From a virus: a DNA stretch of 64,000 nt. Position numbers and translations under genes: made by a program. A model generated the notes under the pieces. That model was not told the origin of the DNA and did no database searches. It saw nothing but the letters and a program-made list of their open reading frames with translations. The first letter of the stretch is position 1. Every line of letters begins with the position of its first letter. Below are positions 1 through 64,000 of the stretch, one piece after another. Where the stretch lies: positions 1 to 64,000 of the IMG/VR virus record IMGVR_UViG_3300037493_001906. One strand, 5' to 3'.

Positions 1-342
1 CTGGGGTTTGATGAACCTTGTATGGCAATATATTACTCAAAAGATAAATCTTTTAGCTGGCATCATCATAAAGATCATACTAATAATGAACCTACACTAG
101 ATTCTGGTGAGTTTAATATATCAGCACCACTATGTCAACAAGCATTTAGATGGTTTAGAGAGAAGTATAAAGTAGATTCTATAATTCAGCCAACATATTC
201 TACAAAATACCAATATAGAATGTTTCACATAGAAGGTAAAACAAAAGTTCAAATATATGGAGAGTATATGGGTAAAGAGTTTAAAACCTACGAAGAAGCA
301 GAACTTGCTTGTCTTAAGAAACTAATAGAAATTGTAAAATAA
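1..342 (+). CDS. hypothetical protein, 5' end outside window (paralogue A)
   Basis: The reading frame is open from base 1, so the gene starts before the window and the ATG at base 22 is internal. The first visible residues, LGFDEPC, match LGFDESC in the second gene of this type at 1123-1497. The two proteins also share a central SAPLCQQAFRWFREKY-like block and the C-terminal end EEAELACLKKLIEIVK. They are paralogues of a small soluble family of about 120 residues that I associate with Bacteroidota phages but for which I know no function. The stop overlaps the next start as TAATG, so the genes are translated from one transcript. No signal peptide, membrane segment or catalytic motif is visible. 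Confidence 0.75.
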   Translation: MGFDEPCMAIYYSKDKSFSWHHHKDHTNNEPTLDSGEFNISAPLCQQAFRWFREKYKVDSIIQPTYSTKYQYRMFHIEGKTKVQIYGEYMGKEFKTYEEAELACLKKLIEIVK

Positions 343-551
343 TGGGAGATGTAGAACAAGGAACCTGTAGTATATGCAGAGAACAAGAAGTTCCGGTAAG
401 TAGAAAATACTACAGGTATGCTATTGATTGCGAATGTTGTAATGGTGTTGGTAATCATCACTTTGCCATCGTATGGTATTGTAAAAAATGCACACCAAAA
501 CCACCAGAAAGGATTCATGTAACAATTAAACCTTATGAAGAAAAAGACTAA
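342..551 (+). CDS. small Cys-rich putative zinc-binding protein
   Basis: This 69-residue protein has cysteines in zinc-binding spacing: CSIC at residues 9-12, CECC at 30-33 and CKKC at 47-50, with a His pair (NHH) between the last two groups. That resembles one or two small zinc ribbons of the kind found in phage regulatory or nucleic-acid-binding mini-proteins. The partner is unknown. The gene overlaps both neighbours by one base (TAATG at each junction), which suggests translational coupling. I do not recognise a named family. Confidence 0.7.
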   Translation: MGDVEQGTCSICREQEVPVSRKYYRYAIDCECCNGVGNHHFAIVWYCKKCTPKPPERIHVTIKPYEEKD

Positions 552-700
552 TGAAGATACTAATCTTAGTAGGAACATCTAGTAATGAGCATCATCCTCT
601 AATGGATCAGGTTCAAAAAGAGACATGGGATGTAGCTTGTATGTTATTAATTAGAATTGGAATAAGCTTTAGCTTAGTAGGACTATTCACTAGAAAATAA
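551..700 (+). CDS. 49-residue putative membrane mini-protein
   Basis: The ATG overlaps the stop of the previous gene (TAATG) and the frame runs to TAA at 698-700. The product is 49 residues: a short mixed N-terminus, then one hydrophobic stretch in the second half (about residues 29-46) ending in TRK. One membrane helix is likely. The tight junction and lack of any other frame in this stretch support it as a real gene. Function is unknown. Confidence 0.55.
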   Translation: MKILILVGTSSNEHHPLMDQVQKETWDVACMLLIRIGISFSLVGLFTRK

Positions 701-704
701 AACA

Positions 705-803
705 ATGAAAACACTTAACTTTATATTAACTCTTGTAGGCTTTGGTCTATGGTTTTATGCTGGATACTGTATAGGTAAAGCTAATAACAAAAAAGATGAA
801 TAA
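705..803 (+). CDS. 32-residue single-pass membrane peptide
   Basis: A 33-codon frame starts 5 bases after the previous stop. The peptide begins MKT, has a hydrophobic core of about 20 residues (about residues 5-24), and ends in a charged tail, KANNKKDE. This is the layout of a small inner-membrane peptide or an uncleaved signal anchor. Its end overlaps the next gene by 8 bases. Such peptides in phage accessory regions can act on host membranes, but nothing here shows which process. Confidence 0.55.
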   Translation: MKTLNFILTLVGFGLWFYAGYCIGKANNKKDE

Positions 804-921
804 CTTTATATGTAGTGAGTGTGGTACCAAGTACAGCTCACCAGAATTAACACCTCCTCCAAGTATTAAATGGAGTGATGGTCATGTATGTACACCTAAA
901 CCTGTAGACAATGGAAAATGA
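796..921 (+). CDS. 41-residue protein with CxxC motif
   Basis: This frame overlaps the gene before it by 8 bases and the gene after it by 11. The product begins MNNFICSECGTKYSSPEL. It has CSEC near the start and a single Cys in DGHVC near the end, so it looks like a shortened zinc ribbon or rubredoxin-type knuckle with three visible cysteines. Overlaps at both ends fit the packing of the rest of the cluster. Function is unknown. Confidence 0.5.
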   Translation: MNNFICSECGTKYSSPELTPPPSIKWSDGHVCTPKPVDNGK

Positions 922-1126
922 GTTTAACCAAGAGGAGTGGAATCTTAAGATAAGAGAAGCTTCAGCAAAATGGTTTGAAGAAAACCCAGACTATAATCCT
1001 GGTCTTAACTATTATGACTCAGGAGAGATAATTATACCCGAAGATCCTGAGTATTACAGAGTACCAAGGGATATGTGGTTTGATTATCATGATGCTAAGT
1101 ATAATACTAAAATGGATAGAAGATGA
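911..1126 (+). CDS. hypothetical protein, acidic
   Basis: A 71-residue acidic, Trp- and Tyr-rich soluble protein with no recognised domain. It overlaps its upstream neighbour by 11 bases and the next gene by 4 (ATGA). The composition (EEW, KWF, DMWFDYHD) would suit a small protein-binding domain, but that is only a guess from residue content. Confidence 0.6.
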   Translation: MENEFNQEEWNLKIREASAKWFEENPDYNPGLNYYDSGEIIIPEDPEYYRVPRDMWFDYHDAKYNTKMDRR

Positions 1127-1497
1127 ATAAAGAATTTATACCTTATGAACAAGCATTAGCTTTAAAAGAATTAGGATTTGATGAATCTTGTTTTGGATCT
1201 TATGATCCATTTGGATCTAAACAATTAAGTTATAGTGGAATTTACACTTATGGTAATTGTATAGCAGCACCACTATACCAACAAGCATTTAGATGGTTTA
1301 GAGAGAAGCATGATTTACAAGCTTCTAATATTATGTTTAGTAATGGTAAGTATGATACTGGAATTACTAGATATAAAGGAACTCAAAGTGTATGGGGAAA
1401 TGGACCTATTTATGATACCTTTGAAGAAGCAGAACTTGCTTGTCTTATTAAACTAATTGAAATTGTTAAAATAAATAACAATGAGTTGGACTTATAA
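1123..1497 (+). CDS. hypothetical protein (paralogue B of the gene at 1-342)
   Basis: This 124-residue protein is complete and shows what the start of its truncated paralogue at base 1 should look like: MNKEFIPYEQALALKELGFDE. It shares the AAPLYQQAFRWFREKH block and the EEAELACLIKLIEIVK end with that gene. The variable middle part differs in length and sequence, as expected for old duplicates. It starts at an ATGA overlap with the gene before it. No enzymatic motif is seen. Confidence 0.75.
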   Translation: MNKEFIPYEQALALKELGFDESCFGSYDPFGSKQLSYSGIYTYGNCIAAPLYQQAFRWFREKHDLQASNIMFSNGKYDTGITRYKGTQSVWGNGPIYDTFEEAELACLIKLIEIVKINNNELDL

Positions 1498-1900
1498 AGG
1501 AGCTGTCTTTATGGATCATATGATACCTGAAGGAGCTGTTGGATTTGTTTATGTTATGTCTGCTATTATTGGTGGTAAATCTGTAAGCTACATAGGTAAG
1601 AAGAATTTCTATGCTAACAGAAAAGTAAAGCTTGGTAAGAAAGCTTTACCCACTGATAAGAGAAAGAAAGGATATAAGCAAGTCCAAAAGTTAGACTATC
1701 AAAATTACTTCAGTAGCAATGAAGTTCTCAAGGCTGCAAAAGTAGTTGGTGTAGCCATTAAGAGAGAGATAATACAAATCTGTTTTAGCAAAACAGAATT
1801 AACTTATTATGAAACCAAGCTTCAATTTATGCATGGAGTATTGGAATCTGATATTTATCTCAATGGAAATATATTAGGAAGGTTTTATAAATTAAAATAA
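1481..1900 (+). CDS. GIY-YIG-like putative endonuclease
   Basis: The 139-residue product has GFVYVMSAIIGGKSVSYIGKK near residues 21-42, matching the two-strand GIY...YIG core with the usual spacing. A basic stretch and a C-terminal helix containing ELTYYETKLQF follow. In GIY-YIG enzymes a Glu in such a helix binds the catalytic metal. Proteins of this small type are common in phages and may be diverged endonucleases, but activity is not assured. The chosen start overlaps the previous gene by 17 bases. A second ATG at 1511 would remove the overlap and lose ten residues, but homologues I recall keep a W-x-Y-x-G start like this one. The stop overlaps the next ATG (TAATG). Confidence 0.55.
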   Translation: MSWTYKGAVFMDHMIPEGAVGFVYVMSAIIGGKSVSYIGKKNFYANRKVKLGKKALPTDKRKKGYKQVQKLDYQNYFSSNEVLKAAKVVGVAIKREIIQICFSKTELTYYETKLQFMHGVLESDIYLNGNILGRFYKLK

Positions 1901-2229
1901 TGGCTATATGTATTAATCCAGGAATGTTAATTAACCTTAGAGATAATAATGTGCTTGGTGTAAATATATTTTGGGAATCTAATTTACATATAAAGTCAGT
2001 AAAGTTAATTGGTACTAAACTTAAATTATATCAAGATGAATTATCTGATTTGGGTATAGATATATTGTTAACTAATAGATTACACCATAATTTTTTACAA
2101 GGATATATTAATATCTTTTTTAAAACTATGTCCTATAGAATAACTGTAGTGGATTTTAGTGAAACAAAAAATTTTGATTATCAAAGAGTAACAGAAGAAT
2201 TTTATACAGGAATAATAAGAGCAATATAA
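1900..2229 (+). CDS. hypothetical protein
   Basis: A 109-residue protein with alternating hydrophobic strands (for example NLHIKSVKLIGTKLKLY and YRITVVDF) that suggest a mainly beta or mixed fold. No motif is recognised. One-base overlaps (TAATG) with both neighbours place it in the same transcript as the helical-domain genes that follow. Confidence 0.6.
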   Translation: MAICINPGMLINLRDNNVLGVNIFWESNLHIKSVKLIGTKLKLYQDELSDLGIDILLTNRLHHNFLQGYINIFFKTMSYRITVVDFSETKNFDYQRVTEEFYTGIIRAI

Positions 2230-2606
2230 TGGAGACAATAAAATTAAATTATGAATCATTATTAAAAATGATTAAGTCAAATGATGCTGAAAATAAAACA
2301 GTGGCATTAGAAGCAATGAAGAATGCTAAGGTTAAGGAAAACTTTGTATGTCTTTCTCTGCTATTAAAGTTTGGAAACATATCACAAGATGAATTACACT
2401 ACTTATCTGAGATTGGTAAAATTTATGATTTCAAATTCAGTAACATAACCTTTGGACTTATCTATGATAAGATGGAGAAACTTAGAGTACCTGTTGACCA
2501 AGTAGAGTTATTCATAAAAGAGTTTAATAAGTTTATTAAAAATAAATTAAAATATGGATATACTTTTATTAATGGTGTTGAAATTAGTTTAAGAGGATTT
2601 GAATGA
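2229..2606 (+). CDS. helical-domain protein 1 of the VWA/MoxR cluster
   Basis: This 125-residue protein carries the pattern KSNDAENKTVALEAMKN about 15 residues in, followed by KENFVCLSLLLKFG and a second helical half. The same arrangement recurs in the products at 2603-3019, 6755-7225 and the C-terminal half of 7227-8321. The pattern looks like HEAT/ARM-type helical hairpins, a fold usually used for protein binding. All four copies flank the VWA and MoxR genes, so they may be partners or substrates of that machine. This is inference from gene order. It overlaps the next gene by 4 bases (ATGA). Confidence 0.65.
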   Translation: METIKLNYESLLKMIKSNDAENKTVALEAMKNAKVKENFVCLSLLLKFGNISQDELHYLSEIGKIYDFKFSNITFGLIYDKMEKLRVPVDQVELFIKEFNKFIKNKLKYGYTFINGVEISLRGFE

Positions 2607-3019
2607 ACCACAAATTAACATCAGAAGAATTTTATAACATTCTTAATATGCTTAAGTCAGAAGATATTGAGAATAAAATTGTTGCATTAAATCTAATTGA
2701 GAATTTAAATGCAAAGAAGAATATAGTATATATTCTGTTATTCTATAAAAAGTATAATGATCTTAAACTCTGGATAAGCAATGCACCTAAGCAACTACAA
2801 ATGATTAGGCAAAGGTGTATACAAACAGATGGAGATACAGATCAACAACTTAGTCTTTCCTTTAATAAAATATTTAGAATAGTTAGAACAACTAATTATC
2901 TAGATGAAGAAGATGTAAACATAATATTTGATATGTATGCTCTTGAACTTAGTAAGATTGCAGGAAGACTGCTAAACAAATCAACTAAAATTATATTAAC
3001 AATAGAAACAAATGAGTAA
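2603..3019 (+). CDS. helical-domain protein 2 of the VWA/MoxR cluster
   Basis: A 138-residue paralogue of the preceding product. The signature reads KSEDIENKIVALNLIEN, followed by KKNIVYILLFYKKY. The second half is again helical and ends in a short strand (KIILTIE), as in the sister protein. It starts inside the previous gene (ATGA overlap) and ends 8 bases into the VWA gene, so all three are likely translated together. No catalytic residues are conserved between the copies, which argues for a structural or adaptor role. Confidence 0.65.
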   Translation: MNHKLTSEEFYNILNMLKSEDIENKIVALNLIENLNAKKNIVYILLFYKKYNDLKLWISNAPKQLQMIRQRCIQTDGDTDQQLSLSFNKIFRIVRTTNYLDEEDVNIIFDMYALELSKIAGRLLNKSTKIILTIETNE

Positions 3020-4220
3020 TAAAGTAGAGCAGCTAGCCAAAGCTAGTAAAGACTTAATGCTTAGTGAGCCATTCTATGGAATGTTTCTCATTATGTTAAA
3101 TAAAAGATGGGATGACAATATCCCTACTGCAGGTGTATGCTTAAATGGAATCAACTATCAGCTACTTATTAGTGAAAAGTATTGGTCTACACTAAGTGAA
3201 AGTCACCATATAGGATTACTCAAGCATGAGTTACTTCATATAGGCTTCTTTCATTTAACAGACTATGCAAGTTTAACAGATAGAGACGTAGCTAATATAG
3301 CAATGGACCTAGAGATTAATCAGTATATAGCCAGTCATCTTCTCCCACCTGGAGGAATGGTGCTTTCTATGTTCCCTGAATTAAATTTAGAACCAAAGAA
3401 AGGCACACATTATTACTATGAAAAACTCCAACAAGGAAAGAAAGATGGTAATTGTCCTAACCTAAACAAGATGCTTGAAGGTATGGGTCAAGGACAAATG
3501 ACTATTAGTATTGATGTAAAAGGTAAATCATCAAATGCACAGATGCCTGACCATAGTACATGGAAAGATATGGAAAACTTGTCTGAAGCTGAGCAAAAGC
3601 TGATACAAAAACAAGTGGAACATATTCTTAAAGAGGTAGCAGAACAAGCACAGAAAGCTTGTGGTAATGTACCTGGAGAGTTTAGTGAAATATTAGATAG
3701 GATAAATCATAGAGAGGCACCCAAGTTTGATTGGCGTGGTTATCTAAGAAGGTTTACTGGAGGTTCTACCAAAATCTTTACAAAGAAAACCAGAAGGAAG
3801 TATAATAAAAGGTATGATGAGAATCCAGGTTTGAAGATTAAACCTAAGAGACACATACTTGTTGCTATAGATACATCAGGATCTGTTAGCTCAAATGAAT
3901 TAAAAGAGTTCTTGGGTGAGATGCACCATATTCAAAAAACAGGAACTGAGATTACAGTAGTTCAGGCTGACACTGCAATAAGCCATATAGAAAAATTTAA
4001 CCATAGAAAAGAATTTCAAGTCTTTGGTAGAGGTGGGACAACTTTCCAACCTGTAGTTGATTATTATAATGCAAACCTACACAAGTATACGTGTATGTTT
4101 TATTTTACTGATGGCGAAGCATCTGCTCCTACAAAAGCAAAAGGTAGAATGCTGTGGGTATTAAGTAGTAAATCAAATATTAACCCTGACCTGATAGGTC
4201 CACAAATTAAATTAAACTAA
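3012..4220 (+). CDS. VWA domain protein with N-terminal putative metallopeptidase (DUF2201-like)
   Basis: The 402-residue protein has two domains. Residues 1-120 contain HELLHIGFFH at 72-81, the HExxHxxxxH pattern of the putative metallopeptidase domain in DUF2201-type proteins. The C-terminal third is a von Willebrand A domain with a full MIDAS: DTSGS at 287-291, the GGTTF threonine, and the Asp of YFTDGE. VWA proteins of this type act with MoxR AAA+ ATPases in protein maturation or metal insertion, and such an ATPase is encoded 20 bases downstream. The phage pair may remodel a host or virion protein, but the target is unknown. The start overlaps the preceding gene by 8 bases. Confidence 0.85.
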   Translation: MSNKVEQLAKASKDLMLSEPFYGMFLIMLNKRWDDNIPTAGVCLNGINYQLLISEKYWSTLSESHHIGLLKHELLHIGFFHLTDYASLTDRDVANIAMDLEINQYIASHLLPPGGMVLSMFPELNLEPKKGTHYYYEKLQQGKKDGNCPNLNKMLEGMGQGQMTISIDVKGKSSNAQMPDHSTWKDMENLSEAEQKLIQKQVEHILKEVAEQAQKACGNVPGEFSEILDRINHREAPKFDWRGYLRRFTGGSTKIFTKKTRRKYNKRYDENPGLKIKPKRHILVAIDTSGSVSSNELKEFLGEMHHIQKTGTEITVVQADTAISHIEKFNHRKEFQVFGRGGTTFQPVVDYYNANLHKYTCMFYFTDGEASAPTKAKGRMLWVLSSKSNINPDLIGPQIKLN

Positions 4221-4240
4221 ATTTTAAACACACAAAACAC

Positions 4241-4377
4241 ATGGCAGCAAATACAAGAGTAAAGTTAAATTCAGAAGAGCTTAAGGATTATTTAAGACAC
4301 ATGATTACGAATAACATAGTTATTCAAGAGAGAGGTATCACTCCTATCTCATCAAATATTGAAGGAGAAGCTGGGAT
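4241..4377 (+). CDS. MoxR-type AAA+ ATPase, exon 1
   Basis: Exon 1 starts at the ATG at 4241 and codes for MAANTRVKLN and onward to GEAGI, the first half of the Walker A loop. The frame hits TAA at 4388-4390 if the RNA is not spliced, giving a useless 49-residue product. Joining base 4377 to 5484 restores GEAGIGKTS at residues 42-50 of a 468-residue protein. The split site was chosen because the last exon base is U, the intron then ends in G, and a guide sequence in the intron pairs with both exons. Confidence 0.9.
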
Positions 4378-4406
4378 TAATTCAAAATAATTTGTATATT
4401 GCAAAC

Positions 4407-5153
4407 ATGAAAAAATTATTCAAAGAATGTTTGCATAAAAATCTAAGTAATAAGTCAGGTATATACATTATAAAATGTAATGAACACACTTATATAGGTA
4501 GTAGTTGTAATCTATACTATAGATTAAAAAGACACGTGAGTGATCTTAATAATTTAAAACATAGTAATAAATTTTTACAAAACTTATATAATAAATATGG
4601 TTCAGACATTATAATATTTGATATAATTGAATATTGTAATATTGAAACTCTAATAATTAGAGAAACATATTATATAAAAACTATGTCACCTGATATTAAT
4701 CATGATTTAAATCCTGTAAAAAGAACTTTTAAAAAAGAATCTATAGAAAAGATTTCTAAAAGTTTAAAACAGTTATATAAATTAGGATTAAAAAACCCTT
4801 TTTCTAAAGAAGTACATAGATATAAACCCGATGGAAAATACATTGATTCACATGAATCATGCTGTGCTGCAGGTAGAAAATTAAATCTTAATGGATCTAA
4901 AATTTCTAAAGCAGCATCAGGTAAAGGAAGTTCATCTGGTGGGTATTTATGGTCTTATGAGAAAGTTGATAAACTAATAAAAAACATAAATCAATCTAAA
5001 AGAGTAAGATCTTTAGATATAAATAATAATGTGATTCACACATGGTTATCTATAAATGATTTATGTAAAGATTTAAAAATTAGTCATTCAGCTACATCAT
5101 TACGAATTAAAAAAGGTAATTATTACAACGGTTTAAAATACAAATTTATCTAG
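4407..5153 (+). CDS. intron-encoded GIY-YIG homing endonuclease with NUMOD repeats
   Basis: The 248-residue product begins at the ATG at 4407. A longer frame back to 4359 has no ATG and would run into exon 1. GIY is at residues 18-20, YIG at 29-31, the catalytic Arg at 39 (LYYRLKRH) and the metal-binding Glu at 86 (RETYYI). Two NUMOD-type DNA-binding repeats follow at about 130-180 (HRYKPDGKYIDSHESCCAAG) and 197-245. Such enzymes cut intronless alleles and drive copying of the intron. The host gene is presumably the same ATPase in related phages. The TAG stop is itself part of the intron guide region, so translation and folding of P1 may interfere with each other. Confidence 0.92.
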   Translation: MKKLFKECLHKNLSNKSGIYIIKCNEHTYIGSSCNLYYRLKRHVSDLNNLKHSNKFLQNLYNKYGSDIIIFDIIEYCNIETLIIRETYYIKTMSPDINHDLNPVKRTFKKESIEKISKSLKQLYKLGLKNPFSKEVHRYKPDGKYIDSHESCCAAGRKLNLNGSKISKAASGKGSSSGGYLWSYEKVDKLIKNINQSKRVRSLDINNNVIHTWLSINDLCKDLKISHSATSLRIKKGNYYNGLKYKFI

Positions 5154-5483
5154 TTCCAGGATAAAATTGGGTGAATTGCTGGAAACTCCTTAGAGTCTTA
5201 TTAGCTACAACATAACTAGAAATGGTAAGTGTGAATGCAGAAAATAGTAAGAATTGGACAATCAGCAGCCAAGCATAAATCTAAAAGGTTTGTGAAGGTT
5301 CAACGACTAGGTATTGAAACTAAGTTCCTCAACGGATTATCTCCAACTGAGTTCTGCTTAGAATATAAAATACCCAAGAGTGCCCGACAATTAAGTTTGA
5401 AAGACAACTTAATTGAAGATATAGTCTGAACTATAGTGAAAGCTATAGAAGTAAAGATAAAGAGCTTTACGATAACATAATTG
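5153..5483 (+). ncRNA. group I intron catalytic core (guide sequence to 3' splice site)
   Basis: This 331-nt stretch has no credible protein gene and holds the ribozyme core. Reading along it: guide sequence 5153-5159; P box AATTGCTGGAAA near 5174-5185; Q box AATCAGCAGCCAAGC at 5260-5274; R box GTTCAACGACTAG at 5298-5310; S box AAGATATAGTC at 5416-5426. GACTA in R and TAGTC in S are exact complements and form P7, the guanosine-binding helix. The boxes closely resemble those of the group IA introns of T4-like and Gram-positive phages. The exact subgroup would need a full fold. Confidence 0.88.
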
Positions 5484-6753
5484 AGGTAAGACTTCAACTA
5501 TTGTGCAACTAGCTAAAGAACTTGATATGAATTTTATCAGGCTTAACTTAGCTGAGATAGAAGAGCTAGGGGATTTGGTAGGATTTCCATTGAGACAATT
5601 TGAGATGTGTAAAGAAGGAAAAATGGTAGCTCAGACTATCCAAGTTCCTGAAACAAGAATGGTTCCTGTTATGGTTAAACAAACTATAACTGAAAACAGA
5701 CAAGTTCAGAAACAAGTAATGGGTGGTGATGGAAAACTTATGATGAGAACTGTTACTGTTCCTGTGAGCGTAGAGGTTGAAGTAGAGGAGATGCAAGAAC
5801 AAACTATTATGGTAGATAGAAATATCCAAGCCAATGATGGTGCTTGTATTTGGGTTGATGAGCATGCAGTAAATGAGTATGCTAAACAAAACTTTAGCTT
5901 TACAGGTAAGAAAAGAATGTCTTATTGTCCTCCAGAATGGATTACTGGTTTAGATAACAGACCAGGTATCCTTTGCCTAGATGATTATACTAGGGCAGAC
6001 CAAAGATTTATTCAGGCCTGTATGACTCTTATTGAGACACAAACTTATATGTCTTGGGAACTTCCTAAAGGTTGGACTATTATTCTAACTACTAATCCTG
6101 ATGATGGAGAGTATCTTGTTACACCAATGGATGATGCTCAGAAGACTAGGTTTGTAACTATTGACCTTAAGTTTGATGTTAATTGCTGGGCTAAGTGGGC
6201 TGAGCAAGCAGGAATAGATGGCAGGTGTGTTAATTTCTTATTGTTACATCCTGAGTTGGTACAAGGAACTTGTAATGCAAGGTCTATTGTTACCTTCTTC
6301 AATGCTATTTATTCTATAGAAGACTTTAGTTCTCAGCTACCACTAATCCAAATGATTGGTGAAGGTTCAGTAGGACCAGAGTTCAGCTATATGTTTACCA
6401 CATTTATCAATAACAAACTTGATAAGTTGGTAACTCCAAAAGATATTTTGCTTCATGACAATGAGCCTTATATCATAGGTGAATTAAGAAATTGTATTGG
6501 TAGAGGTGCAGATTATAGAGCTGATATTGCTAGTGTTTTAACTACTAGGTTAATCAACTTTACTATTAACTATTCCAATACTAATTCTATTACTCAAAAG
6601 GTAATTGATAGATTAATTAAACTATCCACAGATGAGGAGACTTTAACTGATGATCTCAAATATGTTTTGATTAAGAAAGTTCTTAATGGTAACAAAACTA
6701 AGTTTAACAAGCTTATGACTAATGGTGATGTCATGAGAATAGCAATGAAGTAA
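5484..6753 (+). CDS. MoxR-type AAA+ ATPase, exon 2
   Basis: Exon 2 supplies GKTSTIVQ (end of Walker A, residues 47-50 onward), Walker B as LCLDD with Asp 212 and 213, sensor 1 as TTNPDD with Asn 250, and DDAQKTRF, which suits the sensor/Arg-finger region. The order and the partner VWA gene fit the MoxR family, ATP-driven chaperones. An unusual Val/Thr/Glu-rich insertion at about residues 85-165 lies between Walker A and Walker B and looks like a long beta hairpin or stalk. The GTG at 5503 is not the start: it is codon 53 of the spliced protein. One base separates it from the next gene. Confidence 0.9.
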
Positions 6754-6754
6754 T

Positions 6755-7225
6755 ATGATTGAAACAACAAATCAAGTGGGGTCAGCAGTAGCTGATCCCA
6801 CTATTCTTACAGAAGAGACATATAATACATTAGTAAAAATAACAAAGAGTAATGACCCTGAAAATATTAAATTAGTTCAGGTTATACTTACTCAACTTAA
6901 TATAGAGAAATCTATATGGTGGATATATCAATTAGCAAAGAATACTTATGCTAATAATTTAGTAAACCTTAGAACCAAAGCAGGTAGGAAGTTTAGAGAT
7001 GATGCTAACTTATTTATGTTAGCAGGATCATCAGAACATAGTTTTGCTTATTGGTGTAATAAAAAAGGATGGCTTACTCCTGAAATATTTATGAAGTGTA
7101 AAAAATATATAATTGCTAAACTTAAAAGTAATGCAAGTGTAGATCCATTTTATACAGTACACATAGAGTTAAGTGAAGAGTTTAAAAGATTAGACCCAAG
7201 TGATGTAGTACAAAAATTAAAATAG
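6755..7225 (+). CDS. helical-domain protein 3 of the VWA/MoxR cluster
   Basis: The 156-residue product has TKSNDPENIKLVQVILTQLN followed by EKSIWWIYQLAKN, the same layout as the proteins at 2229 and 2603. Its second half (HSFAYWCNKKGWLTPEIFMK, then a strand ending HIELSEEF) also follows theirs. The copy has drifted: the VAL core became VQV and an insertion follows the first helix pair. It starts one base after the ATPase stop, which ties it to the ATPase transcript. Confidence 0.65.
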   Translation: MIETTNQVGSAVADPTILTEETYNTLVKITKSNDPENIKLVQVILTQLNIEKSIWWIYQLAKNTYANNLVNLRTKAGRKFRDDANLFMLAGSSEHSFAYWCNKKGWLTPEIFMKCKKYIIAKLKSNASVDPFYTVHIELSEEFKRLDPSDVVQKLK

Positions 7226-7226
7226 T

Positions 7227-8321
7227 ATGAAAAATATTAAAAAGTTTATTAATGTAGATAAGTTTGATACTGCTTCTGGGTTTGAATATAGTGAAGTTTA
7301 TTATTTAAACATCAGAGGTAGAGATAAAGTAGATGACTTACTAAACAAATATAAGTATACACCTGCTAAGGGAGATAGATTATTCTTTCTACCTGGATGT
7401 ACTGTTCCTAGATTTAAACTCACAGCTTATTGTGGTAAGCATGAAGTTGCTGTAAGTAAAACAATTGAAAAAGCCAATGTAAAGTTCTATGGTGAAAAAG
7501 CAATTGATAATTTATTTACAAGGACTTCTAATTATAGCTGGGACAAACAATTATTTATTGCATTCTTAAGACAGCATTTTTTACATTATCAAAGTACATT
7601 AGACCTTATACTTACTCTTAATAATTGTGAAGGTGAACATGTATATTATAATTGGTCTGCTCAACGTAATATGAATAAAGTAGTAGATGATGATAAGCAT
7701 CCTGAAGATATTGAGTGGGATTCTAGATATTCTCATAAACTTATAGATTATGATGCAGCTCTACTACTTCAAGATGCAATAGATGACCCAAACTTTTATA
7801 GCCAAAATGAAATCTTAAAAGATATTAATGGTGGTAATGTTATGGATGGTAATATGCACCATAATATTAAAAGGTTATTCAACTCTTCTGATGACAAAGA
7901 TCATAAAGTTGCTATGGAATGTATGGCAAATTGTGATTATGAAAAAAGTTGTGTATATTTGTTGCTCCTATTCAAAGAGTTTGGTGGTAAGATTTATGAT
8001 CACTCTGCCAGAAATCAAGTTAACTTCAAAGCTTTAATCAAGTTTTTTGATATAAGCACTCACCGTATTAGAGGATTTTCATTAGATAACATAATGAATA
8101 CTTTAATTCAGAAGAAGCTTTTAAACAAATCCAATCTTGATACTCTAATGCCTTTAGCAATAGAAGATTGTTATACTCCAAGTCATGACCATTTTAAAGT
8201 TACTGGTGTAGAACCAACTCAAACAGTACTCGAAGCAACAGAAGAAAGCATTCTTAATAAGGACTGTGATACAGAAATTATTAGTGATTATCATGACCAA
8301 ATCAAACCTCACTTGGATTAA
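7227..8321 (+). CDS. two-part protein with C-terminal helical domain (copy 4)
   Basis: This 364-residue protein has an unrecognised N-terminal part (about 1-200). At about 208-320 it has a fourth copy of the helical domain: NSSDDKDHKVAMECMANCD, then EKSCVYLLLLFKEFGG. The fusion of the domain to a larger partner suggests that the stand-alone copies bind something similar. The N-terminal part contains LFFLPGCTVPRFKL and a His/Tyr-rich helix, but no motif I can name. It starts one base after the preceding stop. Confidence 0.6.
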   Translation: MKNIKKFINVDKFDTASGFEYSEVYYLNIRGRDKVDDLLNKYKYTPAKGDRLFFLPGCTVPRFKLTAYCGKHEVAVSKTIEKANVKFYGEKAIDNLFTRTSNYSWDKQLFIAFLRQHFLHYQSTLDLILTLNNCEGEHVYYNWSAQRNMNKVVDDDKHPEDIEWDSRYSHKLIDYDAALLLQDAIDDPNFYSQNEILKDINGGNVMDGNMHHNIKRLFNSSDDKDHKVAMECMANCDYEKSCVYLLLLFKEFGGKIYDHSARNQVNFKALIKFFDISTHRIRGFSLDNIMNTLIQKKLLNKSNLDTLMPLAIEDCYTPSHDHFKVTGVEPTQTVLEATEESILNKDCDTEIISDYHDQIKPHLD

Positions 8322-8338
8322 TTATTAAATGTAATTAT

Positions 8339-9358
8339 ATGTCTATACCAATTGAAGAACAGAATAAACTTATAGAACAGTTTTATTTCAAAAGACTTTA
8401 CTTAAGTTATTCTGCATTGAATAAATTTCTTTATTCTCCTACTACATATTATAATCAATATGTATTACAACTATGGGAGGAAAGAACAGATAGCTATCTT
8501 ATAGATGGCAAAGTGATCCATTGTCTTTTATTAGATAATGGATCATTTGATCAGCAGTTTAAATTATTACCAGGCAATCTCCCCACAGGTAATACTAGAA
8601 CTGTTGTAGATAAAGTGTATGCAAAGTATATAAGAGAAGATTCTAAAACAAGAGAAGTTAAAACTCTTGCCTCTATGGAAACTGACATTATAGAAGTATT
8701 AAAGGAGATAGGATTACATCAAGCTCTCAAAACTGACAAACAAAGAATTGAGAAGATTGTAAGTACTGAAACAGAAAGCTATTGGACTTTCCTAGAAACA
8801 AAGGGTAATAGAGATCTTATTGACCAAGAAACTTATGATAGATGCAATGAGTCTGTTCAAATTTTAAAAGCTAATCCAACAGTATATAACTTATTGGGAT
8901 TAGGTTTAACAGAATTTGATGAGGGTTATGAAGTTTATAATGAGCTATTGGTTAGTGTAGATACTACATTTAACTTTGGTATTAAAGGTATTATTGATAA
9001 TATTAAAATAGACTATTTCAAAAAGACTATTTTTATCAATGACCTTAAGACCACGGGTAAAACTATTACTGAGTTTCAAGACACAATACAGTTTTATAAT
9101 TACTGGATGCAAGCTGCAATATATACCAGACTAGTGTTTGGTCAATGGTTTCAGCAGTTGACTCCTGATTGGAAGGTTCAATTTACATTTATTGTAATTG
9201 ATAAGTATAATCAGGTATATCCATTTGAAGTATCAGAAGCAACCATGTTATCATGGCAGGAGAAATTAGAAGGCAAACTACAGGAATTTGATTGGCACTA
9301 TACCAATAAAGATTATTCACTACCTTATGCATTTCTAACAGGTCAAATTATATTATAA
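8339..9358 (+). CDS. PD-(D/E)XK nuclease, RecB/RecE-like
   Basis: The 339-residue product has the motif order of RecB-family nucleases: LSYSALNKFLYSPTTYYN near the N-terminus, DGKVIHCLL (His of motif I), GIIDNI with Asp 220, NDLKTTG with Asp 235 and Lys 237, and the downstream QFYNYWMQAAIYTRL helix (motif QxxxYxxA). It resembles phage exonuclease VIII-like or Cas4-like proteins used in recombination and end processing. It lies two genes before DNA polymerase B, so a replication-recombination role fits. The exact activity (5'-3' exonuclease or other) cannot be read here. Confidence 0.8.
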   Translation: MSIPIEEQNKLIEQFYFKRLYLSYSALNKFLYSPTTYYNQYVLQLWEERTDSYLIDGKVIHCLLLDNGSFDQQFKLLPGNLPTGNTRTVVDKVYAKYIREDSKTREVKTLASMETDIIEVLKEIGLHQALKTDKQRIEKIVSTETESYWTFLETKGNRDLIDQETYDRCNESVQILKANPTVYNLLGLGLTEFDEGYEVYNELLVSVDTTFNFGIKGIIDNIKIDYFKKTIFINDLKTTGKTITEFQDTIQFYNYWMQAAIYTRLVFGQWFQQLTPDWKVQFTFIVIDKYNQVYPFEVSEATMLSWQEKLEGKLQEFDWHYTNKDYSLPYAFLTGQIIL

Positions 9359-9360
9359 TT

Positions 9361-9924
9361 ATGAAAATTAAATCTTTATACAAGGAGTATTTCCAAAAGA
9401 GTAGGGTGTTTCTATACCCAGCTCTTGATATTAAAAGAGGAGTTAGTGTGACTCCAATGGAAACTTATATGTCTTGGGAGGGTAACTATGCTCTTTCAGA
9501 TGCTAAGTTGTGTTGCTTATATCATTTAAGAGATGATGATGAATTTAATGTCTTTGAGAAGCATAAACTATTGGGCAATAAATTGTTCCATGACTTTAAG
9601 CAAGTAGAAGATAAAAAAGGAGTTTATATATTTGACTTCAGTTCCTTATCTGAAGATTGGAATGCTGTAGTAAATGGCAAGTATTCCAAACTCTCAAATG
9701 ATTATAAGAAAAAGATAAGAAACTATATAGGATTAAGCAGTCCTAATCTTCCTTATATAGATTCATTCCTCTATCCACTTAGGTATATTCCGTTATATGC
9801 TGAGATGATGGATGTAAGTGAATCCTTATTATTGGAGGTAGGAGAATTATGTTCCCTGCCAGATTTTGATTTAGAGACACTTAAAATTTCTATATTAAAT
9901 CTAGAATTAAAAGAAAATGTTTAA
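9361..9924 (+). CDS. hypothetical protein
   Basis: A 187-residue soluble protein of unknown family, starting 2 bases after the nuclease stop. It opens MKIKSLYKEYFQKSRVFLYPAL and contains PMETYMSWEGNY and many aromatic residues. Position between the nuclease and the polymerase genes suggests a part in DNA metabolism, but nothing in the sequence proves it. Confidence 0.55.
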   Translation: MKIKSLYKEYFQKSRVFLYPALDIKRGVSVTPMETYMSWEGNYALSDAKLCCLYHLRDDDEFNVFEKHKLLGNKLFHDFKQVEDKKGVYIFDFSSLSEDWNAVVNGKYSKLSNDYKKKIRNYIGLSSPNLPYIDSFLYPLRYIPLYAEMMDVSESLLLEVGELCSLPDFDLETLKISILNLELKENV

Positions 9925-9951
9925 TTTAGCATCAAATTTAAAACTCAATTT

Positions 9952-10362
9952 ATGTCAGTAAAACCAACAATGTTGCTTGTCACTAGCCTGTGGCAAGAAA
10001 AGAAATCTTTTAGGTTAATGCCTATTAGTGTTGAATGTCCTTTCTCAGAAGGTATTTATGATCCTGATTCTAAAGTACTTGTTGTTATGTCAATAACTAC
10101 TAAAGAATCTGTACACATGCTTCCTAAGTTAGATGATAATGGAGACCCTACAAAAGCCAAAGGTCCAAGACAAAATGGTAAACTATATAGAGAACACAGA
10201 GTTACTCTAGATACTTACAATGAACATTACATCATGGAAAAAGAAGAGATAGAAAACTTCATTAACATGTTTGCTGTCAATGCTAAAGACTTTAACTATG
10301 GTACTTTTATGTCAGGTATTGTTACTCCTGATGTATCTAATATCCAAATTGTAAGTAAATAA
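9952..10362 (+). CDS. hypothetical protein upstream of DNA polymerase
   Basis: The 136-residue product looks like a beta-rich N-terminal part (SFRLMPISVECPF; VLVVMSITTKESVHML), a Gly/Lys-rich loop, then helices. I do not recognise the family. Size, fold impression and place before the polymerase would be compatible with a small DNA-binding or accessory replication protein, but that is a guess. A 104-base gap with a large hairpin separates it from the polymerase gene. Confidence 0.5.
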   Translation: MSVKPTMLLVTSLWQEKKSFRLMPISVECPFSEGIYDPDSKVLVVMSITTKESVHMLPKLDDNGDPTKAKGPRQNGKLYREHRVTLDTYNEHYIMEKEEIENFINMFAVNAKDFNYGTFMSGIVTPDVSNIQIVSK

Positions 10363-10374
10363 ATAAACTAGTAT

Positions 10375-10421
10375 CTAGCAGGACAACGGTATGTTGTGTG
10401 TGTTCATACTAGTCCTGCTAG
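10375..10421 (+). promoter_or_regulatory. large hairpin before the DNA polymerase gene
   Basis: The left arm CTAGCAGGAC (10375-10384) is an exact reverse complement of GTCCTGCTAG (10412-10421). A second, inner helix pairs GTATG (10389-10393) with CATAC (10405-10409), closing a loop of TG repeats. No T run follows on either strand, so it is not an ordinary intrinsic terminator. It could stabilise or process the mRNA end, act as an operator, or be a replication signal. Confidence 0.6.
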
Positions 10422-10466
10422 TATATTAGTATTAACATGGGGGAACAGCTTAACTGAACAAGACAT

Positions 10467-12380
10467 ATGGAAAGAAACCCAACTAATTGGGTCATGGACT
10501 ACGAGACCATGATTAATTGCACAGTAGCGTGCTTTGAGGATTATAAAACAGAGGAAACCAAAACCTTTATAATCCATGAATTACAAAATGATTTTCTAGA
10601 ACTATATCAGTTTCTTGAAGAAAATAAGAAGTACAAAGAAAGACACATTAGCTTTAATGGATTAGGATTTGATAGCCAAATAACTGAATTTATTCTTAGG
10701 AATAAAGGTATGTTTAATTGGATGTCAGCTCCTGAGATTTGTACTGCTATCTATTTAAAAGCCCAAGAAATTATTAGTAAGCAAGATACTGGAGAGTTCA
10801 ATGAGTTTAGTGAAAAGGATTTGTCTATACAACAGATAGATGTTTTTAAACTAAATCATTGGGATAACCCAGCTAAAAGATCTTCTCTTAAGTGGATTCA
10901 GTATAGTATGGATTGGGATAATATCCAAGAAATGCCTATACACCATGACACTATTATTAATACTAGAGAACAGTTAGACTTAATTGTTGGCTATTGTAGA
11001 AATGATGTGAAGTCCACCAAGAGAATAATGGAGTTGAGTAAAGACCAAATTAATCTTAGAGCCCAACTTACTAAAGATTATGGAATCAATCTTTATAATG
11101 CTTCTGAGCCTAGAATATCTAAGGAATTGTTTCTTCATTTCCTATCTGAAAAGACAGGTATGAAAAAGTATGACCTTAGACAAGGTAGAACAAAGAGATC
11201 TAATATGTCTATTAGAGATATTATATTGCCTTATGTTAATTTCAAGACCCCAATATTTCAGGACTTACTTGATAACTTTAAACAAGTAGTAGTAGACCCT
11301 AACAATACTAAGGGTGGGTTTAAGTATTCAATTAAATATAAAGGAGTAAAAACTGACTTTGGTTTAGGTGGTGTACATGGTGCTAGAGACAGTGGTATCT
11401 ATGAGTCAACTGAGGATATGATTATTATGACTTCAGATGTTACAAGCTTCTATCCAAATTTAGCAATCAGAAATAAGTGGGCCCCTGCTCATCTTCCTCA
11501 AAAGGAATTTATAGATCAGTATGAGTGGTTCTTTGATGAAAGAAAAGTTATACCTAAGAAGGATCCACGTAATTATGTGTATAAGATTATTCTAAATAGT
11601 ACTTATGGTCTAAGCAATGACAAGAATGCATTCCTGTATGACCCAGAGTTTACTATGAAGATTACTATGAATGGCCAACTTACACTAATGATGCTCTATG
11701 AAATGCTTGCTGAGGGGATACCAAATTGTGTACCTCTAATGCAGAATACAGATGGTGTAGAAATGATTATACCTAAAGAGTATAAGGAAAAGTATCTATC
11801 TATTTGTGCTGAGTGGGAGAAGATAACTAATCTCCAACTTGAACATGACGAGTATAGCAAGATGATATTGGCAGATGTCAATAATTATATTGCTGTTAAC
11901 AAAGCAGGTAAGTACAAATGTAAAGGTAGGTTTGAGTTTGAAGACCTTGCTCTACATAAGAACAAGAGTTTCTTAATAGTACCCAAAGCAATATTCAATT
12001 ATTTTGTTAATGATATTCCACCTGAAAGATTTCTAATGGAGAACAAAAATATATTTGATTATTGTGGAGGAGTAAAGATTAAAGGAGATTGGAAGTTTAT
12101 GCAAACATGTGTTGTAGATGGCCATATTGTTCATGAACCTTTACAAAAAACTATTAGATATTATGTATCTGAAAAGGGTTGCAAAATTATTAAAGTAAAT
12201 AAAACTGACAGAAGAGAGATTCAACTTGAGTCAGGTAAATGGTTAGTTACTGATTTTAGTAAGTCAGTACAGTTACCATGGGAAGAGTATGGGATAGATG
12301 AATCTTATTATCTAGACAAGATATATAGAGAGATTTATAACATAGTTCCTAAAGTATCAAATCAATTAACACTATTTTAA
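10467..12380 (+). CDS. family B DNA polymerase with 3'-5' exonuclease
   Basis: The 637-residue enzyme has an N-terminal proofreading domain: DYETM (Exo I), FNGLGFDSQ (Exo II) and YCRNDV (Exo III). The polymerase motifs are A, DVTSFYPN with Asp 324; B, KIILNSTYG from Lys 373; and C, NTDG with catalytic Asp 429. Motif C lacks the first Asp of the usual DTD, but the Asp known to bind the metal in this family is kept. It is short for the family. A TGA lies in frame 12 bases upstream, fixing the start at 10467. Family B rather than family A polymerase is one of the variable traits among crAss-like phages. Confidence 0.95.
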   Translation: MERNPTNWVMDYETMINCTVACFEDYKTEETKTFIIHELQNDFLELYQFLEENKKYKERHISFNGLGFDSQITEFILRNKGMFNWMSAPEICTAIYLKAQEIISKQDTGEFNEFSEKDLSIQQIDVFKLNHWDNPAKRSSLKWIQYSMDWDNIQEMPIHHDTIINTREQLDLIVGYCRNDVKSTKRIMELSKDQINLRAQLTKDYGINLYNASEPRISKELFLHFLSEKTGMKKYDLRQGRTKRSNMSIRDIILPYVNFKTPIFQDLLDNFKQVVVDPNNTKGGFKYSIKYKGVKTDFGLGGVHGARDSGIYESTEDMIIMTSDVTSFYPNLAIRNKWAPAHLPQKEFIDQYEWFFDERKVIPKKDPRNYVYKIILNSTYGLSNDKNAFLYDPEFTMKITMNGQLTLMMLYEMLAEGIPNCVPLMQNTDGVEMIIPKEYKEKYLSICAEWEKITNLQLEHDEYSKMILADVNNYIAVNKAGKYKCKGRFEFEDLALHKNKSFLIVPKAIFNYFVNDIPPERFLMENKNIFDYCGGVKIKGDWKFMQTCVVDGHIVHEPLQKTIRYYVSEKGCKIIKVNKTDRREIQLESGKWLVTDFSKSVQLPWEEYGIDESYYLDKIYREIYNIVPKVSNQLTLF

Positions 12381-12387
12381 AAACATA

Positions 12388-13527
12388 ATGGAAATGGCAA
12401 AAAGACCAATCTTAACAACACAAGAGTATTTAATTAATGCTGCACTTCCAGAGGCTACAGATACCTATACTGTAATTCCTCATGGAACTATTATTGACAC
12501 AACAAGAACTGCCCTTAAAGCAAAGGGCTTAGAGATAGAGCGTGAGCTTTATCGTTGCAATGAAGGTGCACAAATTGCATCTGGTATATATCATATTAAA
12601 CATGGTAATGACCCTGATATGGGTATGTTATTTGCGTGGACTAATTCATATGATAAGTCTACAAAGTTTAAGTGCACTATGGGTGGATATGTACATGAAT
12701 CTTTATCTACAGTAGTTGGAGGTAATATGGGTTCTTGGGGTAGAAAACACACAGGTAATGCAGATAACCTTGCACTAAATCAAATTGATGACCAAATTAC
12801 AAATGCAGATACTTATTTTGCTCAGCTAATTGCAGAGAAAGATATTATGAAAACTATCTCTATTACAGAACAAAATAGAGCAGAACTAATGGGTAGAATT
12901 TATTTTATCCATGAGCTTTTGACTGGTGAGCAATTGTCTTTGGTTAAACAACAATTTGAAAATCCATCCTTTACTTATTCAGGCGTAGATAACTCTCTAT
13001 GGAAAATGTATAACAACATTATCTTTGCTCTACAGAAGGCACATCCAAGAACTTGGTTAGACCAACAAAGGATGATTCATTGGTTCCTTATGCAGAATAC
13101 TACATCAGGACAAACAGTAAGTCCAAGTGTAGTCACACAGGATAGCATTGTCACTGAAAGTAATCCTCAAGTAAGTCCAAATCAATTATCATTACTAGAC
13201 CAAATTGAGGAAATGCAATCTCAAGAAGCTTATTCTGTAAATGAAATTGAAACTGTACTAGGTCATCAAGTAATTAGCCAAGTATATTCTGGTTCTGATT
13301 TTGATATTGATAGCAATATTCAAGCAGATGAAGAAGCAGATATGATGAAGGTTGAGGAAGTTGAAGTAGAGAGAGAAGAAGAAACAACACCAATGCCAGC
13401 AGAAGGTATTGATGATTGGGCTAATGATACTTGGCCTTGCCTAGGTTGTAATGAAACTCAAGCACCTACAGCAATGTTCTTTGATGGTCAATTATGTCAA
13501 TCTTGTTATACCAAACAGAATGGATAA
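12388..13527 (+). CDS. DUF932-like protein with C-terminal zinc ribbon
   Basis: The 379-residue product resembles the DUF932 phage/plasmid family: a mixed N-terminal domain (HGNDPDMGMLFAWTNSYDKS) and a helical end of the core, NNIIFALQKAHPRTWLDQQR at about residues 210-230. A low-complexity acidic linker follows (about 300-340). The tail is a four-Cys zinc ribbon with Cys at 351, 354, 370 and 373. DUF932 proteins often sit among replication genes; their activity is not known to me. The family call rests on general resemblance. Confidence 0.55.
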   Translation: MEMAKRPILTTQEYLINAALPEATDTYTVIPHGTIIDTTRTALKAKGLEIERELYRCNEGAQIASGIYHIKHGNDPDMGMLFAWTNSYDKSTKFKCTMGGYVHESLSTVVGGNMGSWGRKHTGNADNLALNQIDDQITNADTYFAQLIAEKDIMKTISITEQNRAELMGRIYFIHELLTGEQLSLVKQQFENPSFTYSGVDNSLWKMYNNIIFALQKAHPRTWLDQQRMIHWFLMQNTTSGQTVSPSVVTQDSIVTESNPQVSPNQLSLLDQIEEMQSQEAYSVNEIETVLGHQVISQVYSGSDFDIDSNIQADEEADMMKVEEVEVEREEETTPMPAEGIDDWANDTWPCLGCNETQAPTAMFFDGQLCQSCYTKQNG

Positions 13528-13762
13528 ATCAACAGTATGTCCACATTGTGGATTTGAAATCAGTCAGTATCAGGGATTAACTCTCCCTGATACTACTCCT
13601 GAAGAAGGAGACATTACTATATGTGGAGAATGTAAAGATTGGAGCATATATATTGATGGTAAACTAGAAGTACCTAGTGATGCTGTTAAAACAGAAATGC
13701 CAAAAGAGTTCCGTGAAGATTTAGAAATTATAATTAAAAATCTAAAAAAGAAAAATGGATAG
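13520..13762 (+). CDS. small zinc-ribbon protein
   Basis: I place the start at the ATG at 13520, not at 13451, because the longer frame would overlap the DUF932-like gene by 77 bases and adds no conserved-looking sequence. From 13520 the product has 80 residues, with CPHC at 7-10 and CGEC at 35-38, a classic two-knuckle zinc ribbon, followed by a helical Lys-rich tail. The overlaps are 8 bases on both sides. Such ribbons often help bind nucleic acid or recruit partners. Confidence 0.7.
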   Translation: MDKSTVCPHCGFEISQYQGLTLPDTTPEEGDITICGECKDWSIYIDGKLEVPSDAVKTEMPKEFREDLEIIIKNLKKKNG

Positions 13763-14117
13763 AGAAAATTTTAATAAAATTGTAGAAGCTAGATGTGAAT
13801 CAATTAAAACTACTCTAGTTAAAAAGAGTGAAGAATACTCTACAGTTAATAATGTATTTCATAATTTTGATGACTCAGTAGGAATAGCATTTGCAAAATC
13901 TCCAGAGATGGTGGCCTGGGAATATATGACCAAGCATCTACAATCTATTAGAGACTTAGTAGAACAAACTCAACACGGCTATGCAGGTTTTCCTAAAGAA
14001 GAAATGATAAATGAAAAGATTGGTGATGCAGTCAATTATCTAATATTAATTGAAGGCATGTTTAAACAAAGAATAAAAGAATATAATAATAGAGGAATAA
14101 ATAATTATCCTTTTTAA
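13755..14117 (+). CDS. DUF1599-like / nucleotide-modification associated domain 1 protein
   Basis: The 120-residue helical protein has KKSEEYSTVNNVFHNF near residue 25, AWEYMTKHLQSIRDLV in the middle and NEKIGDAVNYLILIEG near the end. These are the features of the DUF1599 group, all-alpha proteins related to MazG-type nucleotide pyrophosphohydrolases. The Glu and Asp residues of the two helices would form the metal site. A role in the phage nucleotide pool or modified-base synthesis is the usual proposal. It is the last gene of the plus block and is followed by a strong terminator. Confidence 0.75.
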   Translation: MDRENFNKIVEARCESIKTTLVKKSEEYSTVNNVFHNFDDSVGIAFAKSPEMVAWEYMTKHLQSIRDLVEQTQHGYAGFPKEEMINEKIGDAVNYLILIEGMFKQRIKEYNNRGINNYPF

Positions 14118-14136
14118 AATTGTGTGTGTGTTATAA

Positions 14137-14171
14137 GGGGAAGGGCTTCGTGCTCTTCCCCTTTTTTTTTT
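14137..14171 (+). terminator. intrinsic terminator of the plus-strand block
   Basis: GGGGAAGGGC pairs with GCTCTTCCCC (10 pairs, one G-U) round a TTCGT loop, followed by ten T on the plus strand (14162-14171). In the minus direction no T run follows, so it stops plus-strand transcripts only. It sits in the 53-base space where the two blocks converge. Confidence 0.92.
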
Positions 14172-17100
14172 CAATTTCCCTTTTTAGTTGAAATAGTATT
14201 GGCTTTACTAAAGTTGGTAAGCATTTGAGCAGGGTCAGTATTAGAACCATTAAGTCCAAATGATTTACCAAAATGATTCCATACCTTATCACTGCCTTGT
14301 TGTTGCCAATCATAATTACCAACTCTTCTAGCATACTCAGCACGCTTATCTCCTGTCATAGAAAAATATATATCTGTTAATATATTCTGATAAGTATCTG
14401 TAGTAGGACCAAATGCTATTGACTTAAGATCAACAACAGAAGATATATCATCTAAGCCCCAACCAATCAAAGGAATAAATTGATCATTCTCAGATTTTAC
14501 TTGAAGCAATTGATTTAATATATGTAAGTTTATAAAACCTCCAAAATCAAATTCACCTGCTTCAGATGAAGTGAAAGGTATAGGAAGAGGTCCACTCATT
14601 TGTCTAAGCTTTTCATATCTATCTTCATCATCATCATCCCAACCAAACATAGAACTTGCAAGCCACATTAATATCATTAAGCTTATAACTTCCATAGATG
14701 TTTTAATTATAGCTTTTCTATCCTGAGTAGTTAAGTCTGCAAAGTTGGCTGTCTTAAAAAATTTAAGTATACCTTGCACAGCAGTTAAATAATAACCCTG
14801 GTCAATCTCTCCATAGCCAATGTTCCATCTTTTTTTACCATACCTATTCATAAGCATAGTAGTAAAATATCTTTTTAACCAAGTAACCATTCTACCTAAA
14901 AGGTATCTTTGCATCTCAGGTTGGTCAAGTTTTGAATAAGCACCATTTTGTTTATTCATAACTACATGTATCCTACTTTTAAAGTCTTTAAACTTTTGAC
15001 CAACTAACATCTCTCCCTGTTCATTATAAGTAATGCCCCACTCAGGATCAACACCTTCTTTAAGTTGAATCTTTCCATCTCTTAGTTCCCATGCATCCAT
15101 ATAGTTAATGGTTTTATTACCCATAGGAATTTTCTTAGTATACATCATTGCAGCAAAAGTCTGCATAGTTGCTTGTACCTCAGTCCATGCACGGAAGTTT
15201 GTTAACCATGACATAGATGCTGCATCTTTTAATAGAGTCCTAGTTGTAGCTTCACCAAACTTCTTACGGAATCTGTCTTGACTTGGATCAAATATCTCAG
15301 CAAGCTGATGCTGTAATCCTCTATCTCCTTTAGTATATGCATCACCAAAGGTTAATGCTCCCATATATTTAGTTGCCCATCCTTCACCCTTTATAAGATT
15401 AGGAGGAGTTATATCTGTACCAGCTGTTGATGTTATAAAAGCTTGGAACTTTGCACCCATTGCATTTTTAATAGCTGAAGGTATATTTAATGCAAAGAAA
15501 GAATGAGCAGCTCTTTTGAATAAAAAGTTTTGTGCTATTTGTAATTTTGCATTATCCTTTCCAAAACCTGTTGTAGTCTGACCTCTAAATTCTCTTTCAT
15601 AAAAATTATTAAATGTATCTCTTCTAACATATTTACCTTTCTTATTTAAATATGTTATTTCACCTGTGTTAATAAAATTACTTCTAACAATTTTATCAGG
15701 TTCTTTAAGATTGGTAGGGTCATTAAGAATATTTTTTAAACCCTGAGCAATAGGATTCATCTTAACTAATTGCTTATGATGTTCAGCACCATATAAATAT
15801 CTAAACATAGAATCTATAATATTTGTACTTACATCATCTACATCTAAGTTATAAAGACCTGATATAGGAATGTTTTCAATTTGATCTCCATATGCATCTG
15901 CTCTTACAAGCATATTATTTTCATCCCAATTCCATTGAGATTCACTTTCTTTACTAGTTCTTAATGTACGTATATACTCTTTAAGTCTTTCATATAACCA
16001 CATGATTGGATTATATGTAGGCTTTTTAGTTTTAACTTTTTCTTGAGTACCTACTTTTTCTTTTCTAGTTTGATAGCTTTCTAATGAAGATTTTTCAAAC
16101 CTTGGAAAATCTAAATAAAGTTTACCTTGTTTACCTAAACCTTCTTGATTCTTAATATGAACTTCTTTTAGTTTTTCTAATAGCTTAAACATCTTAGCAT
16201 CTTGAGAATTTTTATTTGTCTCATATGCTGTTTTTAATCTATGATATTCTTCATTCCTATATGGATTGTTTGGTACATTCTTAGGAAGAAACTCTCCTTT
16301 GTTATCTATGTGAAGACCAACAATCTTTTTTACTGCACCTTTAGTTCCATCCTCATTAACAATGCTAGCATCATATCCAGTTCTATATTCTTTTTTTACT
16401 GACCTAGAATAATACTTAAGCTTAGGTAAACCTTTTATTATTTCCTTTGTACCATCTAACTTTGTTATAGTAGTTGTTTCATAATACTTAGTATCATTAG
16501 GAACAATGTTATTCCAAACATATAGTCTCTCAAATGTATCTACCTTTTGCTTAGCTGCTTCACTATATGCACTTTTAGATATATGATTATTTAAAAACCA
16601 TTCTTGAAATTCAGGACTTTTCTCAGCCATCATATTAAGAAAGTCTTCATCATATATAGAGTTTATATTGTCAATAGTAAAGTAATTGTGTCCAAGTATA
16701 CTATATATATTATCATCAGCTACTTTAGATAACCAATAATTAGCAGCATCAAGATAATATTCTGTAGGGTCTTTTCTTTGAAGCTCATTTAGTTCTGCAA
16801 AATAAGTTCCTAAGTCTGCTTTTTCCTCAGCATTTAAACCTGAATTATCTTTCCTATTAAGTAATTCAAAATAGTATTTAAGTTCAGATTTTGAAAGAGC
16901 AGTCTTTTGTTTTTTTTGTGTAAGGTCAGTGAAGTCATTAAACTCTTCTACTGTAAGTCCAGTAAATCCTGCATACTCTTCCTTTGCTTTTTCAATTTCT
17001 TCTTGAGCTTTTTTTATTGTACCTATTCTTCCTTTAGGAATCTTATTACCAACAGGTTGTCCATCATCATCTCTATAGCCACTGGTTATGTCAATGATTG

Positions 17101-19975
17101 TTGTCCATTGTTTTGAAAAATCTAATTTACTTTGAGGTAGCTTAGATAGGATAGCTTGAATATTATTTATTATTTGTTTTCTTTTTTCATAAAAGGTTGG
17201 CTTTATAACTACTCTTATGTTATCATTAAGCCACATTAGTCTTTCCTTTTCATAAGCTCTTTTAAACTCTGGAGTATTAGGAGATAGTTTTAAATCAATA
17301 AGCTTTTGAAATATGACTTGTTCTTTATTTATTAAAGCATTTTGAAATACTTCAGGACGTGGTTTATATTGATAGAATTTTTTTGAAGCTTTTTTATATT
17401 CTTGTATTCTTTCTGCTATAGCAAGATCATCTCCCTCTTTTTTTGAACCATCAGGATAATACAAAGAAGCAAGAAGCTTATACTCATTCCACAACACGCT
17501 CATTTCATCAGTAACTTTCTCCACATCATATTCTCCAGTTGGACTATTGATAAGTCTCATCCTATTGAATATATCATTTCTTGCTTTAGCTGCTAATAAA
17601 CCTGCCTTATCTTTTTCAAATAAAGATTGTGTTTCATAATACTCATCAGTATACTCTTGATGAAAATAATTACGTAGAAGGGTTTTCTTTTTATCAAGAA
17701 GAACAATTAGTTTTTCTCTATCCTCTTCAGAATTAAATTTATTGAATTGAGTTTGAGCAGCATTAATATCATGGTCTAATTTATCTATATCATATCTATA
17801 ATCTTTCCACTCATTAAGTAAAGTCCACACCTCTTTAATTCCAAACTCACCTTTTTGATTAGTAAAACCCATCTTATCTACAAATCCAAGTTGTCTACCT
17901 AAACCACCAATATTTGTAAACTTAATGCCAGCATCTTTAATTAAAGGATCAAGTTGACTGATAACATCATTTATTCTAGACTGAGCCCTTGCCTCCATCT
18001 CAGTAATATTATCTTTATAGAATTTAGCAAAGCCTCCTATAATTGGATCTGTATTATATAAGTATCCTTCAAAATATGAATTAGCATAATGTGCATCTTT
18101 GCCTTCTCCTTTTAATGCTCTCTCTACTTTATCTTTAGTAACATAAAATCCATTGAAACTTGCATTGTATGCATTTTGATAAAAGACTTCTTCATCAGAA
18201 GATAAATCTTCTCCTATGTTTTTACGAGCACGTAAAGCTTGATACTTTGTATACTGTGCTTCAGGCATACCATAGAACTCTATATAAGATTTGTCTATAG
18301 CAGATTGACTAGCACCACGTTTCTTAAATGATTTGATTTGTTCTTCAAATAATTCAGCGGCTCTCTCATTCATATCCTTCCACTGGTTATAAATAATATC
18401 AGTTAGCCCTGTTCTATTAATCTCATTTATGCTATCCTCTGAACGCTCAATAGATGTCTCAATTCTATTTAGTAAAGCTACTAAAGGTGATGTTGAAGCT
18501 GACTCAGCCTTACCTAATAACTGCTTACTCTCAGCAACATACTTTTTCCAATAGCCTAGAATATGACCATAATAAAAAGCCTTATGTACATTGTCTTTAT
18601 TCTCTGGGTCTTTCTTGAGTTCTTTTAAATGTTTATCAAGTCTCTCCATCATATACTCAAGACGTATGATACTATTTATTACAGCTGTAATTTCATCCTG
18701 TACTTGATCTATATCACCCTCTAGTTCAGCCATTTTTTTATCAAGTGTCTGAGCATACTTGTTTAGATTAGAAGTTATCTCTTGTAAGTCACCTCTACTA
18801 AATTCATCAGCAAGTACTGCAGCCATTCCCTCATAGTTCTTATTTTTTCTTAAGAGTTCTATTTGTTTAGGAGCACCCTCATACATTCTTCTTGCTAGTG
18901 TAGTAATAATATTATAATGACCTGCATTAATAATATTTGTAAACTCTTCAAGGTATTTACTTATATCTTGATTGTAAGCTACTAAATCTTCTTGATTAAC
19001 ATCTTCAGTATTAATAGTTATTTTACCACCTGTTTCTAATGTTTGTGCTAAATCATTAAGTGTAGTATTAACATCAAGTTTAGATATTTTAATCCCTTGG
19101 CCAAATACTTTTCTTAATGCTTGTTTAAATGCATATAGAATATTATCTATTATTTTCTTAAAGCCCGTGGACGGTACTATATTTTGTTGTTCTAAATTAT
19201 ATGCTTTAGTAAGAGCCTTAACTAAAACCTCTTCAGCTACAAGATTTTGATATTTAATTTCTTGTTCAAATCTTTCTTGGTCATCAGCTATGTTTTCTAA
19301 TCCTCTTTTTAAATCCTCATATTCAGAATAAGCTTCAGTTAATAAACCTGGTTCAACTGCAATAGCATCTGAATATAGTTTCTTAAATAAAGCAGGATTA
19401 GTTTTTTGTATACTCCTTATTAATGGGTGACTAAACTCATGTAATACTGATTTGGTATTTATTTTGCCTTCAATAAAGTACACTTTATCTCCATAGAAAA
19501 ATGCAGGGGCCTTACCTATTACATAAGGATTTCTTGAATTCTTAGTTAGTTCAACAGCTTGTTCTGAAGTGATAACAAGATAATCAATACCCAAAGCTTT
19601 AGACATCTTGTTTGCTATCTCAACAGCCCTACTTTGTTGTGAGCCTGAAATACTAAATGCATCAGGAGACAAATCCATATTAAGAATATCTAATCCACTT
19701 GCTGTATCAGGATCTTGAAAACTAAAGTCAAAAGTTTTTGCTTTAATTTCTGCTGATTGTGTATCTCTTCTTAATTCTTCTTGCTCAGCAGATTTAGGAG
19801 CTAACCTAAAATTTAATTTAGCAATGACTTGTTCAGGTGTACCAATCTCTCTATTGTTAAGTTCAGCTTCCATGAATTCTCTCATTGCTTCTACCTTACC
19901 AAGACCTGGTGTATTAACAAGTGCTTCCCATTTTTCTTTAATAATAGGGTCACTTAAATTAGGACATGTATACAT
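14171..19975 (-). CDS. 1934-residue virion cargo protein with zincin motif and late membrane segment
   Basis: The protein has HEFSH at 179-183 in a helix after KSVLHE, a zinc-metallopeptidase motif, then ILYAFKQALRKVFGQ at about 275. A very long Lys/Glu-rich helical middle follows, with coiled-coil character near 380-520. Near the end is a strongly hydrophobic helix, about 1757-1776 (EVISLMILMWLASSMFGW), followed by a run of acidic residues. It is the last gene of the minus block, after the RNA polymerase. In crAss-like phages such giants are packaged in the capsid and ejected with the DNA. A late membrane helix would suit anchoring or pore formation, which is inference. The TGA stop touches the terminator T run. 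Confidence 0.75.
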   Translation of the reverse strand: MYTCPNLSDPIIKEKWEALVNTPGLGKVEAMREFMEAELNNREIGTPEQVIAKLNFRLAPKSAEQEELRRDTQSAEIKAKTFDFSFQDPDTASGLDILNMDLSPDAFSISGSQQSRAVEIANKMSKALGIDYLVITSEQAVELTKNSRNPYVIGKAPAFFYGDKVYFIEGKINTKSVLHEFSHPLIRSIQKTNPALFKKLYSDAIAVEPGLLTEAYSEYEDLKRGLENIADDQERFEQEIKYQNLVAEEVLVKALTKAYNLEQQNIVPSTGFKKIIDNILYAFKQALRKVFGQGIKISKLDVNTTLNDLAQTLETGGKITINTEDVNQEDLVAYNQDISKYLEEFTNIINAGHYNIITTLARRMYEGAPKQIELLRKNKNYEGMAAVLADEFSRGDLQEITSNLNKYAQTLDKKMAELEGDIDQVQDEITAVINSIIRLEYMMERLDKHLKELKKDPENKDNVHKAFYYGHILGYWKKYVAESKQLLGKAESASTSPLVALLNRIETSIERSEDSINEINRTGLTDIIYNQWKDMNERAAELFEEQIKSFKKRGASQSAIDKSYIEFYGMPEAQYTKYQALRARKNIGEDLSSDEEVFYQNAYNASFNGFYVTKDKVERALKGEGKDAHYANSYFEGYLYNTDPIIGGFAKFYKDNITEMEARAQSRINDVISQLDPLIKDAGIKFTNIGGLGRQLGFVDKMGFTNQKGEFGIKEVWTLLNEWKDYRYDIDKLDHDINAAQTQFNKFNSEEDREKLIVLLDKKKTLLRNYFHQEYTDEYYETQSLFEKDKAGLLAAKARNDIFNRMRLINSPTGEYDVEKVTDEMSVLWNEYKLLASLYYPDGSKKEGDDLAIAERIQEYKKASKKFYQYKPRPEVFQNALINKEQVIFQKLIDLKLSPNTPEFKRAYEKERLMWLNDNIRVVIKPTFYEKRKQIINNIQAILSKLPQSKLDFSKQWTTIIDITSGYRDDDGQPVGNKIPKGRIGTIKKAQEEIEKAKEEYAGFTGLTVEEFNDFTDLTQKKQKTALSKSELKYYFELLNRKDNSGLNAEEKADLGTYFAELNELQRKDPTEYYLDAANYWLSKVADDNIYSILGHNYFTIDNINSIYDEDFLNMMAEKSPEFQEWFLNNHISKSAYSEAAKQKVDTFERLYVWNNIVPNDTKYYETTTITKLDGTKEIIKGLPKLKYYSRSVKKEYRTGYDASIVNEDGTKGAVKKIVGLHIDNKGEFLPKNVPNNPYRNEEYHRLKTAYETNKNSQDAKMFKLLEKLKEVHIKNQEGLGKQGKLYLDFPRFEKSSLESYQTRKEKVGTQEKVKTKKPTYNPIMWLYERLKEYIRTLRTSKESESQWNWDENNMLVRADAYGDQIENIPISGLYNLDVDDVSTNIIDSMFRYLYGAEHHKQLVKMNPIAQGLKNILNDPTNLKEPDKIVRSNFINTGEITYLNKKGKYVRRDTFNNFYEREFRGQTTTGFGKDNAKLQIAQNFLFKRAAHSFFALNIPSAIKNAMGAKFQAFITSTAGTDITPPNLIKGEGWATKYMGALTFGDAYTKGDRGLQHQLAEIFDPSQDRFRKKFGEATTRTLLKDAASMSWLTNFRAWTEVQATMQTFAAMMYTKKIPMGNKTINYMDAWELRDGKIQLKEGVDPEWGITYNEQGEMLVGQKFKDFKSRIHVVMNKQNGAYSKLDQPEMQRYLLGRMVTWLKRYFTTMLMNRYGKKRWNIGYGEIDQGYYLTAVQGILKFFKTANFADLTTQDRKAIIKTSMEVISLMILMWLASSMFGWDDDDEDRYEKLRQMSGPLPIPFTSSEAGEFDFGGFINLHILNQLLQVKSENDQFIPLIGWGLDDISSVVDLKSIAFGPTTDTYQNILTDIYFSMTGDKRAEYARRVGNYDWQQQGSDKVWNHFGKSFGLNGSNTDPAQMLTNFSKANTISTKKGN

Positions 19976-19989
19976 TTATAATTTTATTA

Positions 19990-21714
19990 TTATCTAAAAC
20001 AATTGTTAAGAGCCTCTTGCACAGAATCATCATCTAATATGATTGTGTCATTTAATTGATTACCAAAGATAGCAAATTCTTTATTATTAACTTCATATTC
20101 TGCTACTTCAGCAGCACTCATATTATCTGGAAAAGTAAAGTATCTAAATCCTTTATTAGTAAATTTATATTTATCTTTTACAAAAGGTTGAAAATAAATA
20201 AGATCATTAAGGTCTTTTGCTCTACCCATATTTACTTTAGCTTCAAAGATTTGCTTCCAATCTTTCCAATAGTTATCAAATATCTCTGGGTATCTACCTT
20301 CCTTAGTTCTTAAAAAGAAATCAAGTATATATCTTTTAGGTTGTATTGTACCATCTTCTAAAGTCTCCATCTCTGTAGGGTGCTCTATATAACCTGAAAT
20401 AGTTACTGACTCAGCATTCTTATGATCCTTACCTATAAAAGTAGATTCTAAAGTCCAAGTTGGATACATATTTTTTATATTCTGATACCAACTTTGTTGT
20501 TCTAGAAAAGGAATAATTTCTTTAGTAAATTGTTTTTGTTTACGCTTACGCATTAACTCAAGACCTCTAGTTTCTAGCCAACGTAAAAACTTTGGAGCAT
20601 TAGCTTCTGAGTTAAACTGATTAAGAGTTATGACTCCATCAATATCATGAAGATCTTCACTAACTGCTCTAATCAATCTTCCATATTTTCTAATTACTTG
20701 TGATCCACTTAATTTATAATCTACAAAAGGATTATTAAATAAAGATTGAATTACTTCATTAGCAAATGGGTCTTGGTCTAAAGTTTTTTGATAAAACTTT
20801 TGTTCTAGATCTTCTCCTTTTAAATTTTTAAATACTCCAGGTTCTACCTCTTTATAGCTTCTAATAAATTTACTATATTCTCCTTTATATACATCATCAA
20901 CAATATCAAGTATAAGGTCTTTTAATTCCTCTTCCTTCATATTTGTATTAATAGCAGAACCAAATATTTTTTCATTTACCCAATTCCAAATTCTATTAAA
21001 TATATTTTTTGCAAAGTCTTGTTCATATTTATTTTTAAAGCCAAGATTTTCAAAAAAAGTTTTATCTACATCTGGATTATTTCTTTTTTCCCCTATAAAC
21101 TTATTATCAATACCTATTTGTAAAGCTTCAGCTATCATATGAATAATAGCTTGTCTATGTGCAAATGGATTAAATTTTTCATTATAGAATTCAATATCCT
21201 CACTAACTACTTCATGTACATTAGCATACTTATCATATACTTCTTGATACTTAGACCACTTATCAATGTTCTTCCAAATCTCTAAAGACAGTTTAGATTT
21301 CTTACCCATGAATGTATATATAATACTAGCACTCTGTAAGGCAAGGTCTTTATTTGTTATATTAGATTTTAAAGCTAAATATTTTTGAAGAGTATCAAAA
21401 GCTGCAGTTGGCTTACCATAGTTTAAATTAAGATTATCCAATATGTCATCTGCATTCTCTACTACTTCAATGTTCAAACCTTTAATAAAACCTATAAGAC
21501 CTTCTTTAAGTTTAGTATTAAATTTGTCTTGAATCTTATCACTATCTGAAGCATCTCCATTATCTATTCTAAGAAGCTCATCTGCAGTAGGAAAATCAAA
21601 TGTATCATTATTTTCCTGCCACTTGGCAATCATATAATCTAAATCATAATTAGGTATACCTGTGGCTTTACTTAAAGCTTTAAACTCAGGGCTATTTATA
21701 TTAATACAATTCAT
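19990..21714 (-). CDS. 574-residue cargo-type protein, related to its two giant neighbours
   Basis: No catalytic motif is visible. The start, MNCININSPEFKALSKATGI, resembles other phage proteins of this operon type. At about 235-250 it has NIFNRIWNWVNEKIFG, which is nearly the NIFNRIWNFLKELFG segment of the giant polymerase downstream of its zincin. The segment just before it (FAHRQAIIHMIAEALQ) sits where the HExxH helix lies in the two neighbours but has lost the Glu, so it may be a dead zincin copy. A role as a co-packaged or RNA polymerase-associated protein is likely from position only. It lies 4 bases after the polymerase stop. Confidence 0.6.
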   Translation of the reverse strand: MNCININSPEFKALSKATGIPNYDLDYMIAKWQENNDTFDFPTADELLRIDNGDASDSDKIQDKFNTKLKEGLIGFIKGLNIEVVENADDILDNLNLNYGKPTAAFDTLQKYLALKSNITNKDLALQSASIIYTFMGKKSKLSLEIWKNIDKWSKYQEVYDKYANVHEVVSEDIEFYNEKFNPFAHRQAIIHMIAEALQIGIDNKFIGEKRNNPDVDKTFFENLGFKNKYEQDFAKNIFNRIWNWVNEKIFGSAINTNMKEEELKDLILDIVDDVYKGEYSKFIRSYKEVEPGVFKNLKGEDLEQKFYQKTLDQDPFANEVIQSLFNNPFVDYKLSGSQVIRKYGRLIRAVSEDLHDIDGVITLNQFNSEANAPKFLRWLETRGLELMRKRKQKQFTKEIIPFLEQQSWYQNIKNMYPTWTLESTFIGKDHKNAESVTISGYIEHPTEMETLEDGTIQPKRYILDFFLRTKEGRYPEIFDNYWKDWKQIFEAKVNMGRAKDLNDLIYFQPFVKDKYKFTNKGFRYFTFPDNMSAAEVAEYEVNNKEFAIFGNQLNDTIILDDDSVQEALNNCFR

Positions 21715-21718
21715 AATT

Positions 21719-24700
21719 TTATTTACCTCCTAAACATTTAATTTTGTGTTCTCTCCACTCATCATCTTTAATAGCCCAAACATGCTTCATACCAATACCA
21801 AACATCTCAGTTAACTTTGCTCCATATTTAGTCCATTGGTCTTTAATAGTATTAGGTACAGTAGATTGAGTTTGTGATGCATTAGCTAAAGCTAGTACAG
21901 CTTTTCTATCTCCACTTGTTTCAGGCCATGCCATTAGCTTACCAGTAGTACCAGATATAATCTGATTCTTTTTATTTACTATGTATGTAGAATTTTTATG
22001 TGTAACCACTACTGCTCTACCTTCTTTAACTGCTAAGTTAGCAAATATCTTATTCCTGTCTACACTATCTTCTTTAAATACTTCTTGACCAGATTGATTA
22101 AATATATTATTTTCTTTTATAGTATAGGTTTGAGTTTGTTTACCTTTAGGAGTATAAGTAATAGTTCTATCCCCAGTGGTAACTTGTGGTTGAGTAATAA
22201 CTTTAGAAACTTCTTTAGTATTATCAATACCTATTTCAGCAAGTTTTGTATTAAGATATTTCCAAGATTTAGGAGCTGTGTTTTTCATGTCAGAAATTTG
22301 ACCTTCACCAAAAGGCATTTCAGCACTAAACTTAATCCCTTTATAGTTTGACAGATTTTGTTTAATTATATCAATATCATCATCAATTTCTTGTTTGAAT
22401 TCTTTAAATTTATCATCTGTCCACTGAGTTCTTTTATCATCTACCATAGTAGTAATAGGAAAAGCATTATCTAATCCTCTTATTACAGCTTGTGTAGTTC
22501 CAGGATAAGTTTTACCTAATCCATATATAGCACTATATCTTGTCTCATCTCCTATCTTATTGGACCCAGAACTACGTTTTGCATTATCTGTAAATAAATA
22601 TAAGTAATCACTATCTTTTTTTACAGACTCTCTAGTGAACCTTTGTGATTTATCTAGAGGAATTACTTCAACACTAGTAGATGATTGAGTAACTTTAGCC
22701 TCTTTAGTTTTTTTAGTACTAGTCTTTCTAGGCTTTTCAGTTTCTTCTTTTACTTCCTTATACTCTTTAATAGCATATACATATCTAGCTTCTTCACCAG
22801 TAACATACTTAGAAGAAAAACTATTGTTCTTCTCAAAGTCCTTCATATTAGTAAAGCCTTCTCCTTTAGCAAATACATCTACAGGAACCTTATTAGATAA
22901 ACCTGGAATAGCTTCACCATACTTGTCTATCTTAACAAAGTTATCACCTTGTCTGACATACTTACCAAGTAGTTTCACTGCTACCCTAGTGCCATCATTA
23001 GCTGTGTATATACCAGTTTCTAATTTTTCCTTTTCAGTTCTATTAGTAATATACTTAGTACCAGCTTTAATCTTAGATATGTTCTCTCCTTTAAATTTAA
23101 TAGGCCCTAACTCTTCATAAGTGATGTTACTATCATCCAACATAGCATTTAATCTATGTTGTTGAGTATCTTTTTGTATCTCTTTTTTATCTCTAGCAGG
23201 ATTATAATCTTGTATTTGCATATCCATTACTCTATATCTAGAGCGTTTGTTCTTTGCATAGTCCATAAAGCGATCATTGAACTTATCCAAAGTATTATAA
23301 TTTGCATTCTCAACAAAGTCCTTAGTATAGTTTTCAAGATCTTGTAATAGTGCACTTTGGTCTACTAGTCTATTAAGAGAGTATATACCTGAAGTATTAA
23401 AACCACTTTGGAACATAGCATATGTAGCAAACTTATTAAAGAAAGCAGCTACTCTATCTTTTTCAGCTTGAGAAGCATCAATATCTAATTTAGTTGAGTC
23501 AGCAAGTTCTAATAGATTTTCATGATAAATATTAAGTAAGTCTGCCTCCATATTAGGATCATTGAGGATTATATTACTTACTCTTTCTCCATCTATAATA
23601 TCTGAACTAGCAGCTAAATTTTGAAGTAATAAGTATTTCTTTACTAATTCTGGGTATTCTACTTGAATGTTTACTAATTGGTCAGCAGCTGTAGCATTAC
23701 TATTGAACATATGCCATATGTTATTAGTATTCTCCAAGGCTAAATCTGTTAAAAAATCTTCATATACAAGTTCTTCAATCTTTCTTGCTCTAAAGTCTTT
23801 TGTCTCACCTTTTACTTTAGGTATACCATTAAAGTATTCAAACTTATTTCTTACATCTAGTCTGGTTTTATACTCATCCCATGTACCAGATCTTTCAATT
23901 CTATCTCTGATAAGCTCATTTTCTACCATAAACCTATAGAAGCTTTGTGGAGTTTTAAAGGTTTCAGGAAGCATATCTTCTATAGGAACATCTACACCAT
24001 CTACATCAATAGCTCTTTCCATACCACCATCAATAATAGCATCATATTGATCTTCAAGTAACTGTTTATTTATAAAGATTACTCTCTTACCTTTTACAAG
24101 ATCTATTTTTACAGCTTGACCTTCATCAGTAAAAGACTTAATCTCTATTCCTTTATAGTTTTTAATAGTATCTAAGTCAAACTGATTTTGAGCATTTTGG
24201 TAGATAAATGCAGGAAGAGCATTCCTCCATCTACTTATAAATTTATCTTTATCACCATATAAAGCATTAATTTCTGGGCCTGATGTTTCTTGTATCAACT
24301 CAGATAAACTATTCATAATAACAGGATTAGTACCTAACTTAAAGAAATCCTTCCATAAGTTAATTTGGAAATCTTGTATAAAGAAACTACCAATAGGTGA
24401 ATCCCTTATAATAGAATCTAAGAAATCATCAGGAAGCATAGCATTTTGACTCATTGTATTAAACAAATCTATTTTGCTTTGTGCTTCAAACAAGTTAGTT
24501 GTTCTTGATGTATCAAAATTAGTACTTTGTTTTACACTAGTAATAGTGTCAGCAATATCTTCTAATTCTAAGAAATGTAAAAATACAGCTATATCATCAG
24601 CACTATATTTATGAGCTTTTTTTGAAGTTACAGTTTGATGAAAATCTTTAATTCTATTTAAAAGATTTGCTTCAACTTTATCTTCATCAAAAAATTTAAT

Positions 24701-27700
24701 TTGAGTACCTAATGGACCTTCTGCTTTATCTTTATTAGTAAGGCGCAAAGTCACATCATTTAAATAAAATTGGCCTTTATCTCCTCTAAGCAACTTTGGA
24801 TTAAATCCATTATTAATAAGTATTTGGTTTCTTGCATGTCCTTTTGCTCCACCAAATAAAGGAGCTGTATCCATAGGATCAGCATAGGTACTATCTGCTA
24901 ATTTTTTCTTTTTTACATAATCTCTAACAATAGGTTGAGATACAAAATAAATAGCTTGCTTAAGTGGAACACCTGCCTGTATCATAAATAATAATGTTCC
25001 AGATAATTCTTTATTACCCTGGATGTTAAATATCCATGCATCTTTAGCTACGTCAACCCAGCCATTGATCATTTGAGCAATTATCTCAGAAATACTATTT
25101 TCTCCATTAGCATCATATAATTCAGATAAAGAAATAACTTCTTCATTCTTAGAATTCTTAACTGTATTATGCTTTAATAATATAGTAAGTCTTTTTTCTA
25201 AATCAGCTACCTCAAGATTTTTTACATAATAAGGTTTAAGAACAGCACCAATTCTATTAAATACAGTATTGTAAGTATTATCTACAGCACCAAGACCAAG
25301 AGTTTGTTTACCTACATTATTAGAAGTATGCTTATAAAGGTTATACATGTACTCAAAAATCTTTGTGCCACTGATTCTATTTATTCTAGCATCTAATTCT
25401 TTGAGTTCATCTTTTTCTTTAGTAGTAGCTTTTCCTTGGTCCTCTTTATCTTTAAGCAACTTTAATCTCTCACGGTCCTTTGGTAAGTCTTCATCTATTC
25501 TAGATTTAGTATTATATGTAGAGACATATTGACTTAACTCATCAGCTATAGGCTTAAGTAAATCAGTACTATTAGGAGTAACCATAGCTACAAAATTAGC
25601 ATCAAGCTCTAGTATTCTTTGCATACTATTTAATAACCTGTTCTCTAATCCTTCTGCTGTAGTTGTATCTGTATGTAGGGAAGCAAACTTTGGAGAATGT
25701 TTTTTAATAAAACTAATAACAAGTTTATCATCTTCAGTTAAATCAGGGCTCTTTCTATCTGCTAATATTCTTTCAATATTTTGGTTTGATAAATCAAGAT
25801 CTTTTCCTTCTGAATCTTCTGCTCCTAGTTTATATAATTCTTTTCTTCCTCTTTCTGTTGTCCAATACTTCCAATTAACATTAGAAGAAATATTAGGCAT
25901 CATAAAAGTAATCTTATCAATATCGTAGTCACCACCTGTTTTAGCTACAAGTTCTGGTGGCAATACAACTGCATTACCAATTGCTGGATCTAAAAACTCA
26001 TATACTTCAGCAAACTCCATAGAGTTTAATAACTGTACAGGAATACGTGTTCCTATAATAGTAATCATTTGTCTATTATCTCCAGTATTAAGCCACTCTT
26101 CATTTTTAAGCATTTCATTAAGACGCTCCCTAGTTTCTATTGGCTTCTTATCATTATGCTTTAAATATAATAGATTAATAAAATCTCCTTGTAAAGAGAT
26201 TTTAATTTTCATAGCTCTAGTTATACCATTAGAACCTTTACCTTTTTCATAAAATGGTAATTCAGTTTCTCCATACTTAGCTTTTTGAGCTTCAGTCATG
26301 TTTGCAGATGAAACATATTCCCATCCAGTTCCTGCTACTTGAACAAGAGCTTCTCCATTTATCTTCTGTTTAACTATTCTATTCATTACTATAGAAGTAA
26401 GAATTTTTTCTATCTTCTCAGCTGAAATAGAAACAGAAAGGTCATGTGCTAATTTACCTTTTTCATTTTTCTTTATGAAGTTAAGCTCATGATCTGCTAA
26501 ACCTTGTCTACCAAGTTCATTAACTAGAAAATCTTGAAGCTTATCATTTAATACAACCTCACCATTAACAACCTCAAGATTCATATCTTTCTTGAGTTTA
26601 TTCATTTTGAATGTTGTAAGATTGATTATATCATCTTCATAGTTCTTTATAAGAGTATAGTATTTTGAATTAGATTTTCTAGCTTCTTCTCTTTTTTCAA
26701 ATAGCTTTTTAAACCTATCACCAAAATTACCTTTATCAATATACTCATTAAGATCTTGAAGTTCTACTGGTGTAAGACCTAATGCATCCCAGTTCTTTCT
26801 TCTTTTTTCCTTAGACAATGAACTTTGAAAATCTAAAGGCATTTTATATGCCATAAGACCATTCTCAATAAGCTTACGCATCTGAGTAGGTATAATAACA
26901 GTGCCTTTAAATTCAGGAGCAATCCTTAATTGATCTTTTAAAAATTGTAAGTAAACAGTATTAGGTGTTATTACATCATTGTTAAAGTCTCTACCATCTA
27001 CATAGAATTTGTCTTTAACAGTTTTACCATTCTCAATTTTAAATATATTAGAGATCTTAGAACCAGATTCAAAGGTAGCATAATCAATACCGTCCCTCAT
27101 CATTCTATCATGCAACTTCTCTAAGTTAGTTCCCTCAATAACATTAGGTATAAGAGGTACCAAAGAGAACTTATGCATTGCATTTAATGGAGGCATATCA
27201 TCTCCAGTTTGAATAGCTCCTGCATATTGGAATTTTTTTACAGGGAAGAAGTTTAATACAGCTACTTTATCTACATGAACTCCATTTACTATATCATTAT
27301 ATAAGTCTTCTTGAGCATCAGACCATTCACTTTGTAACATAGAAACAACTCTATAAAAGTCAAAAGTAATCCAACCTTGACCATCTGCTTCATTCATTTC
27401 CTTATAAGCTTTTAAATTCTTCTCTAACTTTACAGTTAACTCTTGAGTGAATTTTTTAAGTTTAAGTTTATCCCCTTTGAAGTTTTTAGTAGCTTTTGCA
27501 ATAGCATCTTTTTCAATAGCATCATAAATAGTTTTATAGTATTTAGAAGGTACAATATTATCTTTAAAGATACCTGCTTCATAACTACCACTTGTTGATA
27601 GCATTTTTTCTTGAATGTCTTTTGATCCATCAGCAATTCTCTTAGCAGCCCATCTTCTACCTAAACCATTAACATAGTTAATGCTATCTTCATCTGTGGC

Positions 27701-30700
27701 CATTATATTACCAGTAGAACCAAAACCAGCATTACGTTTATGAAACTCTTCTTTAGCAAGATTATATTGAGCAATATCACCATAAAACATTACCATTGAC
27801 TCAACATTATTTATAAAAGTATTAACTACAAAGGATCTAATAAGAGCGTTTTTAGTTTGTTTATCTGATTCAGTAGCTGGACCATCTATAATAATATCTT
27901 CAGCTAAATCTCTAGTTTTATCTATAAGGTTATTATCTATATATAAACTATTTAAATCAAAATGTTTAGCTACTTCATTAAATTGCTTCTCAAAATATTT
28001 AGTTACATCTTGTCTGATTTGTTTATCTAAATCTGAATTATAATCTAGTACATCTTCAAGAGTCAATACATCTTTTTTAGAAGCTAATGTTTTATTTATA
28101 GCCTCCATTATGTCTGTCCTAATTTTTTTTGTAGATAGAACATCTTCAAAAACAAGTATATTCTGACCTTGTTCTAAATATCTAGGGTCATAGTTAAGAC
28201 TTTTTTCTTTAGATAAAAGTTTAAGTTTTGATATTCTTTGAATCTCAGAATCTAAATAACCACTAAGTATGTCATCATAAGTCTCCATATAACCTGGTAC
28301 TTTAGCTGGACTTCTTTCAGATGCTTTTTGTGAATAAAACTTAATTGTATCTACGTAAAGATTATTAGTACCACCATTTAAAAGTTTATTAATAAAAGTA
28401 ATATAGGAATTACTTTTATCTGCATGTCGCATAAGCTCAGTTTTACCTGATAACAACATTGCATGAAAATCAATAATAGATTTAGTATACTCATCTGATG
28501 AAGCTGATGATACACCTTCTTTATTACTTCCATCTATAAATTGACCACCACTAAGATTAGCAAGATTGATTTTTACATCTTTAGCATTTATATCAATACT
28601 AGTCTTACGTTTTAATCCTTTTTTATTTTTATTACCTTTTTTATATTCTGATAAATCAAATATTGAATTAAACCATACAGAGCTTTTAATCCAAGGATTT
28701 TTTGCCATATCATATTGACTCATATGTGGCAAAGCAATAAGTTCTGCATAACTATCTACACTATTAATTGTGTCTATAGTAATACTAATACTATTATGTA
28801 AACTTTGTTCATATTGACTTTTACCTTCTGCATTAGTTACATTAAAAGTAGAGACACTATCTGAGTATCTAGCTTCTAAACTAGCTAAAGCATTTAATAA
28901 ACCCATATTTCCTTGAAATATGCCATTTAATCCATATACCTTAGCTTGACCTTTTTCTAATAAACTATTTAATTTTTGAAGAATATAAATTGGCTTACCT
29001 GTATTGTTCTCTTCCAGATCAGATATTATATCATCATTATAAGAAAGCTTTACTCCTATATCATTTAAGAAATCAATTACAGAAACATCATCTGCAAAAT
29101 TTTCAGAATACTCATCATAGTATTTATTAACTATACTTTGAATATCTAGATAACTCATATTAAACTTATCTTTATCTATAAGTTCTTTATGAATATAAGT
29201 TGTTGGTACATTATTAAAAGCATTAGTCCATCTAGTAATAGTCTTACGAGTTTCTGAAGAGCTAGCCCCGTATGTAGCAGAGTAATTTACAACTTGTGCA
29301 CCATCTTCTTCTAATTCAGTTGTTTTTCTAATGTTTAATTGAAGAAGTGGAATATTAGCTTTACAGAATGTCTGCCAAAAAGATAACCAAAGCTTAAACT
29401 CTTTATCTGTTTTTGCTCCTGTGGGCGGACCAAGTTTTTGTATAAGTTCATTAATAACTGGATCAAACTTTGCTGCTTGTTTTAAAGCATCATACATAGA
29501 AATTTTATCTAGTTTACCTCTTGTAGCTTTAACAACTTTATTCCAAGCAACATATGATTCTGTTAAATCACTAACCCCTAAATCATTTTTTATAGTTTCT
29601 CCATCATCATCATATTTGTGTAAACTTTTAAGTAGGTATTTAATTTCTGGTGCAGCTTGACTCATTATTGAATCTTCATTACCATTCTTCTTACCAATAC
29701 CATCTCTGCCTTTATTCATAGTGTCTGCTTCATTTGTTACATCAAATAAAGCTGTCCTATCTTCATCAGTTATAAATTTACTTTTTTCAATATGCCAAGC
29801 TATAATACCTTTATCTTTATTTTTAGTAAGATTTTTAGTATCCCCAAAATTCTTAATTACAAACTCTAATAGGTCAATCTTAGACTCATATCTTGATTTT
29901 GATTCAGGTCTTATACCTTTTTTACTAGCTTCTTTATCTGCTAATTCTTGTTTTATATCAGGTAGTATCTTTGATTCTAATCTTTTTTTAACTAGTAAAT
30001 ATGCATAGCGTAGTTTCTCTTTATCTTTAAATAATTCAGTAGTATACTTATAAGAAGTTACTCCAGTTTTTTTTGCTGATCCAACAATCAACTCATTAAC
30101 AATATCAGATATTATTGAGTCAATTGATTTTGTAATAAGATTTGATTTTTGATAATCAAGCATTTCAATACCCGTAGTTTTAACTAAGGGCTTAATACCT
30201 GTCTTATTTAAGACACCAATTGTTTTATCTCTATTGTTACTATTAAATGAAAAATTAGTTAAGTCACCTATTCTTAATTTTTCATAAAGTTCATACACTC
30301 CTTCAAAACCTAAAGGATTAGATACTACATCAGAATAATTTGCTTTACCAAATAGTTCTTTTAAAAAATTCCAGATTCTATTAAATATATTGTTTCTTAC
30401 TGGAGCCTCTTTATCAATCTTTGTTCCTCCAGATAACATGTAGTTTCTAAAGTCCTCAGCAAGGTATTCTTCTAGTTGCCATACATCAGCATCTGCAAAA
30501 GTAGTTATCTTACCATCATATGCAGTGAAACTACCTTTTCTTTTACGTGCTTCTGAATAAAGTTTTTGTTTTTGTTCTTTAGTTAAAAAAGTTTGAGTAA
30601 AGCCATGCCATGCTTCATGATATAAATCAGAATAATCTGCACTTCTTTCTTTATTTACAGTGCCATCTTGATTATGATAAGTGTAAAGTTTAATACCATG

Positions 30701-33562
30701 AATAGACCAAGTTGCAATAGACCCTGGTTGTCTTACATTTATAGCACGCACAAGTACTTCATATGGGAACCACTGTCTTAATGGATGTTTTTCATACCAC
30801 TCTTTAGCAGCTTTAATTTGTTCTTCTGTAGCAGATGTACCAAATTTCTTTTGTTGCTCATTCTTATATAAATGATCTTTAAGATCCTCTTCACTTAAGT
30901 TATCATCTTCAGCTGGTTTGTTAGAAGGTGGTGGTGCTTGAGGTTTCTTTTTAGGTTCAGGCTTACGCACCACTTTAACAGGTTCAGATTTAAGTACATC
31001 TTCAGCATAGCCATCTATTTGATAAGTATCTATATCATAACCCTCTTCTTTAAGACTTTCTAGTTTTGCTACCTCATTGTCTTCTGTAGAGTAATTATTT
31101 AGATTAGATAATATATCTGGATTAGTTTGAATCATGGCAATGTCCGCCTTGTCAAGAAGTTCAGTATCATTAATGATAACTGTTTTACCTGCTTCAACTT
31201 GTTTATCAATCTCTTTTCTTACAGAATCATAAATTGCTTCTCTTATATTTTTTGATAAAGAATTAAAAGCTTTAATGTTTACAGAGTTAGAAGCATCCTT
31301 TTTAACTTTGTGGCCCACATCTTTTCTTTTCTTAAATGCACTGATAATCATATCAGAATCAGTAATCACATTACCATTTGCTTCTGCTAGAGTAGACGAG
31401 CCAGAACCAGGAGTTATAAAAACAGATTTGCTTTCATAAAATTCATGTACCTCAGAGTCTTCTGTAATAATATCTTTATCCTCTTCTTCAACTTTGGCTT
31501 TAGGAACAATGATTTTATTAATATCACTTTGTCTAGGGTAATATATAAGATTATTATCTGATTGAGTTACTCCACCATCTGATTGAACTACAGCTGTGGT
31601 AGAGAAGTTATCTATAATAAACTGTTTATATTTTTCTTTTTCAGTAGTAAGAACTAAATCAGTACCTACTTTATTTATTATAGGATTAAAATAAGTATTA
31701 GACAAAAGTTGTTTATTAATAATACTAAACTTAGGAAAGTTAATATGTATTATAGAATCACCTTTTTCTCTTTTAATAACTATATAGTTTTCTTGATTTG
31801 ATTGAGCCTGGGCTAATATATTATCAACTTGAGTTTTTAAATTCTTTGATGTATATTCATTTATATAATAAAAGTTAGCACCACTTTCTTCTGCTTGTTT
31901 CCTTTTTGCTTCTGTAGATAACTCCTTTTGAATTCTAACTGATGATTTATCTTTTAAACTAGGAACATAATCTTTATCAACATTTTCAATATAAGGTTTA
32001 CTCAAATGCTCTTTTAATGCCTCAACTATTTTAGCACGATCTTTTTTACCAGATGGAGAATTACTATTGAAATCCATCTTATAAGCTTTCTCATTTATAA
32101 TAACAACTGGTTTATTATCTTTTTTAGAAATTTTAAGAGCAACACCATTTATATTTTCTGGAATAAACTGTTCAATATATTTTTTTCTATCCTTAACAGA
32201 TAGGTCTTCTCCATTTACTTTAATAGGTTGAGTAAACAAATTAATAATAGTATCAAAAAGTTTATTATCCTTGATGGTAGGTTTTGATATAGCAACAGGT
32301 TCCTCAGTATACGTAGGTTTAAAATAAAACTGATTTTCAGCTACTGTATTATATTGTTTTGCATTTTGTTTTGTAGCCTGAAATATATTACTTATAGTTT
32401 CTTCATTAACTTTATCTAATGAAGTAAGACTATAATTATTTACAAGTATTCTATTTCCTGTAGCATTAACAATGTCAGCAACTACAAAAGGATTGTTTAC
32501 AGATTTATTATTTACTATTTCAAATAACTTATGTAGAAAAGTATACTGAGCACTCATCTCATTTAAAACTTGTTTCTCTATCTGCTCCTTTTTTTTAGGA
32601 GAATGAGAAGGAAGGGTTGAAAGTTTTTCATTAACAAGTTTAGCATGAAGTTTTATCATATCTCCATGCAATATTTTTAGATAACCTGGAGCACCTTTTA
32701 TAGTAGATTTATTTGCCTCTTCTGTTGTTAATGCAATTTTACCATTGTACATTGGTGGCACATCCAAAGTTCTAAAGTATGCTATTTCACCATTTGGATC
32801 TATATTACCACTCTCATTAAACTTTAAAAAATTACCATTAGCATCAGCAACAATCATATACATGTCACCTTTATAAGCATCAATACCATTATCTTTTCCA
32901 AAGGTATCTATTGTACTTGCATGTTCTTTTAAATTTTGACCAGCAGCTAATACCAATGATATACCAGGTACTTTTAATCCAGGTAGTGTCATTTCTCTAC
33001 CTGATGTAATACCATTTAATTCAACTTGTTCTGCAAAAGTTCTAGTTATATTATCTAATGTAGCTTTATTGATTTGTGTTCTCTTGGGTTTTTCTTTTGC
33101 TTTTTGCTCCATCCTGCTTCTTAAAATAGGATAGGTCATATCAAATAAAGATATAGTTTCTTTAGAAGACGCTGGTGGTGGATTATCTTCTAATTCAATA
33201 GGCTCAATATCCTCTTCATCAGACTCTGTATCTAAATCAAGATCAGATATTAACTCCTTTACATTTTCATATCTTGTTTGAAGTGTTTGAAGATCACCAA
33301 TATTTAATCCTTTGTTTAGATATTGAACTATCAATTTTGGTGATGCAATAAAAATCTGAAACATTAACAATGGAACTAATTTTGTTGCATCTAAAGCAAG
33401 TTCAGAATCTATTTCACTTTCTATTTTAAAATAAAATTCTTTTATAAACTCATTTATATCAAAGCTTTCATTAGCAGCTTGTTTATTTGCAACACCTTCA
33501 AATAAAATAGCGGCTAGATATTTTCTTATAGCTATTTTATTTAGAGCAGAACATTTAATCAT
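21719..33562 (-). CDS. giant crAss-like virion RNA polymerase fused to zincin and C-terminal domains
   Basis: The 3947-residue protein carries GGDYDIDKITF, with Asp 2545, 2547 and 2549, the DxDxD metal site of crAss-like virion RNA polymerases (single-chain enzymes related to eukaryotic RNA-dependent and bacterial multisubunit polymerases). Before it lie an N-terminal 850-residue region, a Pro/Lys linker at about 862-886, a zincin motif HEAWH at 982-986, and NIFNRIWNFLKELFG at about 1055. The last 300 residues include YLFTDNAKRSSGSNKIG and IRGLDNAFPITTM at about 3650-3700, which resemble a phage domain of the DUF7831 type. It is far longer than the roughly 2180 residues of the phi14:2 enzyme. 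The polymerase is thought to be ejected to transcribe early genes. Confidence 0.88.
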   Translation of the reverse strand: MIKCSALNKIAIRKYLAAILFEGVANKQAANESFDINEFIKEFYFKIESEIDSELALDATKLVPLLMFQIFIASPKLIVQYLNKGLNIGDLQTLQTRYENVKELISDLDLDTESDEEDIEPIELEDNPPPASSKETISLFDMTYPILRSRMEQKAKEKPKRTQINKATLDNITRTFAEQVELNGITSGREMTLPGLKVPGISLVLAAGQNLKEHASTIDTFGKDNGIDAYKGDMYMIVADANGNFLKFNESGNIDPNGEIAYFRTLDVPPMYNGKIALTTEEANKSTIKGAPGYLKILHGDMIKLHAKLVNEKLSTLPSHSPKKKEQIEKQVLNEMSAQYTFLHKLFEIVNNKSVNNPFVVADIVNATGNRILVNNYSLTSLDKVNEETISNIFQATKQNAKQYNTVAENQFYFKPTYTEEPVAISKPTIKDNKLFDTIINLFTQPIKVNGEDLSVKDRKKYIEQFIPENINGVALKISKKDNKPVVIINEKAYKMDFNSNSPSGKKDRAKIVEALKEHLSKPYIENVDKDYVPSLKDKSSVRIQKELSTEAKRKQAEESGANFYYINEYTSKNLKTQVDNILAQAQSNQENYIVIKREKGDSIIHINFPKFSIINKQLLSNTYFNPIINKVGTDLVLTTEKEKYKQFIIDNFSTTAVVQSDGGVTQSDNNLIYYPRQSDINKIIVPKAKVEEEDKDIITEDSEVHEFYESKSVFITPGSGSSTLAEANGNVITDSDMIISAFKKRKDVGHKVKKDASNSVNIKAFNSLSKNIREAIYDSVRKEIDKQVEAGKTVIINDTELLDKADIAMIQTNPDILSNLNNYSTEDNEVAKLESLKEEGYDIDTYQIDGYAEDVLKSEPVKVVRKPEPKKKPQAPPPSNKPAEDDNLSEEDLKDHLYKNEQQKKFGTSATEEQIKAAKEWYEKHPLRQWFPYEVLVRAINVRQPGSIATWSIHGIKLYTYHNQDGTVNKERSADYSDLYHEAWHGFTQTFLTKEQKQKLYSEARKRKGSFTAYDGKITTFADADVWQLEEYLAEDFRNYMLSGGTKIDKEAPVRNNIFNRIWNFLKELFGKANYSDVVSNPLGFEGVYELYEKLRIGDLTNFSFNSNNRDKTIGVLNKTGIKPLVKTTGIEMLDYQKSNLITKSIDSIISDIVNELIVGSAKKTGVTSYKYTTELFKDKEKLRYAYLLVKKRLESKILPDIKQELADKEASKKGIRPESKSRYESKIDLLEFVIKNFGDTKNLTKNKDKGIIAWHIEKSKFITDEDRTALFDVTNEADTMNKGRDGIGKKNGNEDSIMSQAAPEIKYLLKSLHKYDDDGETIKNDLGVSDLTESYVAWNKVVKATRGKLDKISMYDALKQAAKFDPVINELIQKLGPPTGAKTDKEFKLWLSFWQTFCKANIPLLQLNIRKTTELEEDGAQVVNYSATYGASSSETRKTITRWTNAFNNVPTTYIHKELIDKDKFNMSYLDIQSIVNKYYDEYSENFADDVSVIDFLNDIGVKLSYNDDIISDLEENNTGKPIYILQKLNSLLEKGQAKVYGLNGIFQGNMGLLNALASLEARYSDSVSTFNVTNAEGKSQYEQSLHNSISITIDTINSVDSYAELIALPHMSQYDMAKNPWIKSSVWFNSIFDLSEYKKGNKNKKGLKRKTSIDINAKDVKINLANLSGGQFIDGSNKEGVSSASSDEYTKSIIDFHAMLLSGKTELMRHADKSNSYITFINKLLNGGTNNLYVDTIKFYSQKASERSPAKVPGYMETYDDILSGYLDSEIQRISKLKLLSKEKSLNYDPRYLEQGQNILVFEDVLSTKKIRTDIMEAINKTLASKKDVLTLEDVLDYNSDLDKQIRQDVTKYFEKQFNEVAKHFDLNSLYIDNNLIDKTRDLAEDIIIDGPATESDKQTKNALIRSFVVNTFINNVESMVMFYGDIAQYNLAKEEFHKRNAGFGSTGNIMATDEDSINYVNGLGRRWAAKRIADGSKDIQEKMLSTSGSYEAGIFKDNIVPSKYYKTIYDAIEKDAIAKATKNFKGDKLKLKKFTQELTVKLEKNLKAYKEMNEADGQGWITFDFYRVVSMLQSEWSDAQEDLYNDIVNGVHVDKVAVLNFFPVKKFQYAGAIQTGDDMPPLNAMHKFSLVPLIPNVIEGTNLEKLHDRMMRDGIDYATFESGSKISNIFKIENGKTVKDKFYVDGRDFNNDVITPNTVYLQFLKDQLRIAPEFKGTVIIPTQMRKLIENGLMAYKMPLDFQSSLSKEKRRKNWDALGLTPVELQDLNEYIDKGNFGDRFKKLFEKREEARKSNSKYYTLIKNYEDDIINLTTFKMNKLKKDMNLEVVNGEVVLNDKLQDFLVNELGRQGLADHELNFIKKNEKGKLAHDLSVSISAEKIEKILTSIVMNRIVKQKINGEALVQVAGTGWEYVSSANMTEAQKAKYGETELPFYEKGKGSNGITRAMKIKISLQGDFINLLYLKHNDKKPIETRERLNEMLKNEEWLNTGDNRQMITIIGTRIPVQLLNSMEFAEVYEFLDPAIGNAVVLPPELVAKTGGDYDIDKITFMMPNISSNVNWKYWTTERGRKELYKLGAEDSEGKDLDLSNQNIERILADRKSPDLTEDDKLVISFIKKHSPKFASLHTDTTTAEGLENRLLNSMQRILELDANFVAMVTPNSTDLLKPIADELSQYVSTYNTKSRIDEDLPKDRERLKLLKDKEDQGKATTKEKDELKELDARINRISGTKIFEYMYNLYKHTSNNVGKQTLGLGAVDNTYNTVFNRIGAVLKPYYVKNLEVADLEKRLTILLKHNTVKNSKNEEVISLSELYDANGENSISEIIAQMINGWVDVAKDAWIFNIQGNKELSGTLLFMIQAGVPLKQAIYFVSQPIVRDYVKKKKLADSTYADPMDTAPLFGGAKGHARNQILINNGFNPKLLRGDKGQFYLNDVTLRLTNKDKAEGPLGTQIKFFDEDKVEANLLNRIKDFHQTVTSKKAHKYSADDIAVFLHFLELEDIADTITSVKQSTNFDTSRTTNLFEAQSKIDLFNTMSQNAMLPDDFLDSIIRDSPIGSFFIQDFQINLWKDFFKLGTNPVIMNSLSELIQETSGPEINALYGDKDKFISRWRNALPAFIYQNAQNQFDLDTIKNYKGIEIKSFTDEGQAVKIDLVKGKRVIFINKQLLEDQYDAIIDGGMERAIDVDGVDVPIEDMLPETFKTPQSFYRFMVENELIRDRIERSGTWDEYKTRLDVRNKFEYFNGIPKVKGETKDFRARKIEELVYEDFLTDLALENTNNIWHMFNSNATAADQLVNIQVEYPELVKKYLLLQNLAASSDIIDGERVSNIILNDPNMEADLLNIYHENLLELADSTKLDIDASQAEKDRVAAFFNKFATYAMFQSGFNTSGIYSLNRLVDQSALLQDLENYTKDFVENANYNTLDKFNDRFMDYAKNKRSRYRVMDMQIQDYNPARDKKEIQKDTQQHRLNAMLDDSNITYEELGPIKFKGENISKIKAGTKYITNRTEKEKLETGIYTANDGTRVAVKLLGKYVRQGDNFVKIDKYGEAIPGLSNKVPVDVFAKGEGFTNMKDFEKNNSFSSKYVTGEEARYVYAIKEYKEVKEETEKPRKTSTKKTKEAKVTQSSTSVEVIPLDKSQRFTRESVKKDSDYLYLFTDNAKRSSGSNKIGDETRYSAIYGLGKTYPGTTQAVIRGLDNAFPITTMVDDKRTQWTDDKFKEFKQEIDDDIDIIKQNLSNYKGIKFSAEMPFGEGQISDMKNTAPKSWKYLNTKLAEIGIDNTKEVSKVITQPQVTTGDRTITYTPKGKQTQTYTIKENNIFNQSGQEVFKEDSVDRNKIFANLAVKEGRAVVVTHKNSTYIVNKKNQIISGTTGKLMAWPETSGDRKAVLALANASQTQSTVPNTIKDQWTKYGAKLTEMFGIGMKHVWAIKDDEWREHKIKCLGGK

Positions 33563-33567
33563 TGTTA

Positions 33568-36500
33568 TTATATATTACAATTGTTTATATCATTAATCAT
33601 GTCATCAAAGAAATTTTGAGAAGTTTTACCTAACTTAGTTACATCAGTTTCTACTGAATCTACTAAATCTTTTATCTCTTCAGTATCATCTTCTTGAACA
33701 TCTTTATAACCCTCATCCATATCTTCAATATCATCTTGAGTAGGTTTAACAGCTGCTTTAGGACCAGAATTAAATCCATTAACAATGTGAGCAATTTGGT
33801 CTTTATAGTCATCAATATCAATCTCCATAGAATTTGCAAAGTTTTTTGAAGCCCACTCAAATTGAGTAACCAAAGATACAATATTATCTTCATTTGACAC
33901 AACATACATCTTCTTGCCATTCTTTAAAATTACTAATTTTCCTTTAGTTAAATCTTCCCATTTAACTGAATTGGCTAGCTCATTCATTTTAGCATTAACA
34001 AGAGTTGTTATTTTAATAGAAGCTGGGATTATGCCACTAGATTTTAAATCTAGAGCTTTATTATGCCACTCAGTTAAAGAATCTTCATCATTAATTTTTT
34101 CATACTCTTCCATTAGACTAGTATACTCATCTATAGTATTTTCTTCTTCTTCTTCTGTTTCTTCAGCATCAAACTTAAGTTGTTTTGATTTACTTAAGTT
34201 ATCAAGCATATCAAAAAACTTAGCTTTATATTTTTTATAAATCTCATCAATAAGTGTATCCTTTTGAGACTTCATATACTCTTTAACTGATGCAGGATCA
34301 ATAGAATAATTATCTACAATATCATTTAAGGACTCTTCAATATCTTTTATTTTTTCATCTAAAGTTAATTTATCAAGTGTTTTATACTTTTCAATAAAAT
34401 CTGCAATAGTATCAAGTGTATCAATTACTTTTTCATAATATTTTTTAGCTTGCTTAATCATTGCTTCAGGATTCTCTACTTCAGTATAAGGCTTAAGCAT
34501 ATAGCCTTTAGCATTTTCACCTAATAAATCAATAGTATATCTATCACCTGTTTCTTGATCTTCTAGAATAACTAGCTCTTCTTTTTTTCCAGTTTCTTCA
34601 TTAACAAATACTCCAGCTTTTGTAATGACTTCTACAGGTCTTTCATTTAAATTCATAGAACCAGCTTCAGTAGTTACAATACCACTAAAGTTATGTTTTT
34701 TACCAACAGTATAAGGTAAGTCTGATTTAAGTTTTGATTTAGGAGATATTACTTCAGGTTCTTCATCTCTATCATATTCTTGATTGTAATCATCAATAAT
34801 ATCTAAAGCAGTTCCTCCAGATTGTACATAGGATTTAAAGTCATCATCAGCAAGAATAGCCTCAGTATCTCCTTCTACAGCTTCATCTAACTCTTCTTTA
34901 AATTGTTTATATCCTTTTATTAATTTATCAATAAGATTACCTTCTAAAGATTGCATTATAGCAAATGAAGTTGTACTTCTAACAGGTTCATTAGGACCTA
35001 GTTCTTCTTCTTCTGGTTGTTCTGGTGGTTGCTGTGAGACAGGAGTTTTACCTGCTGGTTTCATCTCAGTAGGTTTACCTTCTTCTGTAGTTGAAGTTTC
35101 TGCAGTAGTAACTTTTTTACCAGCTAGTTCAGCGTACTCTGTTATTACTTTTACTGCTTCCTCATATTTAGGATTGTCCTTATTAACAATTTCTTTATTA
35201 GTTACATTATAAAAGTTTTCAGGAACATTAAAATCATTAATGCTTTCTATATCATCAGGTAAAACAAATAGTCCTAGATCATATATCTTATTAAGCATGT
35301 CATTTTTAAGACGTAGTTTATTAAAGTTTTTTAAAGCATTATCCAAGAAAAACAATCTTTGTGTTTTTATTTCACTAACAATATTAGACTGCAATTTCCT
35401 ATATTGTTCAAAGTAGTCTGGATTACTTAAAAAGTTAATTGCTTTTACGGTACTAAAAGAATCTACTTGTAAATGCAAAAAGTCTTTTATCTGCCTAAAA
35501 GCTTCATCTAGTTGGTCATCAAAAGCATAACCCTTTTTCATATCAGTAACATGGCCAAGGTATTCTTTATATGTATTGTATAGTTCACCTATGGCAAAAC
35601 TAACATCATCTCCATATACTTTATCAAATTCACCTTTTACAGTAGCAGCTTTAACTACTGAAATACTTTTTATACTTACATATTTAGTTTTACCAGAAGC
35701 AGTTTCTACAAGAACTTTATCTCCTTTTATATCTACAATTTTAAACTTCTCTGCAGTTTTATCATGAGTAGCAATGGCTCCTGGTCTTACTTTAAGTTGT
35801 TTAGCTTTTTCACTTCTTTCTTTTTTAGTCATGGGTTTTTTCTCAGCCTTAAGCTGAGTCATATAAAAGTCCCGTGTACTATCCCATTTTTTAAGTAATT
35901 CAACTTGTTTTTCTAAAGGTTTAACCTGCTTCTGTTGTTCAGGAGTACCTTTCTTCATAATACTGATTTGGTCACTCAATGTTTGAATAGTAGTAGTTCT
36001 AGCTATTCCATCAATAAGGAGACTTACATCATGTGCTGCTGCATTAGCAACAGGGGTACCATTTTGATTTACATTAACTAAGTTTTGAAACACTTCACTT
36101 TGGCCAGCAAGATTTCTAGAGATAGACTCCATCCTTTCAGATATTCTAGTAAAATCTTCCATAGAAAAAAGAAGATCAGCTACAGTATTTTCATGAGCTT
36201 CATAGTCATGATACTCTCTGTCAAATCCTTCAGGATTTTTCTTTTGAGAATATAGCCAAGGATTAAATGGATTAGGAAATTTATCTTCTACTTTCTTATA
36301 CCTTAGATCATATCTCTCTATTCTTTCTTTTAGTGTATTTAAATTTTTTCTATTACTACCTGATTCTTTAACTGTAGTATTAGTTGCATCTGCAAGATCT
36401 TGATCACTTAGTTTAAGCATGTCATCTGCCCAATCTGTAACTAATTTTTTATTACCAGTTTTAATAATATGATGAAAATACTGAGCATTACCTTGATCAG

Positions 36501-38382
36501 CCATATCAAAAGCTGTCTTTGTATCTCCTCTATCTATAGCTTTATTTCTTTCTTCAAAAGCAAGTTTAACTGCAGTGGCCATAGTATTATTATGATCACC
36601 ATATATTTGAAAATTATTCAATACATGATTAGCAGCATTTAATGTACTATTTGATTCTTGTTCTTGTCTTTCTTTTTCTAAAGCTACCTTATCTGTTTTT
36701 GTATAAGCTGTAACTGCTTTTTGTTTTACAGTTTGATATGCAGCAGTACCTCCCTGGATAATACTACCCATTAAGTAACCTGATAAAAAAGTATTTAAAC
36801 CTTCTGCGTTAAATTGATTATCTACTCCTTTGCCTAATGCATCTATTACTTTATAATATCCAACCTGTGATGGGTCTTCATATATTTTTCTATAATAATC
36901 TTTATACCCATAAGATATGGCTTCCTGCATACTTTCTTGTAAACCTTCTGCTAAGTTACCTAGTATATAGCGTTTACTCCAAGGTAGATAAGCTGATTTA
37001 GTTAAAACATCAAATGCTTTTTTTCTAGTGCTTTTAACACCAGTTTCATATGCAGCTTGTCCAATTTTCCATTCCTTTGCTGCTGTCTTCTTTAAAAATC
37101 TATTGCCAGCATGTTCTATTGATTTTGCAACTTGAGCACCTGGTTTCCATCCTTTAAATAAATTTTCAAATACTAATTTATTAGTAAAATAAATAGCACC
37201 AACATTTGCTAGTTTAACATTTGCTTTAGTATTTTGTGCAGCTTGATAAATTTCTTCAGCTACTTTTTGATCAGGCATACTACCATGATCATTAAAATAT
37301 TTATCAGTTAATTCATCTTGTAAATCTGTTGAAGCACTTTCTCCTTCAAATCTTGATTCACTATAAGCAAGGTTAAGTTCACGGGCATCTCTATAAAAGT
37401 TACCAAAAGTTTTAGTAGCTTTTGCAAGTTCCCCCATATTCTTTACACCTCTACCTCCCTGATATAAATCCTTTGCCCATTGTGTAGTATGTGATAACGG
37501 ATTTAAAAACTCAAGTGTTCCTACTGCAGCTGTCTTTGCCATATTTCCTGCATTAGAAAGTGTCCAGAAATCTTTAGCCTTATCTACTGCTGATAATTCT
37601 CTAATTAATTGACTTGATCTATCTATACCTTTTGCAAGTTTACCAAAGATCATACTATTTCTTGCAATCTGTCCAGGAACAAGAGCACTAGCTCCTCCCA
37701 TAGTAAATGCTTCTGCAGCAGTAAGTGCAAAATCTTCAAGTATAACTTCAGATATAATACCAAAAGTATATGTAGATTGTAATACTTGATTATTTATCCA
37801 AGATCCAATTCCTGGTCTAGAAGACATACCAATGTCCATTCCTCTTTGCATTGCTTCATTGGCATCTTTTTCATCTCCATAAACAGATTTAAAAGCTGAA
37901 TAAACAAGAGCAGGAATTTGAGTAGTCATTCTACTAAAGTCATCCCACCAGGAACCTTTTTCATTATACCAAGTCTCATTATCTCTGTATGGAGAAAAGC
38001 CTATCTTACCAAATAAGTTATGACCATAGTATCTTTCAAAATTACCTGACTTAGTATCATTACCAAATGAATAAGACTTTGCATACTTTAAAGGATCTTC
38101 TGCATAACTAGCACCTTGCATAAAGTTTTTTACACCTTTAACAAAGTCTTCTGTATTATCAGTTTTATTCTTAGCACCAGGCATAGGACCTGTATGATAA
38201 TTACCAACTACTTGTTCAACTGCTAAACTGACTGGAGGTACAGGATCTGGTAATACAGGTAGTATAGGTGAGTTAACTTTAAGAGCAGCTAATGGATCAT
38301 ATGCAGCTTCTGTCTCAATAGGAGACATATTGAGACTAAGATCTGGTTGATCTTGGTTTGGTAAATACATTTCTTCTCCCAT
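33568..38382 (-). CDS. 1604-residue virion cargo protein
   Basis: The protein has an N-terminal Pro-rich segment (PILPVLPDPVPPVSL), amphipathic and weakly hydrophobic helices at about 210-250 (ILEDFALTAAEAFTMGGASA), and long charged helices. A small SH3/KOW-like unit lies at about 860-905 (VRPGAIATHDKTAEKFKIVD and on). A strongly acidic C-terminal third ends in NNCNI. It is the gene just before the giant RNA polymerase, with 5 bases between them. Size and place match the cargo proteins packed with the polymerase in crAss-like virions. No enzyme motif was found. It begins 2 bases after the preceding stop. Confidence 0.65.
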   Translation of the reverse strand: MGEEMYLPNQDQPDLSLNMSPIETEAAYDPLAALKVNSPILPVLPDPVPPVSLAVEQVVGNYHTGPMPGAKNKTDNTEDFVKGVKNFMQGASYAEDPLKYAKSYSFGNDTKSGNFERYYGHNLFGKIGFSPYRDNETWYNEKGSWWDDFSRMTTQIPALVYSAFKSVYGDEKDANEAMQRGMDIGMSSRPGIGSWINNQVLQSTYTFGIISEVILEDFALTAAEAFTMGGASALVPGQIARNSMIFGKLAKGIDRSSQLIRELSAVDKAKDFWTLSNAGNMAKTAAVGTLEFLNPLSHTTQWAKDLYQGGRGVKNMGELAKATKTFGNFYRDARELNLAYSESRFEGESASTDLQDELTDKYFNDHGSMPDQKVAEEIYQAAQNTKANVKLANVGAIYFTNKLVFENLFKGWKPGAQVAKSIEHAGNRFLKKTAAKEWKIGQAAYETGVKSTRKKAFDVLTKSAYLPWSKRYILGNLAEGLQESMQEAISYGYKDYYRKIYEDPSQVGYYKVIDALGKGVDNQFNAEGLNTFLSGYLMGSIIQGGTAAYQTVKQKAVTAYTKTDKVALEKERQEQESNSTLNAANHVLNNFQIYGDHNNTMATAVKLAFEERNKAIDRGDTKTAFDMADQGNAQYFHHIIKTGNKKLVTDWADDMLKLSDQDLADATNTTVKESGSNRKNLNTLKERIERYDLRYKKVEDKFPNPFNPWLYSQKKNPEGFDREYHDYEAHENTVADLLFSMEDFTRISERMESISRNLAGQSEVFQNLVNVNQNGTPVANAAAHDVSLLIDGIARTTTIQTLSDQISIMKKGTPEQQKQVKPLEKQVELLKKWDSTRDFYMTQLKAEKKPMTKKERSEKAKQLKVRPGAIATHDKTAEKFKIVDIKGDKVLVETASGKTKYVSIKSISVVKAATVKGEFDKVYGDDVSFAIGELYNTYKEYLGHVTDMKKGYAFDDQLDEAFRQIKDFLHLQVDSFSTVKAINFLSNPDYFEQYRKLQSNIVSEIKTQRLFFLDNALKNFNKLRLKNDMLNKIYDLGLFVLPDDIESINDFNVPENFYNVTNKEIVNKDNPKYEEAVKVITEYAELAGKKVTTAETSTTEEGKPTEMKPAGKTPVSQQPPEQPEEEELGPNEPVRSTTSFAIMQSLEGNLIDKLIKGYKQFKEELDEAVEGDTEAILADDDFKSYVQSGGTALDIIDDYNQEYDRDEEPEVISPKSKLKSDLPYTVGKKHNFSGIVTTEAGSMNLNERPVEVITKAGVFVNEETGKKEELVILEDQETGDRYTIDLLGENAKGYMLKPYTEVENPEAMIKQAKKYYEKVIDTLDTIADFIEKYKTLDKLTLDEKIKDIEESLNDIVDNYSIDPASVKEYMKSQKDTLIDEIYKKYKAKFFDMLDNLSKSKQLKFDAEETEEEEENTIDEYTSLMEEYEKINDEDSLTEWHNKALDLKSSGIIPASIKITTLVNAKMNELANSVKWEDLTKGKLVILKNGKKMYVVSNEDNIVSLVTQFEWASKNFANSMEIDIDDYKDQIAHIVNGFNSGPKAAVKPTQDDIEDMDEGYKDVQEDDTEEIKDLVDSVETDVTKLGKTSQNFFDDMINDINNCNI

Positions 38383-38384
38383 AG

Positions 38385-41351
38385 TTATTGTCCTATTCCA
38401 AATGCTTTCATATTACTTTCAAACTTAGCTAATAAAGCTTCTGTTGGATCTTGTTCTGCTTCACTACCAAACACCTGTTGATATTTTAATACATCATTAG
38501 GATTCATTATATATGTTTTATTTTTAATTGCAGCAGCATTTCTTTTTGCAATTTCATTAAGATAATATTCCCAACCTTGATATAAGCTTTCACCACTTTT
38601 AGAAGCTGGATATGGAAAATTATAGATTGGATCATCTTCTACTAGTTTACCATCTACTACTTTATTTAAAACACCTGATGCATGAATAACACCATCTTCA
38701 TCCATTTTACTTAAAGTGATTCTTCCTCCTTTAGGAACTTCTACTGTTAAATCTTTATGTGCTAATAAAACATCTATAGGTCTGTGTGCTGTTGCTTTAG
38801 CAAATGTGTGATTTTTATTTTTAATATAGAAGCTGACACCATCTACAATTTGTGGAACATCTGCCCAAGTTTTAGTAGTACCCTGTCCTTTATTATCTTT
38901 TATAAAATCTTGATTAAACTTAACTGTTACACGTTGATACTCAGGATTACTAAGACCTATAGATTGATAAGATACTCTTCCCATTTTTTGTTCAAGTTCT
39001 TCATCTGTTGATGCTGTATTAATAGCATTTGTAAAAGCATTAATAGCTTGTTGAGCTAATGCACTATTATCTTTACTTAAGTCTCCTTCTTCACCAGCAA
39101 TACCAAAACCATATTTTGTAAATGGATCTTGATCAGAAGCATTTTTTGCAGAAATAAATCCTCTCATACCATCTCCAGCAACTTGCCCTGGTATAATATC
39201 ATATGTAATTTGCTTCATTGAATTTACATAACCTGCTTTTTTAGATAACCCAGGAAGGTTATATACAGATTCTGTATTCTTTGAATTGTTATAAGTTTGT
39301 CTATATAGTTTTGCTACATCATAATATACAGCCTCCGCATCTGAATTAGAAATGTCAGTACCTAAAGCTCCTTTTACTTCACCTTTATATCTATCTACAA
39401 ATTCTGATTTAGTAAGATTTGATCCATCATTTCTAAAATAAATAGACCAACCTAAATTAACTCTTGCATTAGATATACCACTTTCAAGAGCTTCTCTTTT
39501 AACTATCTTATTATTCTTTCTCCATTCTGCATTGCCTAATTCATAAAGATCATTATGAACAGCATATTCACCTAATATTTTTTGACCCTCACCTTTAACA
39601 AATTCTCCATGAGAAGGAATATTAGAATTAAGTTTAGCTTCATTTTGAGCATTAGCAAAAAACTTGGTAGTATTTGCTTCACCTTTCTCAGCATTATTTA
39701 ATAATAAAATATAGTCATCAATCTTGCGTCCCTTTTCATCAACAAAATCACCTCTTCCAATATCATAATTTTCCTTATAGATATTTTTAAGAGTTTGTTT
39801 TGCAAATGATACTTCTGCAGGATCTTTTGAGTTAGATACTATACCTATTAATTGTTGAGTATAACCTTTAATATATTCTGATTTTAATGGAGCAACTCCT
39901 GTACCCGCCTTAACAAAAGTATTTATTTCATCAAGTTTATTTACAGCACCAGAAGTTCCAATATTCTGATCTTCTATTGTTGCAGTATTGCCTCCTGAAA
40001 AAGCAGATCCTCTTGCTTTATTTTGGACCTCCATCTGTTTAATAGTAAAATCAAATATTTGTTTTTCTCTTTCATTTCTTCTAGCTAAATCAGCTGTAAG
40101 TTGAGTATTATCTAAAGTATTTCTTCTTGATAAATCAGCATCAAATTTAGCTTTAACATAAGGATCCGCTTCTATTTTAGTAACACCACCTGTTAATAAT
40201 GCTGCTCTAATTGCTGAATCTCCAATTTCTTTAACCATTAAAGAATTAGCAGTAATAGCATCTACTCTTTGACGTTTAGCATCTCTGTTATCTCCTACAA
40301 AGAATATACTATTAGCTATACCTTCTGATTTCTCAGCATGTCTTTTAGCTGCAGTAGAAAGAGCAACATCTAAACTAGCAGCAACATAATCATTTGATAA
40401 GCCATCATCTCCAGTTGTACCTTTATTCTTAATTGTCTTAGCAAGAATGTTTTGTCTATTCTTTTTATTGATCTCATCTTCTCTTGCCTTTTCTGCTTTT
40501 ATTCTTGATTCAGTTATAAAAGAATCTACAGTAGAGAAATATTCATCTTCAGCTTTGATCTCATCACCACCAAGTTCTTGTGCTCTTGTCTTTATCCAAG
40601 TTTTACGTTTTACATAAGACTGAGTTTCATACATGTCTTGAATCATTGGATCACTTGCAAATACATTAAGAAGTAAATCTTTATAAGATACTGCTATTAA
40701 AGAACCATTCTTCATAGTCATTTGATACATGCCATTACTACTCATTATAACACCAGAAAGACCAAACCCATTATCTCCACCTTTAGATAAAAGACCATTA
40801 AGATATGATACAGCTTTTTGAGGTACATTAATATAAGGTACATACTCACCTGGAGACATTTTCATTGCCTCTTCTTTACCAGCCTTCATGTATTCTTCAG
40901 CTCTAAGTTTAAGAGCATTTACTCCTGTATCCCAATATTGACCATCACATTTAGTAGGATCTCCACAATTAAGTTTAAAGGATTCAGCATTTTCTAATTG
41001 TTGATTATATTTTTTAGTATAAACAATGTCTTGTACAAGATCTTTATTTTGACTAAAAGAATCAAATACTGAATTAGCTGATTCAACATTTTGTTGCAAA
41101 GACAAATCAAGTCCTGATATTTTTTTAATATCCTGATCAATTAACTTAAAGTACTCATTTCTTTTTTGAATATTATCCTGACGCATCATAGGAGAATTAA
41201 GCAAAGTACCATAAGTTTGACTTAATGCCTTATAATTTGTATCATACTGACCTTGTTTTTTTTGTAATACATTATTAAGAAAATTGTAATCAGGTTGAAA
41301 AGGCTGAAACTCAGGAATATAATCTGTAACTTGTGGAATATAAGATGCCAT
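38385..41351 (-). CDS. 988-residue virion cargo protein
   Basis: A soluble, helix-rich protein starting MASYIPQVTDYIPEFQPFQPDYNFL, a sort of N-terminus often seen in phage internal proteins. A long helical segment lies at about 370-450 (AKFDADLSRRNTLDNTQLTA and on). A C-terminal beta-rich region contains VPKGGRITLSKMDEDG. No catalytic motif or membrane helix was recognised. It follows a 54-base gap, one of the few in this block, which contains AT-rich repeats and may hold a promoter. Its function is inferred only from its place between other cargo genes. Confidence 0.6.
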   Translation of the reverse strand: MASYIPQVTDYIPEFQPFQPDYNFLNNVLQKKQGQYDTNYKALSQTYGTLLNSPMMRQDNIQKRNEYFKLIDQDIKKISGLDLSLQQNVESANSVFDSFSQNKDLVQDIVYTKKYNQQLENAESFKLNCGDPTKCDGQYWDTGVNALKLRAEEYMKAGKEEAMKMSPGEYVPYINVPQKAVSYLNGLLSKGGDNGFGLSGVIMSSNGMYQMTMKNGSLIAVSYKDLLLNVFASDPMIQDMYETQSYVKRKTWIKTRAQELGGDEIKAEDEYFSTVDSFITESRIKAEKAREDEINKKNRQNILAKTIKNKGTTGDDGLSNDYVAASLDVALSTAAKRHAEKSEGIANSIFFVGDNRDAKRQRVDAITANSLMVKEIGDSAIRAALLTGGVTKIEADPYVKAKFDADLSRRNTLDNTQLTADLARRNEREKQIFDFTIKQMEVQNKARGSAFSGGNTATIEDQNIGTSGAVNKLDEINTFVKAGTGVAPLKSEYIKGYTQQLIGIVSNSKDPAEVSFAKQTLKNIYKENYDIGRGDFVDEKGRKIDDYILLLNNAEKGEANTTKFFANAQNEAKLNSNIPSHGEFVKGEGQKILGEYAVHNDLYELGNAEWRKNNKIVKREALESGISNARVNLGWSIYFRNDGSNLTKSEFVDRYKGEVKGALGTDISNSDAEAVYYDVAKLYRQTYNNSKNTESVYNLPGLSKKAGYVNSMKQITYDIIPGQVAGDGMRGFISAKNASDQDPFTKYGFGIAGEEGDLSKDNSALAQQAINAFTNAINTASTDEELEQKMGRVSYQSIGLSNPEYQRVTVKFNQDFIKDNKGQGTTKTWADVPQIVDGVSFYIKNKNHTFAKATAHRPIDVLLAHKDLTVEVPKGGRITLSKMDEDGVIHASGVLNKVVDGKLVEDDPIYNFPYPASKSGESLYQGWEYYLNEIAKRNAAAIKNKTYIMNPNDVLKYQQVFGSEAEQDPTEALLAKFESNMKAFGIGQ

Positions 41352-41405
41352 TTTTTTTATTGTAAATTTATAACAAATATTTAAAGTTTAATAAACATAT
41401 AAAGT

Positions 41406-44400
41406 TTATCCTTGCTCGTCATCAAATGTAGCTCCAGCAGTAGGATAACCTTGAACAGTTGATTTATCTTGTTTATATTGAGCATATGCATCATTTGGAA
41501 CTTTACCTGCATCAATCATCATTAAGAGTTTAACTGCATTATTAAGATCAGCAGCACTAGCTGTTGCTAATTGAGGATTACCTTGAATAGCTTCTCTAAC
41601 ATAATCTTGATAAGTTTTTCTAACTGAGTCAGATGGTTTAAAACTTCTTGGATCATGGAACACTAATGAACCACCTCTTGAAGGATCAACAGCAAATTGT
41701 GGATATAATGAATTAAGTGATGCTGTATTTGCTCTATTAGTTATAGCTTGAACATAATTATTAACTAAAGTATTTTTAGCTTGTCTTTTAGAGTTATCAA
41801 ATAATTGATTTGCTATTGTATTCTTATCATATAATCCTGTTTGTTCCTGAGCTCTGATTGCAGCAGCTTGATTCATTAAAGCTGCATTTTCTCTAGAAAA
41901 TGTATTTGCTAAATTAACATTAAGATTATTTACTCTACCTAATGTATTAGCTGCTTGTTCAGCTGCTTTTCCTTGCATTTCTCCATATCTAGAATTAAAT
42001 GCTTGAGGTCCAGTAAAAGATGATAATGCTTGAGCACCTATATTTAATTGTTCTGCATTCTCAGCTAGTTCTCTTTCAGGAGAAAAATATGTTGGTGTAG
42101 GAGTATACACAGGGGTAGTAGCTTGCCAAGGACTATATTTATTAATAGTAGCATAATCAGATGCAGCATTAGCTGTTTTTATAATATCTTGTAACCACCA
42201 AGCTGGATTAGGATTGGCTCTTTGTAATTGATTAAGATGAGAAACTTTAGTTGTATCTGGTTCACCTGTTGTAGTTGTAGTAGCAGGACCAGCTGTAGTA
42301 GTTGGTTGTTGTTCTTTTTGCTGAGCTTTTTCAATTTTTAATTTTTTGAGATCAGCTAAATATTGTTTTGTTCTACGTCCAAATAAACCTTCTGCGTTTT
42401 CTTCTAAATCATATTTTTTTAAACCTTTATTAACTCCATATGTAGTTTTTTGTGGGTCAGCTGAAATAATTTTTCTAGCTCTATTAGGAAGATACTCATG
42501 ATATTTTCTTTGAAAAAGTTGTGTCTTAGGACTATACTTATTTGAATCACCTGCTGATTCTTTTTCAGCTTCTTCATATAATTTTACAAGTTCATTGTAC
42601 TTTTCTTCAGGTAATACATTTTCTGTTTCTTCAAAATCACCTATTGAATCATCTTCATATACTGGTCTAATCTTATCTTCTGATGGACTATACTGATATT
42701 TTTTAATTTTCTTGGTACCTCCAACTTGAAAATAATCATCTATGGCACCACCATATTTTTTAATTACTTGTACGTCATCTGAACCAGATCTATCAGTAGT
42801 AATAGGAACAGCCTTTTGTTGAACTACAGGTTCATTATTTTGTGTAGTTGCCTCTGCTGTTCTTGCAGCTTCCTGACCTTGATTAGTAGCTTCTAAAGCT
42901 TGTCTAAGTGATTGTCTTTCTGCTTCAGCTTTTGCATCTGCAGCTCTTTTTATCCTTATAGCTTCTTCCTGTTCTGAAATAGTTTGTAGATTTTTATTAG
43001 CTTGTTCCCTAAGTGCATTATTTTCTTGACTATTTTGACTACCTCTTGTTTGACCAGTAAGATTAGCTGCTACATTTATGCCACCAATAGTTTTACCTAA
43101 TCCAGTACCTAATAAGTAAGATTCATTTAATACATCTTTAAGTTCTGATGCTGGTTTTACTGCTTGTCTCGCAGCACTTGAAGCTTTCATTCTAGTTACA
43201 ATAGGTGTTGCAGAAACTTTAACTGCTTGTTTTTCTGCTGTATTGATTGCAGCTTTAGCAGCTGCAACATTTGATCTTGTAGCTGGTGCACCTGTTTTAT
43301 AAAGAACTTGACCTACTTTACTTTTTTCAGTCATATTAGTTATATCTTTTGCTTCCTTAGAAAGTTTACCAGCAAGTTTAGATTTTTTAATAATAGCAGC
43401 ATGTTCCAATGCAAGCTCAGCAGCTGATTTACCAATATTAGTTGCAACATGTTTACCCGTTGTTCTAGCAGATATTTCAGCTGCTTTTTTTGCAACAGCT
43501 TTATATCCCATTGAACCAAGTTTAGCAATTGCTTCAGGACCAAGTAATGCAAGATTCACTGGGTCTAAAAGTAAATCAGTTAAAAAAGCACCTGTTCCAG
43601 ATTGTATACCCATAGCTTCACTTGGTGTTCTCCAGTTTTGATAATTACTTAAAAAGTCACCAGGATGCATAAGTTGACTTGGATTTGCAACAGCTTCTGT
43701 TATCATTCTTTGAGGTGCACTTAATGCTTTACCTGTTTGTTCTAATGCACTTCCAATCCAATCACCAAGTTGTGCTTTAGGTAATCCTCCATAAGCCATT
43801 TCATATTGGTCAAACATGCCTCCATGTTTACGTACTTGTAATTGCTGTAGGACACCGCCATAAGCAGCAGTCATATTATCACCTTCACTTGTTTCATCAT
43901 CTCCTTCACCAGGATTTATTTGAACAAATTCAGATGGATCAATTTGCATTGATTCTAAATATGGTGTTGCTATAGAAGGGATGCCTTGAGGAAAACCTTT
44001 TTTAGATTCTTGAATAAGACCTAACTTAGCAAGTTTAAGATTGTAGTTAGCAATCATTTGCTCAGCAGTACTTCTTTGAAGATCATCAGTATCTGGATCT
44101 GCAAGTACTTTTTTATATTTATTTATATTATATTTCTTAGCAATATCTGCAGGAGTATATCCACCTTTTTTTTCAGACATACCAAATTGAGCTAAGATAG
44201 CTGGATCTTTAATCCTCATCTTAGCTGTATCACTAAATATAAAAGAGTCATCAGGAAGATTTAAAGGTGTGCCTCCTTCATAATGTCTTTTGCCTCCAAT
44301 TTTAAAAGTATCAGGAATACCACCTGCTCCAGGAGTCATTGCTACTTCACCTCTTTCAGCTTCAAGATTTGCTTCATTTCTTGGTACTGGACCAATAGTT

Positions 44401-44558
44401 GAATTTACATCTACATCAGGTGCTGACATTTTACCTGCCATAATTGGCCAAGGCATAACATTGGAATTGAAACCAAGACCTGCTCTAAGACCTTGCAACT
44501 TTACTTCTGCCCCTGATTTAAGATTAGGCATTCTGGTTATTCTAACTTTTCTTTTCAT
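41406..44558 (-). CDS. 1050-residue cargo protein with GG/LPKAQ motif and peptidoglycan-binding-like unit
   Basis: The N-terminal 200 residues look like a head- or core-interaction domain (FKIGGKRHYEGGTPLNLPDD). At about 240-265 there is a cluster AYGG, KHGG and YGGLPKAQLGDW, with LPKAQ at 259-263, followed by Ala/Gly-rich amphipathic helices (GAFLTDLLLDPVNLALLGPE). Another GG motif, KKYGGAIDDYFQVGG, is near 600. At about 675-740 a unit with TQLFQRKYHEYLP and EGLFGRRTKQYLADL resembles the three-helix peptidoglycan-binding domain. A Thr-rich linker and a helical C-terminus follow. It may take part in host-wall passage during ejection (inference). It begins 5 bases after the previous stop. Confidence 0.65.
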   Translation of the reverse strand: MKRKVRITRMPNLKSGAEVKLQGLRAGLGFNSNVMPWPIMAGKMSAPDVDVNSTIGPVPRNEANLEAERGEVAMTPGAGGIPDTFKIGGKRHYEGGTPLNLPDDSFIFSDTAKMRIKDPAILAQFGMSEKKGGYTPADIAKKYNINKYKKVLADPDTDDLQRSTAEQMIANYNLKLAKLGLIQESKKGFPQGIPSIATPYLESMQIDPSEFVQINPGEGDDETSEGDNMTAAYGGVLQQLQVRKHGGMFDQYEMAYGGLPKAQLGDWIGSALEQTGKALSAPQRMITEAVANPSQLMHPGDFLSNYQNWRTPSEAMGIQSGTGAFLTDLLLDPVNLALLGPEAIAKLGSMGYKAVAKKAAEISARTTGKHVATNIGKSAAELALEHAAIIKKSKLAGKLSKEAKDITNMTEKSKVGQVLYKTGAPATRSNVAAAKAAINTAEKQAVKVSATPIVTRMKASSAARQAVKPASELKDVLNESYLLGTGLGKTIGGINVAANLTGQTRGSQNSQENNALREQANKNLQTISEQEEAIRIKRAADAKAEAERQSLRQALEATNQGQEAARTAEATTQNNEPVVQQKAVPITTDRSGSDDVQVIKKYGGAIDDYFQVGGTKKIKKYQYSPSEDKIRPVYEDDSIGDFEETENVLPEEKYNELVKLYEEAEKESAGDSNKYSPKTQLFQRKYHEYLPNRARKIISADPQKTTYGVNKGLKKYDLEENAEGLFGRRTKQYLADLKKLKIEKAQQKEQQPTTTAGPATTTTTGEPDTTKVSHLNQLQRANPNPAWWLQDIIKTANAASDYATINKYSPWQATTPVYTPTPTYFSPERELAENAEQLNIGAQALSSFTGPQAFNSRYGEMQGKAAEQAANTLGRVNNLNVNLANTFSRENAALMNQAAAIRAQEQTGLYDKNTIANQLFDNSKRQAKNTLVNNYVQAITNRANTASLNSLYPQFAVDPSRGGSLVFHDPRSFKPSDSVRKTYQDYVREAIQGNPQLATASAADLNNAVKLLMMIDAGKVPNDAYAQYKQDKSTVQGYPTAGATFDDEQG

Positions 44559-44563
44559 ATTAA

Positions 44564-47227
44564 TTAGTCTAAGTATTCTATTTGTCCTCCGTTAGCAAGT
44601 ATATTTTGTATTTCATCTTCTGATAATTCATATACATCATCTTGATCAACATCACCACCTTCAGCATATTGACCACCATACCTTGATACATATGAAGGTG
44701 TTATACCTGCCATTGTTCCTGTTGTATATGCATCAGGTGTAAGTGTTCCTGTACCCATGCCAGTAAATACATAATCACCTCTATCAGGTTGTTGCCAAGC
44801 AAGAAACTGATTATCTGCTAAAGTATTCTTTTTTATTTTTTGTTGTATATCATAATTTTCATTAGCATTTGCAAAACCTGTTAATGCATTAGTACCTGCC
44901 ATAATCCAGTTTGCTAATGGTTCACCTGTAATACCTAATTTCTTTTTACCTTTAAGGCTCCAGTCAAAATATTTAGAATCAGGAGATTTACCACTCAATG
45001 GTTCAGGATTGGTTTTAAATTGATCTCCTGTTAGTTGTCCTTGAGGAGCACCAAATGTACCAACTGCAGTAGGAGTTGGTTGATTACCACCCCATGCGTC
45101 TGCATAACCATATCCACTAATAGTATTAGGTCCATTAATAGTATTAGTATTAGTATTTGCTGGAGCTTTATAATGTGGTACTGCATTTTTTTTCCAGGTT
45201 TCAGCAGGAGATTCTGACCAATTTGCATATGGAGCACCTTCACTTTGTGTTGCATATGGTGCACCAACTTGACTATTATACATTTGTGCTTTAGGAAGAC
45301 CACCTAATTTTTTAGTTTGTAAATATGGTGGGACAAGTGTATTATAAACAGGCATACCTGCTGTTCCTGTTGGTTTAGCAATACCTGCTGGTATATTATA
45401 TGGAGTAGGATGTGCTGAAGGAATTGGAGCTGCTTGAGCTGGTTGAGTTTGATCACTCATTTTTGTTCCTTCAAATTCAATTGGATCTAAATGAGATCTA
45501 AACTTGTAAGTTACACTTTTAGGGCCTTTATTAAACAATCTGCCAAGACCAGTACTCATCTTTTCTTCTCTTGATAAGAGATGTGTATCTGATGGATTAT
45601 ACTTAGAAAGTAATTCACTCCAGTTAGCAGAAGTGCCTGTATTACCTCTTGCCTTCCATTTAATATAAGGAGAATAGTTTGTAGGAAAATATCTTAATCC
45701 TTGAGAATCATATTCTCCTTGATTAGAAGTATATTGATTATATCCTTGTTGTTGACCTTGTTGTTGATCTTGAGGTATATCTAATGTTTTCCACTCACCT
45801 GTACGTGGATCATAGAAAGTAGATTTATTTTTTTGACCATAATTAGCTTGAGCAGCTTTAGTTGCTTTATCAATATAATCTTGATATTGTTTATCATAAT
45901 CATTTTTATATTGTAATGAATAAGGACCTTTTTGACCAGTAATTAATCCTACTTGTGCATGTGGAATAAAGTTATTATAAATATCTTGAGTTGTACTACC
46001 AAAATCTTTCCAAGCATTTTTTCTTTGATCATCATATCCTTGAGCTTGATTTATTAAAGCTAATTGATTTTGTGCAGTTGCAGGATTATAATCATTGTAT
46101 GGATTCTGAGTATTATCACTTCCTACTGAAGTACCATATTGAGCATAAGCAGTTTGTTGTTCTTCTTGTTCAGTTTGATAAGTAGGATTATTAAAATATT
46201 CTGGTATTACTGATTGTATATGTTGTTGAGCTTCTTGTTGTGCTTCTTTTTGTAAATTAACTAAAGCATTATTTTGAAGATTAGATACAAAAGCATTACG
46301 GTATTGTTCAAGATAATCATCTTGACTATCTCCATCTGCTGAACCACCCTTTTGTTTTCTAGATAATTTCTTTACACCACCTTGTTTAAGATAAGTATTA
46401 CCCATTCCTACATTACCACCATATTGATTAGCTGATCCATCTGAGCTACCACCATCTTGCATATAACCACCACAGTTCATACAAGGCATGTCATTAGCTC
46501 CATCTGGTAATCCTCCACCTACATTATAACTAGGAACATATGGAGTGTGAGCATGTATCCAAGCATCTACTGGTTGCTGAGGAAAAGCAATCTCATCAGT
46601 TAATCCACCTTCTTCATAAAATCCAAAAGGAGTATTAGGTTTCCACCCACTATTATAAAAATGATTAGCAGTAGGCTGTTGAGGAAAAGCTACTTCATCT
46701 GTGTATCCACCATAAGCCATTTGAGGACCTTCCATTTGTTCTTCTTCAGGACCTTGTTGTTGCATAGGTTCTTGAGCTTCTTGCTCTGGAGATTCTTGTG
46801 GTTCACCTTGTGCTTGTTGAGGAGAAGGATGTTGTTGTAGATACTGTATTGTAGTTTGTAATATCTTAGTAGCTTGATCTTGAGGTACACCCATCTTTAC
46901 AAGTTCTTGTAGTATTTGTTGAGGCTGGGCACCTTGTTGAAGTTGTTGAGCAATTTTAGCCATCAACTGTTGCATTTGTGCATCTTGTTGATTTCCTCCA
47001 TCTTGATAAAAACCAAAGGGAACATTGGGTCTAAAACCTTCTGAGTAAAATTTATTGGCTGTCGGTTGTTGTGGAAAACCTACTTCATTAGTAAGTCCAC
47101 CCATTGCCATTTGTTTACCATATTTTGCCATAAAGACTTGTTCATCAGGATATTGACTATAAAAAGATTTTCTACCTTGTGGGGTATCAGGAAATCCTGC
47201 TGCCTTTAACATTTGTGCTGCTGTCAT
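44564..47227 (-). CDS. 887-residue Gln/Gly-rich repeat cargo protein
   Basis: The protein is very rich in Gln, Gly, Asn and Pro. It contains three copies of a unit with DE[VI]xFPQQP (see repeat entries), a GG-rich patch with a four-Cys-like segment (DMPCMNCGGYMQDGG), the motif KKLGGLPKAQ (LPKAQ at 644-648), and ends in ILANGGQIEYLD. It shares the GG and LPKAQ motifs with the proteins on both sides, so the three probably bind the same partner or are processed by the same protease. It is likely extended or disordered. No enzyme motif was found. Confidence 0.6.
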   Translation of the reverse strand: MTAAQMLKAAGFPDTPQGRKSFYSQYPDEQVFMAKYGKQMAMGGLTNEVGFPQQPTANKFYSEGFRPNVPFGFYQDGGNQQDAQMQQLMAKIAQQLQQGAQPQQILQELVKMGVPQDQATKILQTTIQYLQQHPSPQQAQGEPQESPEQEAQEPMQQQGPEEEQMEGPQMAYGGYTDEVAFPQQPTANHFYNSGWKPNTPFGFYEEGGLTDEIAFPQQPVDAWIHAHTPYVPSYNVGGGLPDGANDMPCMNCGGYMQDGGSSDGSANQYGGNVGMGNTYLKQGGVKKLSRKQKGGSADGDSQDDYLEQYRNAFVSNLQNNALVNLQKEAQQEAQQHIQSVIPEYFNNPTYQTEQEEQQTAYAQYGTSVGSDNTQNPYNDYNPATAQNQLALINQAQGYDDQRKNAWKDFGSTTQDIYNNFIPHAQVGLITGQKGPYSLQYKNDYDKQYQDYIDKATKAAQANYGQKNKSTFYDPRTGEWKTLDIPQDQQQGQQQGYNQYTSNQGEYDSQGLRYFPTNYSPYIKWKARGNTGTSANWSELLSKYNPSDTHLLSREEKMSTGLGRLFNKGPKSVTYKFRSHLDPIEFEGTKMSDQTQPAQAAPIPSAHPTPYNIPAGIAKPTGTAGMPVYNTLVPPYLQTKKLGGLPKAQMYNSQVGAPYATQSEGAPYANWSESPAETWKKNAVPHYKAPANTNTNTINGPNTISGYGYADAWGGNQPTPTAVGTFGAPQGQLTGDQFKTNPEPLSGKSPDSKYFDWSLKGKKKLGITGEPLANWIMAGTNALTGFANANENYDIQQKIKKNTLADNQFLAWQQPDRGDYVFTGMGTGTLTPDAYTTGTMAGITPSYVSRYGGQYAEGGDVDQDDVYELSEDEIQNILANGGQIEYLD
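46556..46711 (-). repeat. FPQQP unit copies 2 and 3
   Basis: Copy 2 reads GGYTDEVAFPQQPTANHFYN, then GWKPNTPFGFYEEGG. Copy 3 follows at once as LTDEIAFPQQPVDAW and is cut short. Copy 2 keeps most residues of copy 1 at 46995-47101, spaced about 290 bases away by a Gln-rich region. Confidence 0.8.
46995..47101 (-). repeat. FPQQP unit copy 1
   Basis: The unit reads GGLTNEVGFPQQPTANKFYS, then EGFRPNVPFGFYQDGG, about 36 residues. It is the first of three copies in this protein. Differences between copies are mostly conservative, so the unit is kept by selection. Confidence 0.8.
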
Positions 47228-47245
47228 GTGATATATTTTATGCTA

Positions 47246-47261
47246 CTAATTTACAAATTTA
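47246..47261 (-). promoter_or_regulatory. possible promoter element in gap before the 887-residue gene
   Basis: Read on the minus strand, the gap contains TAAATTTG, an exact match to the Bacteroides -7 box TAnnTTTG, in a context nearly identical (13 of 15 bases) to one at 62198-62212. No good -33 box stands at the expected distance. The call is weak. Confidence 0.25.
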
Positions 47262-47279
47262 TTTTTAAACATTATAAGT

Positions 47280-50200
47280 TTATTCATATTTACTAAGCCA
47301 TCCTATAGATCCACCTAATTTTTTAGTAGGTATGGCTAAACCTGCACCTGTTTTTTTATTAGTGTTAAAATCATACCAGGTCTTATTATTAAGCTTTCCA
47401 TTTTTACTTCCTGGTTTAGCAGAATAACTACCTAAATCATGATAAGTAATAATTAAATCATCAGGTTTTATTTTATAGTCTTTTATAATTTGTTCTGCTT
47501 GACTTTTAATTTGAGTTAAACTTCCTGCAAAATCAATTGCAAGATTTTTACCATCTATTAAATAAGTAACAGATCCTCCTCCAAATTTACCATAAGCATC
47601 TTTACCTAAACCTTTAGCAAATATAAAAAATGTATTCTGTTTATCTTTTGTTTGTAAAGTAGAAATGGAACTATTAAATCCTACAGGTTGAGCAGCACTA
47701 TTCCAATCAATATCAGTAAATCTATATTGTCGTAATTCATCAGCAATTTTATCTCCCTTGGTTATTTCACTTTCTTTTTTATATTTTATATTTACTTTAC
47801 CATCTGGTTTTTTTGTATATGTAGTATAATAAGGATCTTTAACAGTACTACCAGGATTGTTTGCTTTATGATTTTTTAAAGAAGAAGGAATAACACTTCC
47901 ATCTTTATTATATTTAATATTTTTATGCATAACAAATGTTGCACTATTTTTTTCATCTTCTAGTGCTTTATCTTTTGTTATATCATAATCATATAAAAAG
48001 TGTGCAATTCCAGCAACATTGTTATATTCAGATTCACTATCTAATCTTGCTGTAGGAATATAATCAAAACCTTTATCATTATCAAATACATTTATATATG
48101 AAATATATCCTTCCTTGGTTCTACTTAATTCTTTATATTGTGGAGTAACATTAATTTTATTATTTTTTGATTGTGTTGTATTTTGTGCAGTATTTTGTAC
48201 TGTTGTTACAACTTTATTTTGTACCTTCTCTGTTGCTTTATCTTTAGAAGCATCACCTGCTCCATACTTAATCCAAGCTCTATCTATAATTGCAGGAATA
48301 GATTCAATATTTTTATTTACTGTATTTAATATTTCACCTGATTCTTTTTGAGCATATTCTAATCCAGAAATAATATTGTCTAATATTGATGGTTCTGAAA
48401 CATTAATTGTTGAAGTAACCTTTTTAGGTGTAGTTTTAACAGTAGATTGAGGTTGAGATTTTACTGGTGTAGGAGCTGGTGTATTAGTTTTTGGAACAAC
48501 AACTTTTGTTTGTGTTACAGGTTTAACTACAGGCTTAGTTGATACAGGTGGTGTAGTAGGTTTTACTACAGGTTTAACAGTAGGCTTAACTACTGGTTGG
48601 GTTGGTGCAGTTACTCTTACTACTGGCTTTTCTGCAGGCTGTTCTACAACAACAGTTTTTTTCCTTAATATTGGAGCTTTCTTTCTTACTAAAGGTGTAG
48701 GTTCTATTACATCTTCTTTAATAGGTCTTGCTTCTATTCTTGGAATCAAAGTCATATCAGGATCTCTTACTACAACTGGCTCTGGTGTTTTAGCAGAATT
48801 TTTATAAGCCCATGATGTATCTAAATCTGGTGTTCTTTGATCTGAAGGTCTTCCTGCTGCTATTGGATTTTTAGAACTACCATATACAGTAGGATCAAGA
48901 TATACTTTACCATCTTGACCCATATAAGAACCTCCACCTTGATAAGTATCTAACCAACCACCTAATTTTTTGTCAGGAACAAGATAGTCAGGACCTATTT
49001 CTTCACTTCTTAAATACTCTCTTCCTTCTGGAGATTCTGCTGCTCTTGCTTCTCCTTCTGCTGTCCAAAAAGAACCATACATATCAGGATTAACTTGATA
49101 ATTATATACAGCTTCTGGATCTGCAAATTGAAAAGATGGATTGTCCATTAAAAATTGATTAGTTAATTCTTCTTGATCTACCATCCTTCTATTAAAATAA
49201 GGATAGTCAGCATCTACTTCAGTTATAGCAGGAGCTTTTCTAGCTAAACCATAAGGATCATATTCTGGTATTCTTAATCTACCTGCTAGAGCTTGTTGTC
49301 TATGATATAACTCATGTATCATATCTTTGTCACCTCTGTCTTTACTTAAGTATATAGTATCAGATTGAGGTTCATATGATGCATTACCTTCTTGGTCTCT
49401 TATTATAAAAGGACCACCACCTTGATAAATAGGACCATCTGTTTTACCACCTGGTCCAAATTTATCTATTGTACCACCATAAGCTTTTTTATTTTTAGAT
49501 TGATAATCTAGTAAGGCAGCTTTAGTTTCATTTCCATATATACCATCATATGTACCATATTTATTAGTAGATTTAGGTAATTTATATCCTCTATTACTTA
49601 ATTCTTTTTGTAATGCTTGTGTATCAAAATCTTTTTTATTAGAATCTAAAGCAGATAATTCTTTGTTTGTATAATAAACTTTATTATAGTTTGCTTTTCT
49701 TCCCAAAGAAAAAATTTCATCCTGTATTGAAGATATATCTTCATAGTTTTTTTGTGATAAGGTATTAAGTTTTTCCCAGGACATACCATTTGGTGTAGTA
49801 GTATTGTCTAAATGCTTATAATATTCTTTTTGTATTTTATTTAATTTATCAAGTTTTATTTTATTTTTTTCTAATTGATTTTTTATTTCTATATTATCAT
49901 TATAATATATTCTATCATAGACCTCATAAGGTTTTCCTATCCCCATAGAAATATCTTCTGTCTTAAAATTAAAGTTTGAATATCTTCCTTTATATGGATT
50001 TAAATCATAAGTGTCATAATAAGAAAAATATTTTCCTCGTTTATCTTCTCCTCTATTTACTGTAAATTGACCAAGAATACCTGAATCATCAGTCATTTGA
50101 AAACTACCTTTATGTTTAGATGCTTCTTTTAATAAGTTTTCAGTAAAAAAGTCATCTTGAATATTATAATATATTGGGGTATTATTAGTTTTTGTAATTG

Positions 50201-51680
50201 TTGGTTTATACTTAGATACTCCAAAAGTATTACCTTTTTGGGGTTTTCCTAAATATAAATTCAAAGCATCATCACCAGAAGGATCATAATATTTTAAACC
50301 ATTATCTTGCAAACCTTTTTCAGAATTATTATTAACAACAGCATTTAAAACTCTTTTTACAGGCTCTAAAATATTTCCATCTCCTGTTATATACTCATTC
50401 TTTATATTTTTAGAAATCCTATCTCTTACAAAATTATTTGGTAATAGTTGTTGATTAGTAATTCCTGTTTCTTTTAATTGTTGTGCAGGAGTACCAGCAT
50501 AATTAGTATTAAATCTTTGATTATTATACATAAACTCTTTTTCTCCTGCTTTTCTTGCAGCACTAAAAGCTTGCCCTTTTGTTTTATATTTAGAATAATC
50601 TTCTACTCCCCAGTTATAAGGATTTATCCAACTAGGTATAAATTCACCTAACTGAGCTTTAGGTAGAGAAATGTCACCACCATAAGCTTTATTAGAAGTA
50701 TCATAAATAAGTTCACCAATTTCTGTAGCAAGAACTCCTCTATTTGCATTTAAAGCTTTTTTTACAACAGGATTAGTTATAAACTTTGATAGTCCAAATC
50801 TTTGTGCGGTAAGAGGAAAATAAAATCCAGATTTAGATACTGCAGGACTACCAATGTTTGCTAGTGTTTGTGCAAATGTATTTGGTGTTACATTAGCAAT
50901 TGCTCTTTTATAACCTTGACTAGCTAAAGCACTTCCCAAACCAACACCAGTTAGATTGCCAACCATACTATTATAATCTTTGTCTTTATAGTTATAGTAT
51001 GCTTGATCTGCATCAACAGCAGCACCTAATGTATTTCCTAACCAACCAATTCCTTGAGCAATTGGATGTGGTATAAATTGACCAAGTTGCATTATATCTG
51101 TAGCAATATCTAATGGATATAATATATTTTTTTGTATATTTTTTGTATAAATTTCAGATTTTGCATCTTGATTTATTAAATCTTGTAATTCTTTAGTTCT
51201 ATTGTAGGGGCCAACAAAAGTTTGATTATTATGCAGACGTATATCTTTATCTCTTTGTTCTATTTGACGTACTTTATTTTCTATATTAGTATTTGTTTTA
51301 TCTTTTTTAATTATATATCCTGGTTGAGCTTTAGGTAAATTATCTAGCCATCCTCCATTTTTAGCAACAGGTGTTTCTTTAACATAGGGAGTGCCCATAT
51401 TATGCATACCTGAATAAGGAGGAAGATATTGCCCATTAGCCATTAATGGTATCCCAGTCTGAGACATATCTATCATACCTGTTGGAGTATGAATGTCAAT
51501 AGAAGATCTATCTCTGTATGGTGAGTCATCTCTATAACCCATCATACTAAGTTCATCATCAAAAGCATTTAACCAATCTTCAGTAGAAGAGTGACCAATG
51601 ACTTTCTTTTTATCTTTAGGTATACTCTTATTAGATTTTGCATTCCTAAAATCTTCTGAAAATTGATTTTTATTTCCCAT
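47280..51680 (-). CDS. 1466-residue cargo protein with zincin and peptidoglycan-binding domains
   Basis: Reading from the N-terminus: a polar start; NGGWLDNLPKAQPGY (LPKAQ at 115-119); Gly/Ala-rich amphipathic helices at about 170-320; YGGDISLPKAQLG (LPKAQ at 339-343); and a peptidoglycan-binding-type unit at about 680-735 (DTQALQKELSNRGYKLP and DGIYGNETKAALLDYQ). Next is a zinc metallopeptidase motif HELYH at 789-793 with acidic residues downstream. Then come KKLGGWLDTYQGGG, a Pro/Lys/Val-rich linker, and a C-terminal domain of unknown type ending in KKLGGSIGWLSKYE. The domains suit a protein that works on or near the cell wall during DNA entry, or that processes other cargo proteins. The start lies one base after the preceding stop. 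Confidence 0.7.
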   Translation of the reverse strand: MGNKNQFSEDFRNAKSNKSIPKDKKKVIGHSSTEDWLNAFDDELSMMGYRDDSPYRDRSSIDIHTPTGMIDMSQTGIPLMANGQYLPPYSGMHNMGTPYVKETPVAKNGGWLDNLPKAQPGYIIKKDKTNTNIENKVRQIEQRDKDIRLHNNQTFVGPYNRTKELQDLINQDAKSEIYTKNIQKNILYPLDIATDIMQLGQFIPHPIAQGIGWLGNTLGAAVDADQAYYNYKDKDYNSMVGNLTGVGLGSALASQGYKRAIANVTPNTFAQTLANIGSPAVSKSGFYFPLTAQRFGLSKFITNPVVKKALNANRGVLATEIGELIYDTSNKAYGGDISLPKAQLGEFIPSWINPYNWGVEDYSKYKTKGQAFSAARKAGEKEFMYNNQRFNTNYAGTPAQQLKETGITNQQLLPNNFVRDRISKNIKNEYITGDGNILEPVKRVLNAVVNNNSEKGLQDNGLKYYDPSGDDALNLYLGKPQKGNTFGVSKYKPTITKTNNTPIYYNIQDDFFTENLLKEASKHKGSFQMTDDSGILGQFTVNRGEDKRGKYFSYYDTYDLNPYKGRYSNFNFKTEDISMGIGKPYEVYDRIYYNDNIEIKNQLEKNKIKLDKLNKIQKEYYKHLDNTTTPNGMSWEKLNTLSQKNYEDISSIQDEIFSLGRKANYNKVYYTNKELSALDSNKKDFDTQALQKELSNRGYKLPKSTNKYGTYDGIYGNETKAALLDYQSKNKKAYGGTIDKFGPGGKTDGPIYQGGGPFIIRDQEGNASYEPQSDTIYLSKDRGDKDMIHELYHRQQALAGRLRIPEYDPYGLARKAPAITEVDADYPYFNRRMVDQEELTNQFLMDNPSFQFADPEAVYNYQVNPDMYGSFWTAEGEARAAESPEGREYLRSEEIGPDYLVPDKKLGGWLDTYQGGGSYMGQDGKVYLDPTVYGSSKNPIAAGRPSDQRTPDLDTSWAYKNSAKTPEPVVVRDPDMTLIPRIEARPIKEDVIEPTPLVRKKAPILRKKTVVVEQPAEKPVVRVTAPTQPVVKPTVKPVVKPTTPPVSTKPVVKPVTQTKVVVPKTNTPAPTPVKSQPQSTVKTTPKKVTSTINVSEPSILDNIISGLEYAQKESGEILNTVNKNIESIPAIIDRAWIKYGAGDASKDKATEKVQNKVVTTVQNTAQNTTQSKNNKINVTPQYKELSRTKEGYISYINVFDNDKGFDYIPTARLDSESEYNNVAGIAHFLYDYDITKDKALEDEKNSATFVMHKNIKYNKDGSVIPSSLKNHKANNPGSTVKDPYYTTYTKKPDGKVNIKYKKESEITKGDKIADELRQYRFTDIDWNSAAQPVGFNSSISTLQTKDKQNTFFIFAKGLGKDAYGKFGGGSVTYLIDGKNLAIDFAGSLTQIKSQAEQIIKDYKIKPDDLIITYHDLGSYSAKPGSKNGKLNNKTWYDFNTNKKTGAGLAIPTKKLGGSIGWLSKYE
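48418..48657 (-). repeat. low-complexity Pro/Val/Lys linker in the 1466-residue protein
   Basis: The segment is built of short units such as PVVKPT and KPVVKP with Thr and Gln between them, about 80 residues. Such linkers are extended and flexible, here separating the zincin half from the C-terminal domain. Confidence 0.75.
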
Positions 51681-51681
51681 A

Positions 51682-54600
51682 TTATCTTGGCGAGTAAAGT
51701 TCTTTATTATTTGTTAGAATCACAAGCATTTTGTAAGGATTACCATTTGGATACTTTGTATTATCATTAACAGGATCTTTTCTTAACCAAACTGTATTAG
51801 TATAATGTCTGAATTTTTTTCTTTCAAAAAAGTCTTTAGCATAATTAAGATTAACTGTATTTAAAGTTCTAGCATAACCATTAGCCCCAGTATTCCAAAT
51901 CATTCTCTCTGCAAAACCAGGAATATTAGGATTAAAATATTCACCTCTGTCATCAGTAATATCCCAGAACTGATTAAACCTATACTTGTTTTCTTCTTTA
52001 GAATAGAGTATATCTATTACATTAGAACCAATAATTGGATAGGTAGTAATAAGTTGAGGATCTTTTTTAATTGCTGTAGAAAGATTTAATCTTAAGTATC
52101 CTGAAACCTGTTCAGTATTGTAAATAACAGCCTTGTCAAAATTATAATCAAGCACATGGAATCTATCAAACCCATTAGTATCATACTTGTAACATTCAAG
52201 TTGATACTCAATGCTTCTTAGAGTATTAACAGTTTGTACAGTATTAACCATATACTCTACTTCAAATGGATAGTTAATACCATAATAATTACAATAGCTT
52301 TGATAAGCTAAATTGTGTATCCATATTCCATTGTTATGAGTAGTCAAAAATGTATTCTTACCAGGGATAACCAAGTCAGGATGCCAATCATGATAACTTA
52401 TCCAAGAACCAATTTTAGGATCATAACTAATAGTCCAAGAAGCATCTTCAAAATAAAGTTGCCATACAGGAATTGGAGGTTGTCCTTGTATTGGATTTGG
52501 AACTAATTGAGTATCATCTCCAAGTTTAATAGCAAACATATAAGCATTATTCATATATATATTAAAGGTATTGTCTTTTAATATATCATCATATTGAACA
52601 GTTATAGATGCAGGTAAATCTGTTCTTAAGCTATAATCTTTCTTGGTAAAGTAAAGTAGACCATTTTGATTATCATAGATACTTTGTGTTCCTACACCAA
52701 TAACAGGATTGTTAGTTAATGCAAAATTTGGAAATTGTTGAACAAGTTTAAAGGGGAGGTAGAGAACTAACCACCACTTGATGTCATTCATTGAAAGCTC
52801 ATTAAGCGAGTTAGTATAGGAAAATATTTTCCCTTGGTTTTGGCTAATCCAATAAATACCCATTGGAGTATTAATTACACTTAATCTGTCTTGACAAGAA
52901 GCAAACTCATATGGCCTATCTGCATTAGTTATACTTTGTAAAGGTTGACTAAATAATCCACCATCACCAATAACAAGTTTAGTACCTAATCCAGTTTCTA
53001 AAGTATCTGTACCTTGGAACATAACAGGACTTTGAGATTCAAAGAATATCATAGCCCCACTTTTATTAATAGGTTTTATACAAGTTAATGTTGATTCAAA
53101 GTCTTTATAATTATTAATTAAGAATATACTCCAGTTATCTCTAAGACTTTCATACTGATTTGGTAAAGAATAAATAACTCTATTCTTACTATACACATAA
53201 CAGTCTTCTGCTAATACAGGATTATAATTATATCTTTGGGTTGCTGCCCAAGAAACATAATTTAAAAATAACTTAGAATAACTTAGACTTTGATCATACT
53301 TATAATAATTAGTAGCTTTTATAATACCTGTATTAAATAAGATATTTGTATCATCATAATAACCTGGGTCATAAAATCTTTCAGTATCTAATTCTCCCCA
53401 ATCTCTTTGAGCAAGATTGATTTCAGTTTCTACATAAAAATCTTTTACTCCAGAATTAAATAAGTAGAACCATGCATATTCCATAGAAAAGGAAAGTGAT
53501 GTAAAATTAGGTAGTACAACCCATGTTCCTGGCGTATTACTTACATCATCTAAACTATAATAACTACTAGGAGTAACAATAGCATTAGGATTAAATGTAT
53601 TAAAAAAAGTACCCATTGATGAGGTAAAATCTCCAGTTTGAAATTGATTAAAGTTTGCCCAATATCTTGGATAAGGAATCATTTCATTTTTAGTATAATC
53701 AAATTGTGTTCCATCAGGTTCACCATACATCCAATTATAAAAATAGAAGAATGTGTTTTTTTCAGTATACCTTCCTACATAAGTATCTCCACCAAATAAA
53801 GTTCCTGTAGTTGAATTAAGATTTAATACACCTGTTCTTGGATTAGGAATATATAAAGGTGTAGTACATGTTGAAACAGGAATAAGAGATATACTATTAA
53901 TTTGACCATATTGATTTATTAACCTTTGTTTTAATGAAGCATAGTGAGAAGATGCTGTTTGAGGTCTTGTTCCTTTTGGATATGTAGCTAATCTAAAGTT
54001 TACATCTGAACTATAATCTGCAGGATTCTGAGAAGAAAAAGATTGTTTAGATGGATTTTTTACCTGAAGGTTATTAAAGATTGAAGGCTCTGCTAAAGCC
54101 ACAACATCTGTAACTCTTATTCTACTAAAATCACCTGTATCAGGATTTTTTAATGTATTGCCAGTTTGAATAGCTACATAATTAGACCTATATAAATTAT
54201 TAATTCTGTAAGTAGAATTAAATGTTGCAATTTGAGGACCAATATATTGTGCATGATTAATAACCCTTCTTCTATCACCAGTTGTAGGTATTGCATAATC
54301 TGTATATAAACAATGTGAATGATACCTTAATGCATAATCTTTATAACTAATAACAGCTTTAAAAAAGTTTAATGCAGTGTCTGTACCTTGAGTAAAGTAA
54401 TTAAAAAATAAAGGAATATTAGCCGTTAAAGCACTCACACTTGCCATGGGCATGTTTTGATATGCCCCATCTGCTTGTTCAATGTTTACTGAACCAGTGT
54501 TTAATCCATTATGTGTTGCTGTTTCTACATTATAGGCTTTATTTAAACCATTATATATAAAAGTATCATCAGATTTTCCTAATAAATTATTTGACCATGA

Positions 54601-57132
54601 GGTAAGTAAACCACCTTTTAGATTATTATAGTTTTTAAAATAGTTTAATAATGTAGTACCTATTGCTGTACCACTTCCTGTATTATTAAAGTATGCAATA
54701 TCTGCTTGAGTAGGAGATGTTACAATTAAATCATTTTGATTAATTGTTGTATCTCCTGTTGTATCATCATTGCCTGATGCATAAGTATTAGTATTTATGT
54801 TTGCAAACAAAGGAAATACTGTTCCTGGACCAAGAGTACCACTAGTATTACGTGTAGCAATATCTGTACTTAAATTATAATTTACTTTATGAGGTAAGTT
54901 TTCTTCAGAAAAACCCTGCATATATGGAGATACATAATTTACTTTTCTTTGACCATTCATTGCAATAGCAGCAATACCAAGACCAGCTAAAGCAGATATT
55001 ACAAAACAAAAATCTTTAATTAATTTTTCTCTTGGATGCTTATCTGATAATTCAAATTTACCTGTTATATTACCATGAAATTCACCATGAATTTTTATTT
55101 CTTTAGCAGAGAGGAATGGATTAACAAAAGTTGTATCAGGACTATGAAAACTAAATATATTATTATTAATGGATGCTTGAGGATTATATCCAACTTGGTC
55201 AATCATACCTCCACCATATGGATATTTTTGACCAGTTGTAGGGGTAGTAGATAAGAATGGATCAGCACCAAGATCATTATAGGGATAGTTAGCATATAAA
55301 CCTTTTTTACCTGAATTATCAGGTAGAGTATATTCTCTCATATTATTTATGAGACCTTTAGCTAAAATGGTTTTATTACCATTTCTTGTTCCTCTAAAGA
55401 TTTCATAACCCACAATACCTACAACAGGAGTACCATCATTTTTAATTGGTGCCTTAATCTTATCAAATACTACACCAAGTATTCTTATATTTCCTGTTAC
55501 AGGATCTGTGTATAGACAAGTAGATCCTGGACCAGTATTTAAATCAGGAAATTTATGATGTCTAATTTGTCTACCACAAAGATCAAATTGACCTTTTATA
55601 GAAACTCCATTTCCTATTCCTGGTGTTGCAGCTTGAATATTATATGGTAATACTCCTGGAATATTAAAACCAGGATTTAAAGTATTTGTTTCTGAATTCC
55701 ATACTTCAGGATTATCATCTGGATATTGTTCTGATGATTCCCAATATCCCATAATACCTTCTCCAATAACAACACCACCATCTGATAATATAGTATTAGG
55801 AGCATTAGTAAAAACAGATGTATTACCTACAAACCATTCTTCATTTGTAAGATCACCAGTTATACTATCTAGAGCATTAGGTATTCCATCTATTCCAGGT
55901 GCATTAAATTTTGGTCTACCAGGAATATGATATGCAGAAGATTTATCTCCTGTATCATATACCCATCTTATAAAAAAAGAATAAACTTCATCTCTTAAGT
56001 AATTAGTTTTATTTCCACCTTTAATATAATAATCTGCAGGATATTCTATAGATTGCCATTTTGTAATAATTTGGTTAGCTAAAGGTTGGTAATTAAAATC
56101 TTCTTTTGAAGTAGGTCCTGTTCTAATTAAATATGAACCAACAGAATATGTAGCATCTGTTTTATCTATAATAGGTGTCATGATTGGAATCTGTTCAATA
56201 GGAAAAGTTGGCCAAGTATTATCTATTGTATCAAAACTAAGTCTTTGTTGATGTGTACTATATACACCTGCTAATTTTGCTACTGTTTGTTGATTTACTA
56301 CAGATATAATTACTATTTGAAATTCTGTAAATCTAGTATCTAAACTAGTTAATATAACATCTAATGAACAGGAAGAGTTATTATGATTAAATAATGATTG
56401 CACATTTGATATATACCAATCACTTATTTTTTGGCCATCTACAGTATATGCAATAGCAACCATGTATGAACCATTGAGTAGTGTTCCTGAACCAAAACCA
56501 TTTTGTACTTCTACACAAGGCGTATCAATAAAGGTAGCTAATCTTAATTTATTACAATCAAGATTCTTTGAATTTATTGTATTATTACAAGTAGCAGAGT
56601 TATTAGGATCTGGAACTTGAATCCAAGGAATAGGACTATTAGGATTTAAATAACTATTATCAGATACTGGGTCAATAGTAAAAGTAAGATTTCTTGTTGG
56701 ATTTAATCCATCATCCCAGTATGCCCTATATGTACAACTAACTACAGGTCTTGTTACACCCTTAATTAAATTGGTTGCAGAAAAATTAAGACAAGGATCA
56801 TTTACAACAGTTTCATATGTACATAATGATTCAGTAAAAATACCTATCTCATGACAAGGACCATTAGTAGTATAAATTAACCATTTATCTGCAGTGATAT
56901 GTATTGTTCCAATGATTTTAGGAATTGAAGTACCACAACCAGTATAGGTTATATTAATACAATTTATATTTGAAGGTTCATTACCTAACTTTCCTAAGTC
57001 ACCAGTTTTAGAATTGTTTATAGCATTTCTAGCCTGGGTCCAGGAATCATCAGGTAAGTGAAAATCATTTACATCTTCACTTAACTCTTTGTCAAATCTA
57101 CGTGTATTAATCTGATTAGTATCTTTTGCCAT
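51682..57132 (-). CDS. 1816-residue tail protein, muzzle / tail-stabilisation candidate
   Basis: The N-terminus is MAKDTNQINTRRFDKELSED, then FHLPDDSWTQARNAINN. The rest is beta-rich with many Asn, Thr, Tyr and Pro and few charged residues, typical of an exposed virion beta structure. A short hydrophobic helix at about 715-730 (FVISALAGLGIAAIAMNG) breaks the pattern. It follows two ring/adaptor candidates and precedes the cargo genes, which is where crAss-like phages keep the large muzzle or P22 gp10-like tail protein. That role is inferred from order and composition. Its ATG overlaps the stop of the displaced gene end at 57132 (TAATG), the original junction. Confidence 0.65.
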   Translation of the reverse strand: MAKDTNQINTRRFDKELSEDVNDFHLPDDSWTQARNAINNSKTGDLGKLGNEPSNINCINITYTGCGTSIPKIIGTIHITADKWLIYTTNGPCHEIGIFTESLCTYETVVNDPCLNFSATNLIKGVTRPVVSCTYRAYWDDGLNPTRNLTFTIDPVSDNSYLNPNSPIPWIQVPDPNNSATCNNTINSKNLDCNKLRLATFIDTPCVEVQNGFGSGTLLNGSYMVAIAYTVDGQKISDWYISNVQSLFNHNNSSCSLDVILTSLDTRFTEFQIVIISVVNQQTVAKLAGVYSTHQQRLSFDTIDNTWPTFPIEQIPIMTPIIDKTDATYSVGSYLIRTGPTSKEDFNYQPLANQIITKWQSIEYPADYYIKGGNKTNYLRDEVYSFFIRWVYDTGDKSSAYHIPGRPKFNAPGIDGIPNALDSITGDLTNEEWFVGNTSVFTNAPNTILSDGGVVIGEGIMGYWESSEQYPDDNPEVWNSETNTLNPGFNIPGVLPYNIQAATPGIGNGVSIKGQFDLCGRQIRHHKFPDLNTGPGSTCLYTDPVTGNIRILGVVFDKIKAPIKNDGTPVVGIVGYEIFRGTRNGNKTILAKGLINNMREYTLPDNSGKKGLYANYPYNDLGADPFLSTTPTTGQKYPYGGGMIDQVGYNPQASINNNIFSFHSPDTTFVNPFLSAKEIKIHGEFHGNITGKFELSDKHPREKLIKDFCFVISALAGLGIAAIAMNGQRKVNYVSPYMQGFSEENLPHKVNYNLSTDIATRNTSGTLGPGTVFPLFANINTNTYASGNDDTTGDTTINQNDLIVTSPTQADIAYFNNTGSGTAIGTTLLNYFKNYNNLKGGLLTSWSNNLLGKSDDTFIYNGLNKAYNVETATHNGLNTGSVNIEQADGAYQNMPMASVSALTANIPLFFNYFTQGTDTALNFFKAVISYKDYALRYHSHCLYTDYAIPTTGDRRRVINHAQYIGPQIATFNSTYRINNLYRSNYVAIQTGNTLKNPDTGDFSRIRVTDVVALAEPSIFNNLQVKNPSKQSFSSQNPADYSSDVNFRLATYPKGTRPQTASSHYASLKQRLINQYGQINSISLIPVSTCTTPLYIPNPRTGVLNLNSTTGTLFGGDTYVGRYTEKNTFFYFYNWMYGEPDGTQFDYTKNEMIPYPRYWANFNQFQTGDFTSSMGTFFNTFNPNAIVTPSSYYSLDDVSNTPGTWVVLPNFTSLSFSMEYAWFYLFNSGVKDFYVETEINLAQRDWGELDTERFYDPGYYDDTNILFNTGIIKATNYYKYDQSLSYSKLFLNYVSWAATQRYNYNPVLAEDCYVYSKNRVIYSLPNQYESLRDNWSIFLINNYKDFESTLTCIKPINKSGAMIFFESQSPVMFQGTDTLETGLGTKLVIGDGGLFSQPLQSITNADRPYEFASCQDRLSVINTPMGIYWISQNQGKIFSYTNSLNELSMNDIKWWLVLYLPFKLVQQFPNFALTNNPVIGVGTQSIYDNQNGLLYFTKKDYSLRTDLPASITVQYDDILKDNTFNIYMNNAYMFAIKLGDDTQLVPNPIQGQPPIPVWQLYFEDASWTISYDPKIGSWISYHDWHPDLVIPGKNTFLTTHNNGIWIHNLAYQSYCNYYGINYPFEVEYMVNTVQTVNTLRSIEYQLECYKYDTNGFDRFHVLDYNFDKAVIYNTEQVSGYLRLNLSTAIKKDPQLITTYPIIGSNVIDILYSKEENKYRFNQFWDITDDRGEYFNPNIPGFAERMIWNTGANGYARTLNTVNLNYAKDFFERKKFRHYTNTVWLRKDPVNDNTKYPNGNPYKMLVILTNNKELYSPR

Positions 57133-57209
57133 TATCTAACTATTTTATCACCGTAGAGATCATTAGGATTTTTGTCCCACTGATACCAAGGATAACTCTT
57201 AAACTTACT
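57132..57209 (-). pseudogene. displaced original 3' end of the adaptor gene
   Basis: Read on the minus strand, this stretch codes for SKFKSYPWYQWDKNPNDLYG, then DKIVR and a stop. The intact upstream gene ends FKSYSWFQYDRNPNNYMGER, then VIR and a stop. Twelve of 23 aligned residues are identical and most others are conservative. It has no start codon and a TAA lies in frame just before it. Its TAA overlaps the next gene's ATG (TAATG), as at many junctions here. It is best read as the old C-terminus, cut off when the HNH gene arrived with a replacement end. Confidence 0.85.
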
Positions 57210-57212
57210 TTA

Positions 57213-57680
57213 TTATTTATGTTTTACAATATATTCAATTGCTTTAAGCATAATATTTATATTATCTTTAAATTTTCCAATACCTGTATTACAATTATCA
57301 CATAAAAAACCTCTAATTTTTTTAGTATTGTGACAATGATCTAATGAAAGATCTTTTTTTTGTGATGAGTTATGTTCACCACAAATGGCACAATAGCCGT
57401 TGTAAAAATCATAAAGTTTTTTATATTCTTGTTTAGTAATTTTTATACCCTGTTTTTTATAAGAAGACATTTTAACCCCTAATTTAAATTTTTCAGGATT
57501 TTGTTTTCTATAAATACTTGACTTTATTTTATTTTTTTCTAAATTTTTTGGAAGTTTAGCTCTTTTTTTTGCATCTTCATTTTTACAAAATTTGCAATGA
57601 GACGCATATCCAGACTTGTTTCTAGGTTCAACTCCAAATAAAGAAACCTCTTTATTTATTTTACATTTTGTACAAATCAT
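57213..57680 (-). CDS. free-standing HNH endonuclease, endonuclease VII type
   Basis: The 155-residue protein has an N-terminal four-Cys finger (Cys 3, 6, 29 and 32). It then has the endonuclease VII-type core: CAIC at 97-100, LDHCH at 113-117 and CDNCN at 127-131, where the His pair and the last Asn form the nuclease site and the four Cys bind zinc. It overlaps the adaptor gene by 4 bases (ATGA). No group I intron core surrounds it, so it is a free-standing homing endonuclease. It probably spreads by cutting the 3' end of the adaptor gene in phages that lack it. Confidence 0.9.
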   Translation of the reverse strand: MICTKCKINKEVSLFGVEPRNKSGYASHCKFCKNEDAKKRAKLPKNLEKNKIKSSIYRKQNPEKFKLGVKMSSYKKQGIKITKQEYKKLYDFYNGYCAICGEHNSSQKKDLSLDHCHNTKKIRGFLCDNCNTGIGKFKDNINIMLKAIEYIVKHK

Positions 57681-58714
57681 CTAATTACCCTTTCTCCCAT
57701 ATAATTGTTTGGATTACGATCATATTGAAACCAGCTATAACTTTTAAACATATCATAATATTTTGCATACTGAGCTCTACGATTAGTAGTCCATACTCTT
57801 TTCATTTCTGAGAAGTTAGGAGTATTAACAATAGTAAGAGCATAATTTCTTGCTGCTCTATATCCCTCTTGAATAAGTTGAATCTTAGCAGGACTAATAT
57901 TCTCATCATTCATGATAAGATTTTCTAGTATTCTTTTTTTAATAGCATACTCATAGTACTCATTTATCATATCATGATCTGGAACCATAAGATTACCTTC
58001 ATCATCTTCTAGATCACCTTGATAATTAACATATACTTTACCTGTTGTGAAACTGGTATAGAGATAGCCATTTTTTATCCAAGCAGAATTAACTGAATTA
58101 AGATACAAATTAGGACATCCACAATCTATTGATTCAGGATTCTCTAAAATTCTAATTGGCATTAATCTCTTATATGTATTAGTAGTTGTATTGATTCTCT
58201 GTACTAACTCATAGCAATCATTTTTACAATTCATAAATACCCTAGGCTTCCTACAGTAGTCACCAAATGGTTCTAAAGGATTGTAGTCTTGTGTAGAGCA
58301 TGCAGTAGAAGCAGCAATACAATTGCATGGTTCAAAATTGCATCTATTACAATTGACTGTAGGAGCTGCACAGACATCTATTGTTCCTGGAGTTTCTTGG
58401 TAAGGAGCTATTAGCTTTTCTTCAATCCAAGTACCTTGTGGCATAGCTTGTTGTACAGTAACTTCATCACAAATAAGTGCAAAGTTAAGAGTAAAGAAAT
58501 CATCAGGTAGTTTTACTCTTCCTTTTTCAACATCAAGTAATGCTTCTTTAGTCATCATAATCCTAAGACCAAGATCATAGTTAACTCTCTTAGCAACTTT
58601 AATAAGTTGTTGAGGTTCTATTTGATTTTGTAAAGCAGCATTTTGAAAATCAACCAGAGCTTCACTTAGAAGTTGATCAAATGTTCTATATTTAAGTGTA
58701 TAATTATACGACAT
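57677..58714 (-). CDS. 345-residue tail ring/adaptor candidate
   Basis: The N-terminal half has FDQLLSEALVDFQNAALQ and DVEKGRVKLPDDFFTLNFAL, the kind of helix-then-beta layout of tail tubular or connector ring proteins. A Cys-rich loop lies at about 115-155 (CNRCNFEPCNC). The helical C-terminus ends FKSYSWFQYDRNPNNYMGER, then VIR. Its order before the large tail protein matches ring proteins of crAss-like tails. The last part of the gene was probably replaced along with the HNH insertion, since a second, diverged copy of the C-terminus lies past the HNH gene. The role is inferred from position and composition. Confidence 0.6.
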   Translation of the reverse strand: MSYNYTLKYRTFDQLLSEALVDFQNAALQNQIEPQQLIKVAKRVNYDLGLRIMMTKEALLDVEKGRVKLPDDFFTLNFALICDEVTVQQAMPQGTWIEEKLIAPYQETPGTIDVCAAPTVNCNRCNFEPCNCIAASTACSTQDYNPLEPFGDYCRKPRVFMNCKNDCYELVQRINTTTNTYKRLMPIRILENPESIDCGCPNLYLNSVNSAWIKNGYLYTSFTTGKVYVNYQGDLEDDEGNLMVPDHDMINEYYEYAIKKRILENLIMNDENISPAKIQLIQEGYRAARNYALTIVNTPNFSEMKRVWTTNRRAQYAKYYDMFKSYSWFQYDRNPNNYMGERVIR

Positions 58715-58718
58715 TGTT

Positions 58719-59393
58719 TTATGTTCTTAGTTGACTTTGTTTATCATCTTGCCCTTCTGCATGCATTTGAACCATCAGACTTAATTCTTTTATTGCATTT
58801 TGCTCTACTTCAGCAAATAGGTATTCAGGATACTGTAGTTTATTATCTTGGATAGGAGCACATTCATCACCATCACAAAGTAAATATTCAATACTTTCTT
58901 CCCATAATCCTTCTACTCTTACTGCTTCCCAAGTTACATTAGGTAAATAAAGATAACCATTTAAATACCAATAATACTTAACATTGTTATATTTAAAGTT
59001 AGTGCTCTTTGTCATGGCTACATATGTAGCTGGCTGAGTTCTATAACAAAGTTGAGAGCCATCAATAGAACTTACTGTTCTAAAGATAGCTCCATAGTCA
59101 CCTTCTAATACTGTAGGTAGTTTATCTTTTGTACGCATAATTGTACAATTAGATTTTATATCATTACAACAAGCTTCTACTCTATCTACCTCAATTAGAT
59201 CTACACAAGGTAGTGGAACAAATAAACTTTGAAAGCTTAAGATCTTATTTAATACTTGTTGTTTTCTAATAGATAGTTTAGCATATTTTGTTACTATGCT
59301 ATATATAAGGCGATCTGTTAAAAAGGCATCTTCATTGACACCTTTCATAACATTTCTTATTCTTGATATTGATTCTCCTATAGTTAGTCCCAT
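58719..59393 (-). CDS. 224-residue tail ring/adaptor candidate
   Basis: This protein starts MGLTIGESISRIRNVMKGVN with helices up to about residue 50, then a beta-rich core (FVPLPCVDLIEVDRVEACC; WYLNGYLYLPNVTWEAVRVE) and a C-terminal helix. That is the layout of small head-tail or tail-tube adaptors (T7 gp11 / P22 gp4-like), and its sister gene follows 4 bases later. Paired Cys residues are present, as in many virion proteins here. The function is an inference from layout and order. Confidence 0.55.
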   Translation of the reverse strand: MGLTIGESISRIRNVMKGVNEDAFLTDRLIYSIVTKYAKLSIRKQQVLNKILSFQSLFVPLPCVDLIEVDRVEACCNDIKSNCTIMRTKDKLPTVLEGDYGAIFRTVSSIDGSQLCYRTQPATYVAMTKSTNFKYNNVKYYWYLNGYLYLPNVTWEAVRVEGLWEESIEYLLCDGDECAPIQDNKLQYPEYLFAEVEQNAIKELSLMVQMHAEGQDDKQSQLRT

Positions 59394-59394
59394 G

Positions 59395-59982
59395 TTAATC
59401 TAGTTCAAATTCATTATAATCTTTTGTATGAAATTCAGTATTTGCTAACATCTGATGCTTATACTTTTTATTTTTAAATAAAACATTAATAGCTGTGAAG
59501 TTTTCTACCTGAACATATTTTTTCCAATTCTCAGGATAATGCTTTGCTACTGCTCTTGTAAATTCTCTTTCTCCTTTAAATTGCCAAAGCTCCCTATCTT
59601 GTAATCTATACTTACTAATAAAGTTAGTATAAAATATTTTAGCTATAAAATTGTCAGATTCAAAATTCCTATGCTTAACATTTTGATTTAACTCTTTAGA
59701 TTTTATATAATCAACATTATATTTTTTAGGAGGCATACATGTTCCTATAAATATATAACCTAACTCTTCTGGTAGTTCTGTGCCATCTCTATTTCCAATA
59801 GCATTTTCCCATATCCTTTTATTAAAAGTAACTATGATAGATTTAAGTGTACTATTTGATATATCTTTATATTGAGGATACTTCTCTTTAAACTTTAGAT
59901 ATAAGCTTTCATTAAGAATACTTGTTCTTTTTGCTCTAAATCTTGGAGCATTTAAGTCTGGCTTTTTGAAATAGTTTGTCAT
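59395..59982 (-). CDS. conserved crAss-type protein of unknown function
   Basis: The 195-residue basic protein contains STLKSIIVTFNKRIWENAIG, then NRDGTELPEELGYIFIGTC, a block I associate with proteins conserved in many Bacteroidota phages. It has no known role that I can name. Its N-terminus is Lys/Arg-rich. It stands directly after a terminator and an AT-rich inverted repeat, so it probably begins its own transcript, which would lead into the tail and cargo genes. Its stop lies 1 base before the next gene. Confidence 0.65.
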   Translation of the reverse strand: MTNYFKKPDLNAPRFRAKRTSILNESLYLKFKEKYPQYKDISNSTLKSIIVTFNKRIWENAIGNRDGTELPEELGYIFIGTCMPPKKYNVDYIKSKELNQNVKHRNFESDNFIAKIFYTNFISKYRLQDRELWQFKGEREFTRAVAKHYPENWKKYVQVENFTAINVLFKNKKYKHQMLANTEFHTKDYNEFELD

Positions 59983-59993
59983 AATAATACACC

Positions 59994-60005
59994 TTACTAT
60001 AATAT
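59994..60005 (-). promoter_or_regulatory. possible promoter element before the 195-residue gene
   Basis: On the minus strand this reads ATATTATAGTAA, 11 bases before the start codon. The same 12 bases occur at 62173-62184 just before the 489-residue gene. A gene after a terminator needs a promoter nearby, but no known consensus applies. Confidence 0.3.
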
Positions 60006-60018
60006 ACGTAATTTTTTT

Positions 60019-60038
60019 AAAGTTTAAAAATAAACTTT
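60019..60038. repeat. AT-rich perfect inverted repeat
   Basis: AAAGTTTA and TAAACTTT, 8 bases each, flank an AAAA loop. No T run follows on either strand in the terminator sense for the minus transcript. It lies between the terminator and the start of the 195-residue gene, so it may be an operator or part of a promoter. Confidence 0.5.
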
Positions 60039-60042
60039 TAAT

Positions 60043-60080
60043 CTGACAAAAGCAAAAAGCCCAGATTTCTCTGAGCTTTT
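60043..60080 (-). terminator. intrinsic terminator after the appendage genes
   Basis: Read on the minus strand, AAAAGCTCAGA pairs with TCTGGGCTTTT (one G-U pair) round a GAAA tetraloop, then a T-rich tail. It ends the transcript of the tail appendage genes and the mini-ORF before the next unit. Confidence 0.85.
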
Positions 60081-60125
60081 CACCTGTCAGTCACTGTTAT
60101 ACCAACAAACCGTGACATTTTTTTG

Positions 60126-60191
60126 TTAGGCTAGTGTAGTTGCTTTAACTATTACTGAACCACAGATTGTTTGAGGAATTGCAAAGGCCAT
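60126..60191 (-). CDS. 21-residue mini-ORF
   Basis: A 22-codon frame codes for MAFAIPQTICGSVIVKATTL, then Ala and TAA. Its upstream AT-rich leader (TTTAT/AAATA blocks) looks like that of the next gene upstream, which also starts MA. The tiny product is mildly hydrophobic with one Cys. It lies 19 bases after the 158-residue gene and directly before the terminator hairpin. It could be a real peptide, or the remnant of a longer appendage gene. I cannot decide. Confidence 0.4.
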   Translation of the reverse strand: MAFAIPQTICGSVIVKATTLA

Positions 60192-60210
60192 TTTATTTTA
60201 TATTTAAAGG

Positions 60211-60687
60211 TTAAACTGTTTCACAACTAGATTCAATAAAAAATTCATATTCTGTATTTGCAAGGAGTCCTGTTACAGTTACTGTACCAATTGCACCAGC
60301 AAGTGGTGAGCCAAAATAAAGCCAAGTTGTTGTTCCAAATTTTCTATAACGTACTCTATAACTTGTAGCAGTACTAGGAATCCAAGATAATACAACTGAA
60401 GTTGCTGTATTTGCAATTGCACTAAATCCAGTTATAGGACTATAACATACATCTGGTGTATAACATGCATCAGGACCTACACCACCTTGTGTAGCTAAGA
60501 CTTGAATTATATCACATAACCTATCTCCTGTTTTAACAAGACCTACATCTGGACCAGTATAGATGATACAACATGCATCAAATGTTTCTGAGCATGGGTT
60601 TGGTGTAGGGCAAAGGAATTCATTACAGGGGGCTGGTGTTGTTAGCCCCACATCATGACATCCACAATCTTTATTTCCGCAAGCCAT
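60211..60687 (-). CDS. 158-residue appendage protein with FN3-like domain
   Basis: The N-terminus is Cys-rich (CGNKDCGCHDVG; CNEFLCPTPNPC). At about 40-67, CCIIYTGPDVGLVKTGDRLC, then DIIQVLA matches a module at the start of the 489-residue neighbour. The rest, about 80-157, is a fibronectin type III-like domain: ITGFSAIANTATSVVLSWIP, then SYRVRYRKFGTTTW and LLANTEYEFFIESSC. Such domains on phage tails usually serve adhesion to host or mucus sugars. It lies 14 bases after its larger neighbour and was probably derived from it. Confidence 0.7.
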   Translation of the reverse strand: MACGNKDCGCHDVGLTTPAPCNEFLCPTPNPCSETFDACCIIYTGPDVGLVKTGDRLCDIIQVLATQGGVGPDACYTPDVCYSPITGFSAIANTATSVVLSWIPSTATSYRVRYRKFGTTTWLYFGSPLAGAIGTVTVTGLLANTEYEFFIESSCETV

Positions 60688-60701
60688 TTTATTTTATTTT
60701 A

Positions 60702-62171
60702 TTAAGGTAAAGGACTAGTTGTTATTGAATTAAATCCACATACTGTAGGAGGACACTCAAGACATGCTGTAGGTACAATGGTTAATCTTACATTATATAC
60801 AGTAGATGATGTTAATGGAGTAAATGTTCCTGTTACAGGTACTGCAGATCCTGCAGCTTGAGATTGTGAACTTAAAAGTGTTCCATAAGTTGAATCATAA
60901 AGTTCTGCAGTATATGTATAATTACCAGAAAGACTAGTAAAATCATAACTTACACTTTCAGTATCAGCAGTTAAAGTAACCTCTGGACAATTTGCTGTAT
61001 TAACTATAGTATATGATAAACATGAATTACATGTTGCATTTGTAGCTGGATTAGTTAAACAAGGTAATATATCTACTGTAATATCTAAAGCTGTATTAAT
61101 TGGTGTACCTGAAAGATCAATAGTATATCCAGTAATGTTATTAAGATATGAAATAATATCAAAATTAACTAGAATTATACTACCTGCTGAATCTGTTACT
61201 TTAATTTGAGTAGTTCCACTGCATTGAATAAATCCAGTTGGAATAGTACCACTAATAAATATTGTTAATCCTGATTCAACTAATGTAGAAGTAAGACTTA
61301 GATCAATACCATCACATCCTGAAGGACAACAATTAACTTGAATATTTCTTACTGCTGTTCTAATATCACATACAGTAACCCACATATTTCCAAATGCTTG
61401 AGCTAAATTTGATACTGTATTAGTCCATCCAGGTAAAGATGACATTGTTGTTGTATTACTTGTAAGAGATATATCAGTATTTAAACCTGCACATTGCTTT
61501 ACAATATTAGTATAAATATCTACTGTACCTCCTGTTGCTGATCTAAGTTCACAAAATTGTGCTTCTAATGCTGCAAGTACTATATCCATTTCTTCTGGAA
61601 CACTTGGCAAAACACATACAGGAGTAACTGTTGGTGGTATGTATATAGGAGGAGTAGCATTTTCAAGAACAATAATTCTTGCTGTGTTGTCAGCTACTGC
61701 AGCTTGTAATGTAGTTATATCAATAACAATAGAGCATACTCTATTTGCTATAGAAGTAACATAGTCTGTTATTTGAGCTTGAGTAACTGTATCTCCAAAA
61801 CCATTAACATAATAAAAACAAGGTGCTAAGTCTATAACACAGTCTGGACATCCTGCAGATGTTGTTGTACCTAGTCTTCCTATTATTATTCCATTTTTAG
61901 TATTAAGATCACATATCTGAGTTATCAAAAACTGAATAAGTTCAGAATAGCTTTGAGGTGGACCTGAAGGAAAGCTAAAACAAGATAGATCATAGGTACT
62001 AACCTTTAATTCATCAAGGACTGCACAAAGTTCTGTAGCTAGTTTGTATATTACATCACTAATTGTATCTCCTTTACAAAGATTAATACATGGAATATCT
62101 GGCCCTTGCCAGAGTACACAATTGGATGAGATACTATTACATCCTTTTTCATCATAATTTAGTGGTTTCAT
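60702..62171 (-). CDS. 489-residue tail appendage protein
   Basis: The N-terminal part has CVLWQGPDIPCINLCKGDTI, then SDVIYKLATELC at about 18-48, the module shared with the 158-residue neighbour. Then follow helical segments with Cys and IVLENATPP, which suggests a trimeric stalk. Beta-rich domains with an Ig/FN3 look come last (YTYTAELYDSTYGTLLSSQS; TSSTVYNVRLTIVP). A fibre or tail-appendage role is the natural reading. Cys residues are frequent, and disulphides may stiffen the extracellular part. Confidence 0.65.
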   Translation of the reverse strand: MKPLNYDEKGCNSISSNCVLWQGPDIPCINLCKGDTISDVIYKLATELCAVLDELKVSTYDLSCFSFPSGPPQSYSELIQFLITQICDLNTKNGIIIGRLGTTTSAGCPDCVIDLAPCFYYVNGFGDTVTQAQITDYVTSIANRVCSIVIDITTLQAAVADNTARIIVLENATPPIYIPPTVTPVCVLPSVPEEMDIVLAALEAQFCELRSATGGTVDIYTNIVKQCAGLNTDISLTSNTTTMSSLPGWTNTVSNLAQAFGNMWVTVCDIRTAVRNIQVNCCPSGCDGIDLSLTSTLVESGLTIFISGTIPTGFIQCSGTTQIKVTDSAGSIILVNFDIISYLNNITGYTIDLSGTPINTALDITVDILPCLTNPATNATCNSCLSYTIVNTANCPEVTLTADTESVSYDFTSLSGNYTYTAELYDSTYGTLLSSQSQAAGSAVPVTGTFTPLTSSTVYNVRLTIVPTACLECPPTVCGFNSITTSPLP

Positions 62172-62172
62172 A

Positions 62173-62212
62173 TTACTATAATATATTAAATATTCCTCTA
62201 ATTAACAAATTA
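62173..62212 (-). promoter_or_regulatory. gap with two shared elements before the 489-residue gene
   Basis: The 38-base gap holds ATATTATAGTAA (shared with 59994-60005) and AATTTGTTAATTAG (13 of 15 bases shared with 47246-47260), both read on the minus strand. This overlap with two other gaps suggests promoter function. The stop of the preceding gene overlaps the second element. Confidence 0.3.
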
Positions 62213-63247
62213 ATTTATTGAACAACTTTTATTTTGACATCCACAGGCATTATCTCCACATGTAGAGCATGATCCTGCAGTTTCACAACACTCAATATAG
62301 GTATTTTTTATGTTAGTTAAATCAACTAATTCTTTCTTAATATCCCATTTTTGAGAGTCTTCATCACAACAAGTTTCAAGACCATATCTTTTACTTATCA
62401 TTTGAGCATATACAGCATCTCCATATCTACAGTTTACATTTTCTGTATATAAAGTATCACAATCTCCACAATCTCTTGACTTACATTGAATACAATTAGA
62501 TACTGTGGACAGTGTATCAATAGTTATTTCAATATCATAATAAAGAGCACCTTCTGAGTAGGTTGTTTCTACTAACTTTAAACATCCTTTAGCTACTTCA
62601 AATCCTGCATTATTATAAGCATTAGTAATTACTATTGATTGTAACCAATCAATTCCACCATTTGCAGTGACTGTGGTAGAAAGAGCACCATCATAAACAA
62701 GTTGTAACACATTGCCTACAGAATTAATGTATTCTTTTCCAGAAGCACAATCTACTAGTACATAGAATTTATGAAAACAATCTGATGCACAATCTGAACA
62801 ACTTGAATATTGATTTAGTGGAGTTATTGTTTCTTGTGATGTTAATGGAGCTTCAGTTGGATTTAGTCTATAACAAGTAGATTCATATGGTCCTGTTGCT
62901 ACACATACAAAAGCTACATCATTTAAAAGTGTTCCACTAAAATTACCAAATGGTATAACAAAGGTATTTGAAGTATTGGAGCATTCTGTAACAATTAAGT
63001 TATTAGTTGTAATACCACAATTAATAATACAATCTTCACAGTTATTATAAATACCATCAACTGAATAATTAACTATACTAGTTATAGGATCTTCTGTAAA
63101 TGTTACTGTATAACAATTAGATCTAGTTAATTCACTATAAATACATATTATTTGTCCTAGTTCTATTTGAACTGATAACTGACTTTGATCAATTACTATT
63201 ATTGGTTGGTCAATATCACAAGGAGTAAGTAAATAATTTAAAGCCAT
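62210..63247 (-). CDS. 345-residue Cys-rich tail repeat protein
   Basis: Repeating beta units of about 65-75 residues are visible, each with a first C (VTECSNTSN; LVDCASGK), a middle C next to Y or W (STCYRLNP), and a closing CxxC or CxDC (SSCSDCASDC; SNCIQCKSRDC). The C-terminus carries KKELVDLTNIKNTYIECCET and many Cys (CSTCGDNACGCQNKSC). It is related to its right-hand neighbour. Such virion proteins probably form a disulphide-stapled stalk or fibre on the tail. The start is 3 bases after the previous stop. Confidence 0.65.
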   Translation of the reverse strand: MALNYLLTPCDIDQPIIVIDQSQLSVQIELGQIICIYSELTRSNCYTVTFTEDPITSIVNYSVDGIYNNCEDCIINCGITTNNLIVTECSNTSNTFVIPFGNFSGTLLNDVAFVCVATGPYESTCYRLNPTEAPLTSQETITPLNQYSSCSDCASDCFHKFYVLVDCASGKEYINSVGNVLQLVYDGALSTTVTANGGIDWLQSIVITNAYNNAGFEVAKGCLKLVETTYSEGALYYDIEITIDTLSTVSNCIQCKSRDCGDCDTLYTENVNCRYGDAVYAQMISKRYGLETCCDEDSQKWDIKKELVDLTNIKNTYIECCETAGSCSTCGDNACGCQNKSCSIN

Positions 63248-63250
63248 TTC

Positions 63251-64000
63251 TTAACAGTTATTACAAGAATTACAATCTGAACAACCTGACTCACAATTAT
63301 TAGGACAAACAGGTTTAATATAACCAGGTCTTACTGGTCTTTCATTAGTTAACTTTGGTGGTTTAGGTGTAGGAATACATTGCTCACATCCTGTTTGCGT
63401 TGAAGTATCTGTAAAAGATACAGCTACATCAAGTGTTGCAGGTTCACCCTCACAAAATGGATCATATAATACCTTATAGCATTTAGTACCAAATTTTAAT
63501 ATTACTGTAGTATTAGCATATTGAGTTAAATTTGGATCTATTACATAGTCAAAGTCTGTTGCATCTTCACAATTAACTAATAGAAAACATCCTCTACATT
63601 TACTACAATCACTTAAAGTGTTTACTACAATAACATTTGTTTTTGTACCAGTACAAGTTTCAGGAATAGATACTCTCCAACATACTGTACTTCCTTGTAT
63701 TGTTATAACCTTATTTATATAAGTAGATAAATTAACAAGTGTTAATAATGTATTTGAAGAATTTGAACAATCAGTTAGTTTATATGCACCAGTACATTCA
63801 CAGCATTCAACATATGATCTAAGTACTGCTACTTCTGTTGTTAATCCTGTACATGATTCTGCAAGTTGAACATGCCAACAATTAGGTGTATCTGGAGGAA
63901 AAAGAGGACCTACTATAACTATTACTTCATTTAAGTAAAGTGATAAATCAGTAATAACATCAAGAGTATACATTGGAAATTGACAATTTACTAATGTATA
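63251..64000 (-). CDS. Cys-rich tail repeat protein, 5' end outside window
   Basis: The reading frame stays open past the ATG at 63971-63973 to the window edge, with YTLVNCQFP before it, so the gene is longer than 240 residues and its start is outside. Three tandem units of about 65-70 residues are seen, each Y/FxLxxC ... CWxV or CYKV ... CTG/CEG ... CxxC. A Pro/Lys/Arg linker (TPKPPKLTNERPVRPGYIKP) and a Cys-rich end (CPNNCESGCSDCNSCNNC) follow. It is probably a fibre or stalk of the tail. More repeats likely lie to the right. Confidence 0.7.
   Translation of the reverse strand, partial: YTLVNCQFPMYTLDVITDLSLYLNEVIVIVGPLFPPDTPNCWHVQLAESCTGLTTEVAVLRSYVECCECTGAYKLTDCSNSSNTLLTLVNLSTYINKVITIQGSTVCWRVSIPETCTGTKTNVIVVNTLSDCSKCRGCFLLVNCEDATDFDYVIDPNLTQYANTTVILKFGTKCYKVLYDPFCEGEPATLDVAVSFTDTSTQTGCEQCIPTPKPPKLTNERPVRPGYIKPVCPNNCESGCSDCNSCNNC
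63390..64000 (-). repeat. three tandem Cys-rich units in the partial tail protein
   Basis: Unit 1 spans roughly 63788-64000, unit 2 63596-63787 and unit 3 63390-63595. Fixed points are the opening LxxC, the CW/CY pair in the middle, CTG or CEG and the closing CxxC. The first unit is cut by the window edge. Confidence 0.75.

Follow-up and report, generated by a model that had tools for sequence, protein, structure and literature searches.

In a crAss-related phage, the gene for a MoxR-type AAA+ ATPase is, with high confidence, interrupted within its Walker A codon by a group I intron, probably mobile, that carries a GIY-YIG homing endonuclease. Our window is the whole 64,000-nt stretch analyzed here (positions 1 to 64,000 of IMG/VR record IMGVR_UViG_3300037493_001906), and the gene, the intron and the endonuclease all lie on its plus strand. 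Phages related to it have sister introns at three further sites of MoxR genes, so it appears that a single family of elements has spread and diversified across this one host gene. Judged from the sequences gathered here, the MoxR gene is a hotspot for an otherwise well-known type of mobile element.

Phage identity and host gene

Several matches bear on the identity of the phage. A giant protein encoded on the minus strand, a 3947-aa open reading frame containing DYDID, matches a giant protein of cr55_1 by blastp (1e-15), and the matched crAss protein carries an RNA polymerase motif of the DxDxD type. The best matches of the large terminase subunit are to crAss-like phages, at ~25%. On these matches the phage is crAss-related, short of a formal placement in the Crassvirales. 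Its structural proteins match those of Cellulophaga and Flavobacterium phages, which suggests a host among the Bacteroidota.

The ATPase gene is split into two exons. Exon 1 (4241-4377) encodes the first 45 residues, runs two bases into codon 46 and ends ...GAA GCT GGG AT; exon 2 (5484-6753) continues the frame, beginning A GGT AAG ACT TCA. Joining 4377 to 5484 yields a 468-aa ATPase containing GEAGIGKTS, and translation of the unspliced sequence halts after 49 aa. Homologous uninterrupted genes are present in contigs L005-L016 of our comparison set. The spliced protein has both a Walker A motif (GEAGIGKTS) and a Walker B motif (LCLDDYTR), and its score against PHROG 1297, an ATPase family, rises from 87 bits unspliced to 107 bits spliced. 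When the family profile is compared with solved structures, midasins come out best (9e-18), in the MoxR/dynein-related AAA clade, and Pfam AAA_5 scores 21.9 bits, slightly below its cut-off of 22. By these comparisons the host gene is a MoxR-type AAA+ ATPase. The initial annotation had named such a host gene and placed the intron in its Walker A loop, with exon 1 ending at 4377 and exon 2 beginning at 5484, and all of this stands. The intron accounts for the split appearance of the ATPase gene in these crAss-related phages. Residues ~92-160 of the spliced window protein include an insertion of ~65 residues, with V, Q, E and T abundant in it, and many relatives do not have this insertion.

Intron boundaries and ribozyme core

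The intron spans 4378-5483 (1106 nt), starting TAATTCAAAATAA and ending ...AATTG, with G5483 as its terminal base. A targeted Rfam scan with permissive filters, the kind of search proposed with the initial annotation, assigns it to the group I model RF00028 with a score of 79.6 bits (E = 2.9e-20), the cut-off being 50. Across the 118-kb phage record, no second RF00028 match accompanies it. The Rfam alignment places the core, P3 to P9.2, at 5160-5483. The P7 strands GACTA (5305-5309) and TAGTC (5422-5426) can be read directly in the window, in keeping with the core boxes and P7 complement noted initially, and the alignment together with strand coordinates puts P8 at 5387-5415, P9 at 5431-5448 and P9.2 from 5449 onward. 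A 69-nt insertion separates the 5' strand of P7 from the 3' strand of P3, and in relatives a helix there covaries; extra helices P7.1/P7.2 at this place mark subgroup IA, to which the intron may belong as judged with a general group I model.

Pairings with both exons are also present. The last seven bases of exon 1, CTGGGAT (4371-4377), pair with the internal guide sequence GTTCCAG (5153-5159) to form a 7-bp P1 with U4377.G5153 at the splice site, and no other match to the exon end within the 1106-nt intron is as long. The P1 is as initially described; the P10 proves longer than first claimed, with TTTATCT (5145-5151) pairing with AGGTAAG (5484-5490) at the start of exon 2 over 7 bp rather than 5, G.U pairs counted. 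Because shuffled exon ends give a 7-bp P1 by chance in the searched segment in ~2% of cases per intron, the letters of P1 and P10 are in themselves modest evidence. The case for an intron is carried by the core model, the join of the reading frame and covariation across relatives. On these grounds we identify 4378-5483 as a group I intron that splits the Walker A codon and that we predict to be spliced from the transcript.

Related introns at four sites of MoxR

Searches of named phages with the spliced window ATPase gave no match, and a relative used as query gave distant matches only, so our comparison set consists of uncultivated contigs. The MoxR family in IMG/VR has hundreds of members, with at least 545 confirmed matches. 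With the endonuclease as query, 24 contigs were recovered whose intron sits at this Walker A codon (hereafter site A), and the site A 5' junction pattern is found within MoxR in at least 29 other uncultivated phage contigs, those 24 included. Four of the 33 junction-pattern matches (L187, L189, L207 and L211) lay outside MoxR and were discarded. The first 8 intron bases are the same in the window and in the other site A introns examined. Three further sites are occupied in MoxR genes: site B after ...EL[GS]D, site C after DDYTR and site D after DDYTRAD, two of the three being just past Walker B. Some MoxR genes carry introns at sites A and D together. Neither these sites, nor those in the neighboring gene described below, nor the endonuclease featured in the initial annotation.

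At each site the introns pair with their local exon. Among 32 introns from the four sites, 30 have a 7-bp P1, and the P1 at site C is 6 bp (the automatic anchor used for this survey overlooked the P1 of L058). Within site A, P1 covaries: at position -2 the window has A-U where most others have C-G, and at position -6 the pair is U-A, A-U or G-C. P1 covaries within sites B and D as well. P10 is as long as 11 bp at sites B and D; many site A relatives have just 3 contiguous pairs in it, followed by a bulge. In an alignment of 14 related introns, 25 of 38 consensus pairs of the core show compensatory change, meaning that both sides are altered in at least one sequence; the P7 strands are invariant.

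Some of these introns hold additional sequence. In contig L024 (approximately 4444-4575) a site A intron has a ~130-nt insert in the P7.1/P7.2 region that resembles a tRNA-Leu, with a 7-bp acceptor, a D arm, a T arm (GGTTCGAGTCC) and an enlarged anticodon region; ARAGORN accepts it solely if a 41-nt anticodon-loop intron is allowed. Other inserts occur at the same place in L040-L042 and L045. Separately, one stretch of L093 (3276-7109) contains three copies of the same core type near genes other than MoxR and DUF2201.

Introns in the neighboring DUF2201/VWA gene

MoxR-type ATPases are often paired with VWA proteins. Here a VWA-domain partner adjoins MoxR: the gene immediately upstream (3012-4220, plus strand) encodes DUF2201_N, a putative metallopeptidase, together with a DUF2201 VWA-like domain (PF13203, 63 bits; PF09967, 58 bits). 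It is intronless in the window. In three relatives (L030, L057 and L173) the DUF2201 gene has an intron inside its HExxH zinc motif, with the join restoring KHELLHIAF or QHELLHIAF, and L030 has a second whose join falls at HGRGG|TDFQPV; we class these as probable group I introns, and their matches to the core profile are weak. Where they carry endonucleases, these are LAGLIDADG-like as read from their motif, and the 296-nt intron of L057 is without one. PHROG 1314 is labelled HNH endonuclease, yet its member at 3012-4220 is the DUF2201 metallopeptidase/VWA protein, and many named phage records carry the same HNH label on DUF2201-like matches.

The homing endonuclease and its relatives

The loop of P1 holds a GIY-YIG homing endonuclease gene (4407-5153, 248 aa), which scores 33.0 bits against PF01541 (cut-off 22.6) and 81.2 bits against TIGR01453, the group I intron endonuclease model (cut-off 56). 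The end of the gene overlaps the P10 strand, and the last base of its TAG stop codon is the first base of the guide sequence (5153). A tree of the endonucleases has one supported clade each for site A, site B, site D and a free-standing group, F. Related GIY-YIG genes stand free between the DUF2201 and MoxR genes in L016, L052, L053, L063-L069, L047-L049 and L108, and the position of the group F genes suggests that they may target MoxR. At site C, the endonuclease frame of L019 (2816-3955, 379 codons) continues across the guide sequence and the greater part of the ribozyme core, so that coding sequence and catalytic RNA overlap.

Empty and occupied alleles

Intronless alleles in related phages, which the initial annotation suggested looking for, are numerous: they make up the majority of relatives retrieved by host gene. 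These counts are not convertible to a frequency of occupancy, as endonuclease searches favor occupied alleles and the MoxR ranking favors uninterrupted ones. Pairs of alleles with and without a given intron can be compared. L019, with its site C intron, and the empty L005 are 94.6% identical up to the exact 5' splice site and 91% identical downstream from 12 nt into exon 2. L044, occupied at sites A and D, and L038, occupied at A only, share ~94% identity on both sides of the site D intron. In a further pair, L038 and L052, which are ~93% identical overall, identity rises to 100% over the 164 nt that lead up to the site A junction, and the junction itself has four synonymous changes in nine bases (GCT GGG CTT versus GCA GGT TTG).

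Occupancy of site A is linked to the exon sequence. All 13 distinct occupied alleles have GGG as the Gly codon before the site, against 2 of 58 distinct empty ones (Fisher p = 1.8e-12, an indicative value, uncorrected for relatedness among alleles). The empty-site type reads GGTGATGCTGGTCTTGGTAAG, as against the GGGCT version of the codon in occupied alleles. Selection on P1 or co-conversion during homing could each produce this linkage.

These comparisons bear on whether the window intron still moves. An intron that splices but has lost its mobility, its endonuclease inactive or aimed elsewhere and the element inherited vertically in the window phage, is an account that we consider unlikely, though it has some observations in its favor: the window endonuclease is 57% identical to its nearest relative and its activity is a prediction, and none of the empty alleles found came near to identity with the window's own gene, the closest being ~74% identical at the DNA level. 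Against it, the endonuclease frame is intact and its GIY-YIG motif residues are conserved among relatives, occupancy is patchy on the host-gene tree (the site A label alone takes 7 changes), and the endonucleases cluster by site and not by host lineage. We take the window element to be a real group I intron that is probably mobile.

Proposed mechanism

For a mobile intron of this kind, we envisage the following. In the transcript, the end of exon 1 would pair with the guide sequence as P1, and the core, with its G-binding P7 helix, would cleave after U4377. P10 would bring in exon 2, and ligation would restore the P-loop. At the DNA level, we expect the P1-loop endonuclease to cleave intronless alleles near the site, and repair would copy the intron and flanking exon bases into the cleaved alleles. 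Splicing, DNA cleavage and homing with co-conversion are all steps that we infer from sequence.

A different role for the intron, that conditional splicing gates the ATPase, and with it the paired metallopeptidase, during infection, strikes us as very improbable. Several introns do fall on catalytic motifs of both partner genes, and group I introns have been proposed to act as GTP-sensitive switches (PMC11878797). Yet the intron is dispensable, since most relatives retrieved by host gene lack it, and homing elements favor conserved functional sites in any case (PMC2988022). That the locus is a pseudogene or an assembly artefact resembling an intron can be set aside almost entirely: a first, fast search of the window with Rfam, run at gathering thresholds, did miss RF00028, but this was a filter artefact and targeted scans recovered the match at the score given above, the 5' junction is common to 29 other contigs, neither exon is broken, and compensated changes are seen in P1 and in the core.

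Beyond homing of the window intron itself, we offer a broader scenario tentatively, as possible rather than probable. One intron-endonuclease lineage may have jumped repeatedly within MoxR, giving rise to the four sites and to the free-standing copies next door, each time re-tuning P1 and P10 to new exons, with occupied alleles becoming locked into intron-compatible codons. The MoxR-VWA pair would then be a shared target because the catalytic motifs of both partners are unusually invariant in these phages.

Comparison with known systems

It is well established that group I introns occur in conserved phage genes, that GIY-YIG endonucleases accompany such introns, that co-conversion takes place and that one gene can hold two or three introns. 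The initial annotation considered MoxR unfamiliar as a phage intron host, and we likewise found no report of it in the literature searched, which lay largely outside subscription journals. What this analysis adds to the known phage intron targets is the MoxR-type ATPase gene and, probably, its DUF2201/VWA partner.

The td / I-TevI system of T4-type phages is a close parallel, in that it too combines a ribozyme and a GIY-YIG endonuclease in a conserved phage gene. The td endonuclease is encoded in a peripheral loop, whereas the window intron has its endonuclease gene in the P1 loop, 5' of the guide sequence; the window's host gene also differs, being a MoxR-type ATPase, and its phage is uncultivated and of a different clade. 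T4-type introns and the window intron have in common a U.G pair at P1 and a terminal G, and co-conversion is expected in both (PMC2988022). The related GIY-YIG genes found between DUF2201 and MoxR in other phages are reminiscent of the free-standing seg endonucleases of T4.

Nearer to our phage, crAss-like phages of the delta and zeta groups have introns and inteins, with group I introns in MCP, PolB, primase and ATP_43b (PMC7886860). These phages resemble the window in being crAss-related with group I introns in core genes, but MoxR and DUF2201/VWA are absent from the hosts named there. An AAA protein of cr55_1, a candidate for ATP_43b, matches the window ATPase over 21 generic P-loop columns only. 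Multiple introns in one phage gene, as in MoxR here, are likewise found in Bastillevirinae and Twort phages, which have two or three group I introns per gene in DNA polymerase or terminase (PMC11878797). What sets MoxR apart from those cases is that one GIY-YIG intron family is found at four sites of one gene, with endonucleases clustered by site. Dozens of related introns, four sites in a single gene and empty alleles alongside them amount to a natural experiment, one that lets guide-sequence evolution, the locking of exon codons and spread from site to site be read directly.
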